From: Yinghuangia soli
Lineage (GTDB): Bacteria > Actinomycetota > Actinomycetes > Streptomycetales > Streptomycetaceae
Direction: 5' to 3'
Length of the DNA stretch: 45,414 nucleotides
NCBI RefSeq assembly: GCF_021502675.1
Contig: NZ_JAKFHA010000006.1
Coordinates: 1-45,414, forward strand
Shown: in pieces, positions 1 through 45,414 of the stretch
How the letters are laid out: the number at the start of each line of letters is the position of its first letter
How positions within the stretch are numbered: position 1 is the first letter of the stretch
The notes under the pieces: model-generated
Seen by the model: only the letters and a program-made list of their open reading frames with translations
Database searches by the model: none
What the model was told of the DNA's origin: nothing
Made by a program: the position numbers and the translations under genes

Positions 1-52
1 CACCTCATCGGTGCCGGGCCGCGCGGGCTCTGCTGCTGTTCGGGAACCCCGG

Positions 53-1030
53 TCAGGCCTTCAGGCCCGCGGCCTTCATGTCGCGGCGCAGTTCCTGCGG
101 CAGCGAGAAGGTCAGGGTCTCCTCGGTCGCGGTGTGGATCCGGACGTCGTCGAAGCCGTGCCCGGCCAGCCACTCCAGGACGCCGTCCACCAGGACCTCG
201 GGCACCGACGCGCCGCTGGTGACGCCGACCGTGCGGACGCCCTCCAGCCAGGCCGGGTCGATCTCGTCGGCGCCGTCGACCAGGTACGACGCACCCGCGC
301 CGGCCTCCAGGCCGACCTCGACGAGCCGCACCGAGTTGGACGAGTTCTTCGACCCGACCACGATGATCAGGTCGGCGTCCGCGGCGATCTGCTTGACCGC
401 GGTCTGCCGGTTCTGCGTGGCGTAGCAGATGTCGTCGCTGGGCGGGCTCTGGAGCAGCGGGAACTTCTCCTTGAGCGCGCCGACCGTCGCCATCGCCTCG
501 TCCACGGACAGCGTGGTCTGGGACAGCCAGACCACCTTGGACGGGTCGCGGACCTCGACGGTCGGGACGTCCTTGGGGCCGTCGACCAGCGTGATGTGGT
601 CGGGCGCCTCGCCCGTGGTGCCGATGACTTCCTCGTGGCCTTCGTGGCCGATGAGGAGGATGTCGTAGTCCTCCTCGGCGTACCGCACGGCTTCCTTGTG
701 CACCTTGGTGACCAGCGGGCACGTGGCGTCGATGGTCTTGAGGCTGCGCTCGGCGGCCTGGTCGTGCACGACCGGGGCGACGCCGTGCGCGGAGAAGATG
801 ACGGTGGCGCCCTCGGGCACCTCGTACGCCTCGTCGACGAAGATCGCGCCGCGCTTGCGGAGCGTGTCGACGACGTACTTGTTGTGCACGATCTCGTGCC
901 GGACGTAGACCGGCGCGCCGTAGAGGTCCAGGGCCTTCTCGACAGTGATGATGGCCCGGTCCACGCCCGCGCAGTAGCCCCGGGGGGCGGCGAGCAGGAC
1001 GCGGCGGGTGTGCGGGTCGGCCTCAGTCAT
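53..1030 (-). CDS. ispH: 4-hydroxy-3-methylbut-2-enyl diphosphate reductase (IspH/LytB)
   Basis: This 325-residue protein is IspH, the [4Fe-4S] enzyme that converts HMBPP to IPP and DMAPP in the last step of the MEP isoprenoid pathway in the cytosol. The N-terminus has the family signature [13 protein letters not shown] with its first cluster cysteine. [13 protein letters not shown] supplies the second cysteine and the segment [14 protein letters not shown] the third. The substrate-binding motif [10 protein letters not shown] and the late TSGASVPE are also present. Length is normal for the family (310-340). The ATG at 1030 is chosen because a TANNNT -10 (TACGAT, 1043-1038) lies 7 nt upstream, which suggests a leaderless transcript. 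It diverges from xseA across about 90 bases. Identity is very secure. Confidence 0.97.
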
Positions 1031-1122
1031 GGTCTCTATCGTACGGGGGCGCCCCGGCTGCGGTCGGTCCGTCGCGGGGCGGCCTGGGACAAACTGTCGG
1101 CGCCCGCCCGTAATGTGGCGGC
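1031..1122. promoter_or_regulatory. Divergent leaderless promoters of ispH and xseA
   Basis: The 92-base gap holds two back-to-back -10-like hexamers. On the minus strand TACGAT (1043-1038) is followed by 7 nt and the ispH ATG. On the plus strand TAATGT (1111-1116) is followed by 6 nt and the xseA ATG. No Shine-Dalgarno sequence is visible before either start. In actinobacteria a TANNNT at this distance is the usual sign that transcription begins at the start codon itself. No convincing -35 was found, which is common in these genomes. Confidence 0.6.
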
Positions 1123-2334
1123 ATGGCGCTGACTACCTCTGCGGAATCCCCCATCCCCGTCTCGGAGATCTCGCGCCTCATCGGGGGATGGATCGACCGG
1201 CTCGGCACGGTGTGGGTGGAAGGCCAGATCACCCAGCTCAGCCGGCGCCCGGGGGCCGGGGTGGTGTTCCTGACGCTGCGCGACCCGTCGACCGAGGTGT
1301 CGATCTCGGTGACCTGCTTCCGGCAGGTCTTCGAAGCGGTCGCGGACATCGTCAAGGAGGGCGACCGGGTCGTCGTGCACGCCAAGCCGGAGTGGTACGC
1401 ACCGCGCGGCCAGCTGTCGCTGCGGGCCGCGGAGATCCGGCCGGTCGGCATCGGCGAACTGCTGGCCCGCATCGAACTGCTGAAGCGGGCGCTCACCGCC
1501 GAGGGGTTGTTCGACCCGCGGCACAAGAAGCCGCTGCCGTTCCTGCCGCACAAGATCGGACTGGTCTGCGGGCGGGCGAGCGCGGCCGAGCGGGACGTCC
1601 TGGAGAACGCGCGGCGCCGCTGGCCGGCCGTGCGCTTCGACGTGCGCAACGTCGCGGTGCAGGGCGTGCATGCGGTCACCCAGGTGGTGGCCGCCGTCGA
1701 GGCGCTGGACGCGGACCCGTCGGTGGACCTGATCGTGGTGGCCCGCGGCGGCGGCAGCGTGGAGGACCTGCTGCCCTTCTACGACGAGTTGCTGGTCCGC
1801 ACCGTCTTCCGCTGCACGACGCCGGTGGTCAGCGCGATCGGGCACGAGCCGGACAACCCGCTGCTCGACCTGGTCGCCGACCTGCGCGCGTCCACGCCCA
1901 CCGACGCGGCCAAGCGGATCGTGCCGGACGTCGGCGAGGAGATGGCCCGCATCCACCAGCTTCGCGACCGGGCCCGGCACACCATCGCGATGCGGCTCGA
2001 ACGCGAGGAGCACGGCCTGGCCTCGATGCGCACCCGTCCGGTGCTGGCCGAGCCGTACTGCATGGTCGAGGTGCGCGAGGACGAGGTCGAGTCCCTCGTC
2101 GGACGCTCCCGGCGGACCCTGAAGCACCGCCTCGACCACGCCGCGACCGACCTGGAGCACACCCGCGCCCGCGTCGTCGCCCTCTCACCCGCCGCCACGC
2201 TGGAGCGCGGGTACGCCGTGCTGCAGAAGGAGGACGGCCGGGCGGTGCGCAGTCCGTCCGAGGTCGAGCCGGGCGAAAAGCTCACCGCGCGGGTGGCGTC
2301 CGGCCGCCTGAACGTCGCGGTCACCGGCGAGTGA
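1123..2334 (+). CDS. xseA: Exodeoxyribonuclease VII large subunit
   Basis: This 403-residue protein is the catalytic large subunit of exonuclease VII, which digests single-stranded DNA from both ends and acts in repair. The N-terminal OB-fold (about residues 10-105) has the typical start [22 protein letters not shown]. The nuclease core carries the hallmark [13 protein letters not shown] and the following [12 protein letters not shown] coiled-coil C-terminal part ends in the family motif RGYAVLQ. It is shorter than the E. coli protein (about 450) but usual for actinobacteria. The ATG at 1123 has TAATGT 6 nt upstream and no Shine-Dalgarno, so it is probably leaderless. The small subunit xseB is separated from it by a protease gene, an inserted arrangement. 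Confidence 0.96.
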
Positions 2335-2496
2335 TCCGGGCCCGGCAGACAGCTCAATCCGGAGCCCTGGAAGGGCACTTGTCGTACTAATCTGCCGCCA
2401 TACGGGTGGATTATGTCCGTGTTTCCGGCGTAGTGACCGAACAGTCCCCTGCCCCCACTTACGTTCGGGCTTTGGACACCGTTCGGAGGGGCTGCC

Positions 2497-5253
2497 ATGC
2501 GCCGTGCCGGTCTTCCTGTCGTCCGCGGATTCGCGCTCCCGCTGCTCGCCGCGGCCCTGCTGGCCGCCGCCGCTCCCGGCGCCCTGCCCGCGCGCCCGCA
2601 CGACACCCCCGCCCGGTGGCAGCCGTCGGCCGCCGACGACTACATCAACTACGTGGCCCCGCGCGACGACATCCCGGCCGATCCACAGCCTGTGGACAAC
2701 AAGGCGCGGACCGCCGCCGACCGGCGGGCGCACGACCTGGACCGCAAGTTCGCGGCCGGCAATCCGGTCGCCGCGCGCGGCCTGGCCGCCGTCGAGGCCG
2801 AAGCCGCCGCGACCGGCCGCAGCCCGCGCGAGATCCGCGCCCGCCAGGAGGCCCGCAGCGGCAAGAAGTCCGGTGCGCACGAGGCGCAACTGCTGACCAT
2901 CCTGGTCGAGTTCGACGACCAGGCGAACGACGACTTCTCCGGCTTCCGGCGCCCCAAGAGCGTGCTGGACCCCACTTGCGTGACCGAGCCGCCCGGCACG
3001 CTGCTGAACGGCCCGCGGCACAACAAGTTGCCGAGCCCGCAGGGCACCAAGGACAACAACACCCTGTGGGTGCCGGACTTCTCCCCCGCGCACTACAACG
3101 CGATGCTCTACTCCGAGCGCGGCCTCACCGAGCGCGTACGCCCCGACCTGACCGGCCCCGACGGCAACCCCGGCATCGACCTGACCGGGCTGACCATGCG
3201 CAACATGTACCGCGAGATGTCCAAGGGCGCGTACAGCGTGGGCGGCGAGGCGGCCGGCTGGGTGACCGTGCCGCACTCCGAGGCCTGGTACGCGGCCGGC
3301 AAGTGCGGCGCGCAGCGCCAGGACAACAGCGGGCACCCCGACAACCCGCGCGGGGTCCGCCAGTTCGTGATCGACGCGGTCGACGCGCTGGCGGCGGAGC
3401 GTCCGGACTTCCCGTGGGCCGACTACGACCGCGAGGACCTCGGCGATGCGGACCACGACGGCAATCTGCGCGAGCCCGACGGTGTGATCGACCACCTGGT
3501 CCTGGTGCACGCCGGCCGCGACAAGTCGGCGGGCGGCGGCGCCGAGGGGACGTACGCCATCTGGGCCCATGCGAGCAATGTGCTGCGCGGCCACCGGATC
3601 CCGGGCAGCGACCTCAAGGTCGCGAACTACATCGTGCAGCCGGAGGACTCCGGAGTCGGCGTGTTCGCCCACGAGTTCGGCCACGACCTCGGGCTGCCCG
3701 ACCTGTACGACAACTTCAGCGGCGGCGAGACCGACGTCGACTTCTGGGACCTGATGTCGTCCGGTTCGCATTCCGGCCCGCTGTTCCAGGCCATGCCCGC
3801 GCACATGGGCGCGTGGTCCAAGTACGTCCTCGGCTGGATCGAGCCCGAGCACGTCGAGGTCGGCGGGCCCACCCGCAGCATCGCGCTCGGCTCAGCCGCG
3901 AACCCCTATCCCGGCATGCACGATTCGGTCCGCGTCGACCTGCCCGCCGAGACGGTCCGGATCGGTACACCGCATTCCGGCACCGGCATGTGGTACTCGG
4001 GCAGCGACCAGGAATGGGCCGACACCTCCATCGTCCGCGAACTGTCCGTCCCCGCGGGCGCCAAGGACGCGGCGCTGTGGATGTGGAACGACTATCTGAT
4101 CGAAGAGGACTGGGACTACGGCTTCGTCGAGGTGTCCGCCGACGACGGCCGCACCTGGACCCAGCTGCCGGTGCACGACGAGGCGGGCAACCTCGTGTCC
4201 ACGCCGGCCGGATACCCGGACCCCAACCGCAATCTTTCCGAGTTCCGCAAGAGCCACGGCCTGACCGGTAGTTCCGGCGGCTGGCGGCACGACCGCGTGG
4301 ACCTGACCGGGTATGCGGGCCGCACCGTGCAGGTGCGCCTCGGCCTGATGACCGACGCGGCGTTCGCCGAACGGGGCTGGTTCGCCGACGACTTCGCACT
4401 GGTCGCGGACGGCGCCACGGTCTGGTCGGACGGCGTCGAGGAGGGCGACGCCGGGTGGCGCGCGCAGCTCGGCACGTCCACGATCACCCGCGGGGCGGGC
4501 TGGTCGCGCACCTCGGGCGCGGTGGAGCGCGAGCAGTACTACCTGCTCGAGTGGCGCACCCCGACCGGATTCGACGAGGGCCTGCGGTACGCGTACACGA
4601 CGGTCCGCAGCGCCGGGGACGGCACCGAGATCGCCCGGGTCCCGTACAACGTGCCGGGCCTGCTCGTGTGGCTGCGCGATGCGGAGTACCAGAACAACGG
4701 CGTGCGCTTCAATCTGGACGCCCCGCCCAGCCACGGCCCCAAGGGCCAGGTGCTGCTGGTCGACGCGCACGTGGACCCGCTGCGCTGGAGCGGCGAGGCC
4801 GGTGCCGCCTACGCGAGCACGCGCAATCCGCTGAAGAACCTGGAGAACCGCGCGCAGTCGTCCAACGCCGCCTTCTCCCCTGACCCGACCGCGCCCTTCA
4901 AGGCCTGCCACACGCAGGGCAAGGCCTGCCAGGACTTCCCCGCGCTCGGCGGCCTGCCGGAGTTCACCGACTCCCGCGGCTGGGCGGCCGGCGTCGAGTA
5001 TCTGGACGGGCGGCCGCTGGACCGCTTCCGGGACGGCGGCACCGTGGTCCCGGCCCGCGGCCCCTACTCGACCAAGGTGCTGCTGCCGGACGGATCGCCG
5101 GACACCGCGCACTACGGGGAGCCGTTCGGCGGCTCGGTCCTGGGCACCGGCGACCCGGAGCCGGGCCAGGCCTACGGCGTCTCGGCGCGCGTGGTGGCGC
5201 CCTTCCCGGACGACCGCGGCGCGCTGGTCTCGGTCACCCCGGCGCGTCGGTGA
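2497..5253 (+). CDS. Secreted M6-family metalloprotease (immune inhibitor A type)
   Basis: This 918-residue protein looks like a secreted zinc endopeptidase of the M6 (immune inhibitor A) family. An N-terminal signal peptide (arginines at 2-10, hydrophobic stretch about 11-29) directs export. A propeptide-like region precedes the catalytic domain. The zinc motif [11 protein letters not shown] is at about residues 392-402, followed by a Met-turn-like [12 protein letters not shown]-terminal halves of this family carry beta-sandwich domains, and the region around 590-700 has that character. An upstream GGAGGGG Shine-Dalgarno supports the ATG at 2497. The gene sits between xseA and xseB, which normally adjoin, so it looks inserted. 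The substrate is unknown; secreted members degrade host or environmental proteins. Confidence 0.9.
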
Positions 5254-5260
5254 CGCCGCA

Positions 5261-5276
5261 TAGTCTGGAGCGCATG
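5261..5276 (+). promoter_or_regulatory. Leaderless-type promoter of xseB
   Basis: TAGTCT at 5261-5266 is followed by 7 nt and the ATG at 5274. This decides the xseB start: the in-frame GTG at 5250 would place the -10 inside the gene. GGAG lies only 3 nt before the ATG, too close for a normal ribosome site. The element overlaps the end of the protease gene, so xseB can be transcribed independently of it. Confidence 0.55.
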
Positions 5277-5519
5277 GCGAAGAAGAGTGTGGACGCCGGG
5301 GTCGACTCCGGCGAGGAGTCCCTGGGATACGAGCAGGCCCGCGACGAACTGATCGAGGTCGTGCGGCGGCTGGAGACAGGCGGCATCACGCTCGAGGAGT
5401 CGCTCGCGCTGTGGGAGCGCGGCGAGAAGCTCGCGACCGTGTGCCAGCAGTGGCTCGACGGTGCGCGGGCCCGGCTGGACGCGGTCATGAAGGCGCAGGC
5501 CGAGGACGCTCCCGAGTAG
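5274..5519 (+). CDS. xseB: Exodeoxyribonuclease VII small subunit
   Basis: This 81-residue protein is the small subunit of exonuclease VII, which binds the C-terminal helices of XseA to form the active multimer. The two-helix core reads [18 protein letters not shown], then [20 protein letters not shown], then [12 protein letters not shown], which is the family pattern. The length matches family members (about 75-90). The ATG at 5274 is preferred over the GTG at 5250, which overlaps the upstream stop, because a TAGTCT -10 lies 7 nt before the ATG and MAKK is a natural beginning. It is close behind the protease gene rather than xseA. Confidence 0.93.
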
Positions 5520-5538
5520 GGCGTCCCCGGGCGGCGGC

Positions 5539-5760
5539 TCAGCCGTCCAGCACCGCGACCGCGATCATCAGGGCCAGCAGCACCAGCGCGGTGGCGCCGC
5601 CGAGCACCACCCAGCGCAGCGGGGGCAGGACCTCCCAGCCCTCGCCGGGGCGTTCGGCGACCGGCCGCCAGCGCTGCGCGTAGCCGCGGGCCCGCTCGGC
5701 GGGCCCCGACCGCGGCCCGCCGCCCGGCCCGGGCAGGCCGCCGCCTATGTCCCGGGTCAC
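5539..5760 (-). CDS. Small single-pass membrane protein, translationally coupled
   Basis: This 73-residue protein is too short to have been called alone, but its GTG start at 5760 overlaps the TGA of the upstream acetyltransferase gene by 4 bases (GTGA), which points to translational coupling. The N-terminal half is hydrophilic and rich in Gly, Pro and Arg. A hydrophobic helix follows at about 50-71, beginning WVVLGGATALVLLALMIAVA. The likely topology is a cytosolic N-terminus with a C-terminal anchor. I do not recognise a family. The coupling, the helix and the GC-rich codon use support a real gene, but its function is unknown. Confidence 0.6.
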   Translation of the reverse strand: MTRDIGGGLPGPGGGPRSGPAERARGYAQRWRPVAERPGEGWEVLPPLRWVVLGGATALVLLALMIAVAVLDG

Positions 5761-6269
5761 AGGGCCACCCACGCCGGCACGTACGGCTGCCCGTCCGGAG
5801 TGAACTGCGGAGGCGGCGGCACCGCCGGGCGGGCCGGTTCGTACCGCAGGTGCAGATGCGGCTCGCCGTCGACGACCGAGCGGCCGCCCATCGCGACGAA
5901 GCCGCGCTGCTCGAACCACGGCGCGCTGCGCACGAACACGTCGGCGATCAACGGGCGGCCTTCGGCGAGCATGACCGCGTGCTCGACCAGCGTCGTGGCG
6001 TGGCCGTTGCGGCGTTCGGCGGGGGCGGTGCAGAGCCGCCCGAGCCGCAGGATGCCGGACGGCTCCTCGGTCAGCCGGAGCGTGGCGACCGGCACGCCGT
6101 CGCGCTCGCCCCACACATGGAGGGTGGCGGGCTCGATGTCGAGCCCGTCGGGTTCGTGCCGCGCGCGCTGGCGGGCGACCACGAAGACCTGGCTGCGCAG
6201 CGCGAGCAGGCGGTAGAGCCGCTCGGCGCTCAGCTCGGCGAGTGTTCCGCAGAAGTACGAGACGTCCAC
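5757..6269 (-). CDS. GNAT-family N-acetyltransferase (ElaA-like)
   Basis: This 170-residue protein is a GCN5-related acetyltransferase that would move an acetyl group from acetyl-CoA to an unknown amine. The N-terminal LYRLLALRSQVFVV resembles the ElaA subgroup. The core has VATLRLTEEPSGILRLGRLC, then APAERRNGHATTLV, where the R-x-x-G-x-A loop is the acetyl-CoA pyrophosphate site. The C-terminal WFEQRGFVAMG is the family's last strand-helix element. The start is a GTG at 6269 with no clear ribosome site, so the exact start is less sure. Its stop overlaps the start of the small membrane protein gene. Confidence 0.85.
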   Translation of the reverse strand: MDVSYFCGTLAELSAERLYRLLALRSQVFVVARQRARHEPDGLDIEPATLHVWGERDGVPVATLRLTEEPSGILRLGRLCTAPAERRNGHATTLVEHAVMLAEGRPLIADVFVRSAPWFEQRGFVAMGGRSVVDGEPHLHLRYEPARPAVPPPPQFTPDGQPYVPAWVAL

Positions 6270-6381
6270 CGCGGAAGGCTGACACCGGGATCAAGACGTG
6301 CGGGCGTCTCCGGAGTGAACTCTCGATGCCGGACCGCGGAACGCCCGGAACGGGGCAATCCGCGACAGCCTCGGCGACCGG

Positions 6382-7005
6382 TCAGGGTGCGGCAGGCGTG
6401 CTGCCCGGCGTCCCGCCCGGCACTGCGGACGGCGAGGTGCTCGGCGCGGTCACCCAACCGGCCAGCGGCGGCGCGGTGCGCAGCGCGGCGGCCAGCACGG
6501 CGAGGTCGTCGAAGGTGGCGGTGCCGGTGACGATCGTGGTCACGCCGTCCTCGGTGCGCACCAGCGAGCGGTACTTCGGCCCGTCGTACGAGGCCCACGG
6601 CTTGCCCGCCACGTCGACGGTGCCGACCTGCGCGCCGCCCTTGCTCTTCGCCTTCACGAACTGCACCGGGTCGCCGTTGCTCTGCTCGACCGCGGCGTAC
6701 TCGTCGTTCGGGTTGATGAAGCCGATGTGCCATGTGGTGTCGGCCGGCTTCATGCCGTCGTAGTAGGCGGACGTCGCACGCCACTGGTCGGGCAGTCCGG
6801 CCGGGCCGAGCAGCGGGTACGGCGCGTCCTGGCTGGCCTGCTGGAATTTCAGCGAATAATCGATCCGCTTCACCGGGTCCTGCGCGCTGTGCTGGCCGAA
6901 GATCAGCAGCAGCACCACGGCGATGCCCACGACACCCAGCGACAGGACCATGTCCCGGACCGTCTCGAGACCACGCTTCTTTGCCACGGCACCATGGTCC
7001 CCCAT
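6382..7005 (-). CDS. DUF4245 family membrane-anchored protein
   Basis: This 207-residue protein matches the actinobacterial DUF4245 family. A short basic N-terminus (AKKRGLETVRD) precedes one transmembrane helix at about residues 20-40. The extracytoplasmic domain contains the family segments PVKRIDYSLKFQQA, WRATSAYYDG and TWHIGFINPNDEYAAVEQS. The C-terminus is rich in Ser, Thr and Pro. The biochemical role is unknown. In Streptomyces it usually lies near glpX, as here. The ATG at 7005 is used, though a GTG at 6987 (VAKKRG) is an alternative. It diverges from the molybdate operon. Confidence 0.85.
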   Translation of the reverse strand: MGDHGAVAKKRGLETVRDMVLSLGVVGIAVVLLLIFGQHSAQDPVKRIDYSLKFQQASQDAPYPLLGPAGLPDQWRATSAYYDGMKPADTTWHIGFINPNDEYAAVEQSNGDPVQFVKAKSKGGAQVGTVDVAGKPWASYDGPKYRSLVRTEDGVTTIVTGTATFDDLAVLAAALRTAPPLAGWVTAPSTSPSAVPGGTPGSTPAAP

Positions 7006-7042
7006 CGCGCACTATGCCCCGACACCGGGTGCATCGGCCATC

Positions 7043-7082
7043 GCATCTGCAAGGACTTGTAGATACATCCCATTGCAGATGC
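7043..7082. promoter_or_regulatory. Nested 40-bp dyad, probable operator of the molybdate regulator
   Basis: GCATCTGCAA at 7043-7052 and its exact reverse complement TTGCAGATGC at 7073-7082 form 10-bp arms. Inside them TGTA-GA-TACA (7058-7067) is a second dyad with the same centre (7062.5). The outer arms have centres 30 bp apart, close to three helical turns. The site lies about 29-68 bases upstream of the predicted molybdate-operon transcript start, covering the -35 area, and between two divergent genes. It is the natural binding site for the HTH-TOBE protein encoded next to it. Confidence 0.6.
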
Positions 7083-7097
7083 CAGGAATGATTGGAG

Positions 7098-7113
7098 TAT
7101 GGTCCCGCTCATG
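7098..7113 (+). promoter_or_regulatory. -10 element and leaderless start of the molybdate operon
   Basis: TATGGT at 7098-7103 is followed by 7 nt and the ATG at 7111. This favours the 7111 start over the in-frame ATG at 7099, which lies inside the -10 hexamer and only 1 nt after GGAG. Confidence 0.55.
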
Positions 7114-7509
7114 CCCACCTACCGCATGGGCCGGGTCGCGCAGCTTCTCGGCGTGAGCCCGGACACCGCCCGCCGCTGGGCAGACTCGGGACGCCTGCCC
7201 ACGTCCCGGGACGAGCACGGCCACCGGGTCGTCGAAGGCGCGGCGCTCGCCGCGTTCGCGGTCGCCCTCGCCGAGGACGCCGCCGGGGTGCCGGACACCC
7301 CGCGGATGTCGTCGGCCCGCAATTCCTTCCCCGGGATCGTCACCAAGGTGATCCTCGGCGACGTCGCGGCGCAGGTGGAGATCCAGGCGGGACCGCATCG
7401 GGTGGTCTCCCTGCTGACCCGGGAAGCCGTCGAGGAGCTGGGCCTGGCGCCCGGCGTCGAGGCGGTGGCCGCGGTCAAATCGACCAACGTGACCGTGGAG
7501 TTGCCGTGA
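7111..7509 (+). CDS. HTH-TOBE molybdate-responsive regulator
   Basis: This 132-residue protein joins an N-terminal MerR/excisionase-like helix-turn-helix (GRVAQLLGVSPDTARRWADSG, then RDEHGHRVV) to a C-terminal TOBE/Mop domain (about residues 68-130, with SARNSFPGIVTKVILG and AVAAVKSTNVTVE). Mop folds bind molybdate or tungstate oxyanions, so the protein probably senses cytosolic molybdate and controls the operon, as ModE does with a different HTH. It starts the operon and its TGA overlaps the modA GTG. The ATG at 7111 is chosen from the -10 at 7098-7103. The symmetric dyad just upstream is its likely site. Confidence 0.87.
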   Translation: MPTYRMGRVAQLLGVSPDTARRWADSGRLPTSRDEHGHRVVEGAALAAFAVALAEDAAGVPDTPRMSSARNSFPGIVTKVILGDVAAQVEIQAGPHRVVSLLTREAVEELGLAPGVEAVAAVKSTNVTVELP

Positions 7510-8342
7510 GATCCCTGCGCCGTGCCGCCGCCCCGATAGCCGCCGTGTCCGCAGCCCTGCTGCTGGTCGCGGGCTGCGGGGACGACGACAAAGACGACAA
7601 GGGCAAGAAGGACGACAAGAGCACCGGGCAGACGCCCGGCGGCTCCGGTGCGCCGTCCGCGCCGGCCGACAAGCCGGCCTCGACCATCACCGTGCTGGCC
7701 GCGGCGTCGCTGACCTCGGCATTCGAGGAAGCCGGCAAGGCGTACACCAAGAACCACAAGGACCAGAACGTCAAGTTCTCCTTCGCCGGCTCGCAGGAGC
7801 TCGCCGCGCAGGTGAAGCAGGGCGCGCCCGCCGACGTCATCGCGACCGCGGACACCAAGACCATGGACGGGCTCGCCGCGCAGGTGAACGCGCCGCAGGT
7901 GTTCGCCAAGAACAAGCTGACCATCCTGGTCGCGCCGGGCAACCCGAAGAAGATCACCTCGCTCGCCGACCTGTCCCGCGGCGACCTGACCGTGGTGCTG
8001 GCCGGCCCGACCGTCCCGGTGGGCCGCTACGCCCGCGAGGCGCTCGGCAAGGCGGGCGTGGCGGTCAAGCCGAAGTCCGAGGAGGTCGACGTCAAGGCCG
8101 TCGTCACCCGGGTGCGGATGGGCGAGGCGGACGCCGGCATCGTCTACACCACGGACGCCAAGTCGGCCGGCGAGGCGGTCGCCTCGGTCGAGATCCCGGA
8201 CCAGCACAACGTCGTCGCGTCGTACCCGGTCGCGGTGATCAAGGAGAGCAAGCAGCAGGACCCGGCCGCCGCGTTCACGCAGTGGCTGCGCACCCCCGAG
8301 GCGCAGGAGATCCTCAAGAAGTACGGGTTCGCCGCACCGTGA
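7506..8342 (+). CDS. modA: Molybdate ABC transporter substrate-binding lipoprotein
   Basis: This 278-residue protein is the extracytoplasmic molybdate/tungstate receptor. Its start is the GTG at 7506, overlapping the regulator's stop (GTGA). A lipoprotein signal ends in the lipobox LVAGC with Cys24, followed by a charged D/K linker. The mature part begins with the ModA hallmark ITVLAAASLTSAFEE and continues with FSFAGSQELAAQVKQGAPADV, GDLTVVLAGPTVPVGRYARE and GIVYTTDAKSA. ModA family length is about 250 plus signal. It hands the oxyanion to ModB. Confidence 0.95.
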   Translation: MRSLRRAAAPIAAVSAALLLVAGCGDDDKDDKGKKDDKSTGQTPGGSGAPSAPADKPASTITVLAAASLTSAFEEAGKAYTKNHKDQNVKFSFAGSQELAAQVKQGAPADVIATADTKTMDGLAAQVNAPQVFAKNKLTILVAPGNPKKITSLADLSRGDLTVVLAGPTVPVGRYAREALGKAGVAVKPKSEEVDVKAVVTRVRMGEADAGIVYTTDAKSAGEAVASVEIPDQHNVVASYPVAVIKESKQQDPAAAFTQWLRTPEAQEILKKYGFAAP

Positions 8343-9277
8343 TCGGCAAGCCCGGGAGCGGCGGCCGCGCCGGGCATCGGGAGACCGGTGCCGGCGCGGC
8401 GGCCGCCCCTGCCCCCGCGCCGGGCTCCGCCGCACCGGCCCGCGTGCCGCGCATCCCGCGCACCCGGGTCCCGGTGCTGCTGTTGCTGCCGTCCCTCGTC
8501 GGGCTGGCGTTCGTCGTCCTGCCGCTGGTCGGCCTGCTGGTCCGGGCGCCGTGGCAGTCCGTCCCCGAGCGCCTCGGCGACCCGGCGGTGCGCACCGCGC
8601 TGCGCCTGTCGATCCAGTGCTCGTTCGGGGCGCTGGCCATCAGCCTGGTCCTCGGGGTGCCGCTGGCCTGGCTGTTCGCCCGGGTGGACTTCCCCGGCAA
8701 GGCGCTGCTGCGGGCGCTGGTGCTGCTCCCGCTGGTGCTTCCTCCCGTGGTGGGCGGCGTCGCGCTGCTGCTCGCGTTCGGGCGGCGCGGCGTCCTCGGG
8801 CCGTGGCTCGAATCGATGGGCGTGCGCCTGACGTTCTCGATGACCGGCGCGATGCTGGCCGGGGCGTTCGTGGCGCTGCCATTCCTGGTGCTGTCGGTCG
8901 AGGGCGCCATCGCGGGCCTGGACCGCAAGTACGAGGAGACCGCCGCGACGCTCGGCGCGGGCCCGCTGCGGGTCTTCTGCACCGTCACGCTCCCGCTCAT
9001 CGCGCCCGGCCTCGCGGCCGGCTCGGCGCTCGCCTGGGCACGCGCCCTGGGCGAGTTCGGGGCCACCATCACCTTCGCGGGCAACCTGCCCGGCGAGACC
9101 CAGACACTCCCGCTGGCGGTCTATCTGATGCTCCAGGACGACCCGGACACCGCCGTCGCGGTCAGCCTGATGCTGCTCGCCGTCTCGGTGGTCGTGCTGG
9201 TCGCGCTGCGCGGCCGCTGGCTGTCGCCGACCCGCAAGCAGCCGTACGTGCCCGAACCGGACGAGGCCGGCCGGTGA
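8339..9277 (+). CDS. modB: Molybdate ABC transporter permease
   Basis: This 312-residue protein is the ModB membrane subunit. The GTG at 8339 overlaps the modA TGA. The first 40 or so residues are an Ala/Pro-rich cytosolic extension, longer than in most ModB proteins. About six transmembrane helices follow. The EAA loop that contacts ModC reads EETAATLGAGPLRVFCTVTL. Late segments ALGEFGATITFAGNLPG and QTLPLAVYLML are typical of molybdate permeases. It is fully coupled to modC. Confidence 0.95.
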   Translation: MIGKPGSGGRAGHRETGAGAAAAPAPAPGSAAPARVPRIPRTRVPVLLLLPSLVGLAFVVLPLVGLLVRAPWQSVPERLGDPAVRTALRLSIQCSFGALAISLVLGVPLAWLFARVDFPGKALLRALVLLPLVLPPVVGGVALLLAFGRRGVLGPWLESMGVRLTFSMTGAMLAGAFVALPFLVLSVEGAIAGLDRKYEETAATLGAGPLRVFCTVTLPLIAPGLAAGSALAWARALGEFGATITFAGNLPGETQTLPLAVYLMLQDDPDTAVAVSLMLLAVSVVVLVALRGRWLSPTRKQPYVPEPDEAGR

Positions 9278-10332
9278 CCGCCGCCCTGCAGGCCCGCACC
9301 GAAGGCCTGATCACCGCCGAACTCGCCGTCTCGGCAGGCGAAGTGGTCGCCGTCGTCGGCCCGAACGGAGCCGGCAAGTCGACGCTGCTCCGGGCCCTGG
9401 CCGGACTGCCCGGTCCGGCGCGGGCCGCGGTCGCCATCGACGGCCGCGACGTCGGCACTCTGCCGCCGCATCTGCGCCGCATCGGCTATGTGCCGCAGGA
9501 CGGCGCGCTGTTCCCGCATCTGACCGCGGCCCGCAACGTCGCGTACGGGCTGCGCGGCCGCGGCCTGAGCCGGGCCGGGGCCCGGGAGTCCGCCCGGGAA
9601 TGGCTGGACCGGCTGGGCCTGGCCGGGCTCGCCGGGCGCCGCCCCGGGCAGCTGTCCGGCGGCCAGCAGCAGCGCGTCGCACTGGCCCGCGCGCTGGCCC
9701 CCGAGCCGCGCCTGCTGCTGCTCGACGAGCCGCTGGCCGCACTGGACGTGGAGACGCGCGCCTCGGTGCGGCACACGCTGCGCGCGCATCTGGGCCCGTA
9801 CGACGGCGCCTGCCTGATCGTCACGCACGATCCGGTGGACGCGCTGAGCCTCGCGGACCGCATGCTGGTCGTCGAGTCCGGGACGGTCGTCCAGGACGCG
9901 TCCCCGGCCGAGGTCACCCGGGCGCCGCGCTCGGCGTGGGTGGCCCGCATGCTCGGCCTCAACGCGTACACCGGGGTCAGCGGCCCGGACGGTGTGCACC
10001 TCGCCGACGGCCGCGTGATCGCAAGCGCCGACGACGTGCCGGCCGGCCCGGTCCTGGTGACCGTGCACCCTGACCACGTGACCCTGCACCGCGAGCCGCC
10101 GGCCGGCAGCGAGCGGAACGTGTGGGCCGGCACCGTCGCCGAAGTGACCGGCACCGGCACGCGGTTGCGCATCACCGTGCGCCCGTCGGCAGGCCCGGGG
10201 CCGGGTCCCGGGGCGGGCCCCGACCTGGTCGCCGAGGTGACCGCGCAGGCCGCCGCCGAACTCGCCCTCGGCGAGGGCCTGCCGGTGTGGGCGGGCGTCA
10301 AGGCCACCGCGGTGCGCCTGACCGCGCTGTGA
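9274..10332 (+). CDS. modC: Molybdate ABC transporter ATPase
   Basis: This 352-residue protein is the ATPase of the molybdate importer. The GTG at 9274 overlaps the modB stop. The nucleotide-binding domain has Walker A GPNGAGKST, the Q-loop in GYVPQDGALFPH, signature LSGGQQQRVALARAL, Walker B LLLLDEP and the switch histidine in LIVTHDP. The C-terminal third (about 235-352) is a TOBE-type regulatory domain, expected to bind oxyanion and limit transport. It ends the four-gene operon. Alternatives such as sulfate transport are unlikely given ModA and the Mop regulator. Confidence 0.94.
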   Translation: MTAALQARTEGLITAELAVSAGEVVAVVGPNGAGKSTLLRALAGLPGPARAAVAIDGRDVGTLPPHLRRIGYVPQDGALFPHLTAARNVAYGLRGRGLSRAGARESAREWLDRLGLAGLAGRRPGQLSGGQQQRVALARALAPEPRLLLLDEPLAALDVETRASVRHTLRAHLGPYDGACLIVTHDPVDALSLADRMLVVESGTVVQDASPAEVTRAPRSAWVARMLGLNAYTGVSGPDGVHLADGRVIASADDVPAGPVLVTVHPDHVTLHREPPAGSERNVWAGTVAEVTGTGTRLRITVRPSAGPGPGPGAGPDLVAEVTAQAAAELALGEGLPVWAGVKATAVRLTAL

Positions 10333-10404
10333 CAGCGCCGTCACGGGGCTGCCCGATGCGGATCCGTCCCCCGGGCTACCTGCACCGATGCACGCCCGTG
10401 CGGA

Positions 10405-10410
10405 TAACAT
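10405..10410 (+). promoter_or_regulatory. Possible -10 element of glpX
   Basis: TAACAT at 10405-10410 in the 222-base gap before glpX fits TANNNT. It would give a leader of about 135 nt. A weak inverted repeat CCGATG/CATCGG (10385-10390 and 10408-10413) overlaps it. No clear -35 was found. Confidence 0.35.
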
Positions 10411-10554
10411 CGGGGCAATCCCGTTGGAATCCGTCCGGGCCCGGGGCCGCGTAGTCCGTGTGCAGCCCGCACCGCAGGACGAGCACGGCCACCGGGGATC
10501 AGGGCACCCCTCGTGGTCTCGGCCGAGATTCCCCGACAGGAAGGGCCCGCCACT

Positions 10555-11586
10555 ATGACGGACCAGTCCGTACCGCCGCAGCTTGTCGTCGACCCCGAGG
10601 CTCCGGACCGGAACCTCGCACTCGAACTCGTCCGCGTGACCGAGGCGGCCGCCATGGCCGCCGGCCGCTGGGTCGGGCGCGGTGACAAGAACGGTGCCGA
10701 CGGCGCCGCGGTCAAGGCCATGCGCACCCTCATCGGCACCGTCTCGATGAACGGCGTCGTCGTCATCGGCGAAGGCGAGAAGGACGACGCGCCGATGCTC
10801 TTCAACGGGGAGCGGGTCGGCGACGGCTCCGGCCCCGAGTGCGACGTCGCGGTCGACCCGGTCGACGGCACGACGCTCACCGCGAAGGGCATGAACAACG
10901 CGATCGCGGTCATGGCGGTCGCCGAGCGCGGCACGATGTACGACCCGTCCGCGGTGTTCTACATGGAGAAGCTCGTCACCGGCCCGGAGGCCGCGGACGT
11001 GGTGGACCTGACCGCGCCGGTCGGCGAGAACATCCGCCGCGTCGCGAAGGCCAAGAACTCGGCGCCCGAGGACGTCACGGTCTGCATCCTGGACCGGCCG
11101 CGCCACGAGTCGATCGTCAAGGAGATCCGCGAGTCCGGCGCGCGCATCAAGTTCATCACCGACGGCGACGTCGCGGGCGCCATCATGGCGGCCAAGGACG
11201 GCACCGGCGTCGACCTGCTGCTCGGCATCGGCGGGACGCCGGAGGGCATCATCGCGGCGGCCGCCATCAAGTGCATGGGCGGCGTGATCCAGGGCCGGCT
11301 GTGGCCCAAGGACGAGGCCGAGCGCCAGAAGGCGCTGGACGCGGGCCACGACCTGAACCGCGTGCTGCTGACCGACGACCTGGTCTCCGGCGACAACGTC
11401 TTCTTCGTCGCGACCGGCATCACCGACGGCGAGCTGCTGCGCGGCGTGCGCTACCGGTCCAGCACGGCGCACACGTCGTCGCTGGTCATGCGCTCGAAGA
11501 GCGGCACCATCCGGAACATCGACAGCCAGCACCGGCTGTCGAAGCTGCGGGCCTACAGCGCGATCGACTTCGACCGCGCGCGCTGA
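10555..11586 (+). CDS. glpX: Class II fructose-1,6-bisphosphatase
   Basis: This 343-residue protein is GlpX, which hydrolyses fructose 1,6-bisphosphate to fructose 6-phosphate in gluconeogenesis. It has the inositol-phosphatase-fold metal motifs [12 protein letters not shown] and [21 protein letters not shown], then [19 protein letters not shown]. The ATG at 10555 follows AGGAAGG at a workable distance and gives the usual actinobacterial length. An in-frame GTG 14 codons upstream (10513) would add unconserved residues. Actinobacteria often rely on GlpX as the main FBPase. A 15-bp hairpin follows it. Confidence 0.96.
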
Positions 11587-11659
11587 CCGGACACCCTCCC
11601 GGTCCGCACCGGTCCGCACCGGCCTGCACGGCACGGCGCAGACTCCGCGGTACGCACGA

Positions 11660-11693
11660 CGGCCGGGCCGCTCCTTCGGGGGCGGCCCGGCCG
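11660..11693 (+). terminator. Terminator hairpin of glpX
   Basis: A 15-bp stem (11660-11674 with 11679-11693, one G-T pair) closed by a TTCG tetraloop lies about 75 bases after glpX. There is no T-run, as is usual for streptomycete terminators. Confidence 0.8.
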
Positions 11694-11807
11694 CCGCCGT
11701 TCCGGGACCGCCCGGGTAGGCCGAGCGAGCGACTCCCTCCGGGCAACTGAGAAGTTTTTATCTGATTTATCCGGTTCCTGGGTATAGCTGCCGTCAGCCC
11801 CGCAGCA

Positions 11808-11822
11808 GATCCGCAGCGGATC
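11808..11822. promoter_or_regulatory. 15-bp palindrome upstream of the MFS-winged-helix gene
   Basis: GATCCGC-A-GCGGATC is a perfect 7-bp dyad with one central base, ending 17 bases before the ATG and just ahead of the AGGAGGAGGAG ribosome site. AT-rich DNA upstream (about 11753-11790, including TATAGC at 11783-11788) is the likely promoter. The dyad is in the right place for a MarR-type repressor site or for an mRNA hairpin that limits translation. Confidence 0.45.
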
Positions 11823-11839
11823 CTAGGAGGAGGAGCCGG

Positions 11840-13858
11840 ATGACCGCGACCGCCGAAGCGCCGCCCGCGGCCCGCGAGGACCAGAAGCTCTGGCTCATCT
11901 TCACCGGCCTGATGCTCGGCATGCTGGTCGCCGCGCTGGACCAGACGATCGTGTCCACCGCGCTGCCGACCATCGTGGGCGACCTGGGCGGGCTGAACCA
12001 CCTGTCGTGGGTGGTCACCGCGTACCTGCTGGCGTCCACGGTGAGCACCCCGCTGTGGGGAAAGCTCGGCGACCTGGTCGGCCGCAAGACGCTCTTCCAG
12101 GCCTCGATCGTCATCTTCCTGATCGGCTCGGCGCTGTGCGGCATCGCGCAGAACATGCCGCAGCTCATCGCCTTCCGCGGGCTGCAGGGGCTGGGCGGCG
12201 GCGGGCTCATGGTGCTGTCCCAGGCGATCATCGGCGACGTCGTGCCGCCGCGCGAACGCGGGCGATACACCGGTCTGTTCGGTGCGGTGTTCGGTGTCAC
12301 CAGTGTGGCCGGGCCGCTGCTCGGCGGCTTCTTCGTGGACAACCTGTCGTGGCGCTGGGTCTTCTACATCAACCTGCCGATCGGCGCGGTCGCCCTCGTG
12401 GTCATCGCGATCGCGCTGCACACCGACAACATCCGCGGGAAGCCGTCCATCGACTACTGGGGCATCGTGCTGCTGGCCGGCGCGACGACCTGCCTGGTGC
12501 TGCTCAGCACCTTCGGCGGGTCGACGTACCCATGGCTGTCCGCCGAGATCTTCGGCCTCGGCATCGCCGCGGCGGTCCTGCTGGCGCTGTTCGTGATGGT
12601 CGAGCGCAAGGCCGCCGAACCGGTCCTGCCGCTGCACCTGTTCGGCCAGCCGATCTTCCGGATCACCTCGGCCATCGGCTTCGTGGTCGGCTTCGCGATG
12701 ATGGGCGCGCTCAGCTTCCTGCCGCTGTTCATGCAGGTGGTCAACGGGGCCTCGGCCACCGAGTCCGGCCTGCGGCTGCTGCCCATGATGCTCGGCCTGC
12801 TGGTCAGCTCGATCGGCAGCGGCCAGCTGATCACCCGCCGGGGCCGCTACAAGATCTTCCCGATCCTGGGCACCGCGGTGATGGCCGTCGGGATGTTCCT
12901 GCTCTCCCGCATGGACGAGTACACGACCACCGCCGCGTCGTCCCTGTACATGCTGGTGTTCGGCCTCGGCCTGGGCCTTGTCATGCAGGTCATCGTGCTG
13001 GCCGTGCAGAACTCGGTGGACTACAAGGACCTGGGCGTGGCCACCTCGGGGGCGACGTTCTTCCGCTCCATCGGCGGCTCGTTCGGTGCCGCGATCTTCG
13101 GTTCGATCTTCAACGCGCAGCTCACCGAGAACCTGAAGGACGCCGCGGAGCAGGGCCTGCAACTACCGCCCGGCGTCGACCCCAAGGCCGCGGCGTCCAG
13201 CCCCGCGGAACTCGACAAGCTGCCGCCGGAGACGCACCAGGGCTTCATCCACGCGTACGCCGAGTCCCTGCAGACGGTGTTCCTGATCGCCGCGGCGATC
13301 ATCGTGGTGGCGTTCCTGCTCAGCTTCCTGCTCAAGGAGATCCCGCTGCGCAAGTCGACCGGCACGGACGTGCTGGACGCGTACCGCCCGGCCTCGCGCA
13401 CCTCGGTGCAGGAGGTCGAGCGGGCCATGACGCAGCTGGCGCACCGCGAGAACGGCTGGACCCGCTACGAGCGCATGATCGAGCGCGCCGGGCTGGAGAT
13501 CTCGGTGCCGTGCGCCTACGGCCTGGTGCAGCTCGACAACTTCGGGCCCATCTCGGACACCGACCTGGCCAAGAAGCTGCACGAACCACTGCCCTCGGTG
13601 CAGAAGTACGCGGCGCAGCTGGTCGACGCCGGGCAGGCCGCGTTCGATCCGAAGGGCCGGCTGGCGGTGACCGCACCGGGCAAGGACATCGTGGAGCGCC
13701 TGGTGGAGGCGCGGCGCGAGCTGCTCGGCGAGGTCATCGCCGACCTGTCCCCCGAGCAGCACGCCGAACTGACCGCACTGCTGGGCAAATTGGCCCGCCT
13801 GACGACGGACACTCCGCGGGACCACCTGGTGGACGAAGGCGAACGCCGCGGCGCGTGA
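11840..13858 (+). CDS. MFS drug exporter (DHA2/EmrB type) with C-terminal winged-helix domain
   Basis: This 672-residue protein begins as a 14-helix drug:H+ antiporter of the DHA2 group. Motif C-like and motif A segments are visible: LDQTIVSTALPTIVGDLGG, then WVVTAYLLASTVSTPLWGKL and LGDLVGRK. Helices continue to about residue 500. The last ~140 residues are soluble and resemble a MarR-like winged helix: MTQLAHRENGWTRYERMIER, then ISDTDLAKKL, VQKYAAQLVDAGQAAF and LVEARRELLGEVIADLSPEQ. So one chain appears to join an exporter and a DNA-binding-like domain. A strong AGGAGG site supports the ATG at 11840. The drug is unknown. Exporters with such tails exist in actinobacteria, but whether the tail binds DNA is unproven. 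Confidence 0.88.
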   Translation: MTATAEAPPAAREDQKLWLIFTGLMLGMLVAALDQTIVSTALPTIVGDLGGLNHLSWVVTAYLLASTVSTPLWGKLGDLVGRKTLFQASIVIFLIGSALCGIAQNMPQLIAFRGLQGLGGGGLMVLSQAIIGDVVPPRERGRYTGLFGAVFGVTSVAGPLLGGFFVDNLSWRWVFYINLPIGAVALVVIAIALHTDNIRGKPSIDYWGIVLLAGATTCLVLLSTFGGSTYPWLSAEIFGLGIAAAVLLALFVMVERKAAEPVLPLHLFGQPIFRITSAIGFVVGFAMMGALSFLPLFMQVVNGASATESGLRLLPMMLGLLVSSIGSGQLITRRGRYKIFPILGTAVMAVGMFLLSRMDEYTTTAASSLYMLVFGLGLGLVMQVIVLAVQNSVDYKDLGVATSGATFFRSIGGSFGAAIFGSIFNAQLTENLKDAAEQGLQLPPGVDPKAAASSPAELDKLPPETHQGFIHAYAESLQTVFLIAAAIIVVAFLLSFLLKEIPLRKSTGTDVLDAYRPASRTSVQEVERAMTQLAHRENGWTRYERMIERAGLEISVPCAYGLVQLDNFGPISDTDLAKKLHEPLPSVQKYAAQLVDAGQAAFDPKGRLAVTAPGKDIVERLVEARRELLGEVIADLSPEQHAELTALLGKLARLTTDTPRDHLVDEGERRGA

Positions 13859-13888
13859 CCGGTTCGGGCCCGGGGGTTCCGGACGGGC

Positions 13889-14227
13889 TCAGCGCCCGGC
13901 GGACCGCCGGCTGCCCCGGCGTCGGCGCCGGCGGGCGATCGCCCGCTGCTCCTCGGGGGCCAACCCGCCCCGTACTCCGGTGGGTTCGGCACCGTCGGCC
14001 AGGGCCGCGGCCCGGCATTCGAGGAGCACGCCGCAGCAGGCGCAGATGCGCTTGGCCTCCTCTTCGCGGGCGATCCGGGCGACCGCGGGCTCCCCCGGCA
14101 TGCCGAGGAACAAGCGCAGGTCCTCGCTGCGGCAGGCGCCGGCGGCCGGAGGGATCCAGGTCGTCGCGCGCGGTGCCGGTTCGGCGATGTCTCGGGCGGA
14201 GGAGGGCAGATCACTCCGGTCGGGCAC
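13889..14227 (-). CDS. WhiB-family iron-sulfur transcription factor (Wbl)
   Basis: This 112-residue protein is a WhiB-like regulator, an actinobacterial [4Fe-4S] protein that usually binds the primary sigma factor. The cluster cysteines are Cys32 (ACRSEDLRLF), Cys62 and Cys65 (in CACC) and Cys71 (GVLLEC), the C-Xn-C-X2-C-X5-C pattern. The turn normally written GVWGG is GVRGG here, so the common Trp is Arg86. The C-terminus has an Arg run (99-104) suited to DNA contact. The GTG at 14227 is chosen for the GAGGAG site 7 nt upstream. Position between glpX and fumarase suggests WblI, but I cannot confirm the subgroup. Confidence 0.9.
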   Translation of the reverse strand: MPDRSDLPSSARDIAEPAPRATTWIPPAAGACRSEDLRLFLGMPGEPAVARIAREEEAKRICACCGVLLECRAAALADGAEPTGVRGGLAPEEQRAIARRRRRRGSRRSAGR

Positions 14228-14252
14228 GTTTGATCTCCTCGCGGCAGAGGGG

Positions 14253-14274
14253 ACCCCCGCCGGCAGGCGGGGGT
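14253..14274 (-). repeat. Perfect 9-bp hairpin in the leader of the Wbl gene
   Basis: ACCCCCGCC and GGCGGGGGT (14253-14261 and 14266-14274) pair perfectly around a 4-base loop. The hairpin lies 26-47 bases before the GTG start, just upstream of the GAGGAG site. It could stabilise the 5' end, pause polymerase or modulate translation. Confidence 0.5.
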
Positions 14275-14371
14275 GGAGTCGTACGTCCCACCATCCGCCT
14301 ACCCGGCCAAATCCCGGTACATGCCGCGAGTCCCGACAACTGACGGGAAAGCAACAAACCACGAATCGCGG

Positions 14372-15157
14372 TCAGTCGTCGTCTTTGTCCGGCCCGCGGC
14401 CGAGATGCTTGCGCCGGCCCTTGGCGCGCTTCGGCCGGATATCGATGCCGCCGAACACCGCGGCGCCCTTGACGATCACCACCGGCGCGTCCGGGTCCTC
14501 GGCCTCCTGCTGCTGCACCTCGAACGAACCGAAGATCCCCGCCCCGTGGCCGCGGACCGTGACGCCCTCGGGCACCCGCACGTCGATGCCGCCGAACACC
14601 GTCGCCACGTGGATCACCAGCACCGGCGACTCGAACGTCGCCTCGGACAGGTCGATCTCGATGCCGCCGAACACCGCCGCGGCCCGCAGCCGCCTGCCGA
14701 TCCGGCCCGGGCCCTTGCGCTCCGCGCTGCCGAACACCGCGACCAGCGAAGGCGATTCGGCCGGGTGGTCGCCGGTCGGCGCGACCCGGTACGCGAACGC
14801 CCGCGGTGCGGGGACCGAGCGCGGCTTGGTCAGGTCGGGCCGCCGCCCCGCCACCGGCAGGTCGAAGGTGAGCGGCTCCAGCTCCCCCATCGTCTTGGCG
14901 GCATACAGCGCCTCGATGCGCTCGGAGTGCTCGTCGATGGTCAGCCGGCCTTCTTCGAACGCGGTGCGCAGGATCTGCGCGACGCGGTCGCGGTCGGCGT
15001 CGGACGCGCGCATGTCGGCCGCCGCGACGGGCCCGGTGGGCACCGTCGACACCGGCCGCGGGGGCGCGGCAGGCGGCGCCGCCGCGGACGGCGGCTCGGC
15101 CGGCTGCGGCGGAACGGCGGGGACAGGGTTCTCCGGGCTCTCCGAGGGCTGCTCCAC
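14372..15157 (-). CDS. DUF1707 protein with LiaF-like VFGG repeats
   Basis: This 261-residue protein has a Pro/Ala-rich start, a DUF1707 domain at about 49-95 (MRASDADRDRVAQILRTAF, then GRLTIDEHSERIEAL), and a C-terminal half like the cell-wall-stress LiaF/DUF2154 domain. That half holds five spaced turns of the form VFGG or similar: VAVFGS, AAVFGG, ATVFGG, AGIFGS and AAVFGG, as in a beta-solenoid. No transmembrane helix is seen. DUF1707 proteins are common in actinobacteria and poorly understood. The GTG at 15157 is supported by TAAGGT (15169-15164) 6 nt upstream, a leaderless arrangement. Confidence 0.87.
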   Translation of the reverse strand: MEQPSESPENPVPAVPPQPAEPPSAAAPPAAPPRPVSTVPTGPVAAADMRASDADRDRVAQILRTAFEEGRLTIDEHSERIEALYAAKTMGELEPLTFDLPVAGRRPDLTKPRSVPAPRAFAYRVAPTGDHPAESPSLVAVFGSAERKGPGRIGRRLRAAAVFGGIEIDLSEATFESPVLVIHVATVFGGIDVRVPEGVTVRGHGAGIFGSFEVQQQEAEDPDAPVVIVKGAAVFGGIDIRPKRAKGRRKHLGRGPDKDDD

Positions 15158-15246
15158 GCCACGACCTTATCCGCCGCACCCCGCGGTCCGGCATGCTCGG
15201 CCCACTTCGGCTCGCTTCGGCGGACCCCGGAGGACCCCGGCGTGCC

Positions 15247-16635
15247 TCAGCGCACTTCGCGGCAGGCCTCGGCCAGCCGGCGGATCGCCTCGCGGAGTTT
15301 GTCCTCGGGATGCGACGCATATCCCAGCACCAGCGCGGGCGGCGCCTCGTAGCCCTCCTCGCGCATCGGGCCGACCGGCTCGACCCGCACGCCGCGCGCC
15401 GCGGCGGCCGCCACGACATCGGCCTCCTTGCAGCCGTAGGGGAGTTCGATGTACAGGTGCAGGCCGGCCCGGATGCCGTCCGGCCGCACCTCGGGCAGGA
15501 ACTCGGCGAAGGCGTCGGCGACCGCGTCGCGCCGGGTCCGGTAGCGCAGCCGCATGGCCCGCAAGTGCCGGTCGTAGCCGCCGCTTTCCAGCAGCTGCAC
15601 GAAGGCGAACTGGTTGATCACCGCGGATCCCAGGTCGGCGTACTGCTTGAGCTCGCGCACCTGTTCCAGCCACACGTGCGGCACCACCGCCCAGCCGAGG
15701 CGCATGCCGGGTGCGAGGGCCTTGCTGGTCGACCCCAAGTGCACGACGCGGTCCGGGTCCAGGCCCTGCAGGCAGCCGACCGGGTCGCGGTCGTAGCGGA
15801 ACTCCGCGTCGTAGTCGTCCTCGATGATCAGCCCGTCCACGTCGCGCGCCCAGGCGGTCAGCCGGGCCCGGCGCTCGGGCGAGAGCACGACCCCGGTGGG
15901 GTACTGGTGCGCGGGCGTGACCAGCACCGCGCGGGCGCCGGTGCGGGCCAGCGCCGCGACGTCGAGGCCCTCGGCGTCCACCGGGACGCCGGTGACCGGG
16001 ATGCCGTTGCTGCGCAGCAGGCCGCGCTGCGTGTTGCTGGACGGGTCCTCGACGGCGAGCAGCGTGTGGCCGCGCGCGGCGAGCGCCTGCACGACCAGTG
16101 CGATGCCCTGCGCGACCCCGCCGACGACCACGATGCGGTCCGGCGAGGCGTTCGCGGCCCGCACCCGGCCCAGGTAGGCGGCGAGCGCGGTGCGCAGCTC
16201 CGGCACTCCGCCCGGGTCGCCGTACGACAGGCGGCTGTGCGGCACGGTCGCGAGCGCGTGCCGCGTCGCGGCCAGCCAGGCGGCCCGCGGGAACGCCGAC
16301 ATGTCGGAGGTGCCGGGCTTCAGGTCGTACGGCAGTGCCGAGATGCCGTGGTCGTCGCGCGGCTGCTCGGGGCCCGGGGCAGGCCGCTCGGGGATGTCCG
16401 CGACGCGCGTGCCGGATCCGTGACGGCTCGTCAGATAGCCCTCGGCGACCAGCTGTTCATACGCCTCGACGACCATGCCGCGGGACACGCCGAGGTCCGC
16501 GGCCAGGGTGCGGCTGGACGGCAGCCGGTCGCCCGGGGCCAGGCGCCCGGTGCGCACCGCCTCGCGCAGCCCGGAGGTGATCTGCGCCCCGACGTTGCCG
16601 CTGCCGCGGTCGATTCCGACCAGCAAGTCCTTCAT
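15247..16635 (-). CDS. MocR-type regulator (GntR helix-turn-helix fused to aminotransferase fold)
   Basis: This 462-residue protein has an N-terminal GntR winged helix (about 1-75: LREAVRTGRLAPGDRLPSSR, then DLGVSRGMVVEAYEQL) and a fold-type I aminotransferase domain that binds PLP as an effector. The PLP-lysine motif STSKALAPGMRLGW is seen at about residue 300, with VTPAHQYPTG and IEDDYDAEFRYD before it. MocR proteins such as PdxR and GabR control nearby metabolism or transport genes. Here the divergent gene is an EamA permease. The start is an ATG at 16635 with GAGGGG upstream. Whether it controls vitamin B6 or amino acid export cannot be told. Confidence 0.9.
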   Translation of the reverse strand: MKDLLVGIDRGSGNVGAQITSGLREAVRTGRLAPGDRLPSSRTLAADLGVSRGMVVEAYEQLVAEGYLTSRHGSGTRVADIPERPAPGPEQPRDDHGISALPYDLKPGTSDMSAFPRAAWLAATRHALATVPHSRLSYGDPGGVPELRTALAAYLGRVRAANASPDRIVVVGGVAQGIALVVQALAARGHTLLAVEDPSSNTQRGLLRSNGIPVTGVPVDAEGLDVAALARTGARAVLVTPAHQYPTGVVLSPERRARLTAWARDVDGLIIEDDYDAEFRYDRDPVGCLQGLDPDRVVHLGSTSKALAPGMRLGWAVVPHVWLEQVRELKQYADLGSAVINQFAFVQLLESGGYDRHLRAMRLRYRTRRDAVADAFAEFLPEVRPDGIRAGLHLYIELPYGCKEADVVAAAAARGVRVEPVGPMREEGYEAPPALVLGYASHPEDKLREAIRRLAEACREVR

Positions 16636-16655
16636 TGCCGCCCCTCGTCGTGCAT

Positions 16656-16689
16656 AAGTGGTCCTCTGCCAGGACGTATGGGTGGCCCT
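16656..16689. promoter_or_regulatory. Probable MocR operator between regulator and permease
   Basis: AAGTGGTCCT (16656-16665) and GGGTGGCCCT (16680-16689) are direct repeats 24 bp apart. CCAGGAC (16669-16675) between them forms an inverted GTCCT/AGGAC pair with the first. The AGTGGWCC core matches the style of sites reported for PdxR/MocR regulators. The site lies in the 90-base divergent promoter, just downstream of which TAACGT (16712-16717) is a possible -10 for the permease. Confidence 0.55.
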
Positions 16690-16725
16690 GTGTTGCGATC
16701 CACCTGCTTCCTAACGTAGCTGGTC

Positions 16726-17673
16726 ATGAGGCCTTCCGGTCAGGCGCCGTCCGTCGGCGCAACGTTCGCAGCGCTCTCCCAGGTCCTCGTCGGCATGGCG
16801 GCCGGCGTCTCGGCGGCGCTGGTCCACTTCCCCGTCGGCGGCGGCCAGGCCGTCCGGTACGCGCTCGCCGCAGCGGCGATGTACGCGGTGCTGCGAATGC
16901 GCCGGACGCCCCGGATCCGGATCGGCCTGCGGGACTGGGGCCTGCTCTTCCTGCTCGCGCTGCTCGGGCAGGCCCTGTTCAACCAGTTGCTCATCGGCGC
17001 CCTGGAGCACGCCGACCCGGCGACTGTCGGCAGCATCCTGGGCTGCGCTCCGGTGGTGCTCGCCGTGGCGGCACCGCTCATGGCCCGCCGGCGCCCGGGT
17101 GCGCGGATCGTGGCCGGATCGCTGCTGGTGGTCGGCGGCGCGGTCGCGGTCGAGGGCTTCGGCAGTTCCTCCGCCACCGGGCTTGTCCTGGCCCTGGGCG
17201 TGCTCGGGTGCGAACTGGCCTTCTCGCTGCTGGCCGTTCCCCTGCTGCCGCGGCTCGGCCCACTGCGCGTCGCGACGTACTCGACCATGCTGGCCGTACC
17301 GCAGTCGCTGGCGATCGGCGCCGTGACGGACGGCACCGGGCTGCTCCGCATGCCGACTCCGGCCGAGGCCGCCGCCCTGGTCTTCATCGGGTTGGTCGCC
17401 ACGGTCGCCGCGTTCCTGCTCTGGTACAGCGCCCTGGGCACCCTGGGAGCCGAGCGGGCGGGCCTGTTCTGCGGCCTGATCCCGGTCTCCGCGGCGCTGT
17501 CCGCACTGCTCCTGGGCACCGGCGAGGTACGCGCCCTGCAGTTGGCCGGAAGCCTGCTGGTGGGCCTCGGCGTCGCGGTCGGCATGAGCCGGCGCCGCAC
17601 CCCGGAGCCGCCGCCGCGAACGGCTCCGGCGACCGCAGAGCCGACCAGGAAAGTCGAGGCGCTTGCTGGCTAG
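16726..17673 (+). CDS. EamA/DMT-family permease
   Basis: This 315-residue protein is a ten-helix drug/metabolite transporter with two EamA repeats. Hydrophobic helices alternate with short loops from about residue 10 to 285. Typical segments are ALFNQLLIGALEHADPATVG at the first repeat and GLVATVAAFLLWYSALGTLG, then ERAGLFCGLIPVSAALSALL, in the second. Such proteins export amino acids or other metabolites. Its divergent MocR neighbour suggests control by PLP or an amine. The ATG at 16726 lies 8 nt after TAACGT. Confidence 0.9.
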   Translation: MRPSGQAPSVGATFAALSQVLVGMAAGVSAALVHFPVGGGQAVRYALAAAAMYAVLRMRRTPRIRIGLRDWGLLFLLALLGQALFNQLLIGALEHADPATVGSILGCAPVVLAVAAPLMARRRPGARIVAGSLLVVGGAVAVEGFGSSSATGLVLALGVLGCELAFSLLAVPLLPRLGPLRVATYSTMLAVPQSLAIGAVTDGTGLLRMPTPAEAAALVFIGLVATVAAFLLWYSALGTLGAERAGLFCGLIPVSAALSALLLGTGEVRALQLAGSLLVGLGVAVGMSRRRTPEPPPRTAPATAEPTRKVEALAG

Positions 17674-17708
17674 AACGCATGTTCCCGGCCGTGGCAAGCT
17701 AACCCGCC

Positions 17709-19352
17709 ATGGACGGGGAGACTGCACGCATCACGGCCTCGGACGCCGAATTGGCCCAGCGGGTCCGCGATGCCCGGCCGGACGCGGACACCGCGTTCGC
17801 CGCCCTGCACAACCGCCACCACGCCGCCGCGCTGCGGCACGCCCGCCGCATCGAGCCGGATCCGGACGCCGCCGAGGACCTCGTCTCGGACGCCTTCGTC
17901 GAGGTCCTCGCCCAGCTCCGGCGCGGCGGCGGGCCGCGCGAGTCGTTCCGTGCCTACCTGTGCGCGACGATGCGCAATGCCCAGATCGACCGGGTCCGGG
18001 CCCGCAAGGCCGTGGTGCTGACCGACGACGACGCCGAGCTGGACAGCCTCGGCGGCCCCGCCCCGCAGGCCACCGAGGCGCTGCCGGACCTGCTGATGGT
18101 CCAGCAGGCCTTCGGCTCGCTGCCGGACCGCTGGCAGGCCATCCTGTGGCACACCGAGGTCGAGGGCGAGAAGCCGCGGCACATCGCCGGCCTGATGGGC
18201 ATGACGCCCAACGCGGTCTCGCAGCTCGCCGTCCGGGCCCGCGAGGGCCTCAGCGAGGCGTTCCTCAAGGCGCACATCGGCCGCCTGCCCGAGCACTGCC
18301 GCGACTACGGCACGCGGCTGGGCGGGTACGTGCGCGGCACCCTGCGGATCCGCGACCGGCGGGCCCTGGACGACCACTTGGCGGGCTGCCCGACCTGCAC
18401 CCGGGTGTGCGCCGAACTCGCCGCCACCAATGCCCATCTGCGCGTCGTGCTGCTGCCCGCGGTGCTGGGCGCGGCGGCGGCCACCGCGGCCGCGGCCGAG
18501 GCCCTCGCGGCGGCGGGCGCGGGAGCAGCCGCGGGCACGGCTGCGGTCACGGGCGGCGGCGCGGCCGCCGATCCCGTCGCGTCCCAGACCGCCGACCTCG
18601 CGGTGAAGGCCGGCATCAAGGCCGCGAAGCCCCTCGCGGTCAAGGCGTCCGTAGGCGGCGGGGTGCTGGCGGCCGTCGCCGCCGCGGTGGCGCTCGCCGC
18701 GATGCTGACCGGCGGCACACCCCGCCCGGCGGCTCCCGACGATCGCGCCGACCTGGTCGCGGAGCCCGCACCCCGCGCGGCTCCGGCCGCATCCGCCTCC
18801 GCCCCTGCCGAAGCCGCACCGTCCGCCTCGGCGCCGCCCACCGCTCTGCCGACCCCGGCCGCCATACCCTCGGCGTCCCGGCCGCCGGTCGGGACGCCGC
18901 CGCCGGACGCCGGGCCGACCCGCAGCCCGCAGGCCCCCGCGAGCACACCCGTACCGCCCGGCACCGCGGCCCCGGAGGTCCCGCCCGCGCGACCCGCGAC
19001 GACACCCCCGGTCCGGCCCACGACCGCGCCGCCGAAGACCGACCCGCCGCCCCCGACCGTGGCCGTCGTCCCGCCGGTCAAGGCCGCGGACGACAGCATC
19101 ACCGTCGTCGCGGGCCAGTCGGTCTCCTTCAATCTGCTCGCCAACGACCAGGGCGAGAAGCTGTACGTCGTCGGCTCGCCGATCGCGCTGGGCCTGTACG
19201 GGAACATCGCCTGCAACAAGAGCTCCGGGGCCTGCACCTACACGACCTGGACCTCGCTGTTCTCCGGCACGGACGTCTTCTCGTACACGGTCCGGGACGC
19301 CCAGAACCGGTACTCCACCGCCTCGATCCGCATCAAAGTGACCGCGCGCTGA
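17709..19352 (+). CDS. Membrane-spanning ECF sigma factor with zinc-finger and extracellular Ig-like domain
   Basis: This 547-residue protein has an ECF sigma-70 module at the N-terminus: region 2 at about 28-95 ([18 protein letters not shown]) and region 4 at about 125-185 ([20 protein letters not shown]). A zinc-finger anti-sigma-like segment follows ([15 protein letters not shown], then H223-x3-C227-x2-C230). An Ala-rich hydrophobic region and a likely transmembrane helix at about 313-333 come next. A 120-residue Pro/Thr/Ala linker spans the cell wall, and a compact Ig/cadherin-like domain (about 457-547) with two cysteines (502, 509) ends the chain. This resembles the actinobacterial ECF groups with large C-terminal extensions (such as ECF52). 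Sigma, tether and sensor are in one chain, so activation may need release or a conformational change. Confidence 0.88.
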
Positions 19353-19367
19353 CCGTCCCGCAGCAGT

Positions 19368-19400
19368 GCGGACCGGAGGCGGATCGGAAGCGGACCGGAA
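19368..19400 (+). repeat. Three tandem 11-bp repeats upstream of class I fumarase
   Basis: Three contiguous units of GCGGAYCGGAR occupy 19368-19378, 19379-19389 and 19390-19400. The 11-bp period is about one helical turn, so one protein face could read all three. They lie 83-115 bases before the fumarase start. TACGCT at 19443-19448 is a possible -10. Confidence 0.6.
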
Positions 19401-19482
19401 GCTGAGGCCGACCTCACATCCGGAGCGGTGCCCGGAGCGTTCTACGCTGGATGGCGCCTATTACCGCCGAGTGAGGATGGCC

Positions 19483-21141
<1,659 letters not shown>

Positions 21142-21162
21142 CCGCACCAGTGTTCGCCACGG

Positions 21163-21199
21163 CCGAGGGCCGGACCCCGCGATGGGGTCCGGCCCTCGG
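21163..21199. terminator. Bidirectional terminator between convergent genes
   Basis: A perfect 16-bp stem (21163-21178 with 21184-21199) closes a 5-base loop. It lies between the ends of the fumarase gene and the solute-binding protein gene, and can serve both strands. No T-run is present. Confidence 0.85.
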
Positions 21200-21214
21200 G
21201 CGTAGGCGGCGCGG

Positions 21215-22564
21215 TCAGTAGCGCTCGACGACCGGAGTGAGCGGCGGCGGGGCCGCGGCCTTGCCGAGCGTCGCCTGGTAGATCTGCTGCCAGGTACCGT
21301 CCTTGAGGGCACGGTCGACGGCATCGTTGAGGGCGGTGCGCAGCGCGGTGTCGCCCTTGCCCAGGCCGATGCCGTACTTCTCGGTCGTGAAGGGCTCCCC
21401 GACCACCTTGAGCCCGGGATCGCGGGCCGCATAGCCCTTGAGGATCGACTCGTCGGTGGTCAGCGCGTCCACCTGGCCGGTGAGCAGGCTGTCGACGCAC
21501 TGGCTGTACGTGTCGTACTCGACGAGTGTGCTGTCGGGATATTCGACCTTGATCTTCTGCGCGGGCGTCGAGCCCTTCGCCGAGCAGACCTTCTTGCCCT
21601 TGATCGTGTCCTTGCCGGTGATGGACGTGTCGTTCTTCTTCACCAGCAGGCTCTGGCCCGAGACGTAGTACGGGCCCGCGAAGTCGACCGTCTCCTTGCG
21701 CTTTTCGGTGATGCTGTAGGTCCCGATGTAGAAGTCGATGTCGCCGCGCTGCAGCGCAGCCTCGCGGTTCGCCGACGCGACGGTCTTGAATTCGATCGTC
21801 TTCGGATCGAAGCCGAGGGCCGCGGAGAGCATCTTGGCCATCTCGATGTCGAAGCCGGAACGCTCTTTGGTGGCCGGGTCCATGATGCCCAGGGACGGCT
21901 GGTCCTCTTTGGCGCCGATGATGAGGTGGCCGCGCTGTTCCGCCCTGCCCCAGGTCGGCGAGGCGGACAAGTCGACGCCCTGCGCCACGGGATAGGAACC
22001 AGCCGGGCCCGGGGCGCCGGACGACGGGGGCTTGCCGCCGCCGCTCGGGGTGGCGTCCTTGGGCGCCGTGCTGGACGCGCCCGGCCCTGCCGCGCTGCCG
22101 GCGTCGTCCTTCTTGTCGTCGCCGCCGAGCACGACGATCAGCGTGGCGACCAGGGCGACGACCGCCGCCACCGCGATACTTCCGGCGATCACGACGGACT
22201 TCTGGACGCCGCGCGAGGACGGCGGCGCCGGATGCGGAGAAGGTGCGCCGTACTGGCCCACGTAGGGCCCGCCGTACTGACCGCCATAGGGCGCCCCGGC
22301 CACCGGGCCGGGGAACGGCGGCGGCACCGGCTGTTCCCCGGGCGGCTGCGCCGCCATGCCCGGCGGGGGCACCGGGCCTGCGGCGCCCGCAGGTTGCTGG
22401 GTTCCGGGCAGTGGCGCGGGGCCGACGGTCGGCGGACCCGCGGGCATCGGCGGCGGGCCGGAGCGGCGCTCGGCGGACCGGGTGGGCTCGTCCGGCGGCG
22501 GGGCCGGTATGCGCGGCAGCGACGGGTCGCCGTCCTGCGGCGGTCCAGAGGGCGGGTGCGACAC
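21215..22564 (-). CDS. Membrane-anchored amino-acid-type solute-binding protein
   Basis: This 449-residue protein has a Pro/Gly-rich cytosolic tail of about 120 residues (with GGQYGGPY-type repeats), one transmembrane helix at about 123-147, a charged linker, and an extracytoplasmic family 3 solute-binding domain (about 195-445). Its motifs include GFDIEMAKMLSAALGF, REAALQRGDIDFYIGTYSIT and DFAGPYYVSGQSLLVK, typical of glutamate/polar amino acid receptors. It has no lipobox. No ABC permease or ATPase is adjacent, so it may act as a receptor or serve a distant transporter. The GTG at 22564 is chosen for the GGAGG 5 nt upstream. Confidence 0.88.
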   Translation of the reverse strand: MSHPPSGPPQDGDPSLPRIPAPPPDEPTRSAERRSGPPPMPAGPPTVGPAPLPGTQQPAGAAGPVPPPGMAAQPPGEQPVPPPFPGPVAGAPYGGQYGGPYVGQYGAPSPHPAPPSSRGVQKSVVIAGSIAVAAVVALVATLIVVLGGDDKKDDAGSAAGPGASSTAPKDATPSGGGKPPSSGAPGPAGSYPVAQGVDLSASPTWGRAEQRGHLIIGAKEDQPSLGIMDPATKERSGFDIEMAKMLSAALGFDPKTIEFKTVASANREAALQRGDIDFYIGTYSITEKRKETVDFAGPYYVSGQSLLVKKNDTSITGKDTIKGKKVCSAKGSTPAQKIKVEYPDSTLVEYDTYSQCVDSLLTGQVDALTTDESILKGYAARDPGLKVVGEPFTTEKYGIGLGKGDTALRTALNDAVDRALKDGTWQQIYQATLGKAAAPPPLTPVVERY

Positions 22565-22702
22565 GGGACCTCCAAGTTGCCTGCGCCGGTGGCAGCAACC
22601 CTGGCACAAACCGGCCGGGCAAATCCGAGTGGAGAGCGAGCCGATACCGCTCTGTTGCCCGCGTGCGGCCGGGACTTCGGGGGCGGCGAGCAGACGGCAA
22701 GC

Positions 22703-22737
22703 GGAGGGGCGGCGGGCCGTCGGCCTGCCGCCCCTCC
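22703..22737 (-). terminator. Terminator hairpin after the lectin-hydrolase gene
   Basis: A 16-bp stem (22703-22718 with 22722-22737, one G-T pair) has a 3-base loop. It lies 40 bases beyond the stop of the lectin-hydrolase gene and before the solute-binding protein start, separating the two minus-strand units. Confidence 0.75.
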
Positions 22738-22776
22738 TTGTTCAGCGCCTACTGCTCACGGGAGTACCGCGTCCGG

Positions 22777-24801
22777 TCAGTACGCGTCGTACGGGATCGG
22801 GCTGAACCCCAGCGGTACGGCCGCCCCCGGGGCCCAGGTCTGGCCCGAAGTGCCGTTCGCCGCCTGCTGGGTGACCGCGCCGTTGCCGCCGCCGGGGGCC
22901 GTCACCCGCAGCCCGGAGACCCGGCTGACCAGCGCTCCGGCGACGGAGTCGAACCGCAGGTTGTCGCGGTACGCGCCGACGCCGTCCTTGCACGACCAGA
23001 TCCCGACGCCGCTGCCAGCCGCGGTGGTGCCGCGGTTGTCGAGGCAGAAGTTCGGGTCCTTGAGGCTGTGCACCTGGCCGCTCGCCGGGTTCACGAACCA
23101 CTTCTGGTTGGTGTTCCCGGTGCAGTCCCAGGCCAGCACCGCGGTGCCGTTGGCCATTGAACCGGCATTGATATCCAGGCACTTGCCGGTATTGCCGGCC
23201 TTGAGCTCGGTGAACACCGCGGCCTGGTGCGGCTCGGCGGCGTACCGCTGGGCCGCCGACCCGTTGCACGCCGCGAGCACCAGCTTGGCGCCGAGGGTCG
23301 GGTCGGTGCCGGCCGGAGTGACGCACAGCGTCTGGGCGTTGGCCGGGCGGAGCGTGCCGCCGGTCAGCACGAAGCGCTGGTTGTCGCCGCCGTTGCAGTT
23401 CCACAGGACGATCGGCGTTCCGGTGCTGCGGCTGCCGCCTTGCGGGTCCAGGCAGCGGTCGTGGCTGAGCTCGATGTGCACCGACTGGTACGTCGGGTCG
23501 AGCCAGAAGCCCTGGTTGCGGCCGCCCTGGCAGGGCCACAGTTGCAGCGGCGTGTAGTTGCGCGACGAGTACCCGTAGGAGTCGGCGCACAAGCCGGTGG
23601 CTTCGTTGCGCAGTTGCCGGAAGTCCTTGACCCCCTCGGTCAGCACCGCGCTTCCGGTGCTCGCCGGGTCCACGCAACCCGCGTTCTGGTAACCAGAGTT
23701 GTAGAACTGGGTCAGACACGAGGCGAAGGCGATATGGCCGCGCTCGTTGGGGTGGAACGACTGCCGGGTGGTGTTCTCGTCGAACAGGTCCAGGTTCGCG
23801 AACCACAACCCGCGCACCCACGTGTTGTCGGTGCACACTTCATGCCCGTCGAACAGCCTGCTGTTGTCGAGGTACATGGCACCGGTGTTGGCCGCGGCCT
23901 GGCGCTGCGCCTCGGCGAACGTCGGCACCGCCTCGTTGCGGCCCCACGCCATGTCGCGCAGGTAGCCGAGGCAGCCGCCGCCGTACCAGCCCGGGAAGTT
24001 CGGGTTGTCCTCGACGTCGGGGCTCATCGGCGTCGGGTAGCCCATGACCACGAGCTTGTAGTCGCCGTTCGCGTATCCGGCGTCCGTCATGACGGTGCGC
24101 AGGTCGCGGATGGTCTGCTCGACCTTGGGACGCAGCGCTTCGAGGCGGGCCTTCCACACCGGCTGGTAGATGCCGTAGCACTCGCCTTGGAAGAACACCC
24201 GGCGCGTCACGCAGTCGGTGATGGTCGGGCCGAACTGCAGGTCGTCGTTGGCGCCGGCGACCAGCAGGATCATCTTGAGCCTGGTGTTGCGGGCCTTGAT
24301 GGCCAGGCTGTCGGACTGCACCAGTTCGTCGGCGTACTGCTTGCTGCCGCCGATCTGGATGTTCACGCTGGAGGCGCCCGAGCAGGCCACGTTGTACGTC
24401 AGGTCCACGGGGATGCCGGTGCGGTGGATGGCCGCCTGGGGCGACCGGTGGCACCAGTTCGTCGGACCGTCGGTGGGCGCCTCGTACGTCCCCACGCCCT
24501 CGCCGGAGATCTCGCTGTCGCCCAGCGAGATGATCGACGACTTGCGCTGGTCGACCGGGCGGATCACCGGACTGCCGTACAACTGCTGCGCCTCGGCGGC
24601 GCGGATGGCCTCCAGGTCGGCCCGCAGCGGCGCGGGCGCCGCGGCATTCGCCTGGGGGCCGGACAGGAGGCCGAGCCCGCCGACCGCGAGGACCATCGCG
24701 GTCAGCGTCCCGACGGCCCGGCGGCCGAACCTCGCCGGACCGGCCGGACCCGGTCGGCGCAGTTGTGCGGTCCCGGATTTCGCGCGCACAGGTGAAGCCA
24801 T
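22777..24801 (-). CDS. Secreted SGNH-hydrolase-like protein with two ricin-type lectin domains
   Basis: This 674-residue protein has a long signal peptide (about 1-54, ending in ANA-A). An SGNH/GDSL hydrolase domain follows: GDSEISGEGVG with nucleophile Ser96, LLVAGANDDLQFG with the block III Asn, and DENTTRQSFHPNERGH with the catalytic His350. Two ricin-type beta-trefoil domains follow at about 393-522 and 527-660, with repeats such as CLDPQG...TGTPIVLWNCNGGDNQRF and CLDINAG...LAWDCTGNTNQKW. Such trefoils bind galactose, xylan or other glycans. It is likely an extracellular esterase or lipase that anchors to carbohydrate. The ATG at 24801 has GCGAGGGA upstream. Confidence 0.9.
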   Translation of the reverse strand: MASPVRAKSGTAQLRRPGPAGPARFGRRAVGTLTAMVLAVGGLGLLSGPQANAAAPAPLRADLEAIRAAEAQQLYGSPVIRPVDQRKSSIISLGDSEISGEGVGTYEAPTDGPTNWCHRSPQAAIHRTGIPVDLTYNVACSGASSVNIQIGGSKQYADELVQSDSLAIKARNTRLKMILLVAGANDDLQFGPTITDCVTRRVFFQGECYGIYQPVWKARLEALRPKVEQTIRDLRTVMTDAGYANGDYKLVVMGYPTPMSPDVEDNPNFPGWYGGGCLGYLRDMAWGRNEAVPTFAEAQRQAAANTGAMYLDNSRLFDGHEVCTDNTWVRGLWFANLDLFDENTTRQSFHPNERGHIAFASCLTQFYNSGYQNAGCVDPASTGSAVLTEGVKDFRQLRNEATGLCADSYGYSSRNYTPLQLWPCQGGRNQGFWLDPTYQSVHIELSHDRCLDPQGGSRSTGTPIVLWNCNGGDNQRFVLTGGTLRPANAQTLCVTPAGTDPTLGAKLVLAACNGSAAQRYAAEPHQAAVFTELKAGNTGKCLDINAGSMANGTAVLAWDCTGNTNQKWFVNPASGQVHSLKDPNFCLDNRGTTAAGSGVGIWSCKDGVGAYRDNLRFDSVAGALVSRVSGLRVTAPGGGNGAVTQQAANGTSGQTWAPGAAVPLGFSPIPYDAY

Positions 24802-24982
24802 GTTCCCTCGCCTTCGTCATACCTTGACGGGGATTTACCAGGGGTAACAGGAACACGTGCGGACGCAACCTACCTGCCGGTAGGCAAGATCTGAACAGGT
24901 CTGGGGGGTTCCGTCCCGGTGTCGACACGTGTCACCGGAATCTCCCGCACCGAAAGGGCTTCCCGCGGGCCGCGCGGACGGC

Positions 24983-25849
24983 TCAGGAGACGATGTCCTT
25001 GCGTTCGAAGTGCCGGAACGCCAGCGCCAGGAACACCAGCGAATACGACAGCGACACCGCCGAGCCTTTGACCATGCCGGCCCACTCGATGTCGAACTGC
25101 AGGGCGTCGATCCACGCGTACTGCCAGTGCGTGGGCAGGAAAGCGCGCCAGGACCCCAGCGCCGTGACGGCGTCCACGATGTTGGACACCACCACCATGC
25201 CCACCGCCCCGCCGACCGCGCCCAGCGGTGCGTCGGTGACCGTGGAGAGCCAGAACGCCAGGGCGGCGACCACGAGTTGCGTCATCATGCCGTACGCCAC
25301 CACGACCGCCATGCGGCCCAGCGCCGCGCTGCCGGACAGTTCGCCGCCGCTCGGGACCTCCAGCGGGCCCCAGCCGAACGCGACGGTGCCGGCCAGCAGC
25401 GCCATCGCGGGCAGCAGGACGAGCGCGGTCGCGCTGTAGGCCAGCGCGACCGCGAGCTTGACGCGCAGCAGCCGGCCGCGCGGCACCGGGGCGGCCAGCA
25501 GATAGCGCAGCGACGACCAGCTCGCCTCGCCGGCCACGGTGTCGCCGCAGAACAGCGCGACCGCGACGACCAGCAGGAATCCGGTCGAGACGAACAGCGC
25601 GAACGCGGTCAGGTTCAGCGCGCTGCTGGTCGCCACGTCGACCAGGCTGGCGCCGCCCTCGCGCTCCGGTTCGCCGCCGACCGTGAAGGCCAGCACCAGG
25701 AGCCATGGCAGGAAGGCGAGCAGCCCGAGCATGACCAGCGTGCGGCGGCGCCGCAGTTGGCGCAGCGCCTCGACGCGGAACGGCAGCGTGTGCCGGGGCC
25801 GGTAGCCGTGCGCGAGGGTCGGCGCGGCGCTCGTGGCGGCGGGCTTCAC
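24983..25849 (-). CDS. ABC-2 type transporter permease
   Basis: This 288-residue protein has about six transmembrane helices and a cytosolic basic start (PFRVEALRQLRRRRTLVMLG), as in ABC-2 exporter permeases. A family-like segment is ASWSSLRYLLAAPVPRGRLLRVKLAVAL, the coupling region at the membrane. The end FERKDIVS is a common finish. The GTG at 25849 overlaps the stop of the upstream hydrolase-ATPase gene by 4 bases, so the two are made together and probably form one transporter. The substrate is unknown. Confidence 0.9.
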   Translation of the reverse strand: MKPAATSAAPTLAHGYRPRHTLPFRVEALRQLRRRRTLVMLGLLAFLPWLLVLAFTVGGEPEREGGASLVDVATSSALNLTAFALFVSTGFLLVVAVALFCGDTVAGEASWSSLRYLLAAPVPRGRLLRVKLAVALAYSATALVLLPAMALLAGTVAFGWGPLEVPSGGELSGSAALGRMAVVVAYGMMTQLVVAALAFWLSTVTDAPLGAVGGAVGMVVVSNIVDAVTALGSWRAFLPTHWQYAWIDALQFDIEWAGMVKGSAVSLSYSLVFLALAFRHFERKDIVS

Positions 25850-28632
25850 GACTGCTCTCCGATCAGGGTGAGGAACGCGTCCTCGAGGCGGCGTTTGGCG
25901 GTCACCCGGTCCACCGGGACTCCCGCGCCGACCAGTTCGGCCACCACCTCGGACGCCTCGGCGCCGGCCAGGTACACGATCACGCCTTCCCCTTCCGGGA
26001 CCACCGAGGCGATGCCCGGCCGGCCTTCCAGCACCTCGACCGCCTTGGCGGGCACCGGGGTGCCCACCGCCAGCGTGTTGCCGTCGCCGGTGATGTCGCC
26101 GACCGGGCCGGTCGCCACCACCCCGCCGCGGTGCATCACCACCACGTGCGTGCAGGTCTGCTCGACCTCGGCGAGCAGGTGGCTGGAGACCACGACCGTG
26201 CGGCCGTCGCGGGCGTACTTGATGAGCACGTCCCGCATGGCGCGGATCTGCGGCGGGTCGAGCCCGTTGGTCGGCTCGTCGAGGACCAGCAGATCGGGCA
26301 GTCCGAGCATGGCCTGCGCGATCGCGAGGCGCTGCCGCATGCCCTGCGAGTACGTGCGCACCTTGCGGTCCAGCGCCTCGCCGAGCCCGGCGATGACCAG
26401 CGCCTCCTCGAAGTGCGCGTCCTCGCGCGGGCGCCCGGTGGCCTGCCAGTACAGGTCGAGGTTGTCGCGCCCGGACAAGTGCGGCAGGAAGCCGGGGCCT
26501 TCGACGAACGAGCCGAGCCGGGAGAGCACCGGCGCGCCGGGGGTGACCGCGTGGCCGAAGATGCGGATGACGCCCTCGTCCGGGTGGATCAGGCCCATCA
26601 GCATGCGCAGGGTGGTGGTCTTGCCCGCGCCGTTCGGGCCGAGCAGCCCGAGGACTTGGCCGCGGTCCACCTGGAAGGACACGTCGTCGACGGCGAGCTT
26701 GCCGCCCTTGTAGCGCTTGGTCAGCCCGTCGATGCGCAGCGGGACGTCGCGCAACTCGGCAAGCGGGGCCCGGGACTTCACCTTGCGCCGCCCGGTCGCC
26801 ACGAGGAGGGCGGCGAGCACGGCCGCGCCGGCCGGCAGCCCCCAGGTCCACCAGGGGTACGACGGCGGCGGCAGCTTGACGCCGGGCACCGAGGGCAGCG
26901 TGACCGGCGAGGCGAGCGCGACCTGGAACGCGGACGGCGCGGGCGGCGTGGCGAAGCCGAGGTCGGTGGTGGTCAGCACGAGGCGCAGCCGGTGCCCGGC
27001 GTCGATCTCGCGGTCGATCACCGGCAGCCGGATCTCGATCTCCCGGCCGTCGCGCGCGCCTTCGACGCGGACGGGTGCGGTGATGCGGTTCGGCAGCACC
27101 GTCGAGCCGCTCGGGCCCATGTCGTACAGCTTGGCGAAGAGCACCATGTCGTCGGCGCCGGACACCCGCACCCGGACGGTCGGCCCGCCGGTGATGCGCA
27201 CCGCCTTGTCCAGCGGCTGCGAGGTGAAGAACGCGCTCTGCCCGGGCATGTCGACGGAAAGCGCGCCGGCCGACAGGCCGTCGCCCAGCTCCGCGAGGTC
27301 GGCGAGGAAGCCGAGGCCGGGCAGCGTCGACACGGACGGCGGCGCCCCGCCGGGCGGGTTGACCACGGTCTGGGTGCCGCCTTCGAGGGCCAGCTCGCGC
27401 CGGACCGTCCCGTCGATCCCGGGGTAGACGGGCCCGTCGGCGATCCGGATGACGCGTTCGCGGGTGCCGCTGTCCACACCGCCGAACCGGGTGACCAGGA
27501 ACGGCCCGGCGGGGACCGGTCCGGCCGCGGCGCCCTGCCTGCGGGCCTCGGTGGCCTGCGCGCCGGCGTCGGACATCAGCCACCGGTCGAACCAGGCGGC
27601 CGTCCGCTCGCGCACCCAGTCGGTCTGCGACCGGCCGCCGTCGTGCCCGCCGGAGGTCCAGGCGACCTCGACCGGGAAGCCGTTGCGGCTGACCGCCTGC
27701 GCGGTGCGGTCCGCCTCGCCGAGCGGGAAGAGCGAGTCGTTCTTGCCCTGGATCATCAGCGCCGGGACCTTGAGCCGGTCCGCGACGGTGGCCGGGCTGG
27801 CCCGGCGCATCAGGTCGACCGCGGCCAGGGTGGCCCGGCCGGTGCGCGCCACCTCGTCGTAGATCGCGCAGACCTCGGGGGTGAAGCGGCCGCAGACGCT
27901 GGCGGTCGCACCGCCCTCCGGCACGCCGGGCGCCGGGGCGCCGCCGATCGAGCCGGCCCCGGCGGAGAAGAAGACCCCGGCCCACATCTTCTTGAAGACG
28001 CCGGTCTCCGGTCCTCCGCCGGACGCGTTCGGGAAGAGCGAGGCGGCCAGGTCGTTCCACGTCCACTGCGGCGCCACCGCGTCGATCCGGGGGTCGTAGG
28101 CGGCGAGCAGCAGCGCGAGCGCCCCGCCGTACGAGACGCCGGCCGCCCCGACCCGCGGGTCGCCGGGCCGGTCGAGCCGGACCTCCGGGCGGGCCGCCAG
28201 CCAGTCCACGAGCACGCGGGCGTCGGCGACCTCGTAGTCCGGCTGGTCCAGGGCGATGCGGCCGCCGGACAGGCCGAAGCCGCGCGCCGACCAGGTGAGC
28301 ACGACGTAGCCGCGGCGGGCCAGCTCCTCGGCGTCGGACCGCACGCTCGCCTTGCTGCCGCCGAACCCGTGGCCGAGCAGCACCGCGGGGGCGGGGCGCC
28401 CGGCCTGCGGCCAGAACACGGTGGTGTCCAGGGCGATCCGGGCGGCGCTGCCGGGCGCCTCGGGCACCTCGATCCGCTGCTCGCTGCTGCGAACGGGCGA
28501 TGCTGCGCCGCCGTCCGAGCCCCGTGCCACCACCGCGGCCGCAAGCACCAGGAGCACGGCCGCGACGGCGGTCAGGACCCGGGCCCGCCGGGTCGCGGGC
28601 AGGCGGGCGGCGAGCGTCGTCCTCCACGTCAT
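25846..28632 (-). CDS. CocE/X-Pro peptidase-like hydrolase fused to ABC transporter ATPase
   Basis: This 928-residue chain joins two proteins. After an N-terminal helix (about 18-37) comes an extracytoplasmic CocE/NonD-type alpha/beta hydrolase with a full triad: Ser167 in GVSYGG, Asp299 in QGKNDSLFPL and His330 in SGGHDGG. A jelly-roll C-terminal domain follows (about 395-580). A second helix (about 592-613) returns the chain to the cytosol, where an ABC ATPase lies at 620-928: Walker A GPNGAGKTT (665-673), signature YSQGM (761-765), Walker B LLVLDEPTNG (781-790) and switch SSHLL. The permease is coupled downstream. The ATG at 28632 has TATCGT (28645-28640) 7 nt upstream, so it is probably leaderless. 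The hydrolase may process the transported substrate at the surface. Confidence 0.9.
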   Translation of the reverse strand: MTWRTTLAARLPATRRARVLTAVAAVLLVLAAAVVARGSDGGAASPVRSSEQRIEVPEAPGSAARIALDTTVFWPQAGRPAPAVLLGHGFGGSKASVRSDAEELARRGYVVLTWSARGFGLSGGRIALDQPDYEVADARVLVDWLAARPEVRLDRPGDPRVGAAGVSYGGALALLLAAYDPRIDAVAPQWTWNDLAASLFPNASGGGPETGVFKKMWAGVFFSAGAGSIGGAPAPGVPEGGATASVCGRFTPEVCAIYDEVARTGRATLAAVDLMRRASPATVADRLKVPALMIQGKNDSLFPLGEADRTAQAVSRNGFPVEVAWTSGGHDGGRSQTDWVRERTAAWFDRWLMSDAGAQATEARRQGAAAGPVPAGPFLVTRFGGVDSGTRERVIRIADGPVYPGIDGTVRRELALEGGTQTVVNPPGGAPPSVSTLPGLGFLADLAELGDGLSAGALSVDMPGQSAFFTSQPLDKAVRITGGPTVRVRVSGADDMVLFAKLYDMGPSGSTVLPNRITAPVRVEGARDGREIEIRLPVIDREIDAGHRLRLVLTTTDLGFATPPAPSAFQVALASPVTLPSVPGVKLPPPSYPWWTWGLPAGAAVLAALLVATGRRKVKSRAPLAELRDVPLRIDGLTKRYKGGKLAVDDVSFQVDRGQVLGLLGPNGAGKTTTLRMLMGLIHPDEGVIRIFGHAVTPGAPVLSRLGSFVEGPGFLPHLSGRDNLDLYWQATGRPREDAHFEEALVIAGLGEALDRKVRTYSQGMRQRLAIAQAMLGLPDLLVLDEPTNGLDPPQIRAMRDVLIKYARDGRTVVVSSHLLAEVEQTCTHVVVMHRGGVVATGPVGDITGDGNTLAVGTPVPAKAVEVLEGRPGIASVVPEGEGVIVYLAGAEASEVVAELVGAGVPVDRVTAKRRLEDAFLTLIGEQS

Positions 28633-28666
28633 GGGGCCGACGATACGGCGTGGAACGGCCGGGTAC

Positions 28667-28729
28667 GGGCAACAGTCCAGAGCAAGTACCGGGCAACCAG
28701 GACGTAATGGCATGGCAATGCCCGGGCAA
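28667..28729. repeat. Cluster of GGGCAA-type repeats between divergent genes
   Basis: Copies of (G/T)GGCAA start at 28667, 28691, 28713 and 28724, with offsets of 24, 22 and 11 bases, near helical phasing. The first two extend to TAC(C)GGGCAAC. They lie between the hydrolase-ABC gene and lutA and could be binding sites for a regulator encoded elsewhere. Confidence 0.4.
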
Positions 28730-28784
28730 TGGGCACAGCGCGGACGGCGGCGGCGCGCGCCGGGCGGTGCAGCCCGACCGCCTT

Positions 28785-28790
28785 TAGAGT
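28785..28790 (+). promoter_or_regulatory. Possible -10 of the lutABC operon
   Basis: TAGAGT at 28785-28790 would start transcription near 28797, leaving a short leader with the AAGGAGGTG ribosome site before the GTG at 28809. Confidence 0.45.
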
Positions 28791-28808
28791 CGATCAAGGA
28801 GGTGACTC

Positions 28809-29690
28809 GTGCGGATCGCCCTTTTCATCACCTGCTTCAACGACACGATGTTCCCGGACACCGGGAAGTCGGTCGTCCGGGTGCTGCGCCGCCTCGGCCA
28901 CGAGGTGGAGTTCCCGTACGGCCAGACGTGCTGCGGCCAGATGCACTTCAACACCGGGCACCGGCGCGAGGCCCGTCCCATCGCGCGCGGATTCGCCGAG
29001 ACCTTCGCGCCGTACGACGCCGTCGTCACTCCTTCGGGCTCCTGCGCGGCGATGGTCCGCGAAGGGCATCCGGTGCTCGCCGAAGGCGCCCGCGGCAAGG
29101 GCGCCGACCGGTTCCGCGCGCAGGTCGCCGAGGTCGCGCCGCGCGTGTACGAATTCAGCGAGTTCCTGGTCGACGTGCTCGGCGTGACGGACGTCGGGGC
29201 GTACTTCCCGCACTCGGTCACGTACCACCCCACCTGCCATTCGGCGCGGGTGCTCGGCGTCGGCGACCGGCCGGTGCGGCTGCTGCGCGCGGTCCGCGGG
29301 CTGCAGCTGGCGCCGCTGCCGCGGGCCGCGGAATGCTGCGGATTCGGCGGCACCTTCGCACTCAAGAACGCCGAGACGTCCACCGAGATCGGCCGCGACA
29401 AGGCCGCCGCGGTGCTGGAGTCGGGGGCGCAGGTGCTGTGCGCGGGCGACAACTCGTGCCTGATGCACATCGGCGGCCTGCTGTCCCGGCAGCACGCGGG
29501 GGTGAAGATCATGCACCTGGCCGACATCCTCGCCGCGACCGGGCCGCATCCGGACCTCCCGGCGTTCCCCTCGGGCGATCTGGCCTACCCGGTGCCGGAC
29601 CCGGTGCACCCGGGCCCGCTGCCGCCCGACGCCGCGGCGGCCGCCGCGGCCCGGCACGAATTCCCGTTCGAGAAGGGAGCGGCACGATGA
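28809..29690 (+). CDS. lutA: Lactate utilization protein A ((Fe-S)-binding, CCG domains)
   Basis: This 293-residue protein has two CCG (cysteine-rich) domains as in LutA/GlcF: CFNDTMFPDTGKS with TCCGQMHFNTGH, then TYHPTCHSARVLG with AECCGFGGTFALKN. With LutB and LutC it oxidises L-lactate to pyruvate. The GTG at 28809 has a near-ideal AAGGAGGTGACTC before it. The TGA overlaps the lutB ATG. The C-terminal tail is extended and Pro/Ala-rich. The gene order lutA-lutB-lutC is the standard operon. Confidence 0.93.
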   Translation: MRIALFITCFNDTMFPDTGKSVVRVLRRLGHEVEFPYGQTCCGQMHFNTGHRREARPIARGFAETFAPYDAVVTPSGSCAAMVREGHPVLAEGARGKGADRFRAQVAEVAPRVYEFSEFLVDVLGVTDVGAYFPHSVTYHPTCHSARVLGVGDRPVRLLRAVRGLQLAPLPRAAECCGFGGTFALKNAETSTEIGRDKAAAVLESGAQVLCAGDNSCLMHIGGLLSRQHAGVKIMHLADILAATGPHPDLPAFPSGDLAYPVPDPVHPGPLPPDAAAAAAARHEFPFEKGAAR

Positions 29691-31228
29691 CCGCGGTCCG
29701 CCCGGAGCCGACGTTCCTCGGCATCCCGCCCTTCCCGGAGGCGGCGCACACCGCGCTCGCCGACCTGCATCTCCGCGCGAATCTGCGCAAGGCCACGCAC
29801 ACCATCCGGGAGAGGCGCGCCGCGGTGGTCGGCGAGATGCCGGACTGGGAGAAGCTGCGCCGCGCGGGCGCCGCCATCAAGGACGACGTGCTGGCACATC
29901 TGCCGCGCTACCTGGAGCAATTGGAGGCATCGGTGACCGCCGCGGGCGGCACCGTGCACTGGGCGCGCGACGCCGCGGAGGCCAACGCGATCGTGGTCGG
30001 CATCGCACGCGAACACGGCACCGACGAGGTCGTCAAGATCAAGTCGATGGCCACCCAGGAAATCGGCCTCAACAACGCCCTGGCGGCGGCCGGCATCCGC
30101 GCTTGGGAGACCGACCTCGCCGAGCTGATCGTGCAGTTGGGCCACGACCTCCCCTCGCACATCCTGGTGCCCGCGGTGCACAAGAACCGTGCGGAGATCC
30201 GCGACATCTTCGCGGCCGGGATGGGCGACGCCGGCCGCCCCGCGCCCGACGGCCTGACCGACCGGCCCGCCGACCTCGCCGAAGCGGCCCGGCAGCACCT
30301 GCGCGAGAAGTTCCTGCGCGCCAAAGTCGCGGTCAGCGGCGGCAACTTCGCGGTCGCCGAGACCGGCACCGTCTGCGTGGTGGAATCCGAGGGCAACGGG
30401 CGCATGTGCCTGACGCTGCCCGACGTGCTGATCACCGTGCTGGGCATCGAGAAGCTGCTGCCGACCTGGCAGGACATGGAGGTGTTCCTCCAACTCCTGC
30501 CGCGCTCCTCGACCGGCGAGCGGATGAACCCGTATACCTCGATGTGGACCGGCGTCACCGAGGGCGACGGGCCGCGGAGCTTCCACCTGGTCCTGCTCGA
30601 CAACGGCCGCACCGACGTGCTGGCCGACCCGGTCGGCCGCCAGGCGCTGCGCTGCATCCGCTGCTCGGCCTGCCTGAACGTGTGCCCGGTGTACGAGCGC
30701 ACCGGCGGGCAGGCCTACGGCTCGGTCTACCCCGGCCCGATCGGCGCGGTCCTCACCCCGCAGCTGCGCGGCATCAACCAGCACGACGTCGACCCGCAGA
30801 CCGCCTCGCTCCCGTACGCCTCGACGCTGTGCGGCGCGTGCCGCGAGGCCTGCCCGGTGGACATCGACATCCCGGCCATCCTGACCCGGCAGCGCGCGCA
30901 ACTCGCCGACCTGGGCCGCGGCCCCGTCCACCGCGGCGAACAGGCCGCGATGAAGGCCGCCGCGGGCGCCTTCGCGGAGCCGTGGCGGCTCGGCCTGGCC
31001 CAGCACGCCGCGTCGTTCAGCCGCCACTTCATCGGCCGCAAGGGCAAGATCGGCAAGGTCCCGCGGCTGCTGGCCGGCCCGCTCGCCGGCTGGACCGCCT
31101 CACGCGATGCCCCGGCTGCCCCGCCGGAGTCCTTCCGCTCGTGGTTCAAGCGCACCGACGGCGGTCTCACCGAGGGCGATCCGGCCACCGCCGGATCCCC
31201 TGCCGACGGCGGACTGGAGGAGTTGTGA
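29687..31228 (+). CDS. lutB: Lactate utilization protein B (iron-sulfur)
   Basis: This 513-residue protein is LutB, the iron-sulfur subunit of the LutABC lactate oxidation complex. An LUD/LutB domain occupies about 1-330 (ATQEIGLNNALAAAGI, then SGGNFAVAETGTVCVVESEGN). Two ferredoxin-like clusters follow: CIRCSACLNVCPVY and CGACREACPVDI. The C-terminal LutB region contains FRSWFKRTDGG. The ATG at 29687 overlaps the lutA stop (ATGA), and its own stop overlaps lutC (GTGA). Confidence 0.95.
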   Translation: MTAVRPEPTFLGIPPFPEAAHTALADLHLRANLRKATHTIRERRAAVVGEMPDWEKLRRAGAAIKDDVLAHLPRYLEQLEASVTAAGGTVHWARDAAEANAIVVGIAREHGTDEVVKIKSMATQEIGLNNALAAAGIRAWETDLAELIVQLGHDLPSHILVPAVHKNRAEIRDIFAAGMGDAGRPAPDGLTDRPADLAEAARQHLREKFLRAKVAVSGGNFAVAETGTVCVVESEGNGRMCLTLPDVLITVLGIEKLLPTWQDMEVFLQLLPRSSTGERMNPYTSMWTGVTEGDGPRSFHLVLLDNGRTDVLADPVGRQALRCIRCSACLNVCPVYERTGGQAYGSVYPGPIGAVLTPQLRGINQHDVDPQTASLPYASTLCGACREACPVDIDIPAILTRQRAQLADLGRGPVHRGEQAAMKAAAGAFAEPWRLGLAQHAASFSRHFIGRKGKIGKVPRLLAGPLAGWTASRDAPAAPPESFRSWFKRTDGGLTEGDPATAGSPADGGLEEL

Positions 31229-31989
31229 CGACCACGCCGGCACCGGGGGCGGATCCGTACCCCGACTCGCATACGCCGCTGCAGCACGTGGACCTGACCG
31301 ACACCGGGCTGCCGCATGCCGACCTGCAGCACCCGGGGCTGCCGCACACGTACCCCGGGCTGCCGTCGGGCGCCAAGGCCGAGATCCTGACCCGGTTGCG
31401 CGGCGCGCTGTCCGGCGAGGGGCGGCCGGAGCGCGTCGAGGTGGACCGCTCGTACCGCCGTACACGCGGCGAAGGCACGGATCTGGCCGGGCTGTTCGCC
31501 GAGCGGGTCATGGACTACAAGGCGCTGGTGCTGCGCGCGGATCCGCACACGATGGTGGACTCGGCGGCCACGATGCTGCGCCGCGCACAGGTACGCAAGC
31601 TGGTCGTGCCGCCCGGCGACCGGCTCGGCTGGCTGGCCGCCACCGGCGCCGAACTGGTGCTCGACGACCCGCCGCTGACGATCGATCAGCTCGATGCCGC
31701 GGACGGTGTGGCGACCGGCTGCGCGCTCGCGATCGCGGAGACCGGCACGATCGTGCTGGACGGCGGTCCCGACCAGGGCCGGCGGGTGGTCTCGCTGCTG
31801 CCCGACTACCACCTGTGCGTGGTGCGTGCGGACCAGATCGTGGGGACCGTGCCGGAGGCCATCGCGCGGCTGGATCCGACCCGGCCGCAGACCTGGATCA
31901 GCGGGCCTTCGGCGACCAGCGACATCGAGATGGACCGCGTCGAGGGCGTGCACGGGCCGCGCACGCTGAACGTCCTGCTGCTGGCCTGA
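31225..31989 (+). CDS. lutC: Lactate utilization protein C
   Basis: This 254-residue protein is LutC, third member of the lactate oxidation operon. The LUD domain shows CALAIAETGTIVLDGG, DYHLCVVRADQIVGTVPEAI and SGPSATSDIEMDRVEGVHGP, all family hallmarks. The first ~45 residues are an unusual extension with short repeats (TGLPHADLQHPGLPHTYPGL). The GTG at 31225 overlaps the lutB stop. If a later start were used, that extension would be lost, but no good ribosome site is visible inside. Confidence 0.93.
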   Translation: MTTTPAPGADPYPDSHTPLQHVDLTDTGLPHADLQHPGLPHTYPGLPSGAKAEILTRLRGALSGEGRPERVEVDRSYRRTRGEGTDLAGLFAERVMDYKALVLRADPHTMVDSAATMLRRAQVRKLVVPPGDRLGWLAATGAELVLDDPPLTIDQLDAADGVATGCALAIAETGTIVLDGGPDQGRRVVSLLPDYHLCVVRADQIVGTVPEAIARLDPTRPQTWISGPSATSDIEMDRVEGVHGPRTLNVLLLA

Positions 31990-32106
31990 CGCGGCCCGGA
32001 GGCGGGGCCGGGCCGGGAACAAGAGCGGCGGCCCGGGAGGTTGCCGCAATCAGGAGCAGGCGCAGAAGCGGGCGGCGCAAGCGGGGAACGCACGAGGGAG
32101 ACGGCC

Positions 32107-33516
32107 ATGGGCAGCGACGAGCGCGCCGCGGACGGCGCGTACCGCATCGAGCACGACTCGATGGGCGAGGTGCAGGTGCCGGTGCACGCCAAGTGGCGGG
32201 CCCAGACGCAGCGTGCGGTGCAGAACTTCCCGATCTCGGGCGGCACGCTCGAACACGCGCACATCGCCGCGCTGGCCCGCATCAAGGCCGCGGCCGCGAA
32301 GGTCAACGCCGAGATGGGCGTGCTGGACAAGGACGTCGCGGCCGCGATCGAGGAGGCTGCCGCAGAGGTCGCGGCGGGCCGCTGGGACGGCGAGTTCCCG
32401 GTGGACGTCTTCCAGACAGGCTCGGGCACGTCGTCCAACATGAACATGAACGAGGTGCTGGCCACCCTCGCCGGCGAGAAGCTCGGGCGCGCCGTGCACC
32501 CGAACGACCAGGTGAACGCCTCGCAGTCCTCGAACGACACGTTCCCCTCGTCGATCCACGTGGCCGCGGTCACCGCGGTCACCCGCGAGCTGATCCCGGC
32601 GCTGGAGCACCTGTCCGGCGCGCTGGGCCGCAAGGCCGAGGAGTTCGCGGACGTGGTGAAGTCCGGCCGCACCCACCTCATGGACGCCACCCCGGTCACC
32701 CTGGGCCAGGAGTTCGGCGGGTACGCGGCACAGGTCCGGTACGGCGTCGAGCGCCTGGAGTCGGCACTCCCCCGGGCCGCGGAACTCCCGCTCGGCGGCA
32801 CCGCGGTGGGCACCGGCATCAACACCCCGCCGGGATTCTCGGCCCGGGTCATCCGCGAACTCGCGGCGGCCACCGGCCTGCCGTTCACCGAGGCCCGCGA
32901 CCACTTCGAGGCGCAGGGCGCGCGCGACGCGCTGGTCGAACTGTCCGGCCAGCTGCGCACCATCGCGGTGGGCCTCAACAAGATCGCCAACGACATCCGC
33001 TGGATGGGCTCCGGACCGCGCACCGGCCTCGCCGAGATCCACCTGCCCGATCTGCAGCCGGGCAGCTCGATCATGCCGGGCAAGGTCAACCCGGTGGTGC
33101 CGGAGGCGGTCGGCCAGGTCGTCGCGCAGGTGGTCGGCAACGATGCCGCGGTGGCCTTCGGCGGCGCGGCCGGCAACTTCGAGCTCAACGTCATGCTGCC
33201 GGTGATCGGCCGCAACCTGCTGGAGTCGATCCGGCTGCTGGGCAACGTGTCGCGCGTCCTCGCGGACCGCACGGTGGACGGCATCACCGCGGACGTGGCC
33301 CGGCTGCGCGAGTACGCGGAGAGCTCGCCGTCCATCGTCACCCCGCTCAACCGGTACCTGGGCTACGAAGAGGCCGCCAAGATCGCCAAGCAGGCCCTCG
33401 CGGAGCGCAAGACCATCCGCCAGGTCGTGGTCGAGCGCGGCCACCTGGAGTCCGGCGTCCTGACCGAGGCACAGCTGGACGAGGCGCTGGACGTCCTGCG
33501 GATGACCCGCCCCTGA
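32107..33516 (+). CDS. fumC: Class II fumarate hydratase
   Basis: This 469-residue protein is the iron-independent homotetrameric fumarase. It has the superfamily signature [12 protein letters not shown], with the catalytic serine loop, and the fumarase segments [16 protein letters not shown] and [15 protein letters not shown], plus [17 protein letters not shown]. The ATG at 32107 with GGGAG upstream is chosen; an in-frame upstream extension to 32041 adds Ala/Gly-rich, unconserved residues. With the class I enzyme it gives fumarase activity under iron limitation or oxidative stress. It follows lutC by about 117 bases and may have its own promoter. Confidence 0.95.
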
Positions 33517-33625
33517 CGCGCCCCGCATGACAGCCGGGTGAATTTCCGTTCGCGAAGCGCAGCAAAACCGACAATCCGCGAAGCAAACGGTTGGCGGAAG
33601 TCCTCCGCGGCGCGAGCCGGGGCCG

Positions 33626-33640
33626 TAACATCCGTGCATG
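33626..33640 (+). promoter_or_regulatory. Leaderless-type promoter of the DUF402 gene
   Basis: TAACAT at 33626-33631 is followed by 6 nt and the ATG at 33638. Further upstream CGCGAAGC occurs twice (33551-33558 and 33577-33584, 26 bp apart), of unknown meaning. Confidence 0.55.
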
Positions 33641-34306
33641 ACGGAGGCCGACGAAGCGCAGCACGGGCAGCCGGGAGCGTGGGCCCCCGGCGACCAGATC
33701 CTCTGGCGCTACCTCAGACACGGGCGGGTCCTCGACTGCCGCCCGGTGACCGTGGTCCGCGACGACCCCGACCAGCTCGCGGTCTGGCTCGCGGGCGGCA
33801 CGCGCCGCGTCAAACCGGTGCTGCCGGACGGCTCGGACATCCGCACGGTGCCGGTGGACCGGCGCTTCCGGCTGGGCCGCATCCCGGCCGTCCAGGAGTG
33901 GTTCGGCGGCGGCGTGCTGATGCTCGCGCGCCCCGGCGAGCCGTGGTCGGTCTGGCTCTTCTGGGGCCCCGACTGGCGCCTCAACGGCTGGTACGTCAAC
34001 CTCGAACGCCCGCGCGAGCGCTGGTCCGGCGGAGTGGACACCGAGGACCTGGTCCTCGACGTGTGGGTCACCCCGGACCGCCGCTGGCACTTCAAGGACG
34101 AGGACGAGCTCGCCGCCTCGCGCGAGGCCGGCCGCTTCACCGACGCCGACGTCGCCGACATCTACGCGATCGGGCACCGCGCGATCGCCGTGGTGAAGGC
34201 CTGGGGCCCGCCCTTCTCGGACGGCTGGGAGCACTTCCGGCCGGACCCCGCGTGGCCGCTGCCCGACCTCCCGGACGGCTGGGACGCCGAGCCCCGCATC
34301 GCCTGA
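33638..34306 (+). CDS. DUF402 family protein
   Basis: This 222-residue protein matches DUF402. The family segments are visible: LWRYLRHGRVLDCRPVTVVRD, then WSVWLFWGPDWRLNGWYVNLE, DTEDLVLDVWVTPDRRWHFKD and DADVADIYAIGHRAI. The acidic Asp/Glu residues in the last two bind metal in known structures, and some members act as nucleoside di- or triphosphatases (such as Staphylococcus aureus Ntdp). Activity here is inferred only from the family. The ATG at 33638 is leaderless by its TAACAT. It follows fumC, as I recall it does in other streptomycetes. Confidence 0.9.
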   Translation: MTEADEAQHGQPGAWAPGDQILWRYLRHGRVLDCRPVTVVRDDPDQLAVWLAGGTRRVKPVLPDGSDIRTVPVDRRFRLGRIPAVQEWFGGGVLMLARPGEPWSVWLFWGPDWRLNGWYVNLERPRERWSGGVDTEDLVLDVWVTPDRRWHFKDEDELAASREAGRFTDADVADIYAIGHRAIAVVKAWGPPFSDGWEHFRPDPAWPLPDLPDGWDAEPRIA

Positions 34307-34412
34307 GCCGCAGCCCGACCGGCCCCCTGCCCGGCATCCCGTCCACCCCCGCAGCCACACCCGTCCCGCCCCCGCCATTCCTCCTCGCGGGCGAATCACG
34401 CAGACTGGGGCG

Positions 34413-35579
34413 ATGCACGACGATGTCGATATATCCGCGCTGCGCCGCCGTCGGACCGTCAAGTGGCGGTCGGTCGAGGACGACGTGCTGGCCGCCTGGG
34501 TGGCCGAGATGGACTTCGCAGTCGCCGCACCGGTCCGCGAGGCGGTCCTCGACGCGGTCGGCCGGGACGACTTCGGCTACCCCGACGACGATGCGGCCAC
34601 CGGCCTCCCGGAGGCCTTCGCCGCCTATGCCGCGCGCACCTGGGACTGGCCCGTCGACCCGTCCCGGGTCGGCCTGGTCCCGGACGTCGTGCGCGGCATC
34701 GAGCTCGCCCTGGAGGCGTTCTCGCCGCGCGGCTCCGGCGTCGTGGTGCCGGTCCCGGCGTACCCGCCGTTCTTCGACATCGTGACCCGCTCCGGCCGGC
34801 CCGTCGTGCCGGTGCCGCTGACCACCGCCGAGGTGCCCGGCGACCGGCCGATCCTCGACATGGACGCCATCGCGGGCGCCCTCGCGGACGGTGCCCGCAC
34901 CGTCGTGCTGTGCAATCCGTACAACCCGGTAGGCCGCGTCTTCACCCGCCCCGAGCTGCTCGAACTCGCCGGGATCGTGGACTTCTACGGGGCGCGGGTG
35001 ATCGCCGACGAGATCCACGCACCGCTGGTCATGCCGGGCGAGACGCACGTGCCGTACGCCTCGATCCACCCCTCGGCCGCGGCGCACAGCGTCACGGTGA
35101 CCTCCGCCTCCAAGGCCTGGAACCTGGCCGGCCTCAAGTGCGCGCAGGTCGTGCTGGGCGACGCCGGGACCGCGGCGACCTGGTGGTCGCTGCCCGGTAT
35201 CGCCCGCAACGGCGCCACCACCATGGGCATCGCCGCGCAGATCGCCGCGTACGACCACGGCGGACCGTGGCTGGCCGGGACCATCGCGTATCTGGACGGC
35301 AACCGCCGGGCGCTGGCCGCGGCGGTCGAGGAGCGCATGCCGCAGCTCGTCCACCGGATGCCCGAGGGCACCTACTTGGCGTGGCTGGACTGCCGGGCGC
35401 TCGGACTCGCCGACCCGGCGGGCTTCTTCCTGGAGAAGAGCCGCGTCGCGCTTTACGACGGACGGCGGTTCGGTGCCGTCGGCGAGGGATTCGTCCGGCT
35501 CAACCTGGCCACCTCGCGCACCATCCTCGACGCCATCGTCGACCGGATGGCCGACACCCTGGACGCCTCGGGCCGGTAG
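34413..35579 (+). CDS. MalY/PatB-type PLP aminotransferase or C-S lyase
   Basis: This 388-residue protein is a fold-type I PLP enzyme of the MalY/PatB group. It has WVAEMDFAVAAPV near the start, LCNPYNPVGRVFTRPEL, IADEIHAPLVMPG and the PLP lysine Lys234 in TSASKAWNLAGLKC. PatB members cleave cystathionine or cysteine conjugates, and MalY also modulates a regulator. The start has CAGACT (34401-34406) 6 nt before the ATG, a near -10, so it may be leaderless. It is not clearly in an operon with its neighbours. Confidence 0.92.
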   Translation: MHDDVDISALRRRRTVKWRSVEDDVLAAWVAEMDFAVAAPVREAVLDAVGRDDFGYPDDDAATGLPEAFAAYAARTWDWPVDPSRVGLVPDVVRGIELALEAFSPRGSGVVVPVPAYPPFFDIVTRSGRPVVPVPLTTAEVPGDRPILDMDAIAGALADGARTVVLCNPYNPVGRVFTRPELLELAGIVDFYGARVIADEIHAPLVMPGETHVPYASIHPSAAAHSVTVTSASKAWNLAGLKCAQVVLGDAGTAATWWSLPGIARNGATTMGIAAQIAAYDHGGPWLAGTIAYLDGNRRALAAAVEERMPQLVHRMPEGTYLAWLDCRALGLADPAGFFLEKSRVALYDGRRFGAVGEGFVRLNLATSRTILDAIVDRMADTLDASGR

Positions 35580-35655
35580 CCGCGCCGCCGGGACCTGCCT
35601 CTGCAACCTCCTGCCGGAAACTCCGCTCGATACCGGGTGAGAGCGAGGGGGACGC

Positions 35656-36165
35656 ATGAAGCGAGAGCAGGACTTCACCGAGTACGTACACGCCAGGCAG
35701 GACCGGTTGTTCAGAACCGCGTACCTGCTGTGCGGCGACCGCGAACGCGCAAAAGACCTGGCCCAGTCGACGCTGGCCCGGCTCTTCCGGCACTGGAAGA
35801 ACGCCCAGCGCGCCGACAACATCGACGCGTACGCACGGTCGGTGATGGTGCGCATCTACATGCACGAGCAACGCCGCGCCCGGCACGAACGCGAGCTGCA
35901 CGAACGCCTCGACCCGCCGGCCGCCCCGGAGCACACCGACGTCAGGCTCACCCTCCTCGAAGCACTGGACCTGCTGCCACCCAAGGCGCGCGCCGTCGTG
36001 GTGCTGCGCTACTGGGAGGACATGAGCGTCGAGACCACCGCCAAGCTGCTCGGCTGCAGCGAAGGCAACGTCAAAAGCCAATCGTCGCGCGCCCTGGCCC
36101 GGCTGCGCGACATGCTCCCGGCCCATCTGCTGGCCGGCACCGAGCCGTCCGCCGCCGACATCTGA
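35656..36165 (+). CDS. SigE-type ECF sigma factor, cassette 1
   Basis: This 169-residue protein is an actinobacterial SigE-family ECF sigma factor. Region 2 (about 5-75) reads FTEYVHARQDRLFRTAYLLC, then AKDLAQSTLARLFRHWKNAQ. Region 4 (about 105-160) reads LLEALDLLPPKARAVVVLRY, WEDMSVETTAKLLGCSEGNV and SSRALARLRDML. The GAGGGGG site at a good distance supports the ATG at 35656. The next gene encodes a membrane protein that is likely its regulator. A paralogous pair follows it at 37265-38744. Target promoters are unknown. Confidence 0.93.
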   Translation: MKREQDFTEYVHARQDRLFRTAYLLCGDRERAKDLAQSTLARLFRHWKNAQRADNIDAYARSVMVRIYMHEQRRARHERELHERLDPPAAPEHTDVRLTLLEALDLLPPKARAVVVLRYWEDMSVETTAKLLGCSEGNVKSQSSRALARLRDMLPAHLLAGTEPSAADI

Positions 36166-36251
36166 GCGCGGACTCCCGTCCGGCACCGCACCACTGACTT
36201 CCCGTCATATCTGGATCCCCGGGTGCCGCCTGCCCGGAATCGGAGGCAAAG

Positions 36252-37130
36252 ATGCACCAGGAAGACCGAGTCCGCCTTCTCCTCGCCGAGGCCGCCGACG
36301 ACCTCGGCCCCACCCCCGACCTCGCGCCGGGCGCCCTGCGCGCCGGCAAGCGGGCGGTCGTGGCCGGCCGGTTCCGCACCGCCGGCATCAGCATCGCCGC
36401 CGCGGTCGCCGTGCTCACGCCGGCCGCGCTGGTGGCCCCCTGGCCCGGCGGGTCGTCCGGCCCGGCCGCGCAGTACACGCAGTCGATGCCGCTGTTCCCG
36501 GCCGCCTGGCCGAGCGACTCGCCGCTCGAGGCGCCGACCACCGCCTACCCCGTCGTGCACGTCAAGCCCACCAAGGACGAGGGCGATCGGCCGGTCCTCA
36601 CCGACGACCAGCGCCAAGTCCAGTACGCCTTCAAGCAGAAGGCCGCGGACGTCCTGCAGCAGCTGCTGCCCGCGGTACTCGGCACGATGAAGGTGCCGGA
36701 CCGCGACGTCATGTCCCTCCAGGTCGGTACCGACAGCCGGACCTACGCGATCACCTTGCGCGTGGATCCGGGCGGCGACATTCCGACCTTGGACTGCGGC
36801 ACCAACCCGTCCTGCCTGAACGGAACGATGCCCGACGGCACCCGCGTGGCGGTGAGCAGCGGCAGCGCGGCGCCCCCGGGAAGCGGCGTCAATGCGGGGA
36901 CCGTGCACCAAGCGTTCTTCAGCTACAAGGGCAGCAACGTGATCTTCGGGGTCTTCCCGGCCGACGACGGGAGCCTGCCGATCAGTGCACAGCAACTCCT
37001 GGCCGTCATCACCGACCAGCGGTTCGCCGGCCTGCTCGACTTCGCGGTGCGCTACCCGGCCCTGATGCACTCGGGCTACGGCAACACCCCGGGCGAAGCA
37101 GTTCCGGATCCCGCTGCCTCGCACAGCTGA
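36252..37130 (+). CDS. Single-pass membrane partner of SigE-type sigma factor, cassette 1
   Basis: This 292-residue protein is not one I recognise by name. It has a cytosolic N-terminus with EAADDLGPTPDLAPGALRAG, one helix at about 44-63 and an extracytoplasmic domain with FKQKAADVLQQLLPAVLG, TYAITLRV, GTMPDGTRVAV, FSYKGSNVIFGVFP and QQLLAVITDQRFAGLLDFAV. Two cysteines (LDCGTNPSC) may form a disulfide. The same set of motifs occurs in the partner of cassette 2, so the family is real. Gene pairing and topology suggest an anti-sigma-like regulator or sensor. No zinc-finger is seen, so the mode of sigma binding would be new. Confidence 0.8.
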   Translation: MHQEDRVRLLLAEAADDLGPTPDLAPGALRAGKRAVVAGRFRTAGISIAAAVAVLTPAALVAPWPGGSSGPAAQYTQSMPLFPAAWPSDSPLEAPTTAYPVVHVKPTKDEGDRPVLTDDQRQVQYAFKQKAADVLQQLLPAVLGTMKVPDRDVMSLQVGTDSRTYAITLRVDPGGDIPTLDCGTNPSCLNGTMPDGTRVAVSSGSAAPPGSGVNAGTVHQAFFSYKGSNVIFGVFPADDGSLPISAQQLLAVITDQRFAGLLDFAVRYPALMHSGYGNTPGEAVPDPAASHS

Positions 37131-37143
37131 CCTTCCCCTCCCC

Positions 37144-37187
37144 GCAAGGCCCTTCCCCGCTCCCCGGGGGAAGGGCCTTGCCTTGTT
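37144..37187 (+). terminator. Terminator between the two sigma cassettes
   Basis: A perfect 15-bp stem (37144-37158 with 37167-37181) closes an 8-base loop and is followed by CTTGTTT, a short T-rich tail. It separates cassette 1 from cassette 2, so the pairs are probably transcribed separately. Confidence 0.85.
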
Positions 37188-37264
37188 TCCCGGTTCACGG
37201 GACCCGAGTGGAACCCAACCGGCGCGACAGCACTCTGGACGGGGTGACACGAAGGGGGAGGTCG

Positions 37265-37780
37265 ATGCCACCGGAAAACACCTGGGACTTCGAGAGTTAC
37301 GCACGCGCCCGGCAGCAGCAGCTCTACCGGACCGCGTATCTGCTGTGCGGCGATGCGCACCGCGCCCAGGACCTCACGCAGACCACACTCGCCAAGCTCT
37401 TCCAGCACTGGCGCAAGGCGAGCCGCGCGGACAACCTCGACGCCTACGCCAAGACCGTGCTGACCCGGACGTTCATCTCCGAGCAGCGCTCCCGGCGCCG
37501 CGAGCGCGAACTGCACACGCCCGTGGCCCCGTCGGCCCGCAACGCCCGCGGGGGCGACCGCGCCGACCTGCGCGTCACGCTGCTCGACGCGCTCGCCGAA
37601 CTCAACCCGAAGGCCCGCGCGATGGTCGTCCTGCGCTATTGGGAGGACCACAGCGTGGACGCCGTCGCCGACCAGCTCGGCTGCAACCCCGGAACCGTGA
37701 AGAGCACGTGCTCGCGAGCCCTGGCGCGGCTGCGCGAACGGCTCGGGAACGACCTCGACCTGTACGCGACGGAGGCCTGA
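37265..37780 (+). CDS. SigE-type ECF sigma factor, cassette 2
   Basis: This 171-residue protein is a paralogue of the sigma factor at 35656. Region 2 reads FESYARARQQQLYRTAYLLC, then AQDLTQTTLAKLFQHWRKAS; region 4 reads ALAELNPKARAMVVLRYWED, then AVADQLGCNPGTVKSTCSRA. The ATG at 37265 is chosen for the GGGGGAGG just upstream; an earlier in-frame ATG (37178) adds unconserved residues. Nearly every conserved position is shared with cassette 1, while the predicted -35-recognition helix differs (SEGNVKSQSSRA against NPGTVKSTCSRA), so the two may have different targets. Confidence 0.93.
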   Translation: MPPENTWDFESYARARQQQLYRTAYLLCGDAHRAQDLTQTTLAKLFQHWRKASRADNLDAYAKTVLTRTFISEQRSRRRERELHTPVAPSARNARGGDRADLRVTLLDALAELNPKARAMVVLRYWEDHSVDAVADQLGCNPGTVKSTCSRALARLRERLGNDLDLYATEA

Positions 37781-37784
37781 CGCC

Positions 37785-38744
37785 GTGGAGACGCCCATGC
37801 CCGGACGACCGCTGAAGGAACTGATGGAGCACACCGCGGACGATCTGCCGCCGCTGCCCGATCTGGTGCCGGGCGCAGTCGCCTTGGGGCGCCGCCGCCG
37901 GAACCGCAGTCGCGCGCTCATGGCACTGAGTGCGGCATGCGTCGCCGGGGTCGCGGCGTTCGCGGTGCCGGCCGCCCTGCCGGACGACAACGCCGCCGGA
38001 CCGGGACCGGCGTCCACGCCGGTCATCGACACTCCCCGGCCGACCTACTCGGTGGTCCCGGAGCAGGACGGCAACAAGCCGGGCGTGGACCAGCTGCCGC
38101 CCCTGGACAAGGTCGAGGTGCAGGAGTTCAAGCAGCTCGCCGCCGACATGATGCAGCAGGTGCTGCCGCCTGCGATGGGCGAGATCCGGCTGGTGAACTC
38201 GCATGCGGCGGCGTTCCGCGCGGTGTCAGGAAGCAAGACGTACGAGATCACCTTCGGCGTGGACAAGATCCCGTACGGCACCCTGCGCGAGCAGGTCTGC
38301 AGCCCGTCGGGCCGGATCGCCGCGTGCAAGGCAGGTACCCTGCCGGACGGCACACCCGTGGCCGCCGAGCGCGAGAACACCGGCGAGGGCAGCCAGATGG
38401 TCGGCGTCGGCTTCCCCTACAAGGGCAAGTGGGTGCAGTTCATGTTGTTCCCGGGCGGCTTCGGCTCCGGACCGAACCCGCCGGTCACCGTGGAGCAGAT
38501 GCTCACCGTCGTCCAGGACCCGCGGTTCATCGAGTTCATCGACTACGCCGTGGCGCACCCGCTGAACACGCCGCCGCCGCAGACCGAGGCTCCGAACCCG
38601 TCCGCCTATACCGGCCCGCCGCCGTCCTGGAACTGCGTGCCGGCCACGCCCCTGCCCGCCGGGCAGACGCCGGACAAGGACACGCCGATGAACTGCACAC
38701 TGCCGACCGGCCCCCTGCCCAGTTGGCTCGCGCCGCCCAACTGA
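37785..38744 (+). CDS. Single-pass membrane partner of SigE-type sigma factor, cassette 2
   Basis: This 319-residue protein is a paralogue of the one at 36252. It has cytosolic HTADDLPPLPDLVPGAVALG, a basic stretch (RRRRNRSR), a helix at about 44-64 and an external domain with FKQLAADMMQQVLPPAMG, TYEITFGV, GTLPDGTPVAA, FPYKGKWVQFMLFP and EQMLTVVQDPRFIEFIDYAV. The C-terminal tail (about 265-319) is Pro-rich and carries two Cys. Starts at GTG 37785 (GGAGG 9 nt upstream) or ATG 37797 are both possible. The gap to the sigma gene is only 4 bases, so the two are coupled. Role as for cassette 1. Confidence 0.8.
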   Translation: METPMPGRPLKELMEHTADDLPPLPDLVPGAVALGRRRRNRSRALMALSAACVAGVAAFAVPAALPDDNAAGPGPASTPVIDTPRPTYSVVPEQDGNKPGVDQLPPLDKVEVQEFKQLAADMMQQVLPPAMGEIRLVNSHAAAFRAVSGSKTYEITFGVDKIPYGTLREQVCSPSGRIAACKAGTLPDGTPVAAERENTGEGSQMVGVGFPYKGKWVQFMLFPGGFGSGPNPPVTVEQMLTVVQDPRFIEFIDYAVAHPLNTPPPQTEAPNPSAYTGPPPSWNCVPATPLPAGQTPDKDTPMNCTLPTGPLPSWLAPPN

Positions 38745-38762
38745 CGCATCACCGATGCCGAC

Positions 38763-38805
38763 CGCCGGCCCGCCCTCCGACCACCCGTCGGCGCGCGGGC
38801 CGGCG
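38763..38805. terminator. Probable bidirectional terminator between cassette 2 and oxyR
   Basis: An 11-bp perfect stem (38763-38773 with 38795-38805) encloses a 21-base loop in the 66-base gap between convergent genes. No T-run is present. Confidence 0.55.
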
Positions 38806-38810
38806 CCGTC

Positions 38811-39740
38811 TCAGTCCCGCACCACCCGCACCGGCAGCTCCCGCACCGCGGTTCGCAGCGACTCGGCAAGCTGGGCGAACTCCGCGGCCCGCCCGGTGCT
38901 GGCCCGGATGACCAGGCCGACCCGTCGGAACGGCGCGGGCTCTGCGAACCGGGCCACCTCGAGCCCCGAGCCCGGCCGCGTCTCGACGGCGATCGCGGTC
39001 TCCGGCAGCAGCGTCACGCCGAGGCCCCCGGCCACCAGTTGGACGAGCGTGGGGAGGCTCGCCGCGCGCGTCGCGCCGGCCTCCCCCGCTCCGACCTCGC
39101 GGCACACGTCCAGGGCCTGGTCGCGCAGGCAGTGGCCCTCGTCGAGCAGCAGCACGTCGAGGTCGCGCAGCGCCGAGCGCGGCAGGTCCGTGCGCCCGGC
39201 CGGCGCCGACCCGGCCGGCACCACGAGCGTGAAGTCCTCGTCGTACAGCGGGATTTCCTCGACCCCCGCGACACCCGCGGGCAGCGCGAGGACCAGCAGG
39301 TCCAGGCGCCCGGTGGCCAGGCCGTCGAGCAGCGAGTGGGTCTGCTCCTCGTGCACGTACAGGTCGAGCTCGCGGTAGTCCTCGCGGACCAGCCGCAGGA
39401 GCGCCGGGAGCATGTACGGAGCCACCGTCGGGATCACCCCGAGGTGCAGCGGACCGGTGAACGGGCGGCGCGCGGCCTCGGCCTCGTCGACCAGGTCGTC
39501 CAGCGCGTCGAGCACTCTCCGTGCATGCCGGGCGACCCTTTCTCCGGCCGGAGTCAAGAGGACACGCCGCGTGGTACGTTCCACAAGCTGTGCCCCCAGA
39601 GTCTCCTCGAGCGCCGCGACGGCACTCGACAGCGCCGGCTGGCTCATCCCGATCACCGCGGCCGCATCGCGGAAATGCAAGTGGTCGGCGACCGCCGAGA
39701 AGGCTTTGAGCTGGGCAATCGTGGGGGTGCGGGTACTGAT
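38811..39740 (-). CDS. oxyR: LysR-type peroxide regulator (OxyR)
   Basis: This 309-residue protein, read from a presumed AUC start, is an OxyR-like LysR regulator. The helix-turn-helix begins TPTIAQLKAFSAVADHLHFR and continues DAAAVIGMSQPALSSAV. The effector domain has VIPTVAPYMLPALLRLVR and GHCLRDQALDVC, where the two Cys form the redox switch expected of OxyR. Stop TAG at 39752 closes the frame. No ATG, GTG, TTG or CTG occurs between it and a TTG at 39680, which would lose helix 1. AUC at 39740 lies 5 nt after AGGGAG. It diverges from ahpC, its usual target. A sequencing error near the start is the main alternative. Confidence 0.85.
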   Translation of the reverse strand: MSTRTPTIAQLKAFSAVADHLHFRDAAAVIGMSQPALSSAVAALEETLGAQLVERTTRRVLLTPAGERVARHARRVLDALDDLVDEAEAARRPFTGPLHLGVIPTVAPYMLPALLRLVREDYRELDLYVHEEQTHSLLDGLATGRLDLLVLALPAGVAGVEEIPLYDEDFTLVVPAGSAPAGRTDLPRSALRDLDVLLLDEGHCLRDQALDVCREVGAGEAGATRAASLPTLVQLVAGGLGVTLLPETAIAVETRPGSGLEVARFAEPAPFRRVGLVIRASTGRAAEFAQLAESLRTAVRELPVRVVRD

Positions 39741-39786
39741 AACTACTCCCTATCAAATGATCAGGAACAGTCTATTTCTCTGATCA
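39738..39786. promoter_or_regulatory. Probable OxyR operator between oxyR and ahpC
   Basis: TGATCAG (39758-39764) and CTGATCA (39780-39786) form a perfect inverted repeat with centres 22 bp apart, two helical turns. A second, weaker dyad GATA-N9-TATC (39738-39754) overlaps the oxyR start. OxyR tetramers bind such spaced elements. On the minus strand TAGACT (39774-39769) is a possible -10 for oxyR. Confidence 0.55.
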
Positions 39787-39867
39787 ATCCAAACGTGACA
39801 CGGTGTTCCGCGTACGTCCGACCGGCCGCCCCAGGGCGGGCCGGGCACCATGCGCGGAGGAGACCCA

Positions 39868-40419
39868 GTGCTTACTGTCGGTAACCAGTTCCCCGAGTAC
39901 GACCTGACCGGTGTCGTGTCGATCGACGCCGACAAGGCGTTCGAGCAGATCACGAACAAGTCGTACGACGGCAAGTGGCGGGTCGTGTTCTTCTGGCCGA
40001 AGGACTTCACCTTCGTCTGTCCGACCGAGATCGCCGCCTTCGGCCGCCTGAACGAGGAGTTCGCGGACCGCGACGCGCAGATCCTCGGCGTCTCCACCGA
40101 CTCGGAGTTCGTGCACCTGGCCTGGCGCAAGGACCACCCGGACCTGACCGACCTCCCGTTCCCGATGCTGAGCGACCTCAAGCGCGAGCTGGCCGAGGCC
40201 TGCGGCGTGCTGAACGCGGACGGCGTCGCGGACCGCGCGGTCTTCATCGTCGACCCGAACAACGAGATCCAGTTCGTCATGGTCACCGCCGGCTCGGTGG
40301 GCCGCAACCCCGACGAGGTCCTGCGGGTGCTCGACGCGCTGCAGACCGACGAGCTGTGCCCCTGCAACTGGCAGAAGGGCGGCGACACCCTGGACGCCGC
40401 CGCGCTGATGGCGGGCTGA
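39868..40419 (+). CDS. ahpC: Alkyl hydroperoxide reductase peroxiredoxin
   Basis: This 183-residue protein is the actinobacterial AhpC peroxiredoxin. The peroxidatic Cys51 is in FTFVCPTEIAAFG; two cysteines near the end (164 and 166, in ELCPCNWQKGG) serve as resolving residues. It reduces H2O2 and organic hydroperoxides and is recycled by AhpD. The GTG at 39868 is chosen because GGAGGAG lies 5 nt upstream; an in-frame ATG at 39850 precedes that site and adds a poor sequence. It is followed 3 bases later by ahpD. Confidence 0.96.
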   Translation: MLTVGNQFPEYDLTGVVSIDADKAFEQITNKSYDGKWRVVFFWPKDFTFVCPTEIAAFGRLNEEFADRDAQILGVSTDSEFVHLAWRKDHPDLTDLPFPMLSDLKRELAEACGVLNADGVADRAVFIVDPNNEIQFVMVTAGSVGRNPDEVLRVLDALQTDELCPCNWQKGGDTLDAAALMAG

Positions 40420-40422
40420 CCC

Positions 40423-40953
40423 ATGGGTCTGGACGTCCTGAAGGCCGAACTCCCGGAGTTCGCCAAGGACCTGAAGCTCAACCTGGGCTCGGTCGTGGGC
40501 AACTCCAAGCTTCCCGAGCAGACGCTCTGGGGCACCGTGCTGGCCTGCGCGATCGCGTCGCGCAGCCCTAAGGTGCTGCGTGAGCTGGAGCCGGAGGCCA
40601 AGAGCCACCTCTCCGAGGAGGCGTTCAACGCCGCCAAGGCCGCCGCGGCCATCATGGCGATGAACAACGTGTACTACCGCGCCATGCACCTCATCGGCGA
40701 CCCCGAGTACGGCAACCTGCGTGCCGGGCTCCGCATGAACATCATGGCCAACCCGGGCGCCCCGAAGGCCGACTTCGAGCTGTGGTCGCTCGCGGTGTCC
40801 GCGATCAACGGCTGCGGTCGCTGCCTGGAGTCGCACGAGCAGGTCCTCCGCAAGGAAGGCGTGCCGCGCGAGACCATCCAGGAGGCGATCAAGATCGCTG
40901 CCGTGGTCAACGCGGTCGGTGTGACCCTGGAGTCCGAGGCCCAGCTCGTCTGA
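40423..40953 (+). CDS. ahpD: Alkyl hydroperoxide reductase AhpD
   Basis: This 176-residue protein is AhpD, the CxxC electron donor for AhpC in actinobacteria. The catalytic motif is [13 protein letters not shown], with Cys131, Cys134 and His138. The thioredoxin-like activity passes electrons from dihydrolipoamide (SucB, Lpd) to AhpC. Length and helical content match the family. It is three bases downstream of ahpC and co-transcribed with it. Confidence 0.95.
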
Positions 40954-41021
40954 GCCGCAGGCCGTTCCGCGTTCCCGGACCGTGCAGACCGCGCAGGGCC
41001 GCTCAGGTCGCGCACGCCCGC

Positions 41022-42329
41022 TCAGGACCGCCGCGCGCCGATGCCCGCCAGGGCGATCTCCTGGTAGAGCCCCGCGACATCGCGCACCCCGATGCCGCGG
41101 AACCCGCCGCTGCTCGTCGAGATCGCGGTGCGCACCACGCGCTGCACGAACGCGGGGTCCAGGTCGGCGCGGAACCGGCCCGCGCCGATGCCGTCCGCGA
41201 TGGCCCGCGTCCAGATGCCCTCGACCGACCCCAGCAGGCTGTTGAGCTCGGCCCGCGGGACATCCTCGGCGGACCGCTCGTTCAGCAGTATCACCGCGGC
41301 CACCCCGTGCCCGGCCAGCACCTCGACGGTGCTCGCGATCAGCCCTTCGACGCGCTCCAGCGGCCCGGGCGCGGCCACCGCGTCCTTGTCGAACGCGGTC
41401 AGCAGCTCCTGGAAGAAGCCGGTGAGCATCTCCGCGAGCAGGCGCTCCTTGCTGCCGATGTGGTGCGCGAGGCTGCCGAGCGGCACGTCGGCCAGCTCGG
41501 CGATCTGCCGCACCGTGGTGACCGCGTACCCCTGCTGCGCGAAGAGCAGCCCCGCCGCGTAGCCGATGCGCATGCGGGCGTCGGCGCCGTCCGGCACCAG
41601 CGCCATGCGCGCGGCGAGCGTCCCGTAGCGGCCCGGGTCGACGCCGACCGCCGCGCCCGCGGCCCGCGCGGGGCCGAGGATCTCGCCCAGGCTGCGGGAG
41701 CGGTACGCCTCGGGCCGGGCGATGCCGCGCACGAAGAGGTCGACCAGTACGTCGGCGGCCTCGTCCGGGTCGTACCGGCCGCCCGAGCGGTACCACTGGG
41801 CCATCGCCCAAACGCCGGTCTGCACGAGGCGCGCGGTGGTCTCCGGGCGCAGGTCCGGGCGCAGCACCCCGGCGCGCACGCCGTCCGCCATGACGCCCTG
41901 CCACATCGCCGAGGTCTGCGCGGTCTGCTCGGCCAGCCAGCGGAACCGCTCGGTCTGGGCCAGCCGGCGGCACTCGCCGACCACCACCAGCGACGCGTCC
42001 GGATTCTCCGCGATGACGGTGAGGCTGTTGCGGATGAGACCACGCAGAGCGACGACGGGATCGCGCGTACCGGCCAATGAGGCGCGGTGCCGGGCCAGCG
42101 TCTCGGCGAAGAACTCCTCCATGATCTCGAGGAGCATCGCCTCTTTCGAGGGGAAGTGGTGGTACAGGCTGCCGGACAACAACTGTGCGGCATCCGCGAT
42201 CTGACGGACTGTCGTGCCCCCGTAGCCCTGTCGGGCGAACAGTACGCACGCGTGTCCGAGGATCTGCGAACGCCGATCCGCGGGCCTGACGTACTGCTGC
42301 CGCCGCCGGCCGCCCCCCTCGCTGTTCAC
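41022..42329 (-). CDS. Tandem (double) TetR/AcrR-family regulator
   Basis: This 435-residue protein contains two complete TetR units. The first HTH is at about 35-63 (GYGGTTVRQIADAAQLLSGS, then LYHHFPSKEAML), the second at about 265-293 (GYAVTTVRQIAELADVPLGS, then LAHHIGSKERLL), each followed by a ~150-residue ligand-binding domain. One chain can thus mimic a TetR dimer. The GTG at 42329 is supported by TACGCT (42342-42337) 7 nt upstream, which means leaderless. It diverges from a thiolase gene that it probably represses. Ligands may be acyl-CoA or steroid-CoA, inferred only from the neighbour. Confidence 0.9.
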   Translation of the reverse strand: MNSEGGGRRRQQYVRPADRRSQILGHACVLFARQGYGGTTVRQIADAAQLLSGSLYHHFPSKEAMLLEIMEEFFAETLARHRASLAGTRDPVVALRGLIRNSLTVIAENPDASLVVVGECRRLAQTERFRWLAEQTAQTSAMWQGVMADGVRAGVLRPDLRPETTARLVQTGVWAMAQWYRSGGRYDPDEAADVLVDLFVRGIARPEAYRSRSLGEILGPARAAGAAVGVDPGRYGTLAARMALVPDGADARMRIGYAAGLLFAQQGYAVTTVRQIAELADVPLGSLAHHIGSKERLLAEMLTGFFQELLTAFDKDAVAAPGPLERVEGLIASTVEVLAGHGVAAVILLNERSAEDVPRAELNSLLGSVEGIWTRAIADGIGAGRFRADLDPAFVQRVVRTAISTSSGGFRGIGVRDVAGLYQEIALAGIGARRS

Positions 42330-42403
42330 ACTACGAAGCGTAATCGGACTCGGCTCATCTTCCACTCCTGTCCCACTGCGAGTTCTGTCACCAAGTGCCA
42401 CAA

Positions 42404-42431
42404 AAGTCGACTCGGCCAGGGATAAGTCGAC
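42404..42431. promoter_or_regulatory. Twin AAGTCGAC sites, probable operators of the double TetR
   Basis: AAGTCGAC occurs at 42404-42411 and 42424-42431, a direct repeat with exactly 20 bp offset, and each copy holds the palindrome GTCGAC. The sites are in the gap between the regulator and thiolase genes. Further right TATCCT (42520-42525) is a possible -10 for the thiolase. Confidence 0.5.
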
Positions 42432-42487
42432 ATTTGTAAATCCCGGCCAGGGTCGGGCTGCCGACGAGTACGGCAAGGGTCTTGTAG

Positions 42488-43762
<1,275 letters not shown>

Positions 43763-44044
43763 CCCGGCCCCGCAGTCGTTCCCCTGCCCGGCGCGCGATC
43801 CGGGGATATTGCTCACATAGGGGCGGTTTGCCCCGCGGACCGCCGGGTATCAAGCCTCCTGTACGCCCCGGGCCCTTCCGCCCCGGCGTACGCCTCACCC
43901 GGTCCGGGCGGTGCGCTGGTCACCACCCCCGGACGACGGAAAACCGCAGAGCATCAACCTGCCGGCATCGGCCGAGGTTTTTCGGCGCTGGGAAGCGCCG
44001 GGACGCACGTACGAGCGCGGCACCGCGCAGGCAAGCGTCTACGC
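43763..44044. other. Intergenic region without a convincing gene
   Basis: Together with the terminator that follows, this fills the 374 bases between the thiolase and transglycosylase genes. It contains small dyads, such as GTACGCC...GGCGTAC around 43860-43890 and CGGCGCT-GGGA-AGCGCCG (43983-44000). A 103-codon frame on the plus strand (43911-44222) runs through the terminator and the end of the transglycosylase gene and has no family features, so I do not call it. Confidence 0.5.
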
Positions 44045-44094
44045 CGACGAGCCCGGTGCGGGCCTCCTTGCGGAGGCCCGCACCGGGCTCGTCG
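44045..44094. terminator. Long perfect terminator hairpin
   Basis: A perfect 23-bp stem (44045-44067 with 44072-44094) closes a TTGC loop. It is 42 bases beyond the end of the transglycosylase gene and downstream of the thiolase, so it probably stops both transcripts. No T-run is present. Confidence 0.9.
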
Positions 44095-44136
44095 CGGTTC
44101 CGAGCGGACGGCCGGCCCCTCAGGGCCGGGTCCGGC

Positions 44137-44853
44137 TCAGTACCAGTGGTTCTTCTGCCAGAACGACCAGGCGCCGCAGGGGCTGCCGTAGCGCTTGTTC
44201 ATGTAGTCCAGGCCCCACTTGATCTGCGTCGCGGGGTTGGTGCGCCAGTCCGCGCCGGCCGTGGCCATCTTCGACCCCGGAAGCGCCTGGACCAGGCCGT
44301 ACGCGCCGGAGGACGGGTTGGTCGCGGTGACGCGCCAGCCGCTTTCCTTCTGCACGATGTTGCTGAAGCAGGTGAACTGCGTCTCGTTCATCATCGAGCG
44401 CGCGATCGCCTTCGGGTCACCCGTGGTGACCGGAGTGCGCGTCTCGGAGCGGCTCGCGGCCTGGGCCGCGCGCTCGGCGGCGGCCTTGTCGGCAGCAGCC
44501 TTGTCGGCCGCGGCCTTGTCCGCGGCGGCCTTGGCGGCAGCCTGGTCGGCGGCGGCCTTGTCGGCCGCGGCCTGCTGCTCGGCCTGGATGCGGGCCGCCT
44601 CGGCGGCCGCGAAGCGCTGCGCCTCGTCGTAAGCGGCGGTCTGGGCGTCCGCCTGCTGAAGGACGCCGTCGCTGACCTGCTGCACCTGGGCGGTGCCCGG
44701 CACGTCAAGCAGCTTGGTCGTGCTGCTCGCGGTGTCGACCGTCTGGGCGTTGGAGGTGGACGCACCGGTACCCGTGATACCGACGACAGCGCCGACCGCC
44801 GTCACGGCCGTGGCAGAGGCCACGGCTATCCCCCGGACCGAAACCCGGCTCAC
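44137..44853 (-). CDS. Secreted transglycosylase (SLT-like) with coiled-coil linker
   Basis: This 238-residue protein has a signal peptide or anchor at about 1-35, an Ala/Lys/Asp coiled coil at about 85-133 built from KAAAD units, and a C-terminal lytic transglycosylase-like domain (about 145-238). The likely catalytic Glu170 is in VQKESGWRVTATNPSSGAYG; LVQALPGSKMA and WGLDYMNKRYG follow. Such proteins cleave peptidoglycan during growth or spore germination, like the Swl and Rpf families of streptomycetes. The GTG at 44853 has AAGGA upstream. Two cysteines in the domain (162 and about 227) may form a disulfide. The coiled coil may reach through the wall. Confidence 0.88.
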   Translation of the reverse strand: MSRVSVRGIAVASATAVTAVGAVVGITGTGASTSNAQTVDTASSTTKLLDVPGTAQVQQVSDGVLQQADAQTAAYDEAQRFAAAEAARIQAEQQAAADKAAADQAAAKAAADKAAADKAAADKAAAERAAQAASRSETRTPVTTGDPKAIARSMMNETQFTCFSNIVQKESGWRVTATNPSSGAYGLVQALPGSKMATAGADWRTNPATQIKWGLDYMNKRYGSPCGAWSFWQKNHWY

Positions 44854-45359
44854 ACAATTTCCTTCCGCAGTCGCCCGCAGCCTGACGGCGGCAGACGTGC
44901 CTCACCCCTTGTCGCGGGCCTCCCCATCGTGCTGGTCACGGGAGGCGCTGGCCCGGCACGCCCCGAAGCGGGGCGGGCACTGACTCGGGCGGCGTACGGC
45001 GCCGAACTGTTCACTTGCGTGGAGCTTGGTGGCGAGATGTCGCCCTCGCGCCCTCCTTGCGGCGGGCACGCTCAGCCGTACGCGGGGTCCTACAAGTCAT
45101 CGAGCCTGCCCCAGCCCGGCGGCCGAAGGCAATTTTCGCAGGCGTGTCGAAAGTCACAGCAGGGCGGCGCGGGGCAACAAATCGGTTCCGCGGCGGGGGA
45201 CTTCCGACAGGGATTACGCTCACCTGTTTCGCCCCGGCATCGCGGCCGTGCACCGAGTTTCGCACATGTCGGCATAAAGGCGGGATCAACTCCCCGCGCT
45301 GTCCCAGGACATCCCGAATCGGGACCTTGGTCCTGCCGCGGGAAGGGCTTTCGCACAGG
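44854..45359. other. Upstream region of the transglycosylase gene; no protein gene seen
   Basis: This stretch precedes the minus-strand transglycosylase gene. It holds a 7-bp hairpin (44959-44965 with 44969-44975), a GCCTCCC/GGGAGGC pair around 44914-44947, and GGGGTGAGGC on the minus strand around 44900-44915. Cell-wall hydrolase genes of actinobacteria are often preceded by a ydaO-type c-di-AMP riboswitch, but the conserved 3' CAGCTAACCTCG-type segment is not visible here, so I do not call one. No open frame shows a family feature. Confidence 0.4.
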
Positions 45360-45414
45360 TCGGGGGGGGGGGCCCCCGGCGGGCCCCCCCCCCGGGGGAA
45401 ACCGGGGGCCGGGG
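45360..45414. other. Low-complexity G/C homopolymer contig end
   Basis: The last bases are runs of G and C (such as ten G in a row followed by C runs) unlike the rest of the window. They look like an assembly or sequencing artefact at a contig edge. Confidence 0.7.

Follow-up and report, generated by a model that had tools for sequence, protein, structure and literature searches.

A putative minimal membrane-tethered anti-sigma factor encoded beside SigE-family ECF sigma factors of Yinghuangia soli

Two genes for SigE-family (TIGR02983) ECF sigma factors lie in the window, the 45,414-nucleotide stretch of Yinghuangia soli DNA analysed here, and each is followed by a gene for a single-pass membrane protein. 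The locus raises the question of whether these membrane partners bind the neighbouring sigma factor and, if they do, to what effect. We consider it probable that the partner is a minimal membrane-tethered anti-sigma factor that places a two-helix cytosolic tail on sigma, acts in the manner of CnrY and is released by a signal.

Architecture and origin of the two cassettes

The features of the locus are listed in Table 1. Both sigma factors pass the curated cut-off of the SigE family and are 58% identical to each other. Their DNA-reading helices are unlike (CSEGNVKSQSSR in sigma 1 vs CNPGTVKSTCSR in sigma 2), as the first-pass annotation had observed. The two partners are 32% identical across the aligned part, and with an E-value of 4e-28 this likeness is beyond chance. 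Partner 1 consists of a cytosolic tail (about residues 1–43), a transmembrane (TM) helix from residue 44 and an ectodomain. The cytosolic motif reads ADDLGPTPDLAPGA in partner 1 and ADDLPPLPDLVPGA in partner 2; the hydrophobic helix from residue 44 and the motifs FKQxAAD, QQxLP, TYxIT, PDGTxVA, YKG and DxRF, every one of them named in the first-pass annotation, are present in both proteins. The ectodomain has an alpha/beta architecture and two conserved, paired cysteines, and is perhaps Mog1p/PsbP-like. The structure search gave weak matches (best E 0.018, none at or below 0.001) to CyanoP (probability 0.97), Tsi3 (0.92) and DcrB (0.82), which we take to belong to the Mog1p/PsbP-like superfamily. 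The search by sequence against solved structures gave weak beta-lactamase matches alone (E 0.17 and worse), and these were rejected as an identity for the domain.

Table 1. Coordinates of the features in the window
Feature	Position	Strand	Remarks
Promoter-like element, cassette 1, CAACCT-N16-CTCG	35604..35629	+	Subfamily upstream-region motif
Sigma 1, SigE-family ECF sigma factor, 169 aa	35656..36165	+	TIGR02983 154 bits, cut-off 141.55
Partner 1, single-pass membrane protein, 292 aa	36252..37130	+	TM helix by hydropathy
Partner 1 cytosolic tail, a putative mini anti-sigma domain	36252..36380	+	
Intrinsic terminator between cassettes	37144..37181	+	15-pair stem, loop 8, T-rich tail
Promoter-like element, cassette 2, GAACCC-N16-CTCT	37211..37236	+	Same spacer, first box diverged
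Sigma 2, SigE-family ECF sigma factor, 171 aa	37265..37780	+	ATG at 37265; TIGR02983 169.6 bits
Partner 2, single-pass membrane protein, 319 aa	37785..38744	+	
Cytosolic tail of partner 2	37785..37913	+	
Partner 2 A31 and L34, at the two tail columns of strongest coevolution; sigma 2 A43 opposite			Numbers counted from alignment and sequence

The pairs had been read as a duplication that became two independent circuits. In favour of independence, either cassette carries a promoter-like element of its own and the terminator lies between them (terminator-like sites in the region number three, vs a mean of 1.1 in shuffles). In the window subfamily, CAACC[TC]-N15-17-CTC stands upstream of 40–42 of the 69 related sigma genes (null mean 0.3, maximum 4), with a spacer of 16 in 40 of 42 sites. 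The cassettes are best explained as signalling units complete in themselves, in which a SigE-family ECF sigma factor and a membrane-anchored anti-sigma factor are produced together. The duplication fares less well. Sigma 2 clusters with the sigma factors of an array in Yinghuangia seranimata (support 100/99), and p-AU is 0.028 when sigma 1 and sigma 2 are constrained as sisters, so a recent, one-step local duplication is disfavoured and unlikely; a clade that unites the two with those of Y. seranimata is not rejected (p-AU 0.126), and an old duplication of an array is therefore possible.

Partners beside SigE-family sigma factors

The pairing of sigma and partner is general for SigE-family sigma factors and is not peculiar to this locus. 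The set examined comprises 330 SigE-like sigma factors (at least 120 bits, with room downstream) from 354 re-collected sigma factors, and 301 of them have a single-pass partner. Among the 299 loci of this set found by the sigma itself, the count is 271. Of the other 29 of the 330, 26 show no TM helix where one is expected, two have no downstream ORF and one has a multi-TM neighbour. Some of the partner-less cases are mis-calls. In the genome of Y. soli, a single-pass partner stands beside 24 of 25 such sigma factors, the exception being L004. The ectodomains are variable and the tail is common to the partners, except that two partners in Y. seranimata have an acidic DVIDLD tail in its place.

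The converse is also found. A model of the tail has 19 matches in the same genome (E<=1e-4), nine of them absent from the sequences that built the model, and all 19 adjoin SigE-like sigma factors. One of these sigma factors, L032, scores below the curated cut-off. The first-pass annotation had held that partner relatives located mostly away from sigma genes would speak against its proposal. The reverse is observed: 21 of 24 matches in the relatives search are directly downstream of a sigma, and in a class search with the tail model 28 of 30 loci have a same-strand sigma upstream and two have it just downstream. These 30 loci include the window, four that repeat loci of an earlier search and three (L302, L320 and L328) that coincide with sigma-found loci. 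None of the 330 SigE-like sigma factors is followed by a gene product with the Hx3Cx2C signature of zinc-finger anti-sigma factors within its first 90 residues; six sigma factors do have a zinc-type neighbour, all of them below 120 bits.

The conservation of the pair bears on whether the partners matter at all. Control of the sigma by another factor (transcription, proteolysis or a different anti-sigma), with the partners vestigial, would suit L004 and the few other SigE-like sigma factors that have no partner, but the partner is kept beside sigma across the phylum while its ectodomain has varied, and we regard this explanation as very improbable.

One ORF of 518 residues (L347:1810-3366, genome G514) joins a SigE-like sigma, the helix 2/Arg/TM stretch and an ectodomain, and it was considered as a natural fusion that would prove contact. 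Matches to it occur in 20 of 149 searched genomes; the 19 non-self matches reach residue 193 at most and cover the sigma part and a little more. As a single case and possibly a sequence error, it was kept from the main evidence.

Probable contact between the tail and sigma region 2.2

Coevolution was analysed in 275 of the 299 pairs (Neff 190); the 24 pairs dropped have fewer than four basic residues at the end of the tail. Sigma column 38 (QTALAKLY) couples with tail column 28 (score 2.24, z 8.1) and with tail column 31 (score 1.49, z 5.4), which sets sigma region 2.2 against helix 2 of the tail. The control maxima are 1.08 for the TM helix, 0.95 for the linker and 0.96–1.20 for 12 shuffled pairings. 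Permutation within clades gives p 0.001–0.007 for pairs chosen after viewing the scan. The two couplings still rank first and second when the window subfamily or the G-G clade is left out; when the data are halved at random, the top one drops to ranks 10 and 17 of 6273. A third coupling (sigma 42–tail 32, score 1.08) is inside the control range, as is the best candidate between helix 1 and domain 4 of sigma (sigma 131–tail 13, 0.94, z 3.5), and across the 275 pairs no coupling between helix 1 and domain 4 exceeds that range. Residue counting gives Ala-Ala in each of the two window pairs at the position of strongest coevolution, so this position does not separate them. The first coevolution set had 278 rows and included mis-framed sigma fragments; the sigma profile was rebuilt from 237 of these and the sigma factors were re-collected. 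Both runs put the same sigma and tail position on top; with plain MI-APC, the first set before cleaning does not single out the coupling. Mirror-tree analysis gives a partial r (sigma and tail, given the ectodomain) of 0.303 (p 0.0005) for 99 non-redundant pairs, 0.115 (p 0.12) for the 57 pairs of the window subfamily and 0.099 (p 0.18) for the 26 paralogues of the genome itself. It shows no signal for the TM helix, and in the window subfamily the correlation with sigma is higher for the ectodomain (0.45) than for the tail. As these results are mixed, we do not lean on them.

In AlphaFold models the partner has helices at residues 10–19 and 28–59, that is, one helix and a membrane-continuous helix, and the layout is the same with sigma in the chain. 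The pLDDT of the tail blocks is 89, 94, 96 and 88 with sigma and 74, 68, 80 and 78 without it, from two runs unlike in query and alignment. The modelled sigma is compact, as it is in RpoE-NepR, SigW-RsiW and CnrH-CnrY, and unlike the form bound to polymerase (TM-score 0.68 by target length and E 0.076 against CnrH in the CnrH-CnrY entry 4cxf); this may be an AlphaFold default.

Alternatively, sigma and partner would be co-regulated neighbours that make no direct contact, the partner being an effector of the regulon and the tail an Arg-rich membrane-insertion signal. The positive-inside rule predicts an Arg-rich end ahead of a membrane helix, and the ectodomain also tracks sigma. We nevertheless judge this improbable: a good part of the conserved pattern stands ahead of the Arg stretch, with PPxPDL and two columns that are 97–98% hydrophobic in the 275 aligned tails (57% for the best column and at most 33% for the next in five alignments of shuffled tails), and coevolution peaks at a single position of one sigma helix, while the TM helix and the linker show nothing comparable. 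Contact between sigma and tail is thus well supported by sequence and model, and binding through the short cytosolic motif, as first proposed, appears very probable in view of adjacency, coevolution and the better-ordered tail in sigma-containing models.

Proposed mechanism and comparison with known anti-sigma systems

In the partner, roughly the first 43 residues would make up a minimal anti-sigma domain of two helices. Helix 1 (pattern [LVIFM]RxxL..AA...L) would probably sit on domain 4 of sigma; after the PPxPDL turn, helix 2, continuous across the Arg stretch and on into the membrane, would pack on the region 2.2 helix, the surface with which sigma would grip the clamp of RNA polymerase. 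Sigma so bound would be held at the membrane, away from polymerase, until a signal at the ectodomain frees it to turn on its own operon from a CAACCT-N16-CTC type promoter. Inhibition, the seat of helix 1, release by signal or proteolysis, the disulfide and a ligand are parts that we infer.

The contact data from AlphaFold and coevolution are blind to sign, and the tail-bound partner could be a co-activator, or resemble a sigma proprotein, and be needed for activity instead of inhibiting it. Dual cases are known, and RskA is titled a dual-function activator-inhibitor of SigK (PMC7509140). The coevolving surface, however, is the region 2.2 helix, which holds the clamp in other ECF sigma factors (PMC7406223, excerpt); binding there should exclude polymerase, and we therefore think a co-activator unlikely.

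Pfam has no match to either window partner (E<=1) or to any of the 21 members of alignment A1 (E<=0.01), and in the curated libraries of families that were searched the tail stays below every cut-off. Partner 2 shows a weak likeness over the tail and TM helix (residues 31–81) to the CU044_5270 family (NF038083) of NCBIfam, of which it is not a member at 19.2 bits against a cut-off of 100; three of the 21 alignment members match this family at E<=0.01, and partner 1 has a chance-level NCBIfam match (E 0.21).

CnrY works with CnrX. The closest layout is that of class II, a two-helix tail ahead of a single TM helix in the models, with the second helix on domain 2 of sigma as judged by coevolution; CnrY, partner of CnrH in Cupriavidus metallidurans, likewise has two short helices, the second on domain 2 (PMC7406223, excerpt). 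The likeness is one of layout and proposed contact, and unlike in CnrY a large variable ectodomain follows the tail in the window partners. Class I factors (RseA, RskA, RsiW, ChrR) are also often membrane-tethered and encoded near sigma, with the last helix on regions 2.1/2.2, but their domain, found by profile, has four helices, more than 50 residues and a mean of 101 +/- 33 residues, whereas the window tails have about 43 residues and neither a Pfam match nor the zinc-finger signature, the absence of which had been noted at first pass. RsbN of class III, partner of BldN in Streptomyces venezuelae, is likewise from the Streptomycetaceae and contacts domain 4 and regions 2.1/2.2; its domain has three helices, in contrast to one helix and a membrane-continuous helix in the modelled tails. 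In all three classes the last helix of the anti-sigma domain binds regions 2.1/2.2 or domain 2, and class I factors are near only about 32% of ECF sigma factors (all from PMC7406223, excerpt). The passage on RsbN and BldN in that source has two names swapped.

We lean, by a little, towards the view that the partners of TIGR02983 sigma factors make up an anti-sigma class that is among the largest without annotation in Actinobacteria, with a ~40-residue mini domain (CnrY-like or a class of its own) as a constant plug and exchangeable ectodomains, so that a single genome has about two dozen parallel membrane sensors of the same design. Should the tail prove to be an anti-sigma domain, about 40 residues would suffice to recognise the control partner of most SigE-family sigma factors in Actinobacteria, and there would be a named contact for mutation, a promoter for read-out, many ectodomains with ligands to seek and many natural sigma/anti-sigma pairs within single genomes. 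No account naming the partner family was found in the titles and abstracts searched, and earlier mention as putative anti-sigma factors is possible; membrane neighbours of some S. venezuelae ECF sigma factors have been guessed to be anti-sigma factors, one of them of unknown family (PMC11256431, excerpt).

Cassettes, promoters and locus history

The first-pass annotation had proposed two sigma factor genes, each followed by a membrane partner gene, with a terminator between the pairs; this arrangement was borne out, and every motif it ascribed to the partners was found in the sequence. Sigma 1 and sigma 2 share 58% identity, and the partners share 32%. The partners tested gave no match in Pfam and only a sub-threshold match, to NF038083, in NCBIfam.

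Coordinates of the cassettes and associated elements in the window
Feature	Position	Strand	Remark
Promoter-like element, cassette 1	35604		CAACCT-N16-CTCG
Sigma 1 (cassette 1)	35656-36165	+	Passes TIGR02983 (SigE-fam_strep) cut-off
Partner 1 (cassette 1)	36252-37130	+	
Terminator hairpin between cassettes	37144-37181		15-pair stem
Promoter-like element, cassette 2	37211		GAACCC-N16-CTCT
Sigma 2 (cassette 2)	37265-37780	+	ATG at 37265; passes TIGR02983 (SigE-fam_strep) cut-off
Partner 2 (cassette 2)	37785-38744	+	

The element [CG]AACC[TC]-N15-17-CTC is located upstream of 42 of 69 non-redundant sigmas of the window subfamily (null mean 0.7, maximum 3); the spacer measures 16 bases in 40 of the 42 sites, and the consensus is TTCAACCTTT then GCTC. 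These promoter-like sequences fit positive autoregulation, with promoters that may have partly diverged.

The equivalent place lies between an aminotransferase gene and a LysR/AhpC-like cluster. In Yinghuangia seranimata (L058) it carries three sigmas together with four complete partners and a fragment of a partner; Streptomyces sp. SID3343 (G037, L060/L133) has a single cassette there. The locus resembles a tandem array that both expands and decays. A tree built on 79 sigma rows places sigma 2 with the Y. seranimata array sigmas (100/99), and sigma 1 elsewhere on a long branch, weakly joined to the sigma of locus L044 (95/4). A 22-row test disfavoured sigma 1 and sigma 2 as sisters (p-AU 0.028); a clade of both with the three Y. 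seranimata sigmas was not rejected (p-AU 0.126). The cassettes are therefore unlikely to be a fresh duplicate, and may stem from an older duplication within the array.

Adjoining the window cassettes (38811-40953) are a LysR-type regulator gene on the minus strand and two genes that we take, from their motifs, to be ahpC-like and ahpD-like; such neighbours also flank the Y. seranimata array and the single SID3343 cassette (L060). The 122-residue partner fragment (L058:10132-10500) is a decayed cassette, preceded by a leader resembling that of sigma 2 with no sigma between. Two other array partners (L058:6098-7132 and L058:9164-10054) have the same ectodomain family with an acidic tail (DVIDLD...DDD) in place of the LR..PPLPDL..RRRR tail; one of them comes after an intact sigma.

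Pairing of sigma factors and partners

The Y. soli genome (9.7 Mb, 91 contigs) encodes 25 sigmas above the TIGR02983 cut-off, and 24 are followed by a partner with an N-terminal tail of about 40-70 residues that terminates in arginines, then a single membrane helix and an ectodomain; the sole exception is at L004. When these partners were compared all against all, 13 pairs reached E ≤ 0.01, and in the majority of them the similarity was limited to the N-terminal part (tail and membrane helix). The cleaned collection comprises 354 distinct sigmas, and 343 of them reach 120 bits or more on the model made for this analysis. A single-pass partner follows 301 of the 343, and the neighbour of another 26 lacks a membrane helix where one is expected (mis-calls among these include L274 and L311, both of which have the tail); two have no neighbour, one has a multi-pass neighbour and 13 have no room downstream. 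Zinc-finger neighbours (n = 6) all lie beside sigmas below 120 bits. Part of the collection was originally reached via the partner; with the count restricted to loci found by sigma and having room downstream, 271 of 299 have a single-pass partner. The pairing is general. When the first possible start codon is used, sigma and partner overlap in 207 of the 301 pairs; the window subfamily most often shows a 9-base gap (22/76).

The converse search asked whether partner relatives sit mostly away from sigma genes, and they do not. With partner 2 as query, 24 places were found in 18 of 200 family genomes (both window places included), 21 directly downstream of a sigma. Of the remaining three, L054 and L056 belong to the end of the Y. 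seranimata array that has decayed. The third (L049/L062; L062:2565-3953 in G030) is related through its ectodomain; its 7 kb contain no sigma, and the protein lacks the tail, its likely start lying right at the membrane helix. This joint loss is consistent with the tail serving the sigma. The partner-family profile found 10 loci outside the Y. soli genome in 296 phylum genomes, all with an adjoining same-strand sigma (a weak one at L081). A 77-position tail and membrane-helix profile gave 19 matches in Y. soli at E ≤ 1e-4, all beside SigE-like sigmas and nine absent from the model; among the weaker matches there are some to the membrane helix only that have no listed sigma, such as C34:120526 (E 1.6e-4). 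In 98 class genomes, 28 of the 30 loci kept have a same-strand sigma upstream and two have one just downstream (the 30 include the window, four repeats of phylum-search loci and three that had also been reached through the sigma).

The script assigned no membrane partner to the SigE-family sigmas at L004, L191, L258, L283-L285 and L288, nor to those at L166, L254, L256 and L282, where the next gene resembles one for an AMP-binding ligase. Such sigmas are either orphans or under different control. The partner at L043 (G020) is broken by a frameshift that puts tail and ectodomain in different frames, and the partner at L094 (Embleya scabrispora) has the same protein start. At L141 (Streptomyces diastatochromogenes) the frame of the sigma reads through into that of the partner tail before falling out of frame, which looks like sequencing errors. 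A single open frame at L347:1810-3366 (G514) joins a SigE-like sigma, the helix-2/arginine/membrane stretch and an ectodomain, with helix 1 absent; of the 149 genomes searched, 19 others gave a match, and none of them has this fusion.

The tail and its predicted contact with sigma

The 275 aligned tails follow the pattern [LVIFM]-R-x-x-[LMF]-x-x-A-A-x-x-L-P-P-x-P-D-L-x-x-x-A-x-R-G-R-R-R-R... Two columns ahead of the arginine stretch are 97-98% hydrophobic; in shuffled tails (five alignments) no column exceeded 57%, and the second best was 33% or less. Mean-field direct coupling analysis of the 275 sigma-tail pairs (Neff 190) placed sigma column 38 with tail column 28 first (score 2.24, z 8.1), column 38 with tail column 31 second (1.49, z 5.4) and sigma 42 with tail 32 third (1.08, z 4.0). 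Column 38 is the second A of QTALAKLY, by count A43 of sigma 2. The coupled positions are one turn apart on each helix, resembling helix packing, and the top pair would rank sixth among within-sigma couplings (separation over 5). The third coupling alone is within the control range, because maxima on the same rows reach 1.08 (membrane helix; linker 0.95) and 0.96-1.20 (12 shuffled pairings). Permuting tails only within sigma clades left the signals significant (p 0.001-0.007, five clade cut-offs, pairs chosen post-scan). Leaving out the window subfamily or the G-G clade keeps the two top couplings at ranks 1 and 2; the top one drops to ranks 10 and 17 of 6273 in two random halves of the data.

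Sigma regions 2.1/2.2 hold the polymerase clamp; the last helix of class I and class III anti-sigma domains also docks there, and the second helix of CnrY, the class II anti-sigma of CnrH, binds sigma 2 in like manner (PMC7406223). The coevolving surface is the same as that bound by the last helix of known anti-sigma domains.

Partner 2 alone (21-row alignment) is predicted to form helices at 10-19 and 28-59 (pLDDT 68-80 by block, residues 11-50). When the SID3343 pair was modelled as a single chain (30-row alignment), pLDDT over the equivalent tail blocks, including the turn, was 89, 94, 96 and 88. The best Foldseek matches of this model, in which the sigma was modelled only together with its partner, are to the sigma chains of the RpoE-NepR and SigW-RsiW complexes (TM-score by target 0.78 and 0.76), and CnrH-CnrY gave 0.68; sigmas with sandwiched-type inhibitors (RseA, MucA, RskA) gave only 0.33-0.40, and polymerase-bound sigmas an rmsd above 20 Å.

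The best-supported reading is that the tail is a mini anti-sigma domain tethered to the membrane. Its helix 2 would cover the sigma 2 surface that binds the clamp, its helix 1 would probably lie on sigma 4, and a signal from outside would free the sigma. The tail would work similarly to CnrY, a likeness drawn in mode of action. We limit the novelty of the partners tested to their having no match above a Pfam or NCBIfam cut-off; no paper on this family was found in the literature searched, and the claim is kept limited because two main ECF surveys lie outside that literature.

The partner 2 ectodomain gave no significant structural match (E 0.018 and worse), the best probabilities being for PsbP/Mog1-like proteins (CyanoP 0.97, Tsi3 0.92, DcrB 0.82). 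At least two cysteines lie past residue 100 in 72 of 76 subfamily members, and cysteine is invariant at two columns of the 21-row partner alignment.
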